DNA from: Budvicia diplopodorum
Lineage (GTDB): Bacteria; Pseudomonadota; Gammaproteobacteria; Enterobacterales; Enterobacteriaceae
DNA: 64,000 nt
Direction: 5' to 3'
Assembly: GCF_009800925.1 (NCBI RefSeq)
Contig: NZ_WOYF01000001.1
Location: forward strand, 248,001 to 312,000
Part shown: positions 1 through 64,000 of the stretch, piece after piece
Numbering within the stretch: position 1 is the stretch's first letter
How the letters are laid out: every line of letters begins with the position of its first letter
Position numbers and translations under genes: made by a program
The notes under the pieces: generated by a model
The model's input: only the letters and a program-made list of their open reading frames with translations
What the model was told of the DNA's origin: nothing
Database searches by the model: none

Positions 1-82
1 AACATTTGTCAAACCCAACGAATTGACGTTAATCTGGCTATACTTTTCTCCGTTAATCTAGTTTTCATGGAAGCCACTCACT

Positions 83-1273
83 ATGTTTGAACATATTACC
101 GCCGCACCAGCTGACCCGATATTAGGATTGGGAGATCTTTATAATGCTGAAACCCGAGCAAATAAAATCAATCTAGGCATTGGTGTTTATAAAGATGAAA
201 CAGGCCATACGCCGGTTCTCGATAGCGTAAAAAAAGCAGAACAATATTTGCTAGAGAATGAAACCACCAAAAACTACCTTGGCATTGCAGGCCTGGCCGC
301 TTTCGGCGTTTGCACTCAAGAACTGCTGTTCGGAACAGAAAGCTCAATTATTGCCGATAAGCGAGCCCGTACGGCACAGGCCCCCGGCGGCACCGGCGCC
401 CTTCGTATTGCAGCCGACTTTATCGCAACAAACACTAGCGCTAAGCGCGTATGGATCAGCAACCCTAGCTGGCCTAACCACAAGAGCGTATTCAAAGCTG
501 CCGGGTTAGAAACGCCAGAATACACCTATTATAATGCAGAACAGCACGCCCTTGATTTTGACGGCATGTTGGCCAGCTTAGAACAGGCACAGGCCGGGGA
601 TGTTGTGCTATTCCACGGATGCTGCCACAACCCGACCGGTATCGACCCTACTGAAGAGCAGTGGAAACTATTGGCGAAGCTGTCTGCCGAACGTGGCTGG
701 CTTCCACTTTTTGATTTTGCCTATCAGGGATTTGCAAAAGGCTTGGAAGAAGATGCCCAAGGTTTACGCATTTTTACTCAATCAAATCCAGAGCTCATCG
801 TTGCCAGCTCTTATTCTAAAAACTTTGGTTTATACAATGAGCGCGTTGGGGCGTTTACTTTAATCGCCAGCGACGGTGAAACCGCCGAGCGGGCTTTCAG
901 TCAGGTTAAGTCCGTTATCAGAGCTAACTATTCAAATCCACCGGCACACGGAGCTGCCGTGGTTACGGCGATACTCAGCAACCAAAGCCTGCGGGAAAGT
1001 TGGGAACAAGAATTAACCGACATGCGCCAGCGCATTCATCGCATGCGCCAACTGTTTGTGAATACGCTACAGGAAAAAGGCGCCCATAAAGACTTCAGTT
1101 TCATTATCAATCAAAATGGGATGTTCTCCTTCAGTGGACTGACTTCTGAGCAGGTGCTGCGCCTGAGGAACGAATATGCCATCTATGCCGTTAACTCCGG
1201 CAGAATTAATGTGGCAGGAATGACGTTAGATAATATGGCTCCGCTTTGCGAAGCCATTGTTGCAGTACTCTAA
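83..1273 (+). CDS. aspC: Aspartate aminotransferase
   Basis: PLP-dependent class I aminotransferase that interconverts aspartate/2-oxoglutarate and oxaloacetate/glutamate in the cytosol and also acts on aromatic amino acids. The 396-residue product has exactly the length of E. coli AspC and aligns with it end to end from [19 protein letters not shown]. The PLP lysine lies in the [15 protein letters not shown] motif near residue 246, and the substrate-binding [11 protein letters not shown] segment is present. It is transcribed alone, away from gloC, and is followed by a strong hairpin terminator. TyrB is the main alternative, but the N-terminus and the position next to gloC-mepK-ldtD favour AspC. 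Confidence 0.96.
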
Positions 1274-1293
1274 CGTTCACTCGGTTACATACA

Positions 1294-1325
1294 AAAAAGG
1301 ACGTTGAGAAACGTCCTTTTTACTT
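1294..1325 (+). terminator. Rho-independent terminator of aspC
   Basis: A 12-bp perfect stem (1294-1305 with 1310-1321) closes a GAGA tetraloop. The A-run and T-run on both sides mean it could also stop leftward transcription, but gloC ends just beyond it, so it probably serves both converging genes. Confidence 0.85.
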
Positions 1326-1339
1326 ATCACAATAACTAG

Positions 1340-1990
1340 CTAGAGCCGATCGGCTACAAACGGATTAGTCTGACGCTCATCACCGAAAGTAGACATAGGC
1401 CCGTGTCCCGGAATAAATTGAACGTCATTACCTAAAGGCCACAGCTTCTCACGAATTGATGAAATCAAATCGGCATAGTTTCCACGCGGAAAATCCGATC
1501 GCCCTATTCCACCGGCAAACAGTACATCACCAACCGACGCTAACTTAGCTGACTCAGAAAAAAAGATAACATGGCCGGGAGTGTGCCCTGGCGTATGGCG
1601 AACCAGCAAATTTTGATTGCCAAACACCACTGAATCCCCCTCATCTAACCAGCGGTCGGGGGTAAACTGCAGGCAGCCTTCCAAACCGAATTGAGCACAT
1701 TGCTCTTCCAATTCCTCCAGTAAGAACAGGTCATATTTATGAGGACCAACAATAGGTACCCCATAGTGTTTGGCTATTCTAGTTGCTGCACCGACATGAT
1801 CTAAGTGCCCGTGAGTCAGTAACACTTTAACCAGCTTTACGCCCAAGGTCTCGATAGCTCTGATTAAAAGAGGTGATTCACCGCCCGGGTCAACAATGGC
1901 GGCCTGATTAGTCTCTTCACACCACAGTAACGTACAGTTTTGTTGAAACGGCGTAACGGGAATAATTTGATATTTCAAAGAACGCTCCAA
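1340..1990 (-). CDS. gloC: Glyoxalase II-type metallo-beta-lactamase-fold hydrolase (YcbL/GloC)
   Basis: A small cytosolic metal hydrolase of the metallo-beta-lactamase fold. Family members (E. coli GloC, formerly YcbL) hydrolyse S-lactoylglutathione as a secondary glyoxalase II. The metal-binding THGHLDH motif (His60, His62, Asp64, His65) is intact, followed by HTPGHTPGH near residue 137 and the C-terminal PGHGPMST motif with its ligand histidine. At 216 residues it matches the short type and lacks the C-terminal helical domain of GloB. It converges on aspC and is followed upstream by mepK, the same order as in E. coli. Confidence 0.93.
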   Translation of the reverse strand: MERSLKYQIIPVTPFQQNCTLLWCEETNQAAIVDPGGESPLLIRAIETLGVKLVKVLLTHGHLDHVGAATRIAKHYGVPIVGPHKYDLFLLEELEEQCAQFGLEGCLQFTPDRWLDEGDSVVFGNQNLLVRHTPGHTPGHVIFFSESAKLASVGDVLFAGGIGRSDFPRGNYADLISSIREKLWPLGNDVQFIPGHGPMSTFGDERQTNPFVADRL

Positions 1991-2089
1991 TAAGGCTAAA
2001 CGCCAATGCTATTTTTGAATTAATGGCGTCATAGTACTGCGTTCAGCGCGATTTGTTTAGCTTCTGAAGATTAAAAATGCACAGCTATA

Positions 2090-2117
2090 AAAAAGCGCTC
2101 AATATAGAGCGCTTTTT
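2090..2117 (-). terminator. Rho-independent terminator downstream of mepK
   Basis: An 11-bp stem (2090-2100 with 2107-2117) with a 6-nt loop. Read leftward it ends in a T-run and lies 13 bp past the mepK stop codon. Confidence 0.8.
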
Positions 2118-2129
2118 CGGAATTCTAAT

Positions 2130-2702
2130 TTACCAGTTTCTTACCGGACCGGTATCTACATGAACAAAATTACTTCCGGGATAGTAACCAACGCCGCCCG
2201 ACTTCATCTGCAATGCAGCATTTTCTAGGCTTTTCAACGATACGCCGACGATGCGAATATCAGCGGCCTTACCTAAGGTGTGATAACTATTTTTTGCTAC
2301 TCCACCTTTTTGCTCGCGCATTCCGTTATTGGTATTCACCGACCGATAGCCGCAAACCAGCTCAATTGGCTTATTTAGCCCAAACTGCTTTTGCAAATAG
2401 TAGAGTTTATCGTAGAGCTTAGGATCGATAGTAATCACCTGCTCGGTACGGCGATCGCGGAAAATATGGTTCAGCTTGGCCAGTTCAGCCTTGTTATAGC
2501 TTTTACCATTGAAATAGGTAGATTTTATCGTCTCATTAGTATTGATGTTTTTAATCAATAGCGTACGGGTACGGGACTGATTCTGACCTTTGGTTGTGGT
2601 AGTTTTAGGAGCAGCCAGTAAAGCATTAGGAACTAATGCCAAGCCTAAGGCTGCACCACCAATAGTCAGCCATTTACGGCGATGATGATCGATTTTATCC
2701 AT
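2130..2702 (-). CDS. mepK: Tat-exported murein DD-endopeptidase MepK (DUF882)
   Basis: Periplasmic peptidoglycan hydrolase of the DUF882/peptidase M15-like family. E. coli MepK (YcbK) cleaves 3-3 and 4-3 cross-links, opening the sacculus for growth. The N-terminus is a twin-arginine signal (RRKWLTIGGAALGLALVP, residues 9-26) followed by an AxA-like cleavage site. Zinc-ligand motifs are visible as SYHTLGKAADIRI and NFVHVDTGP near the C-terminus, and GYRSVNTNN is the family block before them. The 190-residue length is close to the 182 of E. coli. It sits downstream of ldtD, which makes the 3-3 cross-links that MepK cuts, so the two are functionally paired. Confidence 0.93.
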   Translation of the reverse strand: MDKIDHHRRKWLTIGGAALGLALVPNALLAAPKTTTTKGQNQSRTRTLLIKNINTNETIKSTYFNGKSYNKAELAKLNHIFRDRRTEQVITIDPKLYDKLYYLQKQFGLNKPIELVCGYRSVNTNNGMREQKGGVAKNSYHTLGKAADIRIVGVSLKSLENAALQMKSGGVGYYPGSNFVHVDTGPVRNW

Positions 2703-2840
2703 ATTTCTATTTGTACTCAGTAAATCGATTTAAAGTTGCATAACAGCTTAATTATCAACCAATATGATACAACCGGAATGATTATCAATTGGTATTAGGA
2801 TAGTCGGTACCATAACATAATGTTACCGCGAGGTTGTTTC

Positions 2841-2869
2841 AACGAGCGCTTAAAATGTAAGCGCTCGTT
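2841..2869. repeat. Perfect 12-bp stem-loop between ldtD and mepK
   Basis: AACGAGCGCTTA (2841-2852) is an exact inverted repeat of 2858-2869 around a 5-nt loop. It lies 43 bp past the ldtD stop codon, but no T-run follows on the leftward strand, so it is not a canonical intrinsic terminator. It may protect the ldtD mRNA 3' end or terminate weakly. Confidence 0.5.
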
Positions 2870-2912
2870 AATCTACCCACTATATGACAACAGAAATGAG
2901 GCGATTACTGCA

Positions 2913-4709
2913 CTAATTTAGTAATTTTTCTACCTGAGGCAACTCTTTGATCCCTTCTTTTGCTGCCCGATCGTAGCCATAGATGTCAGCCCGAAATTCA
3001 GGGCTACCGTTAGCACTAACCCATGAAGTCATATAGTAAAGCTGTACCGGGATCTTTTCGCGAATCGGTGCGTAGCTGGTACTTCCCCGCTTAAGAGCTC
3101 CCTGAATCTTATTATCGTCCCACCCGGCATCGGTCAGTAGTATATTGGCTAGTTCCGCGGCTTTATTAACCCTGATGCAGCCAGAACTTAATGCCCGCAT
3201 GCTCTTATTAAACAGGCCATGGTTCGGCGTATCGTGCAGGTAAATAGCATCATTGTTAGGCATGTTAAATTTAAAACGGCCTAATGAATTACCTCGGCCA
3301 GGCGCCTGCTGTAAACGATAATTAGATGAACCTTCTGACCAATCAATGCTGCTTGAATCAACCGCTTCGGCACCGTTATTCCAGCCAGCATAAACCGTAT
3401 ACCCGGCCCGCTTCAAATACTCGGGATCGCGTTTTGCCTTAGGCATAATATCCTCACGGATAAGCTTCGAAGGGACATTCCACGGTGGATTAACCACAAC
3501 GTTATTTAATGCGCTGCTCATGAGGGGAGTTTTGCGACTCGACGAACCAACAATGACTTTAGACTCAAGAATCCGCTCACCGTTGACATAATAAACCAGA
3601 GAGAAATCGGGAATATTGACGAAAATCCCGGTGCTTAACGTATCCGGTAACAGGCGCAGACGCTGAATATTCAACGCCAATACGGCAGCACGAATTTGCG
3701 GAGCCATATTAAGCGCATCGCGGGTACCGCTACCAATAACGCCGTCGGCTTCTAAGCCATACATTTGTTGAAAACGCTTCACACCTTCAACCAAATCAGG
3801 CGTATAAACCGCTGAATCTTGTGCGATCGGAGTAGCTTCGGTAGCGGCAACCGCTATCGGAGTGGTTGCGGTTACCGCGGCCTCTATTTTAGCTGGTACA
3901 GCTTCAGACGGCGATACCGCCTTCTCACTCAATGCGCCGCTACGGCTTAAAATATCCCGCAGAACGGGAATATCACTGCTGCTATTACCCGGGCGCAGAC
4001 TTTGTTTTGAACTCGCCAACTGTGGCCATGGCTGTGCGTCACCGATAAGGGGTTTGAGCCCTTTATGCATATTGGCATACTGAGCACCTTGAGGGGCAAG
4101 GCTTTGAATAAATTTAGCCAGTTCACCGCTTTGAACCGCCTGCTGCCACTGCTGTAATCTATCGGCTGACGGCGAACCTAACTTGTAGGAACCAACGTTA
4201 TAAAGCCAAATATTTCCATTTGCATTGACGCCATCAACGAAGTGCATATAGCCAACTAACGCATCTGACAAAATAGCATCGCGGGCAATCCCCTTCACTT
4301 CAGGATCGGCTAACAGTTTAGCCCATTGTCCAAACTGAGGCTGAATACCGGCTAAAGCCATTTCAGCAAGCTGTTGTTCAAACTGTTTCTGAACCTGAAC
4401 GTCGGCCCACATTGGTTTCATGTCCGAAGCGGCATAAATTGGAGCCAGTTCAGATAAATATTTTAGAGTAACTTGAGCCGGCAGCGACTTCGTTAAAGCC
4501 TCACGGCTGTGAATAGTAGTAATTGAGGTGGGCGATTGCTCAGTTGGCACTGCAGATATGACTTCAGCCGTAGTTACCACTGCGGTTTCAGCGGCAGCAG
4601 GCGTTACAGAGGGCTCAGTAGCCCATGAATATACCGGCGCGGCTGCCAAAGTAGCCAGCGTGCATCCCATTGTGAAACTATGAAGAACTTTTCGTTTAAC
4701 CAACAACAT
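2913..4709 (-). CDS. ldtD: L,D-transpeptidase LdtD (YcbB)
   Basis: Periplasmic enzyme that forms 3-3 (mDap-mDap) cross-links in peptidoglycan, giving a beta-lactam-tolerant bypass of the penicillin-binding proteins. The 598-residue product has an N-terminal signal sequence (residues 1-31, ending near SWATE), a low-complexity Ala/Thr/Val segment, a peptidoglycan-binding repeat around 300-335 (VEGVKRFQQMYGLEADGVIG) and the YkuD catalytic domain. The catalytic cysteine is near residue 511 in SSGCIRVNKAAEL, after the conserved histidine of IYLHDTPNHGLF. It is slightly shorter than E. coli LdtD (615) because of the variable linker. A second low-complexity stretch near residues 270-300 has repeated Ala/Thr/Pro and looks like a flexible spacer. 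Confidence 0.95.
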   Translation of the reverse strand: MLLVKRKVLHSFTMGCTLATLAAAPVYSWATEPSVTPAAAETAVVTTAEVISAVPTEQSPTSITTIHSREALTKSLPAQVTLKYLSELAPIYAASDMKPMWADVQVQKQFEQQLAEMALAGIQPQFGQWAKLLADPEVKGIARDAILSDALVGYMHFVDGVNANGNIWLYNVGSYKLGSPSADRLQQWQQAVQSGELAKFIQSLAPQGAQYANMHKGLKPLIGDAQPWPQLASSKQSLRPGNSSSDIPVLRDILSRSGALSEKAVSPSEAVPAKIEAAVTATTPIAVAATEATPIAQDSAVYTPDLVEGVKRFQQMYGLEADGVIGSGTRDALNMAPQIRAAVLALNIQRLRLLPDTLSTGIFVNIPDFSLVYYVNGERILESKVIVGSSSRKTPLMSSALNNVVVNPPWNVPSKLIREDIMPKAKRDPEYLKRAGYTVYAGWNNGAEAVDSSSIDWSEGSSNYRLQQAPGRGNSLGRFKFNMPNNDAIYLHDTPNHGLFNKSMRALSSGCIRVNKAAELANILLTDAGWDDNKIQGALKRGSTSYAPIREKIPVQLYYMTSWVSANGSPEFRADIYGYDRAAKEGIKELPQVEKLLN

Positions 4710-4828
4710 CCCTTGTCCTCTACTTAGCTAAAACTTCATAAACCAGTGCCTGTGCCCAGTGAACAACCAACTGAATAAGCCTAACTGACTATTAGCTCAA
4801 TCAAAACATCCTGTATAACTTGGCATTC

Positions 4829-4856
4829 GAAAAATACGGCCGCCACTTGGCGACCG
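4829..4856 (-). terminator. Terminator of the cmoM-mukFEB operon
   Basis: An inverted repeat (4837-4845 with 4848-4856) is followed leftward by a T-run (4829-4834). Its one mismatch on the plus strand becomes a G-U wobble in leftward RNA, which supports the assignment to mukB, whose stop codon is 55 bp upstream. Confidence 0.75.
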
Positions 4857-4910
4857 CGTACAGATTATCTCAACGGGGTCTCAATAAACAATGCCATAAG
4901 GTTATATTTA

Positions 4911-7900
4911 TTATAGCAACCCTTCAGAAACATTCATTTCTTGATCTTTCTCAGTTTGTTCGGGTTTTTCTAAGACCGTTTCTGAATTTTTCTCAATACC
5001 AAAACCCCGTAGCCCGACTACGTGAACGTGCTCATGATTCTGGAAGACTTTACGCACCAGCTTATAGGTCGTTCCTTTTTCAGGGCTGATATTCTCTGGA
5101 GCAGCAATGATAAGCTGCATCTCCAGACGATCGCAGAGTTCAAATAGTGTAGCGATCGAGTTAGCATCCAGACGCGCTGCCTCATCGAGAAACAGCAAAC
5201 GGCATGGCGCAATATCTTTACCACGCAGTCGCCTCGACTCTTCTTCCCAGCTCTGAACGACCATGACCAGAATAGACATACCGGTACCGATAGCTTCACC
5301 GGTTGACAGCGCCCCACTCTCGGCGCGTAGCCAACCGTCAGAACCGCGGAAGACTTCAACTTCCAACTCAAGATAGTTACGATAATCCAGTAGCTCTTCG
5401 CCGATCGTTTGTGGCGCACGCTGCCCCATATCAATATGCGGATTTAAACGTTGATACAGCTTAGCCAGCGCTTCAGAGAAGGTCAGGCGATTACTGCTGA
5501 AGAGGTCCTGATGCTGCTCCTGCTGCTCAGACAGCACGTCAAGCAACATGGCGTGTGCTTCACGAACGTTAACATTCAAGCGAACGCTCTTAACCTGACC
5601 AAATGCCACCGCCTGTAGCCCTTGGTTCAGCATGCGGATACGGTTTTGTTCGCGCTGAATCGTTTTGCGAATAATATTCGCCACGCTCTTTGAGCTGATA
5701 GCCAGCTTTTGTTCGCGCGCCGTAAGCTCTTCGGTCAGACGGCCCAGCTCAATCTCCATTTGTTCAATGGCTTCAACCGGATCGTCAGTGCGGATAATGT
5801 CCTGACGGATGCGCTCGCGCAGATGCTGGTAGACCGCAATATAGAACTGAATTTTCTTTTCAGGACGTTTAGGATCTTCAGACGCGCGCAGTACATCGCG
5901 CAAATGTTCATTATCAGCAACCGCCAGCCGGAGCGCACCTAACGCTTTATCCGACATAGAACGCAGGTCTTCTGCGTCCATATAGGCCAGTTCACGACGA
6001 TGCAAACGACGCTGCACGTCGTTGTCTTTCACTAAGCGCATCACCATGCACCAGCCGGCTTTTGCCGTAACAACCAGCTCGCGCATTTGGTGATAATCGC
6101 GCTCAAGCTTACGCAATTTCTTCTGTATGCCATCCATTTCGGCTTCACAGAAGGTAATCTGCTTCTCCAGCTGGCTGCAAAGCTGGCGATTGCCGCTCAG
6201 CCCGGCGTACAGCTCGTCACGGCGCTGCCTTGCTCTGGCTTCGGCATTCGGATCGGCCTGAACGCCAATATCCTGTAGCTCCTGCCCCAGCTCTTTAAGC
6301 ATGTCGGTTTTAGCTTCATAAGAGCTTTTTAGCGAAGCCAGAACCTGACTGAACTGAGTAAACTGGGTTTGATAGGTCCGTAGCTGATCCCGAGCACGAG
6401 TACGGTCAGCTTCCGCATGTTCAAGACGCTGGCGTAATTTATCATTCAGATCGGAATTTTCCGTCAGCATGCCGGCGGAATCACTGTAGCTAAAATGAAC
6501 CCGTCGCTGAACGACTTCAGTCAACGAGAATGCCTGCTGCTTAGCCTGACGCTGAACGCTTTGCGCCTGAGCATAGCTGCTCTGCAGGTTTTCATGCTGC
6601 TGAGGATCGCTTTGTAACACGGAAACGATAGGTTCTAACTTAGCCAGCGTTAAACCGTGTTGCTGAACGTAGCGGGCCGCATCCTGGGCCTCTTCTAAAT
6701 CTTCACGAATCACCTCAACCCGCTCAACCAGCGTTTCATCAGCGACTAAATGAAGCTGTGGCAGCACCCGATTAAGCTGACTGATGTTCTCTTTAACCTG
6801 ATCTAATTGCTGTTTGTGCTGGCGTTCTTGGTTTTCATGACCGTTTAACTCACGCTCAATTTCACCGCGGCGGCCGGTTAGCTGACGAATTTCAGCCTCA
6901 GGATCGCTTTCAAACGCAACCGAAAGATGGCTACCCACAAAGCGGCTAAAGCCCTGATGTAAACGCTGAGTTTTCTGCACGTCAAAAGAGAGGGTCGCAT
7001 AGCGTTCAGCCAGCTCTTCACGTTCGGTATTGAGAATTTCAAGGCGATTCTCTCGGGCCGCACGACCAAAAAGAGGAACGTCAGGGAACCGGGAATAGCG
7101 CCACTGCCGGTCAGAAACTTTAACCACGACGGCACCGGTCACTTCTTCGGCGGCGAATACGCTATCATCAAATGACTGCGGATCCCCTTCAATCAGATAG
7201 AGGTCTTCCGGGCAGTCATCCAGCGTTTCAAGCTGTTCTCTGATAAGCGACAGGTCAGGAACCACGATGCCATGGCGGGCCGGGCCATATAACGCGGAGA
7301 AATACGGTGCATCATCTAATACCACATCATCATAGATTTCAGACAGTAATACGCCGCCAAAACGTTCAGCCAACGCAATTAAACGCCCGTCTTCCGCGCC
7401 GCTCGGCTGGCTAAGGCGTTCAATTTGCTGCTCAACTTCGCGTTTTTGTTGAGCGATCAAATCACGCTCAACGGTCGTTTCCCGCTCCCGCTCCAGCAGG
7501 TACTGCATCTGCTCTGTGACCTGTGCGCTGTCTTCTAACTGCTCGCCGCACTGTTCACTTAACTGAGTCAGAGCGTCCTGAGCGGCGATCCACACCGGAG
7601 CCCGGTCTGACAGCATTTTGATTTTGCCGTTTGCCAGCTCTAGCTCCTGGCGCAGTACCATTCGGTGTTCACCGAAGTTTGCCGCCCCTTGAGCAAGCTC
7701 TTCCAGACGCAATTCCAACTCACTGCGAACCTCTTCAAGTTCTTCCAGTTGATAGTCTTGTCCGGCTTTTTTACAGAACTCGCGCAATAGGCGCTCGGCG
7801 TCTTGCTGTTCCCGCAACCGCTGTTCAAGTTCTGAAAGTTGTATGCGTAACGCATCCACTCGCTCGGCCTGATGCTGTTGTGATGACCAGTCGCGCAATA

Positions 7901-9401
7901 GATCTTTCGCCGCCGTCCACGCATCGGCCCGGCCCACGTCACCGGCCATTTTACAGACCAGCTGATAGGCTTCTTCGAATTGACTGTGTGCCGCATCGGC
8001 TACGCTGAGCTTCTGCTCTAATTCCAGCAGTGCTTCGGTCGCTTCCTGCTCGCGGGCGGAAAAAGTGTCTAACCACTCGCCCGCATTGTCGGCCGTCAGT
8101 TTTGGTAGCTGACAGAGTTCACGGGCACGTTCTAAAGCCTGTAGAGCATGTTGATACTGAATGGCTCGCGTTTGCTGTACGTCCAGCGCCTGCTGATAAT
8201 CGGCTAACTGGCTCTTCAGCTCATCAACTTCAGATTCTGAGGTTTCAGCCCGAGCCTGATACTCAGCCAGTTGCTCTGAAGCCTCAGCCACCACTTCATT
8301 TTGTTCTTCAAGACGATAGGTCAGTTCATCCAAATCGCCCTGATAACGTTCAATTTTTTCTTGCTGACGCATTGCCGTCTGAACGAGGTTCAGATGATCG
8401 CTGGCTGCCTGATAGTCCATTTCTAAGTCAGACTGCGCACCAGACTGCTCGGCCAACTCACGGGCCATCTCCACGTGACGATATTGTTCCGTCACTAACT
8501 GAGCGCGGCTGGTCAGCAAATCGCGGCGCAGTACTAAAGCGTCATCTAAATGAACCCTACGTTCATTAGCATGGCGCATATAGTCAGCAGCAACGTAGGA
8601 TGTCGCTTCTGATATTAAATGCTTAAAAAGATCGCGGTCGCTTTGGGTGACCCGAATGGCCTCCAGCGTCATCCTGTTTTCGCGCAGGGCCGATTCCATA
8701 TCCTGAAATGCCTTACGTACGCCACTGTTTTCCGGTAACAGGTAATCGCGCAAAGAACGGGTGATCGCGCTGGAAATACCGCCGTACAGTGAGGCTTCAA
8801 TCAAACGATAGAACTTACTGCGATCGGATGACGAGCGTAACCGCTTAGGGATCACACCAAGATCGAACATCAGCGCATGGTAATCAGAGATGGAGTTAAA
8901 CTGCTTAAACTGCACCCCTTCCATCGCTTCAACCCGCTCTTTTAGCTCCGGTAGCGGTAAAACTCTGGCCTGACGCTCACCGACGCTTTCAGTCAAAATT
9001 TCTGTCGGCTGAACGGAAGCAGGCAATCCTTGAATGGTGAAAGGTTTGATATCAACTTTACGATCCCGCCCGGCAACCTGTTGCAGACGAACACCGCATA
9101 AAACCCGTTGATTACGTGAATTGACCACGTCCAGCGTGGCATAACAGACGCCGGCCTTCAGCTTTCCGTATAAACCTTTGTCGCGTGAACCGCTGGTCGC
9201 ACCGGCTTCGGTAGTATTACGGAAATGTAATAAGGTCAGGTCCGGGATCAGGGCCGTAACAAAGGCCGCCATGGTGGTTGATTTACCTGCACCGTTACCA
9301 CCGGATAAGGTAGTCACCAGCTCATCGAGATCAAAAGTACGGGCAAAGAAACCATTCCAGTTAACCAATGTTAACGAGCGAAATTTACCGCGTTCAATCA
9401 T
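4911..9401 (-). CDS. mukB: Chromosome partition protein MukB (SMC-like condensin ATPase)
   Basis: The SMC-type ATPase of the MukBEF condensin, which organises the chromosome and interacts with topoisomerase IV. At 1,496 residues it is near the E. coli length of 1,486. The head starts with [18 protein letters not shown] and carries Walker A (GGNGAGKST, residues 34-42). Long coiled-coil arms flank a central hinge around residues 650-770. The C-terminal head has the ABC signature [12 protein letters not shown] and Walker [12 protein letters not shown]. The last 25 residues ([17 protein letters not shown]) are a divergent acidic tail. Its start overlaps the mukE stop in an ATGA arrangement, so translation is coupled. 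Confidence 0.98.
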
Positions 9402-10114
9402 TCCTGTTCATCCTCTGCGCTATCCGCTACGTTTTCGGTATTTTGATCGTCATCAGACAGTGACAGGCTATTTTCTAGCGGCATCGCTTCGCCATCACGG
9501 ATCATACGTAACTGTGCTTCACGTGGGTCGTCACTGCTGCGAACGTCGGCACCAAAGCGAAAAACGGCCTCGGTAATACGAAATTTCGTACTATCGCTAC
9601 CAATAAAGATCACCATGCCAAGCCGACGTAACCGGTTAAGTGAAGTACGAACTTTTTCCTGAAGTTTCAGTCGGTCAACGTCTGAGCCCGTTGAACGTTG
9701 ATTAACGTACTTCAGCAATTTGCTTTCATCAGTCAGAGAAATTAGCTCTTCATACAGCTCCTGACCGCTGAAAATCCCCTCCTGCGCTAACCGTTCAGGG
9801 CTGAGATAGAGATAACACAGGATTTTTCCTACCATCATATCCAGCTCGGCCAGCACTGAACGTGAAATCAGCGTCGTTGAACGAGGGCGCAAATAGAAGA
9901 ATCCTTCAGGTGCCCGGATCAGTTCCACGTTATAACGCTGATAAAAGCGTTCCAGCTCATCCTGATAATCCATCAGATAGGCGTGGTTATCTAACTCATC
10001 AATTCCCACATGTCGGCCAGAGCGTAACTGGCTATCGAGCGCGGGGAAAAGTGGGTTGGCAATTGCCTGAGCCAGTTTAGCCGGCATTACTTGTTCAATA
10101 TTTGTCGATGACAT
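9398..10114 (-). CDS. mukE: Chromosome partition protein MukE
   Basis: Winged-helix (KITE) subunit of the MukBEF condensin that binds MukF and MukB. I start it at [16 protein letters not shown], which matches the E. coli N-terminus and gives 238 residues against 234 in E. coli. The open frame extends 25 codons further upstream, but that stretch lies inside mukF and has no family similarity. The C-terminal tail is acidic ([19 protein letters not shown]), as in homologues. The gene overlaps the end of mukF by 20 bp and the start of mukB by 4 bp, so all three subunits come from one tightly coupled mRNA. Confidence 0.97.
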
Positions 10115-11417
10115 GGGCCTGTACCTTTGCTCCGAAATCATTAATAGGCTGCCATTCCGCTGGCAATCCGGAGAAATCAGCATCCGCAACGCCTAGTCTG
10201 ACGGCCTGATCGACTAACAGCCGGGCAACGTCAAAGTGTCGGGTACGAGGGAACTGAGTCAAATAACTCCGCATGACAGCGCCGAGATCGAGAGGACGAG
10301 CCTCTTGTTTATACACATCAAGGGCTGCTTCGATATGCGCTACGATTTGCTCGCGCATTTCGGTAAATTCTTCAAATTCTAAATCAGGAGGCAGTTCGCC
10401 GGTAACTTCTTCACTGCGCAAAGCCAGCTCTTCGTCACGCATGTCAAACAGGCGTTCGGCGTTTGCATAGGTCAATGCCCAAGGCTGCTCAAAGTATGTC
10501 TGCATTGACACTCTTAAACGCTGGGCGAACACTCGGTTTTTATCCATATCAATCGCCGTACGGATGAATCTATGTACATGACGATCGTAGCCAATCCATA
10601 AATCGATAGCCTGCTGGCCCCAGCTGATAATGCGGTCTAATTTTGACTGAAGGTCCAAAACCAGCCTATCGACGAACATTAACTCCGTATTGCTCATCGT
10701 GGCATCTTGAATGCGTAGCAGGTTAGCCTGAAGCTTGTCCCCTGCGGCTTCCAGCGTGTCCTGTAGTTCGCGCAGCGTGCCGGAAGTTTCCATCAGCAAC
10801 AGTTCACAGCTCGAAATAGCCGCACGCCAGTCTTTGCTTAGCAGCGCGGCAATATCATCTTTTACGTTTTGCTGCTGCTCATCCATGATTCGCTGGGTTA
10901 AATCGATGCTGTCGAAAATCTCTGCAACGGAATATTTTAGCGGAGCGAAAACGTTCCGGTGCCAGTGAAAATCGTCACCGCCCTCTTCCGCCGCCTCAGC
11001 GGCACGGTTTAGCTCCTGAGCAACAATGGATAGCTGCATAGAAAGACGCAAAGTCGAAAATTCACGCTGACGAATATAGTAATCAGTGATGCCAATGCCC
11101 AGCGGCGTTAAGCGATAAATCGCATTACCATCGGCCAGTTCACTGGTAAAACGGTTCAATAACCGCTGTTTTACCATATCGTTAATGGCATTATTTGCAC
11201 GCACGGAAACTGTTTCATGAGTTTGTTCAAAACCTTTACTGACGTGCCTGAACGCGTCAATCAGTTCACCTTCACTCATTTCACCGTCTAGCCTGTCGCT
11301 ATTAAGCGTTGCAATAGCTAACAAAAAAGCGAGACGTTCCGTAGGTAACGACAAAGAAAAGTCATTTTTACGTGCCCAGGCGACCAGTTCAGGTACAGTC
11401 TGGGAAAATTCACTCAT
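10095..11417 (-). CDS. mukF: Chromosome partition protein MukF (kleisin)
   Basis: Kleisin subunit that bridges the MukB heads and holds the MukE dimers. The 440-residue product has the same length as E. coli MukF and starts [20 protein letters not shown]. The N-terminal winged-helix dimerisation domain covers roughly residues 1-120, a central helical bundle follows, and the C-terminal winged helix that binds the MukB cap ends at HVIDKY. Its start overlaps the cmoM stop by 4 bp (ATGA). Gene order cmoM-mukF-mukE-mukB is the standard enterobacterial operon. Confidence 0.97.
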
Positions 11418-12208
11418 AATTCATCCTTTACGTCTGACTCGTTTGGCTTTTGAGCCACAACATGAATGTAACGCCCAAGACTGACAAATGGCTCTTGCTG
11501 GCAGTAACGTAACTCCAGCGCCAATAATGCAGCGAAGTCTTGCTGCTGTTGCTGTTTATTCTGTGCGTAGTCATGAAATACCCGTACGCCGCTTTTACTG
11601 ATGGTTTTCATCTGCATTTCATGTAACCAGCTGTAAACTAGCTGGGGTTCCAGCGGGCGATCCGGCGATAGCGTTCGACGTTTCTTTTTCTGCATCCCAG
11701 CCTCAATATAACCAAAGTTACCTAACGTTATATTGCGAAATAGCAATGCATTATAGTTATAGAACATCAATGACAACATACCTTCGGGTCGAATACATTC
11801 AATTAACGCTTCTAATGCAGCCCGTTGATCGCCGATCCACTCAAGAACGGCGTGAAACAATACCAGATCTACCGGTTGTTCTAAATGATGTATTACATCC
11901 TGAACGGCGCAGTGTATAAATTGTATATGATGACTGACGCCTTTTTCCATGGCGGTTTGCTCAGCTCTCTTCAGCATCTCAGCAGAAATATCACAGAAAA
12001 TAACCTGATGCCCACGGGAAGCCATTTCGCAGGCCATTAGCCCATCACCACCGCCGGCATCCAACACTCGCAGCGGTCGCTCTGGCATCTGAGCCAATAA
12101 ACGATCCAAATCTTGCCACAGAACCGCCTGCCGGATTTTACCCTTAGTCGTACCATAAATATTCTGAGAGAATTTCTCAGCGATATCATCAAAATTACGA
12201 TCCTTCAT
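11414..12208 (-). CDS. cmoM: tRNA 5-carboxymethoxyuridine methyltransferase CmoM (SmtA)
   Basis: SAM-dependent class I methyltransferase that methylates cmo5U34 to mcmo5U in tRNAs for Ala, Ser, Pro and Thr. The SAM-binding glycine motif VLDAGGGDG is near residues 44-52, followed by the acidic ligand of VIFCDIS near residue 75. It has 264 residues, against 261 in E. coli. This is the first gene of the muk operon. The region upstream (12209-12404) is a divergent promoter region shared with elyC. Confidence 0.93.
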
Positions 12209-12404
12209 GGCGACTCACTTTCAGCAATCAATATTACAACATAGACAACGCTCAAATTTATTCCATTCAGGCCGGGCTACTCACTCACTCGTACTACCGG
12301 TAGAACTCAACCTGCTATTTTGTCATAGGCTGGTATAGAATAAATCTCATTAACGCTGGTTTAATGCTAGTTGACGTTTTTTTATACAATAAGCCGGAGG
12401 CTTA

Positions 12405-13160
12405 ATGCTATTTTACCTAAAAAAAGCTATCGGAAGTTTATTACTTCCCCTGCCATTTCTGCTTTTACTCATGGCGATAGGGCTAGTTTTACTCTGGATC
12501 ACCCGGTGGCAAAAAAGCGCCAAATGCCTGATAACCTTTAGCTGGCTGGCCCTGCTGCTGCTTAGCCTACAGCCGGTGGCTGACCGTCTATTAATGCCCA
12601 GTGAAAAACAATACCCAACCTATAGGGAAACCACGCCGGTAGACTTTATTGTCGTTCTCGGCGGTGGCTATACCTACAACGCAGAGTGGGCACCTAGCTC
12701 AAACCTGTTTCCTAATAGCCTACCCAGAGTCACTGAAGGGGTACGCCTTTATCTTCAACATCCGGGAGCTAAACTGATATTTACCGGGGCTGCGGCGCTA
12801 TCGAACCCGCAGCCTAGTGCCAAAGTTGCCGCAATGGTTGCACAAAGCCTAGGCGTTCCAGAACGGGATATTATCGTATTAGATCAAGCCAAAGATACCA
12901 TTGAAGAGGCTCAGGCCGTGGCTCAAATAGCCAGCCAGAAAAGGCTGCTACTGGTCACTTCTGCCAACCATTTACCCAGAGCAATGGCTATCTTTCAGTC
13001 TCAAGGCTTGAACCCACTTCCGGCACCGGCTAACCAAATGGCTACGCTGGGGCCGCTTAATCCATGGGAGAAAATATTCCCATCGGCATACTACCTGTCA
13101 CACAGTGAACGGGCATGGTATGAGGCGCTGGGAAGCCTATGGCTAAAGGTAAAAGAGTAA
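12405..13160 (+). CDS. elyC: Envelope biogenesis factor ElyC (DUF218)
   Basis: Inner-membrane protein of the DUF218 family. In E. coli, ElyC (YcbC) is needed for peptidoglycan assembly at low temperature and affects use of the undecaprenyl carrier lipid. Two N-terminal transmembrane helices (residues 7-33 and 39-55) precede the DUF218 domain, which starts at DFIVVLGGGYTYN and continues with KLIFTGAA and LLLVTSANHLPRAMAIF. A GGAGG ribosome-binding site sits 4 bp before the ATG. It is transcribed divergently from cmoM and converges on kdsB. The ycbJ gene found nearby in E. coli is absent. Confidence 0.92.
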   Translation: MLFYLKKAIGSLLLPLPFLLLLMAIGLVLLWITRWQKSAKCLITFSWLALLLLSLQPVADRLLMPSEKQYPTYRETTPVDFIVVLGGGYTYNAEWAPSSNLFPNSLPRVTEGVRLYLQHPGAKLIFTGAAALSNPQPSAKVAAMVAQSLGVPERDIIVLDQAKDTIEEAQAVAQIASQKRLLLVTSANHLPRAMAIFQSQGLNPLPAPANQMATLGPLNPWEKIFPSAYYLSHSERAWYEALGSLWLKVKE

Positions 13161-13183
13161 CTGATTGACCAAACCTGTTTGGT

Positions 13184-13222
13184 GGCTGATACCGCCGAAT
13201 TTACGCACCATCGGTATCAGCC
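13184..13222. terminator. Inverted repeat between elyC and kdsB
   Basis: GGCTGATACC (13184-13193) pairs exactly with 13213-13222 around a 19-nt loop, between two converging genes. It has no real T-run, so termination activity is uncertain. Confidence 0.45.
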
Positions 13223-13229
13223 TCAATAA

Positions 13230-13985
13230 TCAAAACTGATGACCCAATGCCTGCCTGACTCGAGCGAGATCCTCATCCGTATCAACGCCAACGGATGGAA
13301 TAGCTTTAGCAACGTCAACGTGAATCTTTTCGCCGTACCACAGCACGCGCAGTTGCTCCAGCATTTCAATTTGTTCTAGCTTACTCGGGGCCCATTCGAT
13401 GTAGCGGCGGATAAACCCGGCACGGTAAGCATAAATGCCGATATGGCGCAGATAAAAATCACCAATTTCATCACAAGAAACGGCAAAGCGGTTGCGTTCC
13501 CAGGGAATAGTCGCCCGGGAAAAGTAAAGTGCGTAACCGTTACGATCGATAACAACTTTAACCGCATTCGGATTAAATGCTTCTTCGACAGAGGTCAGAG
13601 GCACAGCAAGCGTTGCCATTCCGGCTTCGGCTCCGGCCAAGTTATTAGCCACTTGGCTAATAATCACCGGAGGAATCAGAGGCTCATCGCCCTGCACGTT
13701 GACAATAATTTGGTCGTCAGAAAATTTATAGTGTTCGATAACTTCAGCTAAGCGTTCTGTTCCGGAGTTATGATCGGGGCTGGTCAAACACACTTCACCA
13801 CCGGCCCGCTCAACGGCAGCTTTAACGTCAAGATGATCGGTCGCGACAATAACTCGAGAGGCTCCGGACTGTATTGCCCGTTCCATAACGTGAACAACCA
13901 TTGGCTTACCGGCAATATCCGCTAACGGTTTACCCGGTAAACGCGTTGATGCAAAGCGCGCCGGAATAATGGCAACAAAACTCAT
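13230..13985 (-). CDS. kdsB: 3-deoxy-manno-octulosonate cytidylyltransferase KdsB
   Basis: Cytosolic CMP-Kdo synthetase that activates Kdo with CTP for attachment to lipid A. It begins [21 protein letters not shown], the nucleotide-binding signature of the sugar cytidylyltransferases. Later blocks include [12 protein letters not shown] and [13 protein letters not shown]. The length (251) is close to the 248 of E. coli. The start overlaps the ycaR stop (ATGA), so the small upstream gene and kdsB are translationally coupled. Genes for lipid A (msbA, lpxK) lie just upstream, making this an envelope LPS cluster. Confidence 0.97.
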
Positions 13986-14164
13986 ATCGATTTCTCATCT
14001 AAAGTTAGCTTACGCGCTTCTGTTTCGAGCAATACTGGAATGCCGTCACGAATAGAAAAAGCCAGAGCATCCGCTTTGCAAACTAACTCTTGTTTTTCTT
14101 TATCAAAAGAGAGTTTTCCGTTACAAACTGGGCAAGCAATAATTTCCAGCAGACGATGATCCAT
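13982..14164 (-). CDS. ycaR: Trm112-like UPF0434 protein YcaR
   Basis: A 60-residue protein of the UPF0434/Trm112 family. [20 protein letters not shown] carries the CPVC knuckle, but only this one cysteine pair plus a later single cysteine ([20 protein letters not shown]) is visible, as in E. coli YcaR. Trm112 relatives activate methyltransferases. The function of YcaR itself is not established. It precedes and overlaps kdsB. The ycaQ gene that follows lpxK in E. coli is missing, leaving about 160 bp (14165-14325) in which I see no gene. Confidence 0.92.
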
Positions 14165-14325
14165 ATTCGACCTCTATTTATGCAACCGATGATTCAGTTT
14201 ATGGGCGGCAAGAATAACATATCCCACATTAAGATTTAATGATAAACGCATGCTAGTGCGCTTTATCGCGCTCAAGCACGGGAAAAATGGTATGGAAAGT
14301 GAACCAAACGAAAACAAAGAAGGAC

Positions 14326-15312
14326 TTACCCGTATTGACTAATTTTGGCCATAATCAGATTGAGTAAGGCTGCAGCATCGGATGACGGTAACTCGGCATT
14401 GACCGGCAAATACCACCAGTTTTTCTGAGCGAAATCGCGACATTTAACCGCGTCCTTTTCGGTCATCAGCAATGTTTGTTCCGGGCTCACTAAAGAGGAA
14501 AGTAACCGTTGGTGATAGGGCTGGTGATCGGCGAAAGCGTGTTTCTGTTGAATCTGAATATCAAGGTCTTGTAGCGTTTTGAAGAAACGAGGTGGATGAC
14601 CAATCCCGGCCATAGCAACCACATTGGGCAACGCTAACGCGGGTTTCTGTTCCCCGGTGATTAAGTTGATCGCGTCCCCGGGTTTAAGCACCATCGGGAT
14701 CTCATTCTGTTCAGCTTTACCACCGTTGGTGATTACCGCATTGACTGAGGCTATACGACCAATGCGTTCACGCATTGGGCCTGCGGGTAGCCACCAGCCA
14801 TTGCCGAAACGACGATTCCCATCGACAACAACCAGCTCAATATCGCGCTGTAATGCGTAATGCTGTAGCCCGTCATCAGTAACAATCACGTCTAAATCAT
14901 GCTGGTTTAATAGTGCTTTAACGGCGCAAGTGCGATCGGGAGCCACGGCTACCGGTGCTCCAGTACGTTGAAAGATCAGTACCGGCTCATCACCGGCAAT
15001 TTGCGTGGTGGTGTTTTTATCCAAAACCAGCGGATAGCTGGCTGACTTGCCGCCATAGCCTCGGGAAACAACGCCGACGCGAATGCCCTTCTGTTGCAGA
15101 TTTTCGATAAGCCAAATCACTACCGGCGTTTTACCGTTGCCACCGGCGGTCAGATTACCCACCACCACAATGGGTAACGGAGCCCGCCATGAACGAAAAA
15201 ATCCGGTACGGTAACCAAGCCGTCTGATACCGCTAATCAGACCATACAGCCATGAAAGCGGTAGCAGTAAAAGATAAAGCTTGGACTCACCGGACCAGAT
15301 TCGCTCAATCAT
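14326..15312 (-). CDS. lpxK: Tetraacyldisaccharide 4'-kinase LpxK
   Basis: Membrane-associated kinase that phosphorylates the 4' position of the lipid A disaccharide precursor. The P-loop is [15 protein letters not shown] near residues 50-64, and the family blocks [15 protein letters not shown] and [10 protein letters not shown] follow. An N-terminal hydrophobic segment (residues 12-28) fits the membrane anchor. The 328-residue length equals that of E. coli LpxK. The start overlaps the msbA stop by 4 bp (ATGA), giving the classical msbA-lpxK coupling: MsbA flips the core-lipid A made by the Lpx pathway. Confidence 0.97.
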
Positions 15313-17069
15313 TGGCTGAACTGCATTTTATGCAATTGAGCATATGCGCCGTTATTGCCGATCAGAGTCTCGTGATTACCCCGTTCAACAATACAGCCAT
15401 CTTCAATCACCAGAATTTCATTGGCTTTCTCAATCGTTGATAAACGGTGAGCAATAACCAGCGATGTACGGTTTTTTTGCAGCTCATCTAGCGCAGACTG
15501 AATTGCGCGTTCTGATTCAGTATCTAACGCTGACGTTGCTTCATCCAAAATTAAGATCGGACTATCGCGCAATAAAGCCCGGGCGATGGCAATACGCTGG
15601 CGCTGCCCGCCGGACAGCAATACGCCATTTTCACCAATCACCGTATCGAGCCCGTTCTCCATTTTATTGATAAAGTCCATGGCGTAAGCCATTGTTGCGG
15701 CTTTTTCAATATCTTCACGAGAGTACTTATCAGTACGGGCATAGGCAATATTATTAGCAATCGTGTCATTAAACAGATGAACGCTTTGGGAAACAACGGC
15801 CACCTGATTACGTAGTGAAGATAGGGTAAATTCACGGATTTCATGACCATCAATCAGAATTTCCCCCTCTTGAATGTCATAAAAACGCGTCAGTAAATTA
15901 GCGATGGTTGACTTCCCTGAACCAGAGCGACCAACTAGCGCAACGGTTTTTCCTTCTGGAATACTCAGGTTGATATTGCGTAACGCAGGGATATCTTTAG
16001 TTGGATAGGTAAAAGTCACATTGCGTAATTCTACGTCGCCTTTAACCCGCTCAACCTCTAACGTGCCGGTATCTTTCTCCGGTTCCAGATCTAGAATGGA
16101 AAACAGCGTCTGACATGCTGCCATACCGCGTTGGAACTGGGCATTTACGTTAGTTAATGACTTCAACGGTTTCATCAGCGCAACCATGGAGGAAAACACC
16201 ACGGTGATCGTTCCCGGCGTTAGGGTATTCATAATGCTTGGAAACTGTGCGGCGAATAGAACAAAGGCTAATGCTGTTGATGCAATTAACTGAATTATCG
16301 GGTCTGAAATGGCCGATGCAGCGACCATTTTCATGCCCTGCTGACGCATCTTATTACTGACTTTGTTAAACCGAGTTGTTTCAACTTCCTGCCCGCCAAA
16401 AATCAGCACTTCTTTATGGCCTTTAAGCATTTGCTCTGCGCTGGCCGTCACCTGCCCCATGGTATTTTGCATATTCTTACTGATAATACGAAAACGCTTA
16501 GAGACATAGCGAATAACAAAGGAGACTACGGGAGCCAGTACAATCAAAATAAGAGACAGCTGCCAGCTGTAATAGAACATCATAGAAAACAGGGCAACGA
16601 TGTAGGCCCCTTCTCTAACAACGGTGATCAATGCGCCGGAAGAAGATGAAGCAACCTGTTCTGAATCATAGGTGATCCGAGAAAGCAGCGTTCCAGTAGA
16701 CTGTTGGTCAAAGAAGGAGACCGGCATATTCATCATATGGCCGAAGAGGCGCCGACGAACGGTCATCACTACCTTGCCTGAAACCCATGAAAGACAATAG
16801 GTTGAGGTATAGCTGGTTACGCCACGCATAACCATCAGACCAAGCACCACCAACGGCATCCAGACTAATACATTGCTCCCTACTTTACCGAAATCATCCA
16901 GCAAGGGTTTTAGTAAAGAGATCATCAGAGCGTCTGTGCCAGCATTTAAAATTAAAGCAATAGCTGAAACAATCAGCCCAAGTCTGAAGGGACGAATCAT
17001 CGGCCACAGTCGGCGAAATGTCTGCCACGTGGAAAGATCTTTATCGTTCAACATTCTATCATTCGACAT
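15309..17069 (-). CDS. msbA: Lipid A ABC transporter MsbA
   Basis: Homodimeric ABC exporter in the inner membrane that flips core-lipid A (and phospholipid) to the periplasmic leaflet. The six-helix transmembrane domain covers roughly residues 20-320. In the nucleotide-binding domain, Walker A is GRSGSGKST near residue 378, the signature is [15 protein letters not shown], Walker B is [12 protein letters not shown], and the switch histidine lies in LVIAHRLST. The length (586) fits the family (582 in E. coli). It follows comEC with a 35-bp gap and overlaps lpxK. Confidence 0.98.
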
Positions 17070-17104
17070 TCAATTACCAACATTGTGTGAAATAGCGCGT
17101 TATT

Positions 17105-19396
17105 CTACTCATTATGCCGCAAAGAACCAAACCGCTGATGGTACCAACGGGGCATTAATTGTTCTCTGAAACCCAAAACATCGTAATAATCCTTATAAAA
17201 CAGTACGCTAACCTGGCCAGATTTTGCGGTAGAATGCCATTTTATTTTAGCATTGTTATAGCGTTGCCTTACTTTCAATGACGGTAAGCCCCATTGATTA
17301 AAGCGTGACACCGAGGTAAGCGTTACCGCAGGGTTAACCGCCCGTATAAATGACGCCGTAGACGATGTATTACTACCATGATGTGGCGTTTGTAATATAT
17401 CACTGGCTAAAAGCGCACTTTGGCTTTCAACCAATTTAAGCTCTTGCGCGCGTTCTAAGTCACCGGTAAGCAAAACGCTATGTTGCCCATCGCTAATTCT
17501 AATGACACAAGAATCAGCATTGAATGCGTGCTCCCGCCGTTCCAATGGCCAGATCGCCGTGAAATTTAGACCTTGCCACTGCCAGCTATCGCCTTGCTGG
17601 CAGCTGAGCCCTTTGCGCAAAGACGAACTTCTTAGCCATATTTTGGGGTAGGCTGCCAGAATATCGTCTAATCCGCCAGCATGATCCTGATGGTCGTGAC
17701 TAAGAATCACCCCTTCCAGCGTTATCCCCTGCCAGCGCAAGAAGGGGAGTATTTCCCGCTGGGCCATCGAACTCCCCGGCCAGCTATTACCGGTATCGTA
17801 GAGAATAGCCTGATTCCCGCGCCTGATAACAATGGCCAGACCGTGGCCAATATCTAACATATCAATACGCCATAGCTCAGGAGCCCGGTTCCATGCGGGA
17901 AAAATGACAACAACCAATAAAACCCATGGAGTAAACCGGGTTGATTGCCATAACGACATGCGCCAATAAATAATTATCAGCCAGCCTAAGAAACTTAAGC
18001 CAATGACATGATACGTCATCACTACCCAGCCATTTTGTAACCTCTCTAGCAAAGATAAAACAAACAGCAGAGATTGATCGGCTACCCTCCAAAAAGGCGA
18101 TGCTACGTGCGGAAACCAGCAGAATATTAACCCAAGTAAAATAGCCGGTACGGTAATAAGGGAGACCAGAGGAACAGCGATCAAATTGCTCACTATTGCC
18201 GTCCAGCTCAGACCGTGAAAAATAATGGTCTGCATGGGAATCAGTAAAATCATCATCGCTAACTGTAGGTAAACCCACTGGATGATTATCCACCGACGGC
18301 CAAGCATTGCTCCCGGCAACGGTACCCATTGAAACCAAAAGATCAATGCCGCTACGGCACAGCAGGATAACCACAGGCTATCTGACAGAATCATCATCGG
18401 ATCAAATAGTAATAGCATGGCAATAATCCGTAGCCAGATTTGCCATGTTGTCCAGTTAGCCCCCTGCCATCGAAGGATCATCCATAACGTTAAAGCCATA
18501 AAGGCCCTGACCGCCGGAGGGTTTGCGCCGGATAACCAAACATATAGCGCAGCAGTTCCCCAGCTAATAACCTGAGGAAATACTAATCCTATATAGCGTG
18601 TAGCAAAAAGAAACTGGACACCTCTGGCAATTAACCACCCAACCAGCGCAGCCAATGAAATGTGCAAACCGGATATAGCCATCAGATGGGCCGTTCCCGT
18701 TTGCAGCAATAGCTGACTTCTTTCAGGTACCATTTTCCCGCGCTCACCAAAAGCCAGAGCAAATATAATATCCTGAGATTTTAACCGCAGCGTTGATTTA
18801 TAGACCTGCGTAATCACCCGTTGCCTAAGGCTAACCGAGGGGCTCAATAGCTCAGCCTGATTGACATAGCCAATAATCAATTGATGGTTAGCCATTGCTC
18901 GCCGCTGTTTATCATAGCTACCGACATTCAGCTGGCTATGCACTGGCCTGAACAACACCCTAAGCCGCCACTGCTGCCCTGCCAGCATTTCCGGCGCGCT
19001 CACTTTAGTGGAAGAATTAAAATAAAGCGGAATAATGATGGTTTCCAGATAGGATAAATCTACGCCATCCACCTGTGAGATGCGAAATACAACTTTAGGA
19101 GAACGTTCACTACCCATACCGGCAGAAATTACCGTGCCACTAACCGTCGCCTTTTTATCTGAATAATAGTCAACCTGCTGGTACAGCCTTTCTGCATAGC
19201 TCACTCCCCATAAGAAACTCACTAACATAAGCGCAATTAGCCTGCCGGGATAGCGGCCCGAAATAGCGGCGAACACCGCAGCGCCAGCGATAATAATCCA
19301 TAGCATTGCTGAGGGTAACGATGAAATAAATAGCAAAGGCAGCATACCGGCAATAATCGCAGCGGCAATATGATCGAAAGAAATAGCTGAATGCAA
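17105..19396 (-). CDS. comEC: ComEC/Rec2-family DNA uptake channel (YcaI)
   Basis: Inner-membrane protein of the ComEC/Rec2 family, which in competent bacteria carries single-stranded DNA across the inner membrane. The 763-residue product has an N-terminal DUF4131 region, a central polytopic Competence domain (GTAHLMAISGLHISLAALVG near residues 230-250) and a C-terminal metallo-beta-lactamase-like domain with LSHDHQDHAGG and TPHHGSNTSS metal motifs. All appear intact. It lies just upstream of msbA-lpxK, as ycaI does in E. coli. Whether this host is competent cannot be judged here. No other com genes are in the window. Confidence 0.94.
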   Translation of the reverse strand: MHSAISFDHIAAAIIAGMLPLLFISSLPSAMLWIIIAGAAVFAAISGRYPGRLIALMLVSFLWGVSYAERLYQQVDYYSDKKATVSGTVISAGMGSERSPKVVFRISQVDGVDLSYLETIIIPLYFNSSTKVSAPEMLAGQQWRLRVLFRPVHSQLNVGSYDKQRRAMANHQLIIGYVNQAELLSPSVSLRQRVITQVYKSTLRLKSQDIIFALAFGERGKMVPERSQLLLQTGTAHLMAISGLHISLAALVGWLIARGVQFLFATRYIGLVFPQVISWGTAALYVWLSGANPPAVRAFMALTLWMILRWQGANWTTWQIWLRIIAMLLLFDPMMILSDSLWLSCCAVAALIFWFQWVPLPGAMLGRRWIIIQWVYLQLAMMILLIPMQTIIFHGLSWTAIVSNLIAVPLVSLITVPAILLGLIFCWFPHVASPFWRVADQSLLFVLSLLERLQNGWVVMTYHVIGLSFLGWLIIIYWRMSLWQSTRFTPWVLLVVVIFPAWNRAPELWRIDMLDIGHGLAIVIRRGNQAILYDTGNSWPGSSMAQREILPFLRWQGITLEGVILSHDHQDHAGGLDDILAAYPKIWLRSSSLRKGLSCQQGDSWQWQGLNFTAIWPLERREHAFNADSCVIRISDGQHSVLLTGDLERAQELKLVESQSALLASDILQTPHHGSNTSSTASFIRAVNPAVTLTSVSRFNQWGLPSLKVRQRYNNAKIKWHSTAKSGQVSVLFYKDYYDVLGFREQLMPRWYHQRFGSLRHNE

Positions 19397-19590
19397 AATA
19401 GCGTTCCTGAAACCGGTTAATCACATTAGTCGTTATTCAGGAGATATCTTTTACAAACCAGAGGAATAAGGCCAACGGCAATGGTAATAATTATCTACCG
19501 CTCGACGCTTTAACTATTTGCAGTATCAGGATTGCATAAGTTTCTTAGAGATACTTCGCAAACCATAACGTTAGGATAGGGAAATTATAG

Positions 19591-19628
19591 ATATAAAAAA
19601 TCCGGATGCGGATACCGCCCCGGATTTT
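19591..19628 (-). terminator. Rho-independent terminator of ihfB
   Basis: A 9-bp stem (19597-19605 with 19620-19628) encloses a further 4-bp inner stem (GCGG/CCGC). It is followed leftward by a T-run, about 50 bp past the ihfB stop codon. Confidence 0.85.
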
Positions 19629-19680
19629 ACATTATCTGAAAAGGTTTTAACCTTTTGGCTAGCAAGCTTTAATTTACAAA

Positions 19681-19965
19681 TTAACCGTAAATATTCGCAC
19701 GATCGCGTAATTCTTTACCCGGTTTAAAATGCGGAACATATTTGCTTTCTAGTTCCACTTTTTCGCCCGTTTTAGGATTACGTCCTACGCGTGGGGCACG
19801 GTAGTGAAGAGAAAAACTGCCAAACCCACGAATTTCAATGCGTTCGCCACCGGCTAAAGTAATAGCCATATGTTCCAGCATCTCTTTCACTGCATCTTCA
19901 ACTGCTTTAGTTGGTAAATGAGTGTGTCTACTTGCGAGTCTTTCTATAAGTTCAGACTTGGTCAT
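19681..19965 (-). CDS. ihfB: Integration host factor beta subunit
   Basis: DNA-bending nucleoid protein that pairs with IhfA and acts in recombination, replication initiation and transcription. The product is 94 residues when started at the second of two adjacent ATG codons ([16 protein letters not shown]). The GGAGG site sits 4 bp from that codon but only 1 bp from the first, which favours the inner start. The beta-arm sequence [22 protein letters not shown] with the intercalating proline is conserved. It lies downstream of rpsA, the usual cmk-rpsA-ihfB order. Confidence 0.98.
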
Positions 19966-19998
19966 CATTCCTCCAAGCTTATCAGCTCAACTACCGAA

Positions 19999-20019
19999 GG
20001 GGCAGCCATTGGCCGCCCC
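19999..20019 (-). terminator. GC-rich stem-loop between rpsA and ihfB
   Basis: A 9-bp stem (19999-20007 with 20011-20019, one wobble) has a 3-nt loop immediately after the rpsA stop codon. There is no U-run, so it probably acts as an attenuator or 3' stabiliser that lowers ihfB readthrough, not as a full terminator. Confidence 0.5.
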
Positions 20020-20025
20020 CCGCCA

Positions 20026-21711
20026 TTATTCGCCTTTAGCTGCTTTAAATGCTTCAGCCATAGCGTTAGAGAATCCACCTTCTTCCTGCTTAGGAGCGCT
20101 AGTGTTGTTCACAGTAGCAACGGCTTCTTTCTCATCAGCTTCATCTTTAGCACGTACAGACAGGCTGATTATACGGTTTTTGCGATCTACGCCGGTGTAT
20201 TTAGCTTCAACTTCGTCGCCAACTTTCAGGACTAAGGTTGCATCTTCAATACGGTCACGGGTTGCTTCAGAAGCACGCAGATAGCCTTCAACGCCACCCG
20301 CTAATTCAACTGTAGCACCTTTTGCGTCAACTGCTGTGACTTTACCAGTAACAATTGCACCTTTCTTATTGATAGCAAGGTAGTTGTTAAATGGATCTTC
20401 AGCCAGTTGCTTAACGCCTAAGGAGATACGCTCACGTTCTGCATCAACTTGCAGTACAACTGCAGCGATTTCGTCACCTTTCTTGTAATCGCGAACGGCT
20501 TCTTCACCAACCACGTTCCAAGAGATGTCAGATAAGTGAACCAGACCATCAATTCCGCCGTCTAGGCCGATGAAGATACCGAAGTCAGTAATTGACTTGA
20601 TCTTACCTTCAACGCGCTCGCCCTTATTATGGGTTTCTGCGAATTGCTGCCATGGATTCATCTTGCACTGCTTCAGGCCTAAGGAGATACGACGACGTTC
20701 TTCGTCGATATCAAGAACCATAACTTCCACAACGTCACCAACGTTAACAACTTTGGATGGGTGGATGTTCTTGTTGGTCCAGTCCATTTCTGAAACGTGT
20801 ACCAGACCTTCAACGCCTTCTTCGATTTCAACGAAGCAACCGTAGTCAGTCAGATTAGTCACACGACCAGTCAGTTTAGTACTTTCTGGATAACGCTTAG
20901 CAATAGCAACCCATGGATCTTCACCCAACTGCTTCAGACCCAGTGAAACACGGGTACGATCGCGGTCGAATTTAAGAACTTTAACCAGGATTTCATCGCC
21001 AACGTTAACGATTTCGCTAGGATGCTTAACGCGCTTCCAAGCCATATCAGTGATATGTAACAGGCCGTCAACACCACCCAGATCAACGAATGCACCGTAG
21101 TCAGTAAGGTTCTTAACGATACCTTTAACTTCCATGCCTTCTTGCAGGTTTTCTAGCAGTTGATCGCGCTCTGCACTGTTTTCTGATTCGATTACAGCAC
21201 GGCGAGAAACAACGACGTTGTTACGTTTTTGGTCAAGTTTGATAACCTTGAACTCAAGCTCTTTGCCTTCTAAATGCAGCGTGTCACGAACAGGACGCAC
21301 ATCAACCAGTGAACCTGGTAAGAATGCACGAATGCCGTTAAGCTCAACGGTAAATCCACCTTTGACCTTGCCATTGATAATACCAATAACAGTTGCAGCT
21401 TCTTCTGAAGCTTTTTCCAGCGTGATCCAAGCTTCATGACGCTTAGCTTTTTCACGGGATAGAAGGGTTTCACCAAAGCCATCTTCGATAGCGTCTAGTG
21501 CTACATCAACTTCATCACCAACCTGGATTTCCAGTTCGCCCTGAGCGTTTTTAAACTGTTCTACTGGGATTGCAGATTCTGATTTCAGACCTGCGTCGAC
21601 CAGAACAACGTCTTTATCAATAGCGACAACAACGCCGCGTACGATGGAACCCGGACGGGTTTCAATTGTTTTCAGGGATTCTTCAAAGAGTTGAGCAAAA
21701 GATTCAGTCAT
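20026..21711 (-). CDS. rpsA: 30S ribosomal protein S1
   Basis: Ribosomal protein S1, which binds mRNA upstream of the start codon and helps unfold structured leaders. The start [21 protein letters not shown] matches E. coli and gives 561 residues (557 in E. coli). A longer open frame upstream (to 21831) has no similarity and covers the leader. Six S1 repeats are visible through blocks such as [26 protein letters not shown], which recur with variations, the last two being more diverged. The approximately 140-bp leader between cmk and rpsA is where the E. coli gene carries its promoters and autoregulatory site. Confidence 0.98.
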
Positions 21712-21849
21712 GTTGTTAATCTTCAGGATTCTTAAGTTTAACGTCCATCTAACATCTAGTCCGATGGGGTTGTTATAAATGCCCTGCTTACATCCTTGCA
21801 GCAGAGTGACGCACAAAAGTTCGGAGCCCACATGGGCAGCGAACAGTAA

Positions 21850-22527
21850 TTATTTTAGCACATTTCGAGCATAAACTAACGCGCGTTCGATGACTTCGTC
21901 TATCGACATATGGGTTGAATCCAGTATCAACGCATCACTTGCAGGCACTAAAGGCGCTACAGCCCGATTACGGTCCCGATAATCTCGTTCTTGTATTTCG
22001 GAAAAAAGACGTTCGAATTTAACACAAAGGCCATTTTTCTGCAACTGCAGCATGCGCCTTTGGGCCCTTTCTTCCGCGCTGGCATCCAAAAAAATTTTAA
22101 CCGGCGCATCGGGGAAAACAATAGTTCCCATATCGCGGCCGTCAGCGATCAGACCGGGGAACTCTCGAAAAGCCCGCTGCCGGCGTAATAACGCTTCTCT
22201 AACGCGTGGAAGCGCCGCCGCCTGTGAGGCAGTATTTCCTACCGTTTCATTACGGATCTGACTAGTAACCACTTCACCTTCTAAAATGACCTGTAGCTCA
22301 CGTTCTTGCGTAACAAACTGCACGTCCAGATGAACGGCTAAAAGAACCAGCGCCTCTTCAGAGGTAATATCGACATGGTGATGTAATGCCGCCAGCGCAA
22401 GAACGCGATAAATAGCGCCGGAATCAAGCAAGTGCCAGCCAAGATTTTCGGCTAATGCCTGACAAAGCGTCCCTTTACCTGCACCACTAGGGCCGTCAAC
22501 CGTTATTACCGGGGCAACTGCCGCCAT
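21850..22527 (-). CDS. cmk: Cytidylate kinase
   Basis: Phosphorylates CMP and dCMP to the diphosphates with ATP, recycling nucleotides from mRNA turnover and lipid synthesis. The P-loop is [17 protein letters not shown] near residues 9-25, and the CMP-binding block [33 protein letters not shown] is intact. The 225-residue length fits (227 in E. coli). It lies directly upstream of rpsA. The ycaL gene that separates aroA and cmk in E. coli is absent. The 230-bp gap (22528-22757) contains only a hairpin. Confidence 0.97.
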
Positions 22528-22708
22528 ATCTATCTCCTTAAGCGAGAGAAACTCTTACTGTCTTCGCGTATAAAAATTTCAGCTGATTATACCCATCATC
22601 AACGCTAACTGACAGGAATGTATTGAATTGGCTTAATGAAGAAACTCAGCAAAATTGGCGTATCAAGAATAAATGCGGGCAAAACGAGCGGTTTGGTAAT
22701 CAAACAAA

Positions 22709-22741
22709 GCGTTACAATGGCCGAATCAACCGCTGTAACGC
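22709..22741 (-). terminator. Candidate terminator downstream of aroA
   Basis: GCGTTACA (22709-22716) pairs exactly with 22734-22741 around a 17-nt loop, 17 bp past the aroA stop codon. A T-rich stretch follows on the leftward strand. Confidence 0.55.
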
Positions 22742-22757
22742 AGTATAGTTCAAGCTA

Positions 22758-24044
22758 TTAAGCTAACTGGCTCAATAAGGCAAACTGCTTGAAGTAATCA
22801 GGAAAAGTCTTCGCCGTGCATTTTGGATCAAGAATAGTCACCGGCGTGTCGGAAAGCGCAACCAGAGAAAAACACATAGCCATGCGATGATCGTTATAGG
22901 TTTCAATTTTGGCATGCTTAAGCGATTTTGGCGGCACAACCAGAATATAGTCGTTGCCCTCTTCAACTTCGGCTCCTACTTTTCTTAGCTCAATGGCCAT
23001 CGCGTTTAGCCGGTCAGTTTCTTTTACCCGCCAGTTATAAATATTACGAATACGGGTCGCGCCGTTGGCAAACAGCGCGGCCGTTGCTATCGTCATGGCG
23101 GCATCGGGGATATGGTTCATATCCATATCAATACCGTTCAGTTCACCGCGCTGGCACTCAATAAAATCATCGCCCCAGATAATTTTGGCTCCCATCGCTT
23201 GTAAAACGTCAGCAAAGCGAATGTCACCCTGCACGCTGTTTTTACCAATGCCGGTTACCCGAACGGTTCCGCCTTTAACGGCGGCGGCTGCAAGAAAATA
23301 AGAAGCGGATGAAGCATCGCCTTCGACCAGATAGCTTTGCGGTGAAATATAGTGCTGATTACCCTGAATGTGAAAAACCTGATAGTTATCGTGGCTGACG
23401 TTTACGCCAAAATCACGCATCATATGCAGAGTAATATCAATATACGGCTTAGAAACTAAATCGCCTTTAATCGTGATTTTCGTCGCTTTAGCCGCCAGTG
23501 GCGCAGTCATCAATAGTGCGGTTAAAAACTGGCTGGATACCGAGCCGTCTACTGAAATATCACCGCCATCGAATCCGCCGCGCAGACGAAGCGGAGGGTA
23601 ATTTTCTTGCTCAAGGTAATCAATTTTTGCCCCGCCCTGACGCAGAGAGTCAACCAGATGGCCAATCGGGCGCTCTTTCATTCTTGGTTCGCCGGTAAGA
23701 ATAACGTCACAGTCGCTCAGACAAAGGGCTGCAGCCAGCGGCCGCATTGCCGTACCGGCATTACCCAAAAATAGTTCTAACGCACTGGCTGGCTTCAGGG
23801 GAGCGTCAATTCCGTCAATATCACAGACAGTATGGCAGTCAGATAGCTGATAATGAATGCCCAATGCTTTGAGCGCATTAAGCATGTGCTTAACATCATC
23901 ACTGTCTAATAAATTGGTTAATCGGGTTCTTCCCTTGGCCATCGCAGCCAGCAATAACGCACGGTTAGAAACGCTTTTAGAACCGGGTAAATTGATCGTA
24001 CCGTTAAATTTTGCAATAGGCTGCAGCGTTAAAGATTCCAACAT
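22758..24044 (-). CDS. aroA: 3-phosphoshikimate 1-carboxyvinyltransferase (EPSP synthase)
   Basis: Sixth step of the shikimate pathway: transfers enolpyruvate from PEP to shikimate-3-phosphate. The 428-residue product has both family signatures, [17 protein letters not shown] and [25 protein letters not shown], and the N-terminal [20 protein letters not shown]. The GNAGTAMRP motif identifies a class I enzyme, the glyphosate-sensitive type. In E. coli aroA follows serC directly in one operon. Here a racemase gene lies between them, so co-transcription needs to cross an extra gene and an 84-bp gap. Confidence 0.97.
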
Positions 24045-24128
24045 GTATCCATCATCTCTTTTATCGTATTGTTATTATTAGAAAGCTATTGTGACTAGTG
24101 CGGTTAACGACAAGCGGTTAACCATCGA

Positions 24129-24824
24129 TTATAGCTTAAGGGATATTTCAGCCGCCTGAACTGCGTGTATTTTTGCCGTGTCGTACAGCGGCACAGAAGC
24201 GTCTTGCTCCCCAACCAGCAGCCCAATTTCAGTACATCCGAGAATAATACCCTGAGCGCCTTTATCCACTAAGCGTTGCATGATTTCGTTGAAGGCTTGG
24301 CGGGATTCATCATTGATCTGCCCCAGACAGAGCTCCTGATAAATAACGTTATGGACCAATTCCCGATCGGACTCATCCGGCACTATCACCCGTATATTGT
24401 GTTGCTCACTCAGGCGGCCTTTATAGAAGTCCTGCTCCATCGTAAAACGGGTGCCTAATAGCCCCACGGTTTTAATTCCCTGCTGCTGAATCACGCTGGC
24501 GGTGGCATCCGCAATATGACAAAGCGGTATTGAAACCGCATCCGCAATCTGGTCATAGACTTTATGCATAGTGTTAGTACAAATAACCACAAAGTCCGCG
24601 CCAGCAGCTTCGAGCCGCCGGGCGGCCTGAGATAATAGCTCGCCGGCCGCTTGCCAATCGCCGTTCATCTGTAAGCGTTCTATTTCTTGAAAATCAACGC
24701 TGAACAGAACAACTTTTGCCGAATGCAAACCGCCAAGGTGACGTCGAATGGTTTCATTAATATGGCGATAGTAGGGAATGGTTGATTCCCAGCTCATTCC
24801 ACCAATCAATCCGATGGTTTTCAT
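24129..24824 (-). CDS. Aspartate/glutamate racemase family protein
   Basis: Cofactor-independent amino-acid racemase of the Asp/Glu racemase family (RacX/YgeA group, COG1794). It has 231 residues and starts MKTIGLIGGMSWESTIPYYR, the typical phosphate-binding N-terminus. Both catalytic cysteines are present: Cys82 in ICTNTMHKV and Cys197 in LGCTEIGLL. That pattern fits a two-base racemase and suggests activity. The substrate cannot be told from sequence, since YgeA-type enzymes act on several amino acids. It sits 38 bp after serC and before aroA, an insertion relative to the E. coli serC-aroA operon. Confidence 0.88.
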   Translation of the reverse strand: MKTIGLIGGMSWESTIPYYRHINETIRRHLGGLHSAKVVLFSVDFQEIERLQMNGDWQAAGELLSQAARRLEAAGADFVVICTNTMHKVYDQIADAVSIPLCHIADATASVIQQQGIKTVGLLGTRFTMEQDFYKGRLSEQHNIRVIVPDESDRELVHNVIYQELCLGQINDESRQAFNEIMQRLVDKGAQGIILGCTEIGLLVGEQDASVPLYDTAKIHAVQAAEISLKL

Positions 24825-24862
24825 TCGGTCAGTTCCTTAAATTTTAATTTTCAAACGGGCGA

Positions 24863-25948
24863 TTAGCCGTGGCGACGTTCAAAGTCGGCCATAAACGAGG
24901 TTAATGCCTGAACGCCAGCCAGCGGCATAGCGTTATAAATTGACGCCCGCATACCGCCCAACACTCGGTGACCTTTTAGCGCATGTAAACCGGCAGCGCT
25001 AGACTCTTCAAGGAACGCTTTATCTAAATTTCCGTCGGCCAGTTGGAATGGCACGTTCATCCATGAGCGGTTAGCCGGAGCGATACCGTTACGGTAAAAA
25101 TCGCTGCTATCGACAAAGTTATACAAATGAGATGCCTTCTCGTGATTGCGACGACCCATTTCAATCAGGCCACCCTGCGCTTTTAACCACTTAAAGACCA
25201 CCCCTGATAAATACCAAGCAAAGGTCGGTGGTGTATTAAACATCGACTCGCACTCATGCAATACGCTGTAATCCAGAATTGACGGAGTTTCTTTGCGCGC
25301 TTTGCCTAGCAGGTCTTCCCGCACAATAATCACGGTAATGCCCGCCGGGCCGATATTCTTTTGGGCTCCGGCATAAATCACGCCATAGCGGCTAACGTCA
25401 ATAGGACGAGAAAGAATGGTTGACGAAAAGTCAGCTACCACCGTTTTATCGCCAAAATCAGGCTCTTCGTCGATAGCAATACCGTCGATAGTCTCATTCG
25501 GGCAATAGTGAACATAGGCCGCTTTGTCATTTAATTGCCAATCTTTCATTGGTTTAATACCGGATAAACCGTCAATTTGGGTTTTCACATCAATTGAATT
25601 AGGCGAGCAATATTTCGCTGCTTCTTCAATGGCGCTATGCGCCCAGTACCCGCCATTGATGTAATCAGCCTGACTGTTATTACCTAACAAATTTAATGGA
25701 ACGGCAGAGAACTGAGCCCTGGCCCCTCCGTGGCTAAATAGCACTTTATAGTTTTCAGGAATTTTAAGCAGGTCGCGTAAATCCTGTTCAGCCGCTTCTG
25801 CCACCTGAATGAACTCTTTACTACGGTGGCTAATCTCCATCACCGAGGTGCCCAGACCTTGCCAGTCACAGAGCTCCTGCTGAGCCTGACGCAACACTTC
25901 CACCGGTAACATTGCCGGACCTGCGCTAAAATTAAATACCTGTGCCAT
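24863..25948 (-). CDS. serC: Phosphoserine aminotransferase
   Basis: PLP enzyme for the second step of serine synthesis (3-phosphohydroxypyruvate to phosphoserine), also used in pyridoxal phosphate synthesis. The 361-residue product begins [23 protein letters not shown] and contains the PLP-lysine block [12 protein letters not shown] near residue 198. Other conserved blocks are [24 protein letters not shown] and [17 protein letters not shown]. It is the first gene of the serC-racemase(-aroA) unit. The 273-bp upstream region (25949-26221) holds its promoter and no gene that I can see. Confidence 0.97.
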
Positions 25949-26221
25949 TTATCTTCACCGCCCTGATAGAGATTGAGTGTTTCATTTTAGAAAGAGACTA
26001 TCGGTTTTATCATTCACTTAGTTTTGCTGCAATGCTTATGTTAATAAGACCCGATTAAATTAAGGAGGATAAAGAACGACAAACAGGCTTAGAGCAGCAC
26101 AGAGATACTGCCCATTTGGGTAAAAACCAAGGAATAAACCAGTCGACCTGACAAAATTAAAATATTGACGTCAGGCTGCCGCTAATGACAGAAGAAATGG
26201 TAAAGCGCTTTATCATGCGAC

Positions 26222-26908
26222 TTATCGCGCAATGCAGATTGTTGGCACAGCATGGGATTTCAGATACTCAGTCTGGTAAGCGTTAAGATAATCCATCACG
26301 CTGTCAGCGGTCATTTTAAACCTCGCTGAAATATCCATGCCCGCACTTTCGAGCCCTTTAGCCGTCCAGTTATTACAGGTATTAAAAATGGAGTAGCGCC
26401 CTACGGCATCATAAAATTCACTGTTACCATAAATTCCGCGTTTCAGGCGTATGATTTTGCCCTGTTCATCGCGTTCAAAACTGTCGGCAATAAAAGCCAT
26501 TAGGCTATTTAACTGATTATCGGTTAGTTCTATGTTTAATATATCGCTTTCGCTAAAATAGCGTTCAGGGTCGGTTGGCACAGATACCACATGCATGACC
26601 GCGCCTGACGACCAAAACATAGCCTGTAAGGTTAAACCGGTTGTCACTTCCTGAGCTTGGTAAAATCCTTTATCTCCCCAGCCAATTTCATACCACTGCC
26701 CCCCGCTAAATCGTTCAGTCAGCTGCGGCAGGTATATTTCCATTCTTTTAGCGGGAACAATAATGCCGGTATGCCAGCCATGGCTGACAACGTAAGCTTG
26801 ATTAGCGCTGGAATCACCCGATTCGGGTAACGGACTATTGGCAACGGGAAGGCCAGAGCAGCCGGTTAACAACAAAACGGCTAGTAGTACATAGCATTTT
26901 AAGGTCAC
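26222..26908 (-). CDS. TIGR02117/DUF2459-family lipoprotein
   Basis: A predicted lipoprotein of the DUF2459 family (TIGR02117, sometimes found near urease genes). The signal peptide ends in the lipobox LLTGC (residues 13-17), so the mature protein is probably anchored by Cys17. The family core is visible in VVSHGWHTGIIVPA, WYEIGWGDKGFYQ and YSIFNTCNNWTAKGLESAGMD. The His and Cys/Asn positions in these blocks resemble a NlpC/P60-like fold, but that is inference and the function is unknown. It is a single gene with no clear operon partner and is not in the E. coli layout of this region. Confidence 0.8.
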   Translation of the reverse strand: MTLKCYVLLAVLLLTGCSGLPVANSPLPESGDSSANQAYVVSHGWHTGIIVPAKRMEIYLPQLTERFSGGQWYEIGWGDKGFYQAQEVTTGLTLQAMFWSSGAVMHVVSVPTDPERYFSESDILNIELTDNQLNSLMAFIADSFERDEQGKIIRLKRGIYGNSEFYDAVGRYSIFNTCNNWTAKGLESAGMDISARFKMTADSVMDYLNAYQTEYLKSHAVPTICIAR

Positions 26909-26962
26909 ACAAATATCCCTAACGCGGTTATAACATCCTGTTCCATCAGCATAAAGTAAAGA

Positions 26963-27000
26963 CGGTGGACACTATTGGTTAATCGCCATTGTATCCACCG
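26963..27000 (-). terminator. Candidate terminator downstream of ansB
   Basis: CGGTGGA (26963-26969) pairs with 26994-27000, extended by partial inner pairing, 20 bp past the ansB stop codon. A T-rich tail follows leftward. Confidence 0.55.
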
Positions 27001-27019
27001 CCCAAGTCACTAACAATAT

Positions 27020-28075
27020 TTAATATTGATTAAATATTTTCTGAATTTCTGCAGGATCCTTTGTCTTGGTCAGTGCGAGCTGGAGTAACACTCTGGCCTT
27101 CTGTGGATTGAGCGTTCCGGAAGCTACAAAACCATATTTCACATCGTCAATTTCAGCATCCTGAGTAGTTGAACCGGTTGGTACCCGGGACGATCTGACT
27201 ACGGCAACGCCCTGCTCTCTGGCCTGAGCTAATGCATCAAACAGAGAATTGTAGAGATTGCCGTTACCCACACCGGCAGACACAATTCCCTGCGTTCCCT
27301 CAGCAACCAAGGCCTTCACCGGTGCTGCTGAAGCGTTTGAATAGCTATACACAATATCGACTTTAGGCAGTGAAGTGAGTGAACTGACATCGAATACCGA
27401 TTTTTTAGTATGTTTGCGGGTTGGCGTGCTCTGATAGTCAACCTTACCGTTATGAAGGTAACCCAGCGCACCGTAGTTCACGCTTTGAAAAGTCTGAACT
27501 CCCGTGGTATTGGTTTTGGTAACATCACGGGCACCAAGTACCGTATCGTTCATCGCCACCAGAACGCCTTTATCGGCCGAATTTTTGTCCGCGGCAACGA
27601 TAACGGCATTGTACAAATTGAAAGGCCCGTCTGCGCTCATTGCCGTTGCCGGCCGCATGGCACCAACCATCACAACGGGTTTATCGCATTTAACCGTCAA
27701 ATTAAGAAAATAGGCAGTCTCTTCCATGGTGTCAGTGCCGTGGGTAATGACAAAGCCATCGCTGCCGGAACACTGTTTATTAATGGTATTAGCCAGCGTT
27801 AGCCATACCCCATCGTTCATATCCTGCGAGCCAATGTTGACAATCTGTTGGCCTTTAATATTGGCAATATCTTTTAGCTGGGGTACTGCATCAACGAGCT
27901 TATCTACCCCAAACTGACCCGCAACATAGTTAGATTGGGTTTCAGAAACGCCGCCGCCTGCGATAGTCCCTCCGGTCGCTAATATCGTAATGGTGGGAAG
28001 CCCAGCTAGGGCTGGCAGCGCAAAACAGCATAATAGTGCACCAAGGGCAGACTTTTTGAATACCGGCATACTCAT
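27020..28075 (-). CDS. ansB: Periplasmic L-asparaginase type II
   Basis: High-affinity periplasmic asparaginase that hydrolyses asparagine to aspartate and ammonia and supplies fumarate precursors during anaerobic growth. A signal peptide (residues 1-24, ending ALPALA) precedes LPTITILATGGTIAGGG, which holds the catalytic threonine. The second catalytic block FVITHGTDTMEETAYFL is intact. It has 351 residues, against 348 in E. coli. Two cysteines in the mature protein could form the usual disulfide. It is divergent from ycaO, with 193 bp between them. The E. coli gene is controlled by CRP and FNR, but I did not find a confident site here. Confidence 0.95.
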   Translation of the reverse strand: MSMPVFKKSALGALLCCFALPALAGLPTITILATGGTIAGGGVSETQSNYVAGQFGVDKLVDAVPQLKDIANIKGQQIVNIGSQDMNDGVWLTLANTINKQCSGSDGFVITHGTDTMEETAYFLNLTVKCDKPVVMVGAMRPATAMSADGPFNLYNAVIVAADKNSADKGVLVAMNDTVLGARDVTKTNTTGVQTFQSVNYGALGYLHNGKVDYQSTPTRKHTKKSVFDVSSLTSLPKVDIVYSYSNASAAPVKALVAEGTQGIVSAGVGNGNLYNSLFDALAQAREQGVAVVRSSRVPTGSTTQDAEIDDVKYGFVASGTLNPQKARVLLQLALTKTKDPAEIQKIFNQY

Positions 28076-28268
28076 ACTCCTGTTTATAATTATTTAAGGT
28101 GAAAAACATGACTGGCGAAATTATCTATAAATTTTATTTTTTTTCTGTGACCGGCGGCCCGAGAACTAACATTACTAGAGCTATTGATAAAAACCCCGTA
28201 TGATTAACAAAATGGTAACCATCCACCTTCCCGATAATTCCTTCGGTAAATCAAGAGCCTGAATATCA

Positions 28269-30032
28269 ATGCAAACGGATATACAAACCTTTATTCCCGG
28301 TAAAGATGCTGCACTAGAAGACTCCATCCAGACCTTTCAGCAAAAATTAAACAAATTAGGCTTTAATATAGAAGAAGCATCTTGGCTAAATCCGATACCT
28401 AACGTTTGGTCTGTACACATTCGCGATAAGGATTGCCCGCTTTGCTTTACTAACGGAAAAGGAGCAACCCAAAAGGCAGCGTTAGCCTCTGCGTTGGGGG
28501 AGTATTTTGAGCGTTTATCGACTAACTACTTCTTTGCTGACTTCTATTTGGGAAAAACGGTTTCACAGGGTGACTTCGTGCATTACCCGAATGAAAAATG
28601 GTTTACTATTCCCGAAGATGATTCACTGCCGGAAGGGGTGTTAGATTCCCATCTGCGCAGCTTTTACGATCCGGAACAAAGCCTGAGCGCCAGCGAACTG
28701 GTTGACCTACAGTCGGGCAATGCGGAACGCGGAATCTGCGCCCTGCCCTTTATTCGCCAGTCCGATCTACAGACCGTTTATATTCCAATGAACATTGTCG
28801 GCAATCTGTACGTTTCAAACGGTATGTCCGCCGGTAACAATAAAAATGAAGCCCGGGTTCAGGCGCTGTCAGAGATCTTCGAACGTTTCGTTAAAAATCG
28901 CATTATTGCTGAAGCCATTAGCCTTCCGGCTATCCCGGCTGAGGTTATCAAGCGCTATCCGCAGGTAGAAGAAGCGATTAATACGCTGGAGTCAGAAGGA
29001 TTCCCAATTTTCTCTTTTGACGCCTCTCTTGGCGGAAAATACCCGGTTATTTGCGTGGTACTGTTTAATCCGGCCAACGGTAGCTGCTTCGCCTCTTTCG
29101 GTGCCCATCCTGACTTTGGCGTGGCTCTTGAACGTACCGTTACTGAACTGCTTCAGGGCCGTAGCTTAAAAGATCTGGATACCTTCAGCGCACCGACCTT
29201 CGATAATGAAGAAATTGCTGATTACGCTAACTTAGAAACTCATTTTATTGATTCAAGCGGCTTAGTCTCTTGGGATCTGTTTAAGCAACAGTCTGACTAT
29301 GATTTCGTAGACTGGAATTTCAGCGGTTCGACGCAAGAAGAGTTCTCAACGCTGATGAATATCTTCAATCACGACGGCGTTGAGGTATACATTGCTGACT
29401 ATAATCACCTTGGCGTAGATGCCTGTCGAATACTGGCTCCCGGAATGTCAGATATTTACCCAGTCGAAGACCTGCAGCTGGCGAATAATAATATGGGGCA
29501 ACATTTAAGAGAGACCATTCTCAGCCTGCCTTTCAGCAATTTGCCTCCTGAAGATTATCTAGCGCTGATCGAACGTTTAGACCAAGAAGGCTTGGATGAT
29601 TTCGTCCGGGTTCGCGAACTGCTGGGTATGGCGACAGGTGCCAATAATGCGTGGAGTATTCTGCGTATCGGTGAGCTTAAGTCTATGCTAGCGCTGGCCG
29701 GTGGTGATTTAGATCAGGCGCTAAGCTGGGTTGAATGGACGCAAGAATTCAACGCCTCTCTGTTTGATGACCAAAGGCGCAATTACTATCGCTGCCTGCA
29801 GACCCTGCTGCTAATGAAGTTGGATCCTGAAGATCGCGATGAAGAGCAGCTTAATCCGGCGTTCTATCGCATGTATGGGAAAGAGACCGTCGATACCGCG
29901 TGGCGCAATATTCGTGGAGAACAGCGCTTTCACGGGATGATTGATGTAGATAAAGATTTAACCCAGTTGCCTGCGCATCAGGCATTACTCAATGCTTACC
30001 AAAAACTACAGACGGCTAAACGTCTGGCTTAA
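28269..30032 (+). CDS. ycaO: YcaO cyclodehydratase-family protein (RimO-associated)
   Basis: Full-length YcaO (587 residues, 586 in E. coli), the founding member of the ATP-dependent cyclodehydratase superfamily. In E. coli it assists beta-methylthiolation of ribosomal protein S12 by RimO. The peptide start MQTDIQTFIPGKDAALEDSI is typical, and the ATP-binding acidic blocks ALASALGEYFERLSTNYF, EARVQALSEIFERFVKNR and ALERTVTELLQGR are all present. The C-terminal region after residue 440 is the TPR-like extension. No peptide precursor or partner biosynthetic genes are nearby, so a RiPP role is not suggested. It lies upstream of focA, as in E. coli, and ends in a strong terminator. Confidence 0.95.
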   Translation: MQTDIQTFIPGKDAALEDSIQTFQQKLNKLGFNIEEASWLNPIPNVWSVHIRDKDCPLCFTNGKGATQKAALASALGEYFERLSTNYFFADFYLGKTVSQGDFVHYPNEKWFTIPEDDSLPEGVLDSHLRSFYDPEQSLSASELVDLQSGNAERGICALPFIRQSDLQTVYIPMNIVGNLYVSNGMSAGNNKNEARVQALSEIFERFVKNRIIAEAISLPAIPAEVIKRYPQVEEAINTLESEGFPIFSFDASLGGKYPVICVVLFNPANGSCFASFGAHPDFGVALERTVTELLQGRSLKDLDTFSAPTFDNEEIADYANLETHFIDSSGLVSWDLFKQQSDYDFVDWNFSGSTQEEFSTLMNIFNHDGVEVYIADYNHLGVDACRILAPGMSDIYPVEDLQLANNNMGQHLRETILSLPFSNLPPEDYLALIERLDQEGLDDFVRVRELLGMATGANNAWSILRIGELKSMLALAGGDLDQALSWVEWTQEFNASLFDDQRRNYYRCLQTLLLMKLDPEDRDEEQLNPAFYRMYGKETVDTAWRNIRGEQRFHGMIDVDKDLTQLPAHQALLNAYQKLQTAKRLA

Positions 30033-30045
30033 ATAATGAATTAAC

Positions 30046-30087
30046 TAGCAAGGTTCTTTATATAAAATAACGGACCTTGCTATTTTT
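30046..30087 (+). terminator. Rho-independent terminator of ycaO
   Basis: TAGCAAGGT (30046-30054) pairs exactly with 30074-30082 and is followed by TTTTT, 13 bp past the ycaO stop codon. Confidence 0.82.
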
Positions 30088-30108
30088 ACGCTCATTAGTA
30101 AAAAAAGA

Positions 30109-30123
30109 TTAATTAATGTTAAT
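30109..30123 (+). promoter_or_regulatory. Candidate ArcA box upstream of focA
   Basis: ATTAATTAATGTTAA resembles the ArcA direct-repeat consensus GTTAATTAAATGTTA. E. coli focA-pflB is activated by ArcA, so the context fits. The surroundings are AT-rich, so a chance match is possible. Confidence 0.45.
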
Positions 30124-30320
30124 AAAAAGTAAAATAAAAGAATAAATACACTTAAAATAAAAACATTTATTATTATTTATTAACAGTTCAAATATTTTCA
30201 CAGGCGTTGTTTAAAATTTTTTGGTAAAAATTAAAAAAGTTTTTATATATTTAATTCAATTAGTTAGATGTCAAAGCACCTTGAATCAGCACATATTCCT
30301 AAAGATTCATTTTACACCGA

Positions 30321-30334
30321 ATGATCCTCATCAA
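30321..30334 (+). promoter_or_regulatory. Candidate FNR box upstream of focA
   Basis: ATGATCCTCATCAA matches 9 of the 10 specified bases of the FNR consensus TTGATnnnnATCAA. It lies 72 bp before the focA start codon and just upstream of TATAAT at 30344-30349. Its centre is too close to that hexamer for ordinary class II activation, so either another -10 is used or the site acts differently. Confidence 0.6.
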
Positions 30335-30405
30335 ATTTTGCAGTATAATATTTTCATAGCATCACCCAGCAATTTATTCTCCTTAAAAGCAAGAGATCTT
30401 ATCCA

Positions 30406-31257
30406 GTGAAAGCAGATAATCCGATTGCAGCACTCTCTCCGGCAGCCATGGCTCAAGTAGCCGAAAATGCCGGAATATATAAAGCATCAAAACCCCCTAT
30501 CATTACTTTTTGCTCAGCTATTCTGGCTGGCGTATTCATTTCTATCGCCTTCGTTTTCTACATTACGGCGACAACCGGAACTGCCAACGTACCTTTCGGT
30601 ATGGCTAAGTTTCTCGGCGGCGTTTGTTTCTCGCTAGGGCTGATGTTGGTCGTCGCCTGCGGTACAGATTTGTTTACTTCAACCGTACTCACCTGCGTCG
30701 CTAAAGCAACCAATCATATTACCTGGGGGCAGATGTTCCGTAACTGGACCAATGTCTACTTTGGTAACTTAGTCGGTGCGCTTTTATTTGTTGCAATCAT
30801 CTTTATGTCAGGTCAAATTACTGCAGCTAACGGCCTTTGGGGGCTGAATGTGCTGCAAACGGCAGATCATAAACTACATCATACCTTTGTTGAGGCGGTT
30901 GCTTTAGGTACACTAGCTAACCTGATGGTGTGTTTAGCGGTATGGATGAGCTACGCAGGCCGAAGCCTGACGGACAAAATGTTCGTAATGATACTGCCGG
31001 TCGCCATGTTCGTGGCCAGCGGTTTTGAGCACAGCATCGCCAATATGTTTATGATCCCAATGGGCATCGTAATCAAGAATTTTGCATCTCCAGAGTTTTG
31101 GCAACTTATCAATGCAACTCCGGAACAGTTTCCAAACCTGACAGTAAGTAACTTTGTTATTGATAATCTGATCCCCGTGACAATTGGTAATATTATCGGC
31201 GGATTGATGGTAGGTATGCCGTACTGGGCAATGTATTTACGCGGTGAGAAGCACTAG
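30406..31257 (+). CDS. focA: Formate channel FocA
   Basis: Pentameric inner-membrane formate/nitrite-family channel that exports formate made by PflB and can re-import it at low pH. The 283-residue product begins MKADNPIAALSPAAMAQVAE, the N-terminal helix that contacts PflB in E. coli. Six transmembrane helices are evident, with family signatures FGNLVGALLF and VASGFEHSIANMFMIPMGIV, which includes the gating histidine. The start codon is GTG. Upstream spacing to an RBS is poor, which may limit FocA relative to the abundant PflB. The 62-bp gap to pflB fits the focA-pflB operon. Confidence 0.96.
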   Translation: MKADNPIAALSPAAMAQVAENAGIYKASKPPIITFCSAILAGVFISIAFVFYITATTGTANVPFGMAKFLGGVCFSLGLMLVVACGTDLFTSTVLTCVAKATNHITWGQMFRNWTNVYFGNLVGALLFVAIIFMSGQITAANGLWGLNVLQTADHKLHHTFVEAVALGTLANLMVCLAVWMSYAGRSLTDKMFVMILPVAMFVASGFEHSIANMFMIPMGIVIKNFASPEFWQLINATPEQFPNLTVSNFVIDNLIPVTIGNIIGGLMVGMPYWAMYLRGEKH

Positions 31258-31319
31258 TTCAGTGCGTCTTACGTTCAAAGCTAATTCAAGTTTCATAGTA
31301 TATAAAGGTAGGTGACAAA

Positions 31320-33602
<2,283 letters not shown>

Positions 33603-33634
33603 TTTCCTTGTTGAAATGAAATGTCATTGAATTC

Positions 33635-33660
33635 GGCCCCGCATAACGCGGGGCCTTTTT
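33635..33660 (+). terminator. Rho-independent terminator of pflB
   Basis: GGCCCCGC (33635-33642) pairs exactly with 33648-33655 and is followed by TTTTT, 33 bp past the pflB stop codon. pflA must therefore have its own promoter or depend on readthrough. Confidence 0.9.
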
Positions 33661-33848
33661 ATTTATTGATCTACACCATGTTTTGCCGGAAATCTTTATC
33701 GCCATAGCGTAAAATAGAGGTATCAGGCAAAGCTAACGGGCTCATCTTTCGGGACGATCCTGATAAACAGATAACATTGCCAGCCGCCCTTTCGCGGGGC
33801 TAGACAATTTAGGCCTTTCGACTCGGGCCAACCTGGAGTACAACCGCA

Positions 33849-34589
33849 ATGTCAATAATTGGTCGCATTCACTCGTTTGAATCCTGTGGTACCGTAGATG
33901 GGCCTGGGATCCGATTCATCGTTTTCTTTCAGGGCTGCCTGATGCGCTGCCTCTATTGCCACAATCGGGATACGTGGGACACTCACGGCGGCAAAGAAGT
34001 TACCGTCGATGAACTGATGAAAGAGATCGTCACTTACCGCCATTTCATGAACGCCTCCGGCGGCGGCGTGACTGCCTCGGGCGGTGAAGCCATTCTGCAG
34101 GCGGAGTTTGTTCGTGACTGGTTCCGGGCGTGTCGGGAAGCCGGTATTCATACCTGTTTAGATACCAACGGCTTTGTCCGCCGCTACGATGCCGTTATTG
34201 ATGAATTGCTCGACGTCACAGACTTAGTGATGCTCGACCTGAAGCAGCTAGACAATAGCATCCATCAAAATCTGGTTGGCGTATCTAACCATCGAACGCT
34301 TGAGTTTGCCCGCTATTTGGCCAAGCGCAATCAAAAAACATGGATTCGCTACGTCGTTGTTCCCGGCTGGTCTGATGATGATAAGTCGGCCCATATGTTG
34401 GGCGAATTTACCCAAAACATGACCAACATTGAAAAGATTGAACTGCTGCCTTATCACGAACTAGGCAAGCACAAATGGGTGGCAATGGGCGAAGAATATG
34501 GTCTTGACGGCGTAAAACCGCCAACAAAAGAAATTATGGATCGGGTGAAATCTCTCCTTGAAGGCTACGGACACAAAGTGATTTATTAA
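33849..34589 (+). CDS. pflA: Pyruvate formate-lyase-activating enzyme
   Basis: Radical-SAM enzyme that abstracts a hydrogen atom from the radical glycine of PflB. The 246 residues match E. coli. The 4Fe-4S cluster motif CLMRCLYC has cysteines at 30, 34 and 37, in the CxxxCxxC spacing of the superfamily. The substrate-SAM region contains [17 protein letters not shown]. It is 246 bp downstream of pflB, after a terminator. Confidence 0.97.
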
Positions 34590-34640
34590 TGACCTGACTG
34601 ACGGCTAATCGTGACGATTCAGAAAGTTATAAAGGAATAT

Positions 34641-35255
34641 ATGGAAAACTCATCGGGAAACGGGATCTCAGCGGAGATCCCAGCAGAAATCAGAGGCTGG
34701 AACTGGGGCGCATTCTTGCTTCATTGGATATGGGGCATCGGTAATAATACCTTTATCGCCTTTTTAGTCTTTATTCCCTTCGTCAACTTAGTGATGCCCT
34801 TTGTGCTTGGAGCAAAAGGCAATGAATGGGCATGGCGCAATAAAAAATGGGCCAGCGTGGAAGAGTTCAAACGTATTCAACGTTTATGGGCTCGCTGGGC
34901 ACTCGGGCTCATTCTGTTCTTCATTCTGATGATTGCTGGCATCATCATGGTCGTCATATCAACGATGAAAAGTTCTGATGTTTATAAAGAAAGCGTAGCA
35001 TTAGTGACATCTAACCCTGTCGCCGCAGAAATGCTGGGAACGCCAATCAGCAGCGGCATACCGAGCGGTAATATTTCAGTTAGCGGTCACCGTGGATCGG
35101 CTGACATCAGCTTTAGCGTTGAAGGCAGCAAAAGCAGCGGCACCGTCTATGTCGTTGCCCATAAAGAAATGGGTGACTGGATTATGGAATCTAATCGGTT
35201 TAAATCTGACCAGACCGGTGACGTTATCGACCTGCTGCCACCGTCTGACCAATAG
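34641..35255 (+). CDS. Membrane protein with a Coa1-like domain
   Basis: An uncharacterised 204-residue protein. I start it at the ATG at 34641, which has AAAGGA 4 bp upstream, rather than at a GTG 30 bp earlier. The N-terminal part (residues 20-60, WNWGAFLLHWIWGIGN and a following hydrophobic run) and a second helix around 88-108 are membrane segments. The C-terminal half (about 110-190) resembles the Coa1/Tim21-type domain (SDVYKESVALVTSNPVAAE, then GxxS-rich beta strands). In mitochondria Coa1 assists cytochrome oxidase assembly. The bacterial role is unknown. It follows pflA by 50 bp and may be co-transcribed. It is not part of the E. coli locus. Confidence 0.72.
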   Translation: MENSSGNGISAEIPAEIRGWNWGAFLLHWIWGIGNNTFIAFLVFIPFVNLVMPFVLGAKGNEWAWRNKKWASVEEFKRIQRLWARWALGLILFFILMIAGIIMVVISTMKSSDVYKESVALVTSNPVAAEMLGTPISSGIPSGNISVSGHRGSADISFSVEGSKSSGTVYVVAHKEMGDWIMESNRFKSDQTGDVIDLLPPSDQ

Positions 35256-35330
35256 TCGTCAAACAATAGTTAACGATGCGGCTAGCTTTTCTCATCGCTT
35301 CCACCACATCGTTACCGCCCTTCCCGCCGT

Positions 35331-35375
35331 CACTCTGGTGGAAATCTGGGTCCCGGCCTTCGCCGGGATGACGAG
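35331..35375. repeat. Short palindromic repeat-type element with CCCGGC hairpin
   Basis: The segment contains TCCCGGC-CTTC-GCCGGGA, a 7-bp stem with a 4-nt loop (35351-35368). Flanking text (CACTCTGGTGGAAATCTGGG before, TGACGAG after) resembles dispersed intergenic hairpin repeats seen in many proteobacterial genomes. Only one copy is in this window, so its repeat status is inferred from general familiarity. G+C is higher than in the surrounding intergenic DNA. It lies between two genes absent from the E. coli order. Confidence 0.5.
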
Positions 35376-35523
35376 ATAATACAACATAGCAAGACCACAT
35401 TATGTAAGAATGCTTAACTGACAAACATTAAAAATAACCAAAAAGTGAGGAACGGACAAACTATTTAGATCAAAAATATAGTATGTTGTTTTATAAAACT
35501 GCCTAGAAATCAGGAACCCACTC

Positions 35524-35928
35524 ATGACTATTGTCTATAAAGATAACGCCCCGCTTAACGCAGAACTTATGATTGGCCTTTATAGTAAATGCTCGCTGGG
35601 CGCTCGTCGTCCGATAGATCAACCGCAAATATTTGAAGGGATGATTGAACATTCCAACCTAATAATTACCGCGTGGGATGGTGAGAAATTGGTGGGTATT
35701 TCCCGATGCTTAACCGACTTTAACTATATCACCTACCTTGCTGATTTAGCCGTCGATGAAGATTACCAAAAGCAGGGTATCGGTAAGCAGTTGATCAGAG
35801 AAACCCAAAGCAGAGTAAAAGATACCTGTCGTATTGTGTTGCTGGCGGCCCCTGATGCCAACGATTACTACCCGGCATTAGGCTTCGAACATAATCCCAG
35901 AGCGTGGATGCTTAGCACCCCACTCTGA
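35524..35928 (+). CDS. GNAT-family N-acetyltransferase
   Basis: A 134-residue protein of the Gcn5-related acetyltransferase fold. The acetyl-CoA-binding motif A is clear as LADLAVDEDYQKQGIGKQLIRET near residues 76-98 (consensus Q/RxxGxG/A). The C-terminal block LLAAPDANDYYPALGFEH matches motif B. The closest known types are small single-domain GNATs of unknown substrate. The ORF is preceded by AGGA at a good distance and is transcribed alone, converging on napF. Confidence 0.82.
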   Translation: MTIVYKDNAPLNAELMIGLYSKCSLGARRPIDQPQIFEGMIEHSNLIITAWDGEKLVGISRCLTDFNYITYLADLAVDEDYQKQGIGKQLIRETQSRVKDTCRIVLLAAPDANDYYPALGFEHNPRAWMLSTPL

Positions 35929-36012
35929 GCACGCTTATTTATTGCATCACCAAAGAGTATAAAATGAATCTGGGCATGTCGGGAAGCAGCGAACCAGATA
36001 GCCATGATTTAT

Positions 36013-36567
36013 TTAGCGTTTTGGCCGTAGCGTAATATGCCCGTGGTAACAGGCCAGTTTACATTTTCCACAGCCGTTACAGCGTGATTCATTGAGTACG
36101 ACCTGATTGGCTTCATCGAAATTAATCGCACCCTGAGGGCACGTAATAGCGCACTGTCGGCAGTAATTATTCATTCGCCCCAAACAGCTAAAGCTAAGGG
36201 TCGGCCGTAGCCCGGTATTTGGCTCGATCCCGCGTTCCAGCGCCCCTTTAGTACAAACGTCCGTGCACTTATGGCAAAAATCACAGTCGGCATATTCAAT
36301 ATTGATTGCCGCTTTGTCGTCTTTAAGCTGAATAAGCCCATAAGGGCAGGCAGAAACACAATCGTTGCATCCGTCGCACAGCCGAACAAATAGAACCTCT
36401 TCGACAGCCTGAGGGGGCCGACCTTCAGCCCGTAGAACATCCTGTTGTTCAACGCTAACCTGAGCCTGATGCCCGGCATTAAATAAGCCGCGAAACAGGC
36501 CCCGACGACTCACCGTACGGTGAGTCATCCAGGCTTTATAGTATTGTGCGTCGCGATCGCCTGCCAT
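36013..36567 (-). CDS. napF: NapF-like ferredoxin-type protein
   Basis: An iron-sulfur protein with 184 residues and the NapF arrangement. Cysteine motifs CDGCNDCVSACP (about residues 64-75), CDFCHKCTDVC (about 95-105), CRQCAITCP (about 135-143) and CNGCGKCKLAC (about 163-173) could bind up to four 4Fe-4S clusters. E. coli NapF is 164 residues and matures periplasmic nitrate reductase. The N-terminus (TVSRRGLFRGLF) has an RR motif like other NapF proteins. It is not next to nap genes here: it is the last gene of the dms locus, overlapping dmsD by 1 bp, so it may serve DMSO/selenate reductase maturation or electron transfer. Confidence 0.85.
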   Translation of the reverse strand: MAGDRDAQYYKAWMTHRTVSRRGLFRGLFNAGHQAQVSVEQQDVLRAEGRPPQAVEEVLFVRLCDGCNDCVSACPYGLIQLKDDKAAINIEYADCDFCHKCTDVCTKGALERGIEPNTGLRPTLSFSCLGRMNNYCRQCAITCPQGAINFDEANQVVLNESRCNGCGKCKLACYHGHITLRPKR

Positions 36568-37214
36568 CAGAAAAACAGCTGTTTGCGAATCACTATCGGA
36601 CTATAGCGCTGCTGCCAGTCATCCAGCGCGATTCTGGTCAATAGAGCCATACCCTGATAAAACGGATGCTCGGCTTTCTCTTCCAGAAGCGCCAGAAAAC
36701 GACCGCTCCACGGCAATAAATGCTCCGCCAACAGTGGCGTAATATGCTCAGGTCGAGACTCCGCCAGCCACGCGGCCAGCATTAACAATAAACCGATATG
36801 GTCTTCAGGTTCACGCTGTTGCTGCTGAACTTCAATGCCCAATTCGGCCTGCCAGTTGCGCAATGCTAGGGTCGAATCACCGAAAATAACGCTTTCATGA
36901 TCCAGATATACCGAGCCCCAAGGCGGTGCGGGTAAGGCGTCCGGGCCAATAAACAAACGCTGGTAAGCTTCGGCTAAAGTCTCAGCATTATCGGAGGTTA
37001 ACCCAGAAGATATGAGCGCCGCAGCCCGTTGAATATCAATATCCTCACCGCACGGCCACTCGCCCGACCACTCATCATGCTGAAGTAAATCGAGAATCGG
37101 TGCCAGATCGTCGCTATCCGGAGAATAATACAGAACGGCCCCTAACATACGGCCAGTCAGCGATACGGCTTGCGCATCTGGCAGTTGCTGCTCTGGCATA
37201 ATAGATGAATTCAT
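36567..37214 (-). CDS. dmsD: Tat proofreading chaperone DmsD
   Basis: Cytoplasmic redox enzyme maturation protein of the TorD/DmsD/NarJ family. It binds the twin-arginine leader of DmsA or YnfE and holds it until cofactor insertion is complete. I start it at MNSSIMPEQQLPDAQAVS because AAAGG lies 6 bp upstream. The in-frame codon 20 positions earlier is less well placed. This gives 215 residues, close to 204 in E. coli. The conserved helix motifs YQRLFIGPDALPAPPWGSVYLDHE and EPEDHIGLLLMLAAWL are intact. It sits downstream of the second dmsC, the order seen in the E. coli ynfEFGH-dmsD operon. Confidence 0.93.
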   Translation of the reverse strand: MNSSIMPEQQLPDAQAVSLTGRMLGAVLYYSPDSDDLAPILDLLQHDEWSGEWPCGEDIDIQRAAALISSGLTSDNAETLAEAYQRLFIGPDALPAPPWGSVYLDHESVIFGDSTLALRNWQAELGIEVQQQQREPEDHIGLLLMLAAWLAESRPEHITPLLAEHLLPWSGRFLALLEEKAEHPFYQGMALLTRIALDDWQQRYSPIVIRKQLFF

Positions 37215-37286
37215 AAATAGCCTTTCACTCAATCTGGAAAAATAAAGCGCAGGATAATAAAATTTCCTGCGCAATACGATGGCTTA

Positions 37287-38141
37287 TTATCCACCAAAAG
37301 TCATGCCCACGGTCATATGTAAATTGTAAAACACCGCCCGGCCGATAAGTTCACCGCACACCACTAGCACAAAGCCGACCAGCAGGCTGAATGTGGTAAC
37401 GCCTTTAACGCGGATCAGCGGACAAATCCAGAAGCCGAGGCCCACCGCTACCAGCGCTAAGCGCAACGCCATCATTTGGCCATACTGCGGCACTAAGGCG
37501 GTCGCCGACATCACCGAGCTTTGTAGCTGAACCAGTTCGCTCCCCTGCATCAGACCGGATACCGCACTGATTAGCAGCGCGATAACGCTGATGGCCGCCA
37601 GTCCTTTACCGCCGCAGGCGCAGGCTTTACTTTTCAGCATATAGCCCAGCAGCGGCCCGCCAATCAGCATGGTCAGGAAGAAGTTCAGCGTGGTATAGCC
37701 GCTATGCCAGGTCGGCACCGTCTCCATTTGGTAAACCCGGCACATGCCGTACACAAAGGCCAGGCCCGATATCATACCGATGACCAACCACAGTTTGCCC
37801 AGCCCTGCTGGCATCTTGCCCATCATGGCTATCAGCCAGTAAATGCCGCCGATAGCAAAGAAGGCTGAGCCCAGCGCTATCTCATTGCTCAGGCCGGATT
37901 GCCCCACCCGATTCAGTGAGTTAAACGCCCGCATCGGTGAACCAAGGTGCATCATTGAGGCGATAAAGGCGATGCCCATCAGGACCCAGATAAAGAACAT
38001 GCCGTTGTGAATAGACTTTCGCTGAGCGTTATCCGTTTTAGGACATAACAGCGCCAAAGCCAGTACGATAAATCCGCCTACCGCGCACTGCCCCAGGACC
38101 GTGAATAACATCAACGGCCATTCATGCCATCCCATTCCCAT
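37287..38141 (-). CDS. dmsC: DMSO/selenate reductase membrane anchor subunit DmsC, copy 1
   Basis: Integral membrane subunit that oxidises menaquinol and passes electrons to DmsB. It has 284 residues with eight hydrophobic helices, as in E. coli DmsC (287). The true start is MGMGWHEWPLMLF, preceded by a strong AAGGAGG. The longer frame upstream reads through dmsB and is a shadow. The dmsB stop and this start are 1 bp apart, so translation is coupled. It differs from copy 2 at the protein level by only two residues that I see: Val for Ala in CPLIRVKG and Phe for Tyr in the C-terminal MTFGG. Confidence 0.93.
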   Translation of the reverse strand: MGMGWHEWPLMLFTVLGQCAVGGFIVLALALLCPKTDNAQRKSIHNGMFFIWVLMGIAFIASMMHLGSPMRAFNSLNRVGQSGLSNEIALGSAFFAIGGIYWLIAMMGKMPAGLGKLWLVIGMISGLAFVYGMCRVYQMETVPTWHSGYTTLNFFLTMLIGGPLLGYMLKSKACACGGKGLAAISVIALLISAVSGLMQGSELVQLQSSVMSATALVPQYGQMMALRLALVAVGLGFWICPLIRVKGVTTFSLLVGFVLVVCGELIGRAVFYNLHMTVGMTFGG

Positions 38142-38857
38142 CTTAAACCTCCTTCGGATTGGATAAATGACCGGTGGTATCCCCGACCGGGCGACTACAG
38201 GCGTTCGGCTTGAGCACGATATTCGGCCGGGTGTACTTCGCCGCCGGTAACGGTGCCACTTCGGCCAGCGTACCGTGTTTGGCCCGCAGTTCGTCAATCG
38301 GGCCGAAGTCTAGCGCGCGCAGCGGACAAGACTCAACGCAGATAGGCTTTTTGCCTTCGTTAAGCACCCGCTCATGGCAACCGTCGCACTTGGTCATATG
38401 CCCCTTCGCCGCATTGTACTGCGGTGCCCCGTACGGGCAGGCCATATGGCAGTAACGACAGCCAATGCACACCTCTTCATTCACCAGTACAAAACCGTCT
38501 TCGCGCTTATGCATGGCACCGCTCGGGCAGACCTTAACGCAGGCCGGGTCATCGCAGTGGTTACAGGCAATCGATAAATAGTAGGCAAACACGTTTTGCT
38601 GCCAGGCATCGCCGTCTTTCATCCATTCGCCGCCGGCGTATTCGTAAATACGACGGAAGCTGACGTCCGGGGTTAAATCTTTATAGTCTTTACACGCTAG
38701 CTCGCAGGTTTTGCAGCCCGTGCAACGACTCGAATCAATATAAAAACCGTATTGCGTTGTCATTGGCCGCTCCTTAAACTTTTGCCACTTCAACCAGATT
38801 GGTATGCTGAGGATTGCCTTTCGCCAGCGGCGAAGGCCGCAGCGTAGTCAGCACATT
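37298..38857 (-). repeat. 1,560-bp near-identical direct repeat, copy 1 (dmsA 3' end, dmsB, dmsC)
   Basis: This block recurs at 41416-42975 with a constant offset of 4,118 bp. It covers the last 84 bp of dmsA, all of dmsB and all but the last few codons of dmsC. I see only two substitutions, both in dmsC (near 37373 and 37408). The edges are sharp: sequence diverges right after 38857 and before 37298. Confidence 0.95.
38143..38763 (-). CDS. dmsB: DMSO/selenate reductase iron-sulfur subunit DmsB, copy 1
   Basis: Electron-transfer subunit with four ferredoxin-type 4Fe-4S clusters. Cysteine groups include CTGCKTCELAC, CNHCDDPACVKVCP, CIGCRYCHMACP, CDGCHERVLNEGKKPICVESCP. The start is MTTQYGFYIDSSRC, giving 206 residues (205 in E. 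coli). The ten-codon extension upstream overlaps dmsA and is not used by the family. The protein sequence is identical to that of copy 2 along its full length. It lies 10 bp downstream of dmsA and is coupled to dmsC. Confidence 0.96.
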   Translation of the reverse strand: MTTQYGFYIDSSRCTGCKTCELACKDYKDLTPDVSFRRIYEYAGGEWMKDGDAWQQNVFAYYLSIACNHCDDPACVKVCPSGAMHKREDGFVLVNEEVCIGCRYCHMACPYGAPQYNAAKGHMTKCDGCHERVLNEGKKPICVESCPLRALDFGPIDELRAKHGTLAEVAPLPAAKYTRPNIVLKPNACSRPVGDTTGHLSNPKEV

Positions 38858-41212
38858 GATGCTGCCTGCCCGGTCAATACCGTTAGCATCCGGCGTGTAC
38901 CACGCACCTTCGCCCAGCGCAACAACGCCCGGAATCATCCTCGGCGTCACTTTGGCACTGATCTGAGTCTCACCCCGGTCATTGAAAATACGAATCATAT
39001 CGCCGTTCTTAATTCCGCGTTCTGCGGCATCAATCGGGTTAATCCACATTTCCTGCAGCGCCGCGGCTTTAATCACGTCTACGTTGCCATAGGTTGAGTG
39101 GCAGCGTGCTTTATAGTGAAATCCTATTAGCTGTAGCGGATATTTCTTACGCAGTGGGTCGTCAAAACCTTCAAAGGTAGAAACGTGAATTGGCAGAGGA
39201 GAAATAGCATCGCCTTTCGGTAGCTCCCAAGTCTTAGCGATAGTAGCCAGACGCTCGGAATAAATTTCAATCTTGCCTGATGGTGTCGCCATCGGGTTGG
39301 CAACCGGGTCGTCACGAAAAGCCTTATGGGCAATAAAATGGCCTGCCGGGTCTTTACGTTTAATAATCCCTACTTTGCGAAATTCTTCAAACGTCGGTAA
39401 CAGCGGATCTTTTTCACAGGACTGCTGATACAGGTGACGTAACCACTCTTCCTGAGTGCGGTTTTCAGTGAATTTTTGCTCAACGCCCATGCGCTTAGCA
39501 ATTTCACTGGTCATCTCGTAAATGGATTTACACTCAAACTGAGGCTTAATCGCTCGATCGGCAAAAATCACATAACCCATGTTGCCCGAGGAGGCATCAA
39601 GGCAGAAATCCATCTGCTCCGAGGTAGTCAGATCCGGTAAAATAATGTCGGCACAGCGTGCACTGGCGGTCATATGGTTATCGATCACCACGATCATTTC
39701 ACACTTGGTATCATCTTCCAGAATCTTGATGGTGCTGTTGATATCAGAGTGCTGATTCACCATGCTGTTACCGGCGTAGTTCCAGATAAACTTAATCGGT
39801 TGCTTGAGCTTATCGGTACCGCGAACGCCGTCTCGAGTAGCGGTCATTTCCGGGCCGCGTACAATTGCGTCGGTCCAAAGGAAGAACGAAATGCTGTCTT
39901 TGATCGGATTATCTAAGGTAGGAAAACGTACAAACGGAATAGCATATGAACCTTCACGGGCACCGGTATTACCGCCGCTGATACCCACGTTGCCGGTTAA
40001 ACAGGCCAGCGCTGCAATGGCACGGGCAACCATTTCACCATTGGCCTGACGCTGAGGCCCCCAGCCCTGACAAATATAGGCCGGTTTAGCAGAACCGATT
40101 TCGCGCGCCAGCTTAATAATACGATCGGTAGGAATCGCCGTAATCTTCGAAGCCCATTCAGGGGTTTTCGCAATACCGTCATCACCTTGGCCCAGTATAT
40201 AAGCCTTATAGTGGCCGTTACGGGGCGCACTGTCTGGCAAGGTTTTCTCATCATAGCCAACGCAGTATTTGTCTAAGAACGGTTGATCGACTAAGTTTTC
40301 CGTAATAAGTACGTGTGCGATACCGGCAACCAAGGCAGCATCGGTACCCGGCGTGATTGGCAACCATTCATCTTCGCGACCGGCAGCGGTATCACAATAG
40401 CGCGGGTCAATAACCACCATTTTGGTATTCGATATTTCGCGGGCCTGTTCGAGAATATAGGTAATGCCACCGCCGCCCATGCGCGTTTCAGCCGGGTTAT
40501 TACCAAACATCACTACCAGCTTGCTATTTTCTATATCAGACGTGCTATTACCGGCAGAGCTGCCATAGGTATAGCCTAATCCGGTGGCAATTTGAGCGGT
40601 ACTGTAAGTGTTGTAATGATTTAAATAGCCACCACAGCAATTCATTAATCGAGCAATCAGGGAATTTCCCGGTGGCCACGAGCGTGTTACTGTTCCACCC
40701 AGCGTTCCGGTAGCGTACTGCACGTAAACCGCCTCATTGCCGTAATCTTTGATAATTCTTTTGAGATTATTGGCAATGTCATCATAGGCTTCTTCCCAGC
40801 TTATCTTCTTGAATTTACCCTCTCCGCGTTTACCGACTCGCTTCATCGGGTATTTTAGGCGGTCAGGGTTATAAATCCGCCGCCGCATTGAACGGCCGCG
40901 CAAACACGCTCGGACCTGAGGTAGAGCCTGATAAACATCGTCACCGGTGTTATCCGTTTCCACATATTTAATTTCACCGTTCACGACGTGCATACGCAAC
41001 GGGCAGCGACTGCCACAGTTTACCGTACAGGCACTCCAGACTGTCTTAACGGCGTCATCCCCCGACGCGGCAACACTTTGTGCATTTGCACGACCAAAGG
41101 GTAGCGAGACACCACCGGCGGCAACGGCAAGACCGCCTATTGCGCTGGTTTGCACAAAAGCACGGCGGCTCAGTGACATCGTTCCAAGAGGTTTAGGATC
41201 ATCAAAGCTCAT
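38774..41212 (-). CDS. dmsA: DMSO reductase catalytic subunit DmsA (molybdopterin)
   Basis: Periplasmic-facing bis-molybdopterin-guanine-dinucleotide enzyme that reduces DMSO, TMAO and related oxides in anaerobic respiration. It has 812 residues (814 in E. coli) and is very similar throughout. A Tat leader (MSLSRRAFVQTSAIGG, RR at residues 15-16) directs export. The 4Fe-4S motif follows in TVNCGSRCPLRMHV, and the serine molybdenum ligand is expected in GTVTRSWPPGNS. The tryptophan after that serine matches E. coli DmsA, and the downstream gene differs here. It is the first gene of the second unit. A terminator-like hairpin separates it from the upstream dmsC copy, and 192 bp of promoter region precede it. 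Confidence 0.95.
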   Translation of the reverse strand: MSFDDPKPLGTMSLSRRAFVQTSAIGGLAVAAGGVSLPFGRANAQSVAASGDDAVKTVWSACTVNCGSRCPLRMHVVNGEIKYVETDNTGDDVYQALPQVRACLRGRSMRRRIYNPDRLKYPMKRVGKRGEGKFKKISWEEAYDDIANNLKRIIKDYGNEAVYVQYATGTLGGTVTRSWPPGNSLIARLMNCCGGYLNHYNTYSTAQIATGLGYTYGSSAGNSTSDIENSKLVVMFGNNPAETRMGGGGITYILEQAREISNTKMVVIDPRYCDTAAGREDEWLPITPGTDAALVAGIAHVLITENLVDQPFLDKYCVGYDEKTLPDSAPRNGHYKAYILGQGDDGIAKTPEWASKITAIPTDRIIKLAREIGSAKPAYICQGWGPQRQANGEMVARAIAALACLTGNVGISGGNTGAREGSYAIPFVRFPTLDNPIKDSISFFLWTDAIVRGPEMTATRDGVRGTDKLKQPIKFIWNYAGNSMVNQHSDINSTIKILEDDTKCEMIVVIDNHMTASARCADIILPDLTTSEQMDFCLDASSGNMGYVIFADRAIKPQFECKSIYEMTSEIAKRMGVEQKFTENRTQEEWLRHLYQQSCEKDPLLPTFEEFRKVGIIKRKDPAGHFIAHKAFRDDPVANPMATPSGKIEIYSERLATIAKTWELPKGDAISPLPIHVSTFEGFDDPLRKKYPLQLIGFHYKARCHSTYGNVDVIKAAALQEMWINPIDAAERGIKNGDMIRIFNDRGETQISAKVTPRMIPGVVALGEGAWYTPDANGIDRAGSINVLTTLRPSPLAKGNPQHTNLVEVAKV

Positions 41213-41273
41213 AAATCACCTGTTATCTTATTATTGTTAAACTATCGATACTCTATGTAGCCGGAGTACCAAG

Positions 41274-41283
41274 GGGTATACCC
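41274..41283. promoter_or_regulatory. Palindrome in the dmsA promoter region
   Basis: GGGTATACCC is a perfect 10-bp palindrome 62 bp upstream of the dmsA start. I cannot assign a regulator. FNR, NarL and ModE are the known controllers of E. coli dmsABC, and none fits this sequence well. Confidence 0.3.
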
Positions 41284-41354
41284 GAATCATTCAGGTTAAA
41301 ATGAAGTCGAAAAAATAAGGCATCGGTCATTAATCAGAAAATATACTGCTGAGA

Positions 41355-41394
41355 ACAAATAAAGCGCAAAGTAACGAATATATTACCCTGCGCT
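41355..41394 (-). terminator. Candidate terminator between the two dms units
   Basis: AGCGCA (41363-41368) pairs with 41389-41394, with an inner GTAA/TTAC stem. A T-rich stretch follows leftward. It lies 11 bp past the dmsC copy 2 stop codon, so the upstream ynfE-dmsBC unit probably ends here and dmsA has its own promoter. Confidence 0.6.
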
Positions 41395-41404
41395 ATATAG
41401 CGAT

Positions 41405-42259
41405 TTACCCGCCGTAAGTCATGCCCACGGTCATATGTAAATTGTAAAACACCGCCCGGCCGATAAGTTCACCGCACACCACTAGCACAAAACCGACCAG
41501 CAGGCTGAATGTGGTAACGCCTTTAGCGCGGATCAGCGGACAAATCCAGAAGCCGAGGCCCACCGCTACCAGCGCTAAGCGCAACGCCATCATTTGGCCA
41601 TACTGCGGCACTAAGGCGGTCGCCGACATCACCGAGCTTTGTAGCTGAACCAGTTCGCTCCCCTGCATCAGACCGGATACCGCACTGATTAGCAGCGCGA
41701 TAACGCTGATGGCCGCCAGTCCTTTACCGCCGCAGGCGCAGGCTTTACTTTTCAGCATATAGCCCAGCAGCGGCCCGCCAATCAGCATGGTCAGGAAGAA
41801 GTTCAGCGTGGTATAGCCGCTATGCCAGGTCGGCACCGTCTCCATTTGGTAAACCCGGCACATGCCGTACACAAAGGCCAGGCCCGATATCATACCGATG
41901 ACCAACCACAGTTTGCCCAGCCCTGCTGGCATCTTGCCCATCATGGCTATCAGCCAGTAAATGCCGCCGATAGCAAAGAAGGCTGAGCCCAGCGCTATCT
42001 CATTGCTCAGGCCGGATTGCCCCACCCGATTCAGTGAGTTAAACGCCCGCATCGGTGAACCAAGGTGCATCATTGAGGCGATAAAGGCGATGCCCATCAG
42101 GACCCAGATAAAGAACATGCCGTTGTGAATAGACTTTCGCTGAGCGTTATCCGTTTTAGGACATAACAGCGCCAAAGCCAGTACGATAAATCCGCCTACC
42201 GCGCACTGCCCCAGGACCGTGAATAACATCAACGGCCATTCATGCCATCCCATTCCCAT
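41405..42259 (-). CDS. dmsC: DMSO/selenate reductase membrane anchor subunit DmsC, copy 2
   Basis: Second copy of the quinol-oxidising membrane anchor (YnfH/DmsC type), 284 residues with the same eight helices. The start MGMGWHEWPLMLF and the strong AAGGAGG site are identical to those of copy 1. The protein differs from copy 1 only at CPLIRAKG and the C-terminal MTYGG. It is coupled to the preceding dmsB (1-bp gap) and completes a ynfE-like catalytic unit. In E. coli ynfH serves YnfE/YnfF in the same way. Confidence 0.93.
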   Translation of the reverse strand: MGMGWHEWPLMLFTVLGQCAVGGFIVLALALLCPKTDNAQRKSIHNGMFFIWVLMGIAFIASMMHLGSPMRAFNSLNRVGQSGLSNEIALGSAFFAIGGIYWLIAMMGKMPAGLGKLWLVIGMISGLAFVYGMCRVYQMETVPTWHSGYTTLNFFLTMLIGGPLLGYMLKSKACACGGKGLAAISVIALLISAVSGLMQGSELVQLQSSVMSATALVPQYGQMMALRLALVAVGLGFWICPLIRAKGVTTFSLLVGFVLVVCGELIGRAVFYNLHMTVGMTYGG

Positions 42260-42975
42260 CTTAAACCTCCTTCGGATTGGATAAATGACCGGTGGTATCC
42301 CCGACCGGGCGACTACAGGCGTTCGGCTTGAGCACGATATTCGGCCGGGTGTACTTCGCCGCCGGTAACGGTGCCACTTCGGCCAGCGTACCGTGTTTGG
42401 CCCGCAGTTCGTCAATCGGGCCGAAGTCTAGCGCGCGCAGCGGACAAGACTCAACGCAGATAGGCTTTTTGCCTTCGTTAAGCACCCGCTCATGGCAACC
42501 GTCGCACTTGGTCATATGCCCCTTCGCCGCATTGTACTGCGGTGCCCCGTACGGGCAGGCCATATGGCAGTAACGACAGCCAATGCACACCTCTTCATTC
42601 ACCAGTACAAAACCGTCTTCGCGCTTATGCATGGCACCGCTCGGGCAGACCTTAACGCAGGCCGGGTCATCGCAGTGGTTACAGGCAATCGATAAATAGT
42701 AGGCAAACACGTTTTGCTGCCAGGCATCGCCGTCTTTCATCCATTCGCCGCCGGCGTATTCGTAAATACGACGGAAGCTGACGTCCGGGGTTAAATCTTT
42801 ATAGTCTTTACACGCTAGCTCGCAGGTTTTGCAGCCCGTGCAACGACTCGAATCAATATAAAAACCGTATTGCGTTGTCATTGGCCGCTCCTTAAACTTT
42901 TGCCACTTCAACCAGATTGGTATGCTGAGGATTGCCTTTCGCCAGCGGCGAAGGCCGCAGCGTAGTCAGCACATT
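41416..42975 (-). repeat. 1,560-bp near-identical direct repeat, copy 2
   Basis: Matches 37298-38857 with an offset of 4,118 bp. It covers the 3' 84 bp of the ynfE-like gene, dmsB and most of dmsC. Identity is essentially complete (two substitutions noticed). The adjacent catalytic genes are only moderately similar, so the homogeneous block ends abruptly. Confidence 0.95.
42261..42881 (-). CDS. dmsB: DMSO/selenate reductase iron-sulfur subunit DmsB, copy 2
   Basis: Four-cluster ferredoxin subunit (YnfG/DmsB type) of the ynfE-like reductase. Its 206-residue sequence is identical to the other copy at 38143-38763, including all cysteine groups. Start, ribosome-binding region and 10-bp spacing from the catalytic gene are also identical. 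Because the subunits match exactly, either DmsB can presumably serve either catalytic subunit. Confidence 0.96.
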   Translation of the reverse strand: MTTQYGFYIDSSRCTGCKTCELACKDYKDLTPDVSFRRIYEYAGGEWMKDGDAWQQNVFAYYLSIACNHCDDPACVKVCPSGAMHKREDGFVLVNEEVCIGCRYCHMACPYGAPQYNAAKGHMTKCDGCHERVLNEGKKPICVESCPLRALDFGPIDELRAKHGTLAEVAPLPAAKYTRPNIVLKPNACSRPVGDTTGHLSNPKEV

Positions 42976-45345
42976 CACACAGCCACCGTGATCGATTTTA
43001 TCGCCATTCATATTGGCCCGATGCCACGCACCTTGCCCCATTCCCGTTACTCCGGGCATCATTCTCGGCGTCACTTTAGCGGGCAGGCGAAGCTCTCCGC
43101 GAACGTTGAATACTCTGACTAAATCGCCACTTTTAATTCCGCGTTCTTGGGCATCAATCGGGTTGATCCAGACTTCCTGACGACAGGCAGCATCCAGCAC
43201 GTCAATATTTCCATAGCTTGAGTGGGTACGGGATTTATAGTGGAAGCCAACCATTTGTAACGGGAATTTCTCCCTGATAGGGTCATCCCAGCCTTCAAAG
43301 GTCGATGCATAAACAGGTAACGGACTAATAACGTCACCCTTTTGCAGCGTCCAGCTGGCCACAATATCCGCCAACTGTTGAGAGTAGATCTCAATTTTTC
43401 CTGAAGGGGTTTTTAGTGGGTTCGCGTCAGGATCTTGGCGGAACTTTTTGTAGGCAACAAAATGTCCGCTCGGATCTTTACGCTTGTAGATGCCCATCGC
43501 CTTCATATCTTCATAGTCCGGCATTTGCGGATCTTTCTGTTTCATCTTCGCGTAGAGATACTGTAGCCATTCGGCCTGCGACCTGCCCTCGGTGAACTTT
43601 TGTGCCACATCAGGGCCTAGGCGCGTTGCGATTTCGGTGAGAATGTCGTAGATAGGTTTACGTTCAAACTTCGGCGAGGTTGCCGGTTGACTAAAGATCA
43701 GATAGCCCATGTTGCCGGCATAATCATTACAAACGAAATCTTCTTGTTCGGTGGTCATCAGGTCAGGCAGCAGATAATCGGCGTATTTAGCCGACGACGT
43801 CATGAAGTTTTCAATTACCACAATGCATTCGCACTGCTTTTCATCCTGAAGAATTTCATGGGTTCGGTTAATATCCGAATGCTGATTGATAATGGTATTA
43901 CCGGCATAGTTCCACATAAACTTGATCGGCACCGTTAGCCGTTCTTTGCCGCGCACGCCGTCGGTTTTATCGGTCATCTCTGTGGGCCGATAAATAGCGT
44001 CCGTCCAGGTAAATACCGATATGCTGGTTTTTACCGGATTATCCAGCACCGGTACCCGTTCCATCGTCATGTAATAGGTCGATTCACGCGCACCGCTGTT
44101 ACCGCCATTAATACCAACGTTGCCGGTTAAAATTGGCAGCATAGCAATCGCTCGGGAGGTCAATTCGCCGTTAGCCTGGCGCTGCGGCCCCCAGCCTTGA
44201 CAAATATAGGCTGGCTTAGTTAGCCCGATATCACGCGCTAGCTTAATAATCCGGTCTACGGGAATGGTGGTAATAGACGAAGCCCATTGCGGCGTTTTGG
44301 CTATGCCATCATCGCCCTGGCCTAAAATATACGCTTTATAGTGACCGTTACGCGGAGCACCTTCCGGTAAGGTTGTTTCATCATAGCCAACGCAGTATTT
44401 GTCTAAGAACGGTTGGTCGACCAGATTTTCAGTTATCAATACGTAGGCAATACCGGCAACGAGTGCGGCATCGGTACCCGGTCGTATCGGTAGCCATTCA
44501 TCCTCTCGACCAGCGGCCGTATCCGTATAGCGAGGATCGATAACCACCATTCTCGCATTCGAACGTTCCCTTGCCTGTTCAAGGAGATAGGTAATACCGC
44601 CGCCGCTCATGCGCGTTTCGGCCGGATTATTACCAAACATCACCACCAGCTTACTGTTTTCAATATCTGACGTGCTATTGCCGTCATTACTGCCGTAAGT
44701 GTATGGCATAGCGCAGCTAATTTGCGCCGTGCTGTAGCTTCCATAGTGGCTTAAATATCCGCCATAGCAGTTCATTAATCGGCCAATCATCGAAGCATAA
44801 GGGGAAGAGCGAGTAATATTTCCACCAATAACGCCGGTGCTATATTGCTGATAAACGGATTCATTTCCGTAATCTTTAACGATTCGTTTCAAATTATCGG
44901 TAATTTCGTTTAATGCCTGCTCCCAGCTAATTCTGACAAACTTACCTTCCCCTCTTTTTCCTACCCGCTTCATAGGATAATTCAGGCGGTCAGGGTGGTT
45001 CATACGACGACGCATTGATCGACCGCGTAAACAGGCCCGAACCTGATGATTACCATAAGCATCATCGCCGGTATTATCCGTTTCGACCCAATAAACCTCA
45101 TCATCACGCACGTGCAAACGCAGAGCACAACGGCTGCCACAGTTTACCGAGCACATACTCCATACCACTTTATCTTTAGCTTTTTCTTTTATCGCTGAAG
45201 ATACCGCTTCTGTCGCCTGACTTTTAGCAAAAGGAAGTGAAACACCTACGGTTGCTAGTACAATACTGCCTAACGCACTGCTTTTTACTAAACTTCGGCG
45301 GCTAATATCCGTTACCAAAAAACTCTTCTCTTCTGGCTCATTCAT
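42892..45345 (-). CDS. ynfE: DMSO/selenate-family reductase catalytic subunit, YnfE/YnfF-like
   Basis: Second molybdopterin catalytic subunit, 817 residues when started at MNEPEEKSFLVTDISRR, which has AGTGAGGA at a proper distance. The in-frame GTG 12 bp earlier overlaps that site. The Tat leader is DISRRSLVKSSALGS. The 4Fe-4S motif is SVNCGSRCALRLHV. The Mo-ligand region reads GNITRSSPYASMIGRLMNCYGG, which follows E. coli YnfE/YnfF (selenate reductases) and not DmsA, whose motif is TRSW. Other stretches (ARESTYYMTMERVPVLDNP, YNPF-type DYEDMKAMGIYKRKDP) agree with YnfE/F. Substrate is therefore likely selenate or a related oxide, but unproven. First gene of the upstream dms unit. Confidence 0.9.
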   Translation of the reverse strand: MNEPEEKSFLVTDISRRSLVKSSALGSIVLATVGVSLPFAKSQATEAVSSAIKEKAKDKVVWSMCSVNCGSRCALRLHVRDDEVYWVETDNTGDDAYGNHQVRACLRGRSMRRRMNHPDRLNYPMKRVGKRGEGKFVRISWEQALNEITDNLKRIVKDYGNESVYQQYSTGVIGGNITRSSPYASMIGRLMNCYGGYLSHYGSYSTAQISCAMPYTYGSNDGNSTSDIENSKLVVMFGNNPAETRMSGGGITYLLEQARERSNARMVVIDPRYTDTAAGREDEWLPIRPGTDAALVAGIAYVLITENLVDQPFLDKYCVGYDETTLPEGAPRNGHYKAYILGQGDDGIAKTPQWASSITTIPVDRIIKLARDIGLTKPAYICQGWGPQRQANGELTSRAIAMLPILTGNVGINGGNSGARESTYYMTMERVPVLDNPVKTSISVFTWTDAIYRPTEMTDKTDGVRGKERLTVPIKFMWNYAGNTIINQHSDINRTHEILQDEKQCECIVVIENFMTSSAKYADYLLPDLMTTEQEDFVCNDYAGNMGYLIFSQPATSPKFERKPIYDILTEIATRLGPDVAQKFTEGRSQAEWLQYLYAKMKQKDPQMPDYEDMKAMGIYKRKDPSGHFVAYKKFRQDPDANPLKTPSGKIEIYSQQLADIVASWTLQKGDVISPLPVYASTFEGWDDPIREKFPLQMVGFHYKSRTHSSYGNIDVLDAACRQEVWINPIDAQERGIKSGDLVRVFNVRGELRLPAKVTPRMMPGVTGMGQGAWHRANMNGDKIDHGGCVNVLTTLRPSPLAKGNPQHTNLVEVAKV

Positions 45346-45521
45346 GATGGTCCTCACTTTTAGCTATATAAATCGATATTGCACTTGGAATGCTCGCACA
45401 CAATAAAATAAGTAGCCCGCATAGTTCTTAATCAGCGCTACCGGAGAAATAACGCATTCCTTTGCTATCAATATTTGGACTGCCATACCAGTAAGAATAC
45501 GCACAAAGGAGTAAGCATTTG

Positions 45522-45535
45522 TTGTCGACAATCAA
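45522..45535 (-). promoter_or_regulatory. FNR-like motif upstream of ynfE-like gene
   Basis: TTGTCGACAATCAA matches 8 of 10 specified positions of TTGATnnnnATCAA. It lies 177 bp before the start codon. E. coli ynfE and dmsA are FNR-activated, so the site is plausible. A second 8/10 match, TTGTTCATTATCAG, is at 45579-45592. Confidence 0.4.
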
Positions 45536-45606
45536 TTTTTAATAGCACGCTAACTATTTATATATAAAGACGCACAAATTGTTCATTATCAGGCAATTAA
45601 TAAAAA

Positions 45607-45638
45607 TGATTATCAAATTGATAATGAAAATCATTTTC
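45607..45638. promoter_or_regulatory. Fur box (extended)
   Basis: GATAATGAAAATCATTTTC (45620-45638) matches 17 of 19 bases of the Fur consensus GATAATGATAATCATTATC. An overlapping perfect inverted repeat, ATTATCA-AAT-TGATAAT (45609-45625), adds further Fur hexamers. The nearest start codon leftward is 275 bp away. Rightward the box sits on a TATAAT promoter. Confidence 0.75.
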
Positions 45639-45648
45639 AAAATATAAT
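45618..45648 (+). promoter_or_regulatory. Sigma70 promoter overlapped by the Fur box, rightward
   Basis: TTGATA (45618-45623) and a perfect TATAAT (45643-45648) are separated by 19 bp, slightly longer than ideal. The Fur box covers the -35 and spacer, so Fur-Fe would block it. Transcription would start near 45655. Confidence 0.55.
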
Positions 45649-45654
45649 CATGGA

Positions 45655-45833
45655 TAGGATTAAACGCGATATAGAAATATATATTGTGGCTGCCACATTG
45701 ATTGATGAATAACTAATTAGCGAAACAAATAAATAAGAGGTAGCGATGAAAGGATGGCGATAAATAGGCTAGCAATGGGTAAATTAGGCGTAGGTAAAAA
45801 ATAAGCCCCGAGATATTTTTCGGGGCTTATTTA
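45655..45833 (+). ncRNA. Candidate Fur-repressed small RNA
   Basis: Predicted transcript of about 180 nt from the Fur-controlled promoter to the bidirectional hairpin at 45800-45831. It contains no plausible protein gene. At 45694-45703 it has CACATTGATT, 9 of 10 bases like CACATTGCTT of the RyhB pairing core, but no other RyhB similarity is visible. Start, end and existence are inferred, and no Rfam match could be run. Confidence 0.35.
45796..45833 (-). terminator. Rho-independent terminator of serS, possibly bidirectional
   Basis: AATAAGCCCCG (45800-45810) pairs exactly with 45821-45831 around a 10-nt loop. The T-run on the leftward strand makes it a strong serS terminator. On the plus strand the tail TTATTTAAT is also U-rich, so it could end a rightward transcript. 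Confidence 0.88.
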
Positions 45834-45857
45834 ATCAATGCGGCATTTAAAAATTTA

Positions 45858-47207
<1,350 letters not shown>

Positions 47208-47257
47208 TCACAGCACAGCAAAGTGTTTTCAACAATTACCTTACCGCAACAAAAACG

Positions 47258-48601
47258 TTAACGGTAGCGTTTTGTAGAGCTATTTTGATCCTGCTCAGCC
47301 AACCACTTAAGCTTTTCAGCAATCTTGGTTTCCAGCCCTCGGGATTCAGGAAAATAATAACGTCGGTCAGCCATTTCAGCGGGGAAATAACACTCACCGG
47401 CCGCGTAACCGTTGGGTTCATCATGAGCGTAACGATATTCGGCCCCTAGCCCCATCTGTTTCATTAACTTCGTCGGCGCATTGCGTAAATGTTCGGGAAC
47501 GTCATAGTCAGCCTGCTGCTGAGCGTCTTGAACGGCGGCTTTAAACGCAGTATATACCGCATTGCTTTTAGGCGCGCAGGCCAGATAGACAATGGCCTGC
47601 GCAATCGCCCTTTCACCTTCGGCCGGGCCAACGCGAGTAAAACAGTCCCACGCGGCAATAGCCACCTGCATGCCGCGCGGATCGGCATTTCCAACGTCTT
47701 CAGACGCGATCGCGAGTAAACGACGGGCAACGTACAGCGGATCGCCTCCGGCAGTAATGATTCGTGCATACCAGTAAAGGGCAGCATCCGGAGCCGATCC
47801 TCTCACTGATTTATGCAGCGCTGAAATTAAATCGTAAAAGCGATCGCCTTTATTATCGAAACGGGCGCTGCGCTCGCCAGCGATCTCTTTAAGCAACTCA
47901 GGCGTTAACACCCGCAGGCCATCGGCAGAAATTTCCGCCATATCGGCCATCATTTCCAGACTATTCAGCGCTCTGCGGGCATCGCCGTTAACCAATTCGG
48001 ACAACATCCGGCGGGTTTCATCCGGCAAAACAATATTCTGTTTGCCATAGCCTTTTTCGTTATCACCCATCGCCTGTAACAGCACTTGTTCAATATCGGC
48101 AGCGTCTAGCGATTTCAGTAAATAGACCCGCGCGCGGGATAACAGCGCCGAGTTAAGTTCAAAAGAGGGGTTTTCTGTGGTTGCGCCAATAAAAGTAATA
48201 GTACCGTCTTCGATATGGGGCAAAAAGGCATCTTGCTGGCTTTTATTAAACCGGTGGACTTCATCAACAAACAGAATGGTACGCCGCCCGGCATCGCGGT
48301 TATTGCGCGCGCGCTCGATCGATTCGCGGATCTCTTTAATTCCGGACGTTACGGCTGAAATACGTTCAATATCCGCATTACCGTAATGGCCGATAATCTC
48401 GGCCAGCGTTGTCTTACCGGTACCCGGCGGGCCCCATAAGATCATGGAATGTAAATGCCCAGCCTCTATAGCTCTGGGTAAAGGCTTGCCGGGCGAAAGT
48501 AAATGGCGCTGGCCGATATATTCGGCCAGCGTTGTTGGCCGCATTCGCGCAGCCAAAGGTTGGAATTCATTCTGAGAGAAATCGAGTGAAAGATTACTCA
48601 C
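47258..48601 (-). CDS. rarA: Replication-associated recombination protein A
   Basis: AAA+ ATPase of the clamp-loader family (MgsA/RarA), related to WRNIP1, that acts at stalled replication forks and interacts with SSB. It has 447 residues, equal to E. coli. Walker A is [12 protein letters not shown] near residue 52-63, Walker [16 protein letters not shown], sensor 1 [10 protein letters not shown]. The C-terminal part (about 260-430) is the tetramerisation region with [14 protein letters not shown]. It begins 7 bp after the lolA stop codon, so the two share an mRNA. Confidence 0.97.
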
Positions 48602-48608
48602 GAATACC

Positions 48609-49220
48609 TCACTGGCGTTGATCGTCTAAAGTCACGCCTGCTGGTGGTGTAAAAGTAAATTTAGAGGCATCGACAGAACCGCTCTGCTGGCCCTTAAGTA
48701 CGTAGGTACTACGCTGATTATCTTGCTCTACCGCAACGAACCCTTTGATAGTTCCATCGGTGGTAACGCTGATAGAGAACGCTTTCAGGCTGCCTTTTCC
48801 GGCTTTTGGCGTTAGCTCAAACTCATCGCCTTTCTGCTTGATATTGTACTTATTCCAGTCAGCAGAGTCATTGCGGGTAATTAACATAAACGGCGTATCG
48901 CCGGTTACGCTATTGAGCCATGTAGCCGTGACCTGCTCAACAAATGGATTATAAAACCATAGGGTTTTACCATCAGAAACCAGCGTACTGTCATCGGGCG
49001 AAGTCATATGCCAATGAAATAAATTCGGGCGCTTAACCCACAGCTCACCTTCACCGTCTTGTATCGCTTTACCATTAGCATCTTTCACCGATTGAGAGAA
49101 ACTGGCATGGAAACTGTTCACTTTACTTAAACGGCCCTGTAAGTCTGAACGGGCATCAGCAAATACGGCTGACGATACCAGACCAGACATCAGGCAACAG
49201 GCTATAAGTAATTTCTTCAT
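48609..49220 (-). CDS. lolA: Outer-membrane lipoprotein carrier protein LolA
   Basis: Periplasmic chaperone that takes lipoproteins from the LolCDE transporter and delivers them to LolB on the outer membrane. A Sec signal peptide (residues 1-21, ending VFA) precedes [20 protein letters not shown]. It has 203 residues, as in E. coli. The family blocks [39 protein letters not shown] and [12 protein letters not shown] at the C-terminus are typical. The usual order ftsK-lolA-rarA-serS is kept. Confidence 0.97.
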
Positions 49221-49438
49221 TATTGCAATTACTCCAATCTCTTTTTGAAAAACGTAAGTTAAACGTAGATTAAACGCATTTTAACCTGTTTTAACGTTGA
49301 TAGCTGCACTCTACCCGACAACGGCCACTAACGCATAGACTTAACCGGCTAACCGTATGATATTTTACCTATCTTTTCAGCCTGATTACTAATCTCTGAC
49401 ATTCATCAGACGCGATTGTTTAGTCGTTAATGAAAATA

Positions 49439-49459
49439 AGGGCCGCACATAGCGACCCT
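49439..49459 (-). terminator. Candidate terminator downstream of ftsK
   Basis: An 8-bp stem (49439-49446 with 49452-49459, one G-U wobble in the leftward RNA) with a 5-nt loop and a following TATTTTC, 22 bp past the ftsK stop codon. Confidence 0.55.
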
Positions 49460-49481
49460 CACGAACAAACCGGACCGCTGT

Positions 49482-52400
49482 TTAATCAAACTGCGAACGG
49501 GCCAGCACTTCTCGGTTTCCATTGTGGCCGGGAGGACTAACAATTCCCTGAGCTTCCATTTGGTCAATAATTCGCGCAGCGCGATTATAGCCAATCCGGA
49601 ACTGGCGCTGAATGCCGGAAATTGACGGTTTTTTCTTCTCAACCACAAAAGCCACAGCTTGATCAAACAGAGCATCAAGTTCTTCGTCGCCTTCAAGCCC
49701 AAATCCACCTTCGCTTTCTTCTGACGTCGCCGTAATGCTTTCAATATACTGAGGACGCCCTCGGGCCTTCCAGTCTTGAACTACGGAATGAACTTCCTGA
49801 TCTCGTACAAAGGCTCCGTGAACCCGAACCGGCATTGATGAGTTAGGTGGTAAATAAAGCATATCACCCATGCCTAATAGGGATTCGGCTCCGCCCTGAT
49901 CGAGAATAGTACGCGAGTCAATTTTGCTGGAAACGGTAAACGCCATACGGGTTGGGATATTAGCTTTAATCAGTCCGGTAATAACGTCAACCGACGGTCG
50001 CTGGGTCGCCAACACCAAGTGAATACCGGCAGCACGGGCTTTCTGAGCCAAACGGGCAATAAGTTCTTCAACTTTCTTGCCTACTGCCATCATTAGATCG
50101 GCAAATTCATCAACCAGCACCACGATATAAGGCAATTTTTCCAGCATCGGAGGTGAAACATCCATGCTCTCGCTTGGCTTCCAGAACGGATCCGGAATAG
50201 GACGTCCTAACTCTTCGGCTTCTTGAACCCGCTCGTTATATCCGGCTAAGTTTCTGACCCCGAGAGCCGACATCAGCTTATAGCGGCGCTCCATTTCACC
50301 AACGCACCAACGCAACGCATTAGCGGCATCTTTCATATCGGTAACAACTTCAGTTAATAAATGAGGAATTCCCTCATAAACTGACAGTTCTAACATTTTC
50401 GGATCGATCATAATGAACCGAACGTCTTCCGGCGTTGCCTTGTACAGCATGCTCAGAATCATCGCATTCACGCCTACCGACTTACCGGAACCGGTAGTAC
50501 CGGCAACCAATAAATGAGGCATTTTTGCTAAATCAGCTACCACTGGCTGGCCTGAGATATCTTTACCCAGCACCACGGTCAGCGGAGAGGCAGCATCCCT
50601 GAATTCAGGACCGTTCAACACTTCACGCATGTACACCGTTTGACGATGTTCATTTGGCAGTTCCAGACCAACATAAGGTTTGCCCGGAATAACTTCAACC
50701 ACCCGCACGGCGATAACGGACAACGAACGCGCTAAATCGCGGGCCAGACTTGAAATACGGGCCGCTTTAACGCCCGGAGCCAAATCAAGTTCAAACCGGG
50801 TAATAACCGGCCCCGGTAGAATATCAACAACGTGAGCCTTAACCCGGAAATCTGCTAACCGACGCTCAATTAAACGGGCAGTTTCTTCCAGTTGATCCAT
50901 ATCTATTGGCGTCGGATTAACCGGTGGAGCAGCCAGCAAGTCCAGCGATGGCAGTGGTGTCGACGGTTTCTCTAACGGCCGTTCGTTACGCATCAGGAAT
51001 GGATGAATCAAACCATCCATTGATGACGGTGTTGATAGGTGATTATCGACATCCTGCATAGGCTGCTGAGACTGCGGCGCCAAAGGCGGAACGGGAGCCG
51101 CTGGCGATTCAACGGGCGCTGGAGCGGTATATCCACCATGGTTGATTTGAGGCGCTTGCTGATGAGCATAAGGCGCAGGAGCACTTTGTGGCTGTGATGA
51201 ATTAAAGCTGCTGATATCACCAAAAGGCACTTCATCAGCGCGCTCAACGTCATCAACCTGAGAAGGCAATCTAAACAACGGTTGTTCTACCTGACGGTTT
51301 TCAACCCGTTCTTCATCATCATCGGCCGCTGATACGCCAAACATCGGATTATCTGAATCAATGCAGGCATCATCAGATTGATATCCCTCACCATAACGCT
51401 GGAGCTGGTCATCAGCAAAAGCTCTTCTCAGCTCTTCTTGCTGAATAGCATCATAATCTTCTTCACTTTCTACGCTATCAGTATTGATAAATGAGGAATG
51501 CTTGGACTGTAAACGTTCGCGTTCACGCTGTTCAGCCTCGCGCTGTGAGGGCAATTTAATACCATATGATGCCAGTTCACGACGAGTTGGAATTCTGACA
51601 GGATTCGGCCTCGGCAATTCAGGACCAATACCTTGTTTAACCTGAACCGCCGCGCTGGCTGCGGGCATAAATGTCATACCAGGCAACGCGGACGATGTCG
51701 CAGTAGCAGCAGAAGCCGCGACAACGGAATTCAGCGCATTAGAAACGGAATCATCATCACTACTCAGCTCATCAGACATTGCTGCGCTGAAGCTACCAAT
51801 TGGCGATATTGCCGGCTCACGATCGGCAGTAAAGCGATCGTTAACAGAAGGCTCGCTAAATGCAATATCACCCATGGACGGTTCGGTCGGAGCTCGATCG
51901 GCGGCAAAACGCTCGGTTGAACCATCAAAAGTAAACGCTGGCTCGGAAGAAATCAGAGGATGCTGTGCATCAAAAGGCGTGTTTACCGGTAGCGGATTAG
52001 CCGATTGATTCAATAAACCGGTATCTGGCTCCGTGGGATGATCAAAACGATTAGAATGATTAAAACTAAATGCGTGATGCTGACTAAACGAAGGTGCGGC
52101 GATATCTTGCTGTGGCCCGGATGCCGGACCAAATGATTCCGTTGCCGGGAAACGCGCAGGCTCTGTTGCCGTCAGTTCCGATAGCATATCTAACTGATTA
52201 TCGTCGTGCGAATCCATTGGCGAAGCAAAAGATGATTGCGGCTCGGCGTCAAAATCAAATTCCTGATTTTGGCTAACTTCAGGTTCAGAGTCATCAAGAG
52301 ACATGCCGGCTCTGACCACCGGCGCGCTAAACAGCACATCATCAGTCGTGTCAACGGCAGAAAAGTTGATGGCCTCTGTGGGTTGCTCTACGCTGCGAGA

Positions 52401-53057
52401 CTCGATTTCTGGCTCATAGTCGTTAACGTTAGACTCTTTTCTGGTCCTATTAGACATAAACGTCAGGCAGCCCATAATAAAGCCGCCGATTTTTTCAGCA
52501 ATTATTAACCATGACCAACCGGTGAATAACGTCAGACCAACAGCCCAGACGCAAAGCAGTACTAACGTAGCGCCAACGCTGTTTAAATGAGGCAGTAATG
52601 CGCTATTAATTAGGCTGCCAATCACTCCGCCAGAAGCAAAGTAATACCAGTCATCAATGCTGATAGCAGACAGCCCGCACGATGAAAACACCAAGGCCAG
52701 CACGCCAATAAAACGTAAAGAGAGTGCAAAAAAGTCTACTTGGCCTTCATCGCGTTCACGGCGATGCAGCATCCAGCACTGGAAAATAATAATGAGAGGG
52801 ATGGCATAGGCTAAGACGCCAAAAATAAACAATAGGGTATCCGCCAGCCATGCGCCAGTTTCACCACCAATGTTGTGAATAGGCTCATGCCAAGCAGTTT
52901 GCGACCAACTAGGATCGGCAGGATTAAAACTTACCAAGGCGACCATAAGGTAGATAGCAAAAATAGCTACAGCCAGCAGTCCTGTTTCAAAAAGCCGTTG
53001 GCGGCTACTTAACTTCTTCAACTTTGGCTCTTTATCTTCTATATATTCCTGGCTCAA
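49482..53057 (-). CDS. ftsK: DNA translocase FtsK
   Basis: Septum-located DNA motor that moves sister chromosomes to dif and activates XerCD recombination. The 1,191-residue protein is shorter than E. coli FtsK (1,329), mainly through its linker. The N-terminal domain (residues 1-190) has four transmembrane helices. A long Ser/Pro/Gln/Asp-rich linker (about 200-700) follows, then the RecA-like motor with Walker [12 protein letters not shown] near residue 850 and Walker [14 protein letters not shown]. The C-terminal gamma winged helix (about 1,120-1,191, [19 protein letters not shown]) reads KOPS sites and contacts XerD. Downstream of lrp, as in E. coli. Confidence 0.97.
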
Positions 53058-53181
53058 ATAGGGCTCTCCAGGTTACCGTAAAATGCATGAACGGAAGCGC
53101 CGGGTTAAACCCAGCGCTTAGGCTGTATGAATACACAGGAGTGTAACGGAAGTTAGCAGAGTTTGCACCTGCTACGATTAA

Positions 53182-53676
53182 TTATCGTGTTTTGATGACC
53201 AAATGGTTACTTTGCTTAACTTCTTCCATAACAACATAGGTACGGGTATCGTTTACGCCCGGCAGGCGTAACAAGGTCTCACCCAACAGTTTTCTGTAAG
53301 CGGACATATCTGATACACGAGTTTTCAACAGGTAGTCGAAATCACCGGACACTAAGTGACACTCTTGGATTTCTTCTAACTTTTGCACAGCAGTATTAAA
53401 CTGTTCAAAAACGTCTGCAGCCCCGCGGTTTAACGTAATTTCAACGAAAACCAACAGCGATGCATCCAAATAATGAGGGTTTAATAACGCGGTATAGCCT
53501 TGAATAAACTTTTGGCGTTCCAAACGGCGAACACGCTCTAAACATGGCGTAGGCGACAACCCAACCCGTTTTGAAAGTTCGACGTTAGAAATACGTCCAT
53601 CCATCTGTAATTCATTCAAAATATTACGGTCAATACGATCAAGATCTTTACTAGGGCGTTTTTTGTTGTCTACCAT
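53182..53676 (-). CDS. lrp: Leucine-responsive regulatory protein
   Basis: Global feast/famine regulator that controls amino-acid, pili and transport genes and responds to leucine. The 164-residue product equals E. coli Lrp in length and is nearly identical. The DNA-binding helix-turn-helix covers about residues 25-50 (GRISNVELSKRVGLSPTPCLERVRRLE), and the C-terminal AsnC/RAM ligand-binding domain follows. It is upstream of ftsK and preceded by a long intergenic region, as in E. coli where the lrp mRNA has a long untranslated leader. Confidence 0.98.
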   Translation of the reverse strand: MVDNKKRPSKDLDRIDRNILNELQMDGRISNVELSKRVGLSPTPCLERVRRLERQKFIQGYTALLNPHYLDASLLVFVEITLNRGAADVFEQFNTAVQKLEEIQECHLVSGDFDYLLKTRVSDMSAYRKLLGETLLRLPGVNDTRTYVVMEEVKQSNHLVIKTR

Positions 53677-55275
<1,599 letters not shown>

Positions 55276-55302
55276 TTTTTTATTGGTTTCAATTTCGTAT
55301 TC

Positions 55303-55336
55303 CATAAGGCGGCCTTAGGTCGCCTTATGATTTTGT
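55303..55336 (+). terminator. Rho-independent terminator of trxB
   Basis: CATAAGGCG (55303-55311) pairs exactly with 55321-55329 around a 9-nt loop and is followed by ATTTTG. It lies 28 bp past the trxB stop codon. Confidence 0.8.
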
Positions 55337-55417
55337 ATCGATAGAAGGTAAAGAATAGAAGATAAAGTGATGGTATCCTAAGCCGAATATCTACAATCAG
55401 ATTAGTCCTAGCTTCTT

Positions 55418-57196
55418 ATGTCCAATATGAATAAAACAAGACAGCGCGAGCTAACCCGTTGGTTACAGCTTCAGGGTTCGCTGGCGCAGCGTTGGTTAAG
55501 GTTATCCACCCTGCTTGGTCTCATCAGTGGATTATTAATTATCGGACAAGCCTGGCTCTTAGCCACCATCCTGCAAGCACTAATTATCGATAACGTCGCC
55601 AAAGTAACATTGAGCAATTATTTTATATTGATGATTGTTACCATTGCGTTGCGCGCCGCGCTAGCATGGCTCAGGGAGCGGGTTGGCTTTATGTATGGTG
55701 CCGCAATTCGCCAACGCATTCGCAAGCAGGTTCTTGATAAGCTTGAGCAGTTGGGCCCGAGCTGGATTCAGGGTAAACCAGCCGGCAGTTGGGCAACCAT
55801 GATCCTCGAACAGATTGAAGATATGCAGGACTTCTATTCGCGCTACCGGCCGCAGATGATGCTGGCCGTCATCATTCCATTACTGATTTTAGCGACCGTA
55901 TTTCCCATTAACTGGGCGGCGGGAATAATTTTGCTTACCACCGCGCCGCTAATTCCCGTTTTTATGGCTTTAGTGGGAATGGGAGCGGCAGACGCCAACC
56001 GGCGTAACTTTATTGCGCTGGCCCGGCTCAGCGGCAATTTTCTCGATCGGCTAAGAGGAATCGATACCCTGCGATTATTCCGTCGGGCAGATGCAGAAGC
56101 AGAGCAGATTCGCCACGCTTCGGAAGCTTTTCGCTCCCGCACCATGGACGTGCTTAGGCTGGCATTCTTATCCTCTGCCGTTTTAGAGTTTTTTGCCTCA
56201 GTCTCGATTGCCGTAGCCGCAGTCTATTTCGGTTTTTCTTATCTGGGCGAGCTCAATTTCGGCTCTTACGGTACCAGCGTAACGCTGTTTGCCGGTTTTT
56301 TAGTTCTGATATTAGCGCCAGAGTTTTTCCAACCTCTGCGCGATCTCGGTACCTATTACCATGCCAAAGCACAGGCCATTGGCGCGGCTGAATCACTATT
56401 GACTTTTCTTGAGGCAACGTCAGATAACGCTAACGGCGAAGAACGTCAGGCATTACCAAAATGTGACAGCGTCACGCTACAAGCAACTAACCTGATGGTC
56501 ATGGCGCCAAGTGGAAAAGTACTGAGCGGGCCGCTGAATTTTACGCTTCATCCCGGCCAGCGCATTGCCATTGTCGGCCACAGCGGCGCGGGTAAAAGTT
56601 CGCTGCTGAACCTGTTGCTCGGATTTATGCCTTATCAAGGGTCGATGACGATCAACGATCTCGAACTCCGTTCGATCGAACCCGCATCATGGCGCAATCA
56701 TTTGAGCTGGGTAGGCCAAAATCCTCAACTGCCGGAATTAACCCTACGGGCCAACATTACGCTGTCAAACCCCGATGCCAGTGACGAGCATATCCAACGG
56801 GCGGTTAGCCGAGCCTACGTTGATGAATTCTTAGCCTTGTTACCTGATGGGCTAGACACCGAAGTTGGCGATCATGCCGCTAGGTTATCCGTTGGTCAGG
56901 CGCAGCGGGTAGCCGTTGCCAGAGCCCTACTCTCACCCTGTCGCGTTTTGTTACTCGATGAGCCGACTGCAAGCTTAGATGCTAACAGCGAAAAGTTAGT
57001 GATGAGTGCGTTATCAGAAGCGGCGAGCCAACAAACAACCATTCTCGTCACTCACCGTCTGGAAGATATTAGTGGGTACGACCAAATTTGGGTGATGGAC
57101 AAAGGACAAATCGTTCAGCAAGGAGACTTTGCTACGTTATCTCAGTCGGCGGGCCCTTTTGCTGAACTATTGTCAAACCGAAGCGCGGAGATCTGA
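55418..57196 (+). CDS. cydD: Heterodimeric cysteine/glutathione ABC exporter subunit CydD
   Basis: Inner-membrane ABC half-transporter that with CydC exports reduced thiols (cysteine, glutathione) to the periplasm, needed for assembly of cytochrome bd. The 592-residue protein has six transmembrane helices in the first 330 residues. The NBD follows: Walker A GHSGAGKSS near residue 388, signature LSVGQAQRVAVARAL, Walker B LLLDEPTASLD. An inner start three codons later (MNKTRQRELTRW) matches the E. coli N-terminus better, and the true start is one of the two. Its stop overlaps the cydC start (TGATG). Confidence 0.95.
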   Translation: MSNMNKTRQRELTRWLQLQGSLAQRWLRLSTLLGLISGLLIIGQAWLLATILQALIIDNVAKVTLSNYFILMIVTIALRAALAWLRERVGFMYGAAIRQRIRKQVLDKLEQLGPSWIQGKPAGSWATMILEQIEDMQDFYSRYRPQMMLAVIIPLLILATVFPINWAAGIILLTTAPLIPVFMALVGMGAADANRRNFIALARLSGNFLDRLRGIDTLRLFRRADAEAEQIRHASEAFRSRTMDVLRLAFLSSAVLEFFASVSIAVAAVYFGFSYLGELNFGSYGTSVTLFAGFLVLILAPEFFQPLRDLGTYYHAKAQAIGAAESLLTFLEATSDNANGEERQALPKCDSVTLQATNLMVMAPSGKVLSGPLNFTLHPGQRIAIVGHSGAGKSSLLNLLLGFMPYQGSMTINDLELRSIEPASWRNHLSWVGQNPQLPELTLRANITLSNPDASDEHIQRAVSRAYVDEFLALLPDGLDTEVGDHAARLSVGQAQRVAVARALLSPCRVLLLDEPTASLDANSEKLVMSALSEAASQQTTILVTHRLEDISGYDQIWVMDKGQIVQQGDFATLSQSAGPFAELLSNRSAEI

Positions 57197-58917
57197 TGGT
57201 GAAAACACTACTTCCTTTTTTAGCGCTCTACCGCCGGCACTGGTTTTTGCTCTCGTTAGGCATTGTTTTAGCCATTATCACCATCTTGTCGAGCATCAGC
57301 CTATTAACGATTTCCGGCTGGTTCCTTGCCGGATCGGCACTGGCCGGTTTGGCGGGTATTCTAACGTTTAACTATATGCTACCGGCTGCTGGCGTTCGCG
57401 GATCGGCGATCGTCCGAACCGCAGGCCGGTATGCAGAACGAGTCGTAAGCCACGATGCCACATTCAGAGTGTTAGCTCATTTACGCGTATTTACCTTTAA
57501 AAAGCTACTGCCTCTGTCACCGGGAGGCATCGCCCGTTTCCGCCAATCTGAACTACTGAATCGGCTGGTAGCAGACGTTGAAACGCTGGACCATCTCTAT
57601 TTACGCCTGATATCGCCATTAATCAGTGCCATTGTGGTGATCGTCGTCGTCACCTTTGGCCTTAGCCTGTTAGACCTTTCCCTTGCTCTAACGCTGGGCG
57701 GAATTATGCTGTTTCTGGCGTTTGCCCTCCCGGCGATTTTCTATCGGGCGGGTAAACCTATCGGAGCCGATTTAACCGCCCTGCGCAGCGACTATCGCGG
57801 CCAACTCACATCATGGTTACAGGGTCAGGCAGAATTGGTTATTTTCGGAGCCCTACCGGCATTCCGCGCCAAGCTGGACGACATTGAGAAGCGTTGGTTA
57901 TTCCGCCAGAAGCAACAGGCATCTCTGGCCGGTAGTTCTCAATCGTTGATCATATTCTCATCCGGATTAACGTTTACTCTGATCCTCTGGCTGGCGGCAA
58001 ACGGCATTGGTGGCGATTCACATCCGGGAGCATTGATTGCGCTGTTCGTTTTTGTCTCTTTAGCCGCCTTTGAAGCGCTGGGACCGGTTGCCGGTGCCTT
58101 CCAGCATCTGGGGCACGTTATGGCATCGGCTAAGCGGGTCAATCAGTTGATTGAACAGCGGCCAGAAGTGACGTTCCCAGAGGGAAAAACAACCGGCTCA
58201 TTACAGGCCTCTTTGTCATTAGAAAACGTTAACTTCAGCTATGACAATCAGCCATTTCCCGCATTAAACGGCATCGGGCTACATATTTCTGCCGGTGAAC
58301 ATATTGCCCTGCTCGGTCGCACCGGGTGTGGAAAGTCTACGCTACTTCAACTACTGACGCGGGCATGGGATCCACAGCAAGGCATTATCAAACTGAATAA
58401 CATACCGCTGCCAGACTATGATGAAACCACGCTTAGAGAAATGACCGTGGTAGTCAGCCAGCGGGTGCACATTTTCAGTTCAACGTTAAGAGACAACATG
58501 CTGTTAGCGGCACCTGATGCCAGCGATAGCCAATTGGAAGAGGTTCTGACCAAGGTTGGTCTATCAGTACTGCTGGAACAAGATGGCCTCAACGCATGGA
58601 TTGGCGACGGCGGGCGTCAGATTTCCGGTGGAGAACAGCGAAGAATTGGCGTTGCCCGCGCCCTGCTGCACAAAGCACCATTGATTTTGCTCGATGAACC
58701 AACCGAAGGTTTGGACGCCGATACCGAAGGCCAAATTCTACGATTGCTCAAACAACATTGTCAGCACAAGACCGTGGTACTGGTCACTCACCGCTTAACA
58801 GGGCTAGAACGGATGAACCGAATTTACGTTATGGACGCCGGGCGGATCATAGAACAAGGCACGCATCAGGAGCTACTCAGCCTACAGGGCCAGTACTTCC
58901 GCTTCCATCAACGCTAA
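57196..58917 (+). CDS. cydC: Heterodimeric cysteine/glutathione ABC exporter subunit CydC
   Basis: Partner of CydD in the thiol exporter required for cytochrome bd oxidase and periplasmic redox balance. It has 573 residues, equal to E. coli. The transmembrane domain has six helices, with AAGVRGSAIVRTAGRYAERVVSHD near residue 60-85. The NBD shows Walker A GRTGCGKST near residue 374, signature ISGGEQRRIGVARAL, Walker B LILLDEPTEGLD. One-base overlap with cydD indicates coupled translation. Confidence 0.96.
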   Translation: MVKTLLPFLALYRRHWFLLSLGIVLAIITILSSISLLTISGWFLAGSALAGLAGILTFNYMLPAAGVRGSAIVRTAGRYAERVVSHDATFRVLAHLRVFTFKKLLPLSPGGIARFRQSELLNRLVADVETLDHLYLRLISPLISAIVVIVVVTFGLSLLDLSLALTLGGIMLFLAFALPAIFYRAGKPIGADLTALRSDYRGQLTSWLQGQAELVIFGALPAFRAKLDDIEKRWLFRQKQQASLAGSSQSLIIFSSGLTFTLILWLAANGIGGDSHPGALIALFVFVSLAAFEALGPVAGAFQHLGHVMASAKRVNQLIEQRPEVTFPEGKTTGSLQASLSLENVNFSYDNQPFPALNGIGLHISAGEHIALLGRTGCGKSTLLQLLTRAWDPQQGIIKLNNIPLPDYDETTLREMTVVVSQRVHIFSSTLRDNMLLAAPDASDSQLEEVLTKVGLSVLLEQDGLNAWIGDGGRQISGGEQRRIGVARALLHKAPLILLDEPTEGLDADTEGQILRLLKQHCQHKTVVLVTHRLTGLERMNRIYVMDAGRIIEQGTHQELLSLQGQYFRFHQR

Positions 58918-58926
58918 GTTTGGTCG

Positions 58927-58955
58927 GCTCAAGGGGGGATTCCTCTTGAGCGTTT
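58927..58955 (+). terminator. Terminator of cydDC
   Basis: GCTCAAGGGG (58927-58936) pairs with 58942-58951 (one wobble), with a 5-nt loop and then GTTT, 9 bp past the cydC stop codon. Confidence 0.6.
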
Positions 58956-58997
58956 AGCGCGACGGCCTGCTTTATTTATTTTCTACCGTAATCATGG

Positions 58998-59186
58998 TCA
59001 CAAACGGATAGCGCTGGGAAGGAATGCCTGTTGATAGGTATACATTGCCGAAATAGTACCGTCGAGATATAAAATTTCAGTGGTTTTAAGCCGCTCTGCG
59101 GCATATTGCGCAAACTCATAGAAATTCATCGGCCGGTTAGTCAGTAAAAAGTTGCCGCTCAGTTGGATACCTGCCTTCCACTGGCT
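58998..59186 (-). pseudogene. Remnant of a phosphodiester glycosidase (DUF2233) gene
   Basis: Leftward frame of 62 codons without a start codon, closed upstream by a TAA at 59187-59189. The peptide contains GIQLSGNFLLTNRPMNFYEF, then AQYAAERLKTTEILYLDGTISAMY, and ends QAFLPSAIRL. The NFYEFA...LYLDGTIS pattern resembles the C-terminal end of DUF2233/NAGPA-type phosphodiester glycosidases, which are usually about 250 residues. The N-terminal three quarters are missing, so this is a broken fragment. The assignment is by eye from a family motif. Confidence 0.6.
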
Positions 59187-59377
59187 TTAGAGAAAATCGC
59201 TGCCGCAAAGCCTGCTAAGTAACGTTAGCCGGTTTAGCAATGCCGATTATTCACGCGAATAACAATAATTATCACCGGCACGGATGGTATTACCTGCGCC
59301 GTTTGAAGATTGCAGGTATACTCTGCAATTAAGGAATCATCTTCGATGATAAATCTCTCTCAATAATCGATAGACCA

Positions 59378-60070
59378 ATGCCAATAACTCAATTACACCC
59401 GGAATCAATTGTTTTTCCACCGGTTGAATATGCGTTGAAAGAACCTAACGGTTTACTGGCGCTGGGTGGAGATCTCTCCCCTGAGCGATTAATGAGCGCC
59501 TATCAAAACGGAATTTTTCCTTGGTTCAGTCCTGACGACCCTATTTTATGGTGGTCTCCAGATCCCAGAGCGGTTCTAATACCACAAGAACTGCATATCA
59601 GCCGCAGTATGAAAAAATTTCTGCGTAAAACTCAGTTTCAGGTGACGATAAACTCTGCGTTTGAGGATGTTATTGTGGCCTGCTCTAATGAACGCAGCGA
59701 AGGTACGTGGATTGTACCCGATATCCAACGCTCGTATTTTCAGCTTCACCAACGAGGAATTGCTCATTCGGTCGAAGTATGGGAGGAAGATACGTTGGTC
59801 GGGGGGTTATATGGTGTCGGACAAGGATTAATTTTTTGCGGAGAATCCATGTTCAGCCGTCGGGATAATGCATCTAAATTTGCGCTATATGCTTTATGCC
59901 AGCATTTCGTCAATTACGGCGGAAAACTGATTGATTGCCAAATATTAAACGATCATACGGAATCATTAGGCGCGATAGAAATTCCGCGCTCTGATTATTT
60001 ACATTTTTTAAACAAACTCCAGCAGCAACAACTACCTAGAGAGTGCTGGTTACCGCAAAGGTTATTGTAA
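59378..60070 (+). CDS. aat: Leucyl/phenylalanyl-tRNA--protein transferase
   Basis: Adds Leu or Phe to proteins with N-terminal Lys or Arg, making them ClpS-ClpAP substrates (N-degron pathway). The 230-residue protein has the family core [45 protein letters not shown] in its first 70 residues, and [22 protein letters not shown] later. The N-terminus is a little shorter and more diverged than in E. coli (234). No strong Shine-Dalgarno is visible, so the exact start is less certain. clpS and clpA lie close by, on the other side of infA. Confidence 0.95.
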
Positions 60071-60191
60071 AACGGTCTGAAAACAAGCAAATGGGGCCTG
60101 CGTAAATAGCAGAACTGAGTTTTCTTTACACTCAATCCTTTACTCTTTGCTTGTTTTTCGGCATTATCTTGCCGGTTAAAAACTAAGGTAG

Positions 60192-60428
<237 letters not shown>

Positions 60429-60480
60429 TAAACTGTTATTAGCGCATCGCTGCGCAATAGCCGGTGGAGTATAACTCCAG

Positions 60481-60511
60481 CGCCCTTACCTCCCGGCAAG
60501 GGCGTTTATTT
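60481..60511 (+). terminator. Rho-independent terminator of infA
   Basis: CGCCCTT (60481-60487) pairs exactly with 60498-60504 around a 10-nt loop and is followed by TTTATTT, about 55 bp past the infA stop codon. Confidence 0.75.
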
Positions 60512-60536
60512 AAGCTACGAAACGATTAAATTTAAC

Positions 60537-62819
60537 TTAATGTACGGCTTTCTCAATTTTAGGCTTTTTAGCACTTTCAAACTGATAGGCTAAATTACCC
60601 GCCTCCGCATCAAGCGCAACGCTGACTGACCCCCCGTTCACTAATGAGCCAAACAGTAGTTCGTTTGTCAGTGGTTTCTTCAAGTATTGCTGAATGGTTC
60701 TGGCCATCGGACGCGCGCCCATCGCTTTATCATAGCCTTTCTCAGCCAGCCAATGGCGAGCATCCTGACTGACTTCTAACGAAATGCCTTTAGCATCGAG
60801 CTGCGCCTGTAGTTCAACAATAAACTTATCAACCACCTGTTGAATCACTTCGGCAGAAAGATGGTTAAACCAAATAATGCCGTCTAAACGGTTGCGGAAC
60901 TCTGGGGTAAATAATTTCTTAATTTCGCCCATTGCATCGGTGGTGTTGTCTTGGTGTTTAAAGCCAATAGACTCACGCTGAGTTTCGCGCACGCCAGCAT
61001 TGGTGGTCATCACTAAGATGACGTTACGAAAATCAGCCTTGCGCCCGTTGTTATCGGTCAGGGTTCCGTTATCCATAACCTGCAGCAGTAGGTTGAATAC
61101 GTCCGGATGCGCTTTCTCTATTTCGTCTAATAACAGCACGGAATGAGGATGCTTGATCACCGAGTCAGTCAACAGACCACCTTGGTCAAATCCTACGTAC
61201 CCCGGAGGAGCACCAATCAAACGGCTAACCGTATGGCTCTCCATGTACTCTGACATATCAAAACGCAGTAGCTCGATGCCCAGCGCCTTTGCCAGCTGAA
61301 CTGTCACTTCTGTTTTACCAACGCCGGTCGGCCCGGCAAACAGGAATGAACCAACGGGTTTACGATCGTCACCCAGACCGGCACGGCTCATTTTGATTGA
61401 CTCAGTTAACGCTTCAATTGCCTTATCCTGACCAAAAATCATCATGCCAATGCGTTCAGACAACGTTTTAAGTACGTTACGATCGTCGGCTGAAACCGTT
61501 TTTTCTGGGATCCGCGCAATGCGCGATACGATCAGTTCGATATCGCTGACGTTAACCGTTTTCTTACGGCGACTGGCCGGTAACAAACGGCAGTAAGCCC
61601 CTGCTTCATCAATCACATCGATGGCTTTATCGGGCAAATGGCGATCGTTAATATATTTAACCGACAGCTCAACCGCAGCGCGAATAGCCTTCGCCGTATA
61701 ACGCACATCGTGATGGCTTTCATATTTAGATTTAAGCCCGGTCAGAATTTGCACCGTTTCTTCTGCCGTAGGCTCAGTAATATCAATCTTTTGGAACCGG
61801 CGAGCCAGCGCGCGGTCTTTCTCAAAGATATTGCTGAATTCCTGGTAGGTCGTTGATCCCATCACCCGAATTTTACCGTTAGACAACATCGGCTTAATCA
61901 GGTTAGCCACATCGACCTGACCGCCTGAAGCCGCTCCGGCACCAATAATAGTGTGGATTTCATCAATAAACAGAATGCTGTTCTTATCGGCTTCCAGCTG
62001 CTTTAACAGCGATTTGAAGCGCTTCTCGAAATCACCGCGATACTTGGTACCAGCCAGTAATGAACCGATATCCAATGAATATACGGTGCATTCAGCGACG
62101 GCATCAGGAACATCGCCCTGCACAATTCTCCACGCAAGGCCTTCCGCAATCGCGGTTTTACCCACCCCAGACTCACCGACCAAAAGCGGATTATTTTTAC
62201 GACGACGGCACAACACCTGAATCGTCCTTTCCAGCTCAACTTCCCGGCCAATCAGCGGATCGATACCGCCATTTTGCGCCAGTAGGTTTAAGTTTGAAGT
62301 GAAGTTATCCATCCGGTCTTCAGTGCTGGTCTGTTCATCTTCACTTGGAATAGCGCCCTGCGGGCCAGATTCATCGCTGAAACCGTCTTTTCGCGTTCCG
62401 TGAGAAATAAAATTCACGATATCTAAGCGGCTAACATCGTGCTTACGCAGTAAATAAGCAGCATGTGACTCTTGTTCACTGAAGATTGCTACCAGCACGT
62501 TTGCACCGCTGACTTCCGTCCGGCCTGATGACTGAACGTGGAAGACCGCCCGTTGTAAAACGCGTTGAAAACCTAACGTTGGCTGGGTGTCTTGTTCAGG
62601 GGTTCCTTCCGGCAATACGGGGGTATTCTGGTTAATGAACGATTCCAGTTCATGATGTATCGCCACAATATCAACCTGACAGGCGTCGAGTGCCTCTCTT
62701 GCAGCCGGATTGCTCAATAAAGCTAACAGTAAATGTTCTACTGTCAGATATTCATGACGCTGTTCTCTTGCCGTAGCAAAGGCCATGTTGAGACTGAGTT
62801 CCAGTTCTTGATTAAGCAT
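60537..62819 (-). CDS. clpA: ATP-dependent Clp protease ATP-binding subunit ClpA
   Basis: Hexameric unfoldase that feeds substrates into ClpP. It begins MLNQELELSLNMAFATAREQRHEYL, the N-domain that binds ClpS. In-frame residues upstream are not conserved. It has 760 residues, close to 758. Two AAA+ modules are visible: D1 Walker A GESGVGKT near residue 216 and D2 GPTGVGKTEVTVQL near 496, with Walker B motifs ILFIDEIHTI and VLLLDEIEKAHPD. The C-terminal IGL loop region is followed by MARTIQQYLKKPLTNELLFG. It is 24 bp downstream of clpS. Confidence 0.98.
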   Translation of the reverse strand: MLNQELELSLNMAFATAREQRHEYLTVEHLLLALLSNPAAREALDACQVDIVAIHHELESFINQNTPVLPEGTPEQDTQPTLGFQRVLQRAVFHVQSSGRTEVSGANVLVAIFSEQESHAAYLLRKHDVSRLDIVNFISHGTRKDGFSDESGPQGAIPSEDEQTSTEDRMDNFTSNLNLLAQNGGIDPLIGREVELERTIQVLCRRRKNNPLLVGESGVGKTAIAEGLAWRIVQGDVPDAVAECTVYSLDIGSLLAGTKYRGDFEKRFKSLLKQLEADKNSILFIDEIHTIIGAGAASGGQVDVANLIKPMLSNGKIRVMGSTTYQEFSNIFEKDRALARRFQKIDITEPTAEETVQILTGLKSKYESHHDVRYTAKAIRAAVELSVKYINDRHLPDKAIDVIDEAGAYCRLLPASRRKKTVNVSDIELIVSRIARIPEKTVSADDRNVLKTLSERIGMMIFGQDKAIEALTESIKMSRAGLGDDRKPVGSFLFAGPTGVGKTEVTVQLAKALGIELLRFDMSEYMESHTVSRLIGAPPGYVGFDQGGLLTDSVIKHPHSVLLLDEIEKAHPDVFNLLLQVMDNGTLTDNNGRKADFRNVILVMTTNAGVRETQRESIGFKHQDNTTDAMGEIKKLFTPEFRNRLDGIIWFNHLSAEVIQQVVDKFIVELQAQLDAKGISLEVSQDARHWLAEKGYDKAMGARPMARTIQQYLKKPLTNELLFGSLVNGGSVSVALDAEAGNLAYQFESAKKPKIEKAVH

Positions 62820-62843
62820 GGGCACCTCCACATAATTGCCTTT

Positions 62844-63167
62844 TCAGGCTTTTTCTAACGTACACAACAATGGGTGTTCATTTTCACGCGCATAGGTATT
62901 TATTTGCGTGACCTTAGTCTCTGCGACTTCGGCGGTAAACACGCCACATACTGCTTTACCATGGTAATGAACGGTCAACATTAACTGCGTAGCGCGTTCA
63001 ATATCATAGGAAAAAAACTTCTGCAGCACCTCAATCACAAACTCCATCGGCGTATAATCATCATTGTTCAGTATAACCTGATACATCGAAGGTGGCTGTT
63101 TGAGCGCTTCATCTAATTCGGCATCGGCTATCTCTTCAAAGCTTAGCCAATCATGTAATTTATTCAT
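62844..63167 (-). CDS. clpS: ATP-dependent Clp protease adaptor ClpS
   Basis: Adaptor that binds N-degron substrates (Leu, Phe, Tyr, Trp N-termini) and docks them on ClpA. I start it at [18 protein letters not shown] because E. coli ClpS starts at the same relative position (MGKTNDW). This gives 107 residues (106 in E. coli). A longer frame of 15 more codons exists. The motif [25 protein letters not shown] carries the acidic substrate-pocket residues, and [20 protein letters not shown] is conserved. The usual neighbour cspD is missing upstream. Confidence 0.95.
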
Positions 63168-63681
63168 TTCTAAAGTGCCATTTTGATCTAACGCTTTCCG
63201 TATTCGGGACATCTATCAAATATTCTGCCTTAGTTACCATAATAATTGTTATTTAAATTTAATCGTAGCCTAAACTTAGCAATACTATTGCCACCGGCTT
63301 GATGCCAAAGTTGACAGTAACTGGAAAATATATACTTTAAAATCATAATGATAAATTCCAAGCATGATTAAATCATAGCTTAAAATAATACTTTTTCAGC
63401 AGTTTCATTTTTTATATTTTGACCCTGAAATATTATTTCCCTACTAATAATAAGGCTAATAAACTCAGGTTATTCAAATGACATCACCGGTATTTTTATC
63501 ATGTTCAGCGATTTTGATGGCGATAACAGCGTTTAATAACGGATCGCAATGAAAAACATGATTAAATATATGAGGGCAGCGGAGAATAAATCAACGCACT
63601 ATCGAAAATAATAATGCGTTAATCATCAATTGAACCGACGAAGTTGGGCTAATTTAATTGAGCTAATTTAGCTGTGCCAAT
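63168..63681. other. 514-bp region between clpS and an edge gene
   Basis: AT-rich stretch in the place where E. coli has cspD. I see no cspD homologue. A 24-codon frame (63478-63552) starts with ATG and encodes a hydrophobic peptide with a weak CAGGT site 6-8 bp upstream. It could be a small membrane peptide, but nothing else supports it. Confidence 0.5.
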
Positions 63682-64000
63682 TTAGTTAGCCCGACCTCTG
63701 GCAAGCCAGAGAATTCGAGAAAACATTTTTCTAAGCAATGGCGGTACGCTGTTCGTTCCCAGCTCGCCGGCACGCTCCGCCACTTCAATCGCCAAGTCGG
63801 GTTTAGAACTATGCTGAATCGCTTTGCTGATTATCTTGCGCATCGGCATGTGGATATTTACCGGTAAACCTGAGGCCTGATGGTAAACATCGCTAAATCC
63901 TTCCCGATACATAAAGTTTTCCATATCCAGCGCAGGAAGCTGAGTTAATCGTTCCCGATCGCCGTCAGGGGAACCGTTCAAAAATGAGCGCACGGTCTCT
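63682..64000 (-). CDS. Unrecognised protein, C-terminal part (gene runs off the right edge)
   Basis: The open frame continues through the window edge. The visible C-terminal 105 or so residues include ALDMENFMYREGFSDVYHQ, then GLPVNIHMPMRKIISKAIQH, and end in MFSRILWLARGRAN. A GTG at 63991-63993 could be read as a start, but it has no ribosome-binding site, so the gene probably continues rightward. I recognise no family or motif. Composition is ordinary, with a Lys/Arg-rich end. Its position after cspD-clpS would correspond to different genes in E. coli (macAB, ybjX), none of which it clearly matches. Confidence 0.6.
   Translation of the reverse strand, partial: ETVRSFLNGSPDGDRERLTQLPALDMENFMYREGFSDVYHQASGLPVNIHMPMRKIISKAIQHSSKPDLAIEVAERAGELGTNSVPPLLRKMFSRILWLARGRAN

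Follow-up and report, generated by a model that had tools for sequence, protein, structure and literature searches.

Why do two adjacent reductase operons, whose catalytic genes differ over most of their length, carry electron-transfer genes that are almost the same base for base? The question is raised by a locus of Budvicia diplopodorum (assembly GCF_009800925.1, contig NZ_WOYF01000001.1), of which we analyzed a stretch of 64,000 nt, positions 248,001 to 312,000 of the forward strand, referred to here as the window. All genes of the locus lie on the minus strand and read in the order serS, A1, dmsB1, dmsC1, A2, dmsB2, dmsC2, dmsD, and a napF-like gene, followed by the convergent pflA/pflB side. 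We consider it likely that these are tandem YnfE- and DmsA-type units in which the dmsBC cassette was homogenized very recently by gene conversion. The features are as follows.

42892..45345, minus strand: A1, YnfE-type catalytic (molybdopterin) subunit gene with a twin-arginine signal and DmsA-type last 28 codons (tree, NCBIfam, C-terminal switch)
42261..42881, minus strand: dmsB copy 1, identical to copy 2 (TIGR02951, block identity)
41405..42259, minus strand: dmsC copy 1, membrane anchor, last three codons unlike copy 2 (homology to the single-copy DmsC of relatives)
41363..41394, minus strand: terminator-like hairpin past dmsC copy 1, with a 13-pair stem and a T-rich tail (diverged homologue of the dmsC copy 2 flank)
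38774..41212, minus strand: A2, resident DmsA catalytic subunit gene (tree, 93% identity to B. aquatica DmsA)
38143..38763, minus strand: dmsB copy 2 (identity to copy 1)
37287..38141, minus strand: dmsC copy 2 (near identity to copy 1)
41416..42975, minus strand: homogenized block, upstream copy, comprising the A1 3' end, dmsB, and dmsC (base-for-base match)
37298..38857, minus strand: homogenized block, downstream copy, comprising the A2 3' end, dmsB, and dmsC (base-for-base match)
36567..37214, minus strand: dmsD, the sole chaperone gene of the locus (NF008632 DmsD, 273.5 bits, cut-off 162)
36013..36567, minus strand: NapF-like ferredoxin gene (TIGR00402, 117.3 bits, cut-off 102.2)

Comparison of 37298-38857 with 41416-42975 (1560 bp, offset 4118 bp) disclosed differences at positions 37374 and 37408 only, one of them synonymous and the other a Val/Ala exchange in DmsC, while DmsB is identical. 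The run from 37409 to 38857, 1449 bp, contains no difference at all; chance was rejected as its source, with a log10 P of about -254 at the mismatch rate of the catalytic genes. On the dmsC side the edge of the block is sharp, with 4 differences in the 8 bases 37290-37297, and on the dmsA side matching at the fixed offset is near-random from 38858 on. These data agree exactly with the initial annotation, which had described two near-identical blocks with two substitutions, fully identical DmsB proteins, and sharp edges. Its claim that the catalytic genes differ over most of their length also holds, with about 67% identity in a gapped alignment, and its gene names, dmsA and ynfE, fit the downstream and the upstream catalytic gene, respectively.

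These assignments were evaluated with trees and family models. A1 groups with E. coli YnfE and with the A1 proteins of Serratia and Buttiauxella (SH-aLRT 96 for the YnfE/F clade), and A2 is sister to the DmsA of B. aquatica (SH-aLRT 100), with which it is 93% identical. The best NCBIfam model of A1 is YnfE (NF041885) at 1661.8 bits, just under the curated cut-off of 1675, and the gene is therefore called YnfE-type, not YnfE. The best model of A2 is DmsA (NF011566) at 1498.8 bits, below the curated cut-off of 1600, so that its assignment as DmsA rests on the tree together with synteny with serS. Both exceed the cut-off of 777.7 for the dmsA_ynfE subfamily model TIGR02166 (A1, 1323.1 bits; A2, 1331.6 bits), and both proteins retain the twin-arginine motif and the YSTAQI stretch. 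The two catalytic genes are old paralogues that are still diverged. DmsB scored 264.7 bits with TIGR02951, above the cut-off of 214.1 (one copy was scored, the second being identical). DmsC matched no model in NCBIfam, the only collection used for it; it occupies the same operon position in the loci of relatives, is 58% identical to E. coli DmsC, and shares 42-87% identity with the gene it retrieved in 39 loci. No Rfam family was matched within the window. In published work YnfE is connected with the reduction of selenate and DmsA with S-oxides (PMC5203670, PMC12096835). Judging from these families, the locus would encode two reductases of different substrate range, both supplied with electrons from the quinone pool by DmsBC modules of one kind.

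The region between serS and A1 contains a Fur-box-like palindrome (45620-45638) with 2 mismatches to GATAATGATAATCATTATC, where 0.01 such sites are expected in the window. B. aquatica and Pragia also have sites with a 16/19 match to the Fur box ahead of dmsA, a hint that the dms operon may be under iron control. Upstream of A2 (41213-41404), similarity to the sequence that natively precedes dmsA in B. aquatica is limited to the last ~50 bp. The portion of that sequence nearer serS, including the Fur-like site, now precedes A1, which may have taken over the original dmsA promoter region.

Synonymous divergence separates the block from its surroundings. Between A1 and A2 it is about 2.75 when the last 28 codons are left out and 0.02 within those 28 codons; between the copies it is 0 for dmsB and 0.019 for dmsC. 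Divergence from B. aquatica is 1.19 for A2, 0.84 for dmsB, and 1.65-1.74 for dmsC, and about half to two thirds of the synonymous sites in both BC copies differ from that species. The paralogues are therefore closer to each other than to their orthologues at synonymous sites, as under concerted evolution, for both dmsB and dmsC. The tree of BC sequences joins the two window copies to each other, with B. aquatica as their sister; both are of the resident Budvicia type and of vertical origin.

The ends of the block carry further information. The C-terminus of A1 switches from the YnfE type to the Budvicia DmsA type: most YnfE-type proteins have NTLT and an IEK-like end, whereas window A1 has the NVLTT and EVAKV end of Budvicia DmsA. 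This indicates that the A1 3' end was overwritten by a conversion tract that ran into the gene. On the dmsC side, the copies differ at four bases within the final three codons of the gene, mostly synonymously, giving YGG-stop in copy 1 and FGG-stop in copy 2. The hairpins that follow dmsC1 and dmsC2 are diverged homologues; the alignment score was reached by 1 of 2000 shuffles for dmsC1 against dmsC2 and by 0 of 2000 for dmsC1 against B. aquatica. The tails and terminators of dmsC1 and dmsC2 are about as far apart from each other as from B. aquatica. Homologous yet diverged between the copies, they imply that the two-copy state in the window predates the latest homogenization. The proposal that the electron-transfer genes were recently homogenized by recombination is thereby upheld: synonymous divergence is about zero inside the block and near saturation outside, the A1 3' end is chimaeric, and diverged homology continues past the dmsC edge.

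On this evidence we propose that two adjacent three-subunit operons of the DMSO/selenate family, A1-dmsB1-dmsC1 followed by A2-dmsB2-dmsC2 and one dmsD, would have arisen by an older duplication, and that a recent conversion then covered about 1.56 kb comprising the dmsA tail, dmsB, and dmsC. The resident DmsA-side cassette is the most likely donor, a direction that we infer only, and the recombination machinery was most likely RecA-dependent. Tract limits would lie where homology ends. On one side this is immediately ahead of the catalytic gene's final and most conserved codons; on the other it is the end of dmsC, and conversion would have halted some 11 bp before that end.

A comparable pattern was found in a genome of another genus, G084, a single contig of 4,814,049 bp with seven 16S genes, which we presume may be Enterobacter lignolyticus SCF1. 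There the order is serS, DmsA, B, C, YnfF-type A, B, C, the reverse of the catalytic order in the window. The A genes are 65% identical. The dmsB copies differ at 7 sites, all in the first 342 bases (synonymous divergence 0.054), and the dmsC copies at 3 sites, all in the last 118 bases (0.009), leaving about 1 kb identical in the middle of the block and residual differences towards both edges. Both edges fall where those of the window lie, one at the dmsC stop and the other within the conserved RPSPLAKGNP stretch of the catalytic gene. The congener of G084, G384, carries a single unit, on an unbroken contig. G084 is an independent parallel case that arose separately from that in the window.

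In the relatives, the serS-pfl locus holds one A-B-C-dmsD unit with a DmsA-type A; this applies to B. aquatica DSM 5075, Pragia, two Limnobaculum species, G143, and G133, and among those sampled the tandem is thus specific to the window species. A search with the G084 block across 391 genomes of the family gave matches in 160, and among the approximately 150 matches listed only G084 had two copies about 4.2 kb apart. A separate family search recovered the tandem in the window and in G084, and a DmsB search of 198 genomes of the order found no tandem besides the window. Across species, five arrangements occur at serS, namely A2-BC, A1-A2-BC, A1-BC-A2-BC, A2-BC-A-BC, and A1-BC, so the earlier suggestion of a variable locus is confirmed at the between-species level. 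A1-A2-BC with a single BC was seen in Serratia sp. AKBS12 (L046) and in G057 (L090). Two loci of Serratia proteamaculans have a single YnfE-type A with BC and dmsD and no DmsA (L055 by tree, L065 by best match), which is what a deletion through the repeats, or between two A genes, would be expected to leave. In Serratia sp. PL17 (L048) and S. quinivorans (L078), the dms locus matches with only a 3' A-gene fragment or with broken dmsB/dmsC matches.

Elsewhere in the window genome, contig C33 holds a second tandem (L085:3906-12002), two dms-like units followed by dmsD-like and napF-like genes. It is old, strongly diverged, and not homogenized, and is present in B. aquatica as well (L086). The pair of BC copies at or close to the ynf operon of genome G010 is 73% identical and likewise not homogenized. 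Homogenization as a general rule for tandem dms operons was ruled out by these two loci and by two Photobacterium species.

The two independent cases with the same edges favor a broader reading, in which dmsBC would be an exchangeable cassette, repeatedly copied beside YnfE/YnfF-type genes and kept uniform by ongoing GC-biased conversion, with partner compatibility maintained while the catalytic genes specialize. We advance this reading tentatively and regard it as rather doubtful. GC-biased gene conversion has been proposed for bacteria (PMC4450053). Among 89 ORFs in 144 kb of the window genome, third-position GC peaks in dmsB and dmsC (0.65-0.69; next 0.565), dmsC being the highest and lying well above the genes around it. 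G084 dmsC also leads in third-position GC, at about 0.87 against 0.73-0.76 in the single-copy G384, the largest margin of 44 orthologue pairs. Polarized third-position changes in dmsBC, AT-to-GC against GC-to-AT, number 29:7 on the window branch and 12:22 on the B. aquatica branch (Fisher p 0.0002 between branches), compared with 45:19 and 28:19 in A2 (p 0.31); for dmsBC in G084 and G384 they are 8:6 and 4:18 (p 0.03). The pattern resembles GC-biased conversion and is only suggestive of it. As a firm conclusion this was rejected: part of the contrast comes from GC loss in B. aquatica, whose single-copy dmsBC is GC-rich too and has the highest third-position GC of its own region.

The alternative that competes best with gene conversion, though we judge it unlikely, is a single recent event, in which a YnfE-type gene, newly arrived or already standing next to dmsA, took part in one recombination that also duplicated the resident dmsBC, the copies being new rather than converted. 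This would accommodate the resident type of both BC copies, the single unit of the relatives, and the A1-A2-BC arrangement with one BC at the serS locus of other species. In G084 the flanks beyond the two dmsC copies are unrelated, so that a one-step duplication with insertion explains that case equally well. In the window, a fresh copy should carry either the same tail or an unrelated junction, whereas dmsC1 has a tail and a terminator that are homologous to, yet diverged from, their counterparts in dmsC2 and in B. aquatica, the tail being in frame and encoding the same protein end.

It is very improbable that the repeat is an assembly artefact, in which the assembler either repeated a single real dmsBC copy or collapsed two diverged ones into the same sequence. 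The window genome is a 3.6-Mb draft in 45 contigs, and no 16S genes were found there or in the other drafts, which suggests short-read assembly; both interior substitutions lie within about 110 bp of unique flank, as expected if only flank-anchored differences were resolved. However, the sequences entering and leaving the block include two different dmsC ends and two different dmsA bodies, so the block must have been traversed twice, and no linear path other than A1-BC-A2-BC-dmsD makes use of both dmsC ends. The closed genome G084 has the same pattern with real residual differences. The two copies in the window are therefore secure, and the identity figures may be slightly inflated by the merging of a few interior differences.

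Slightly less credible still is the transfer of a complete YnfE-type unit whose donor, a close relative within Budvicia, had almost the same dmsBC. In its favor, B. aquatica lacks the unit and the dmsC1 tail is Budvicia-like; against it, this tail and its terminator are far more diverged than the adjoining 1.5 kb, and conversion would still be needed afterwards. Strong constraint, the refuting alternative named in the initial annotation, is in keeping with a DmsB that is 99% conserved between the two Budvicia species. It has practically no standing and is refuted by the synonymous sites, which are the same in both copies while about half to two thirds of them are changed relative to B. aquatica.

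Under gene conversion, the locus depicts a respiratory enzyme that evolves as two modules, a catalytic gene that diverges and is exchanged and electron-transfer genes that recombination keeps identical. Because the same edges recur in two independent cases, the point at which homogenization stops can be tested as an effect of how far homology extends rather than of selection on single genes. Gene trees of DmsB or DmsC cannot date these duplications, and a catalytic subunit can end in a C-terminus of different origin from the protein before it.

No account of gene conversion in DMSO reductase operons emerged from a literature search, and a 26-gene survey of concerted evolution names no dms gene in its main text. 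The mechanism itself is already known: in tufA/tufB, rrn, and amo/hao, gene conversion leaves the paralogues of one genome closer to each other than to the orthologues of other species, often for subunits of one complex (PMC6053082, PMC5485169). The window paralogues, too, are closer than the orthologues; unlike in those systems, two of three subunit genes are homogenized while the third diverges, and the copies are adjacent. What is new is a case limited to a cassette and seen twice. In E. coli and Salmonella, ynfEFGH-dmsD and dmsABC comprise the paralogues YnfE, YnfF, and DmsA, a B subunit, a C anchor, and the shared chaperone DmsD (PMC4464133, PMC5203670, PMC12096835). The same families are present in the window, A1 grouping with YnfE and A2 with DmsA. 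In E. coli, however, a single GH pair serves both ynfE and ynfF, and dmsABC is found at another chromosomal position, whereas in the window A1 and A2 are each followed by a BC pair of their own, in adjacent units, and the pairs are homogenized. The tandem dmsABC-dmsABC of Photobacterium resembles the window in having two complete adjacent units; unlike in the window, its BC copies have diverged as its A copies have (synonymous divergence 0.7-2.7), with no homogenization.
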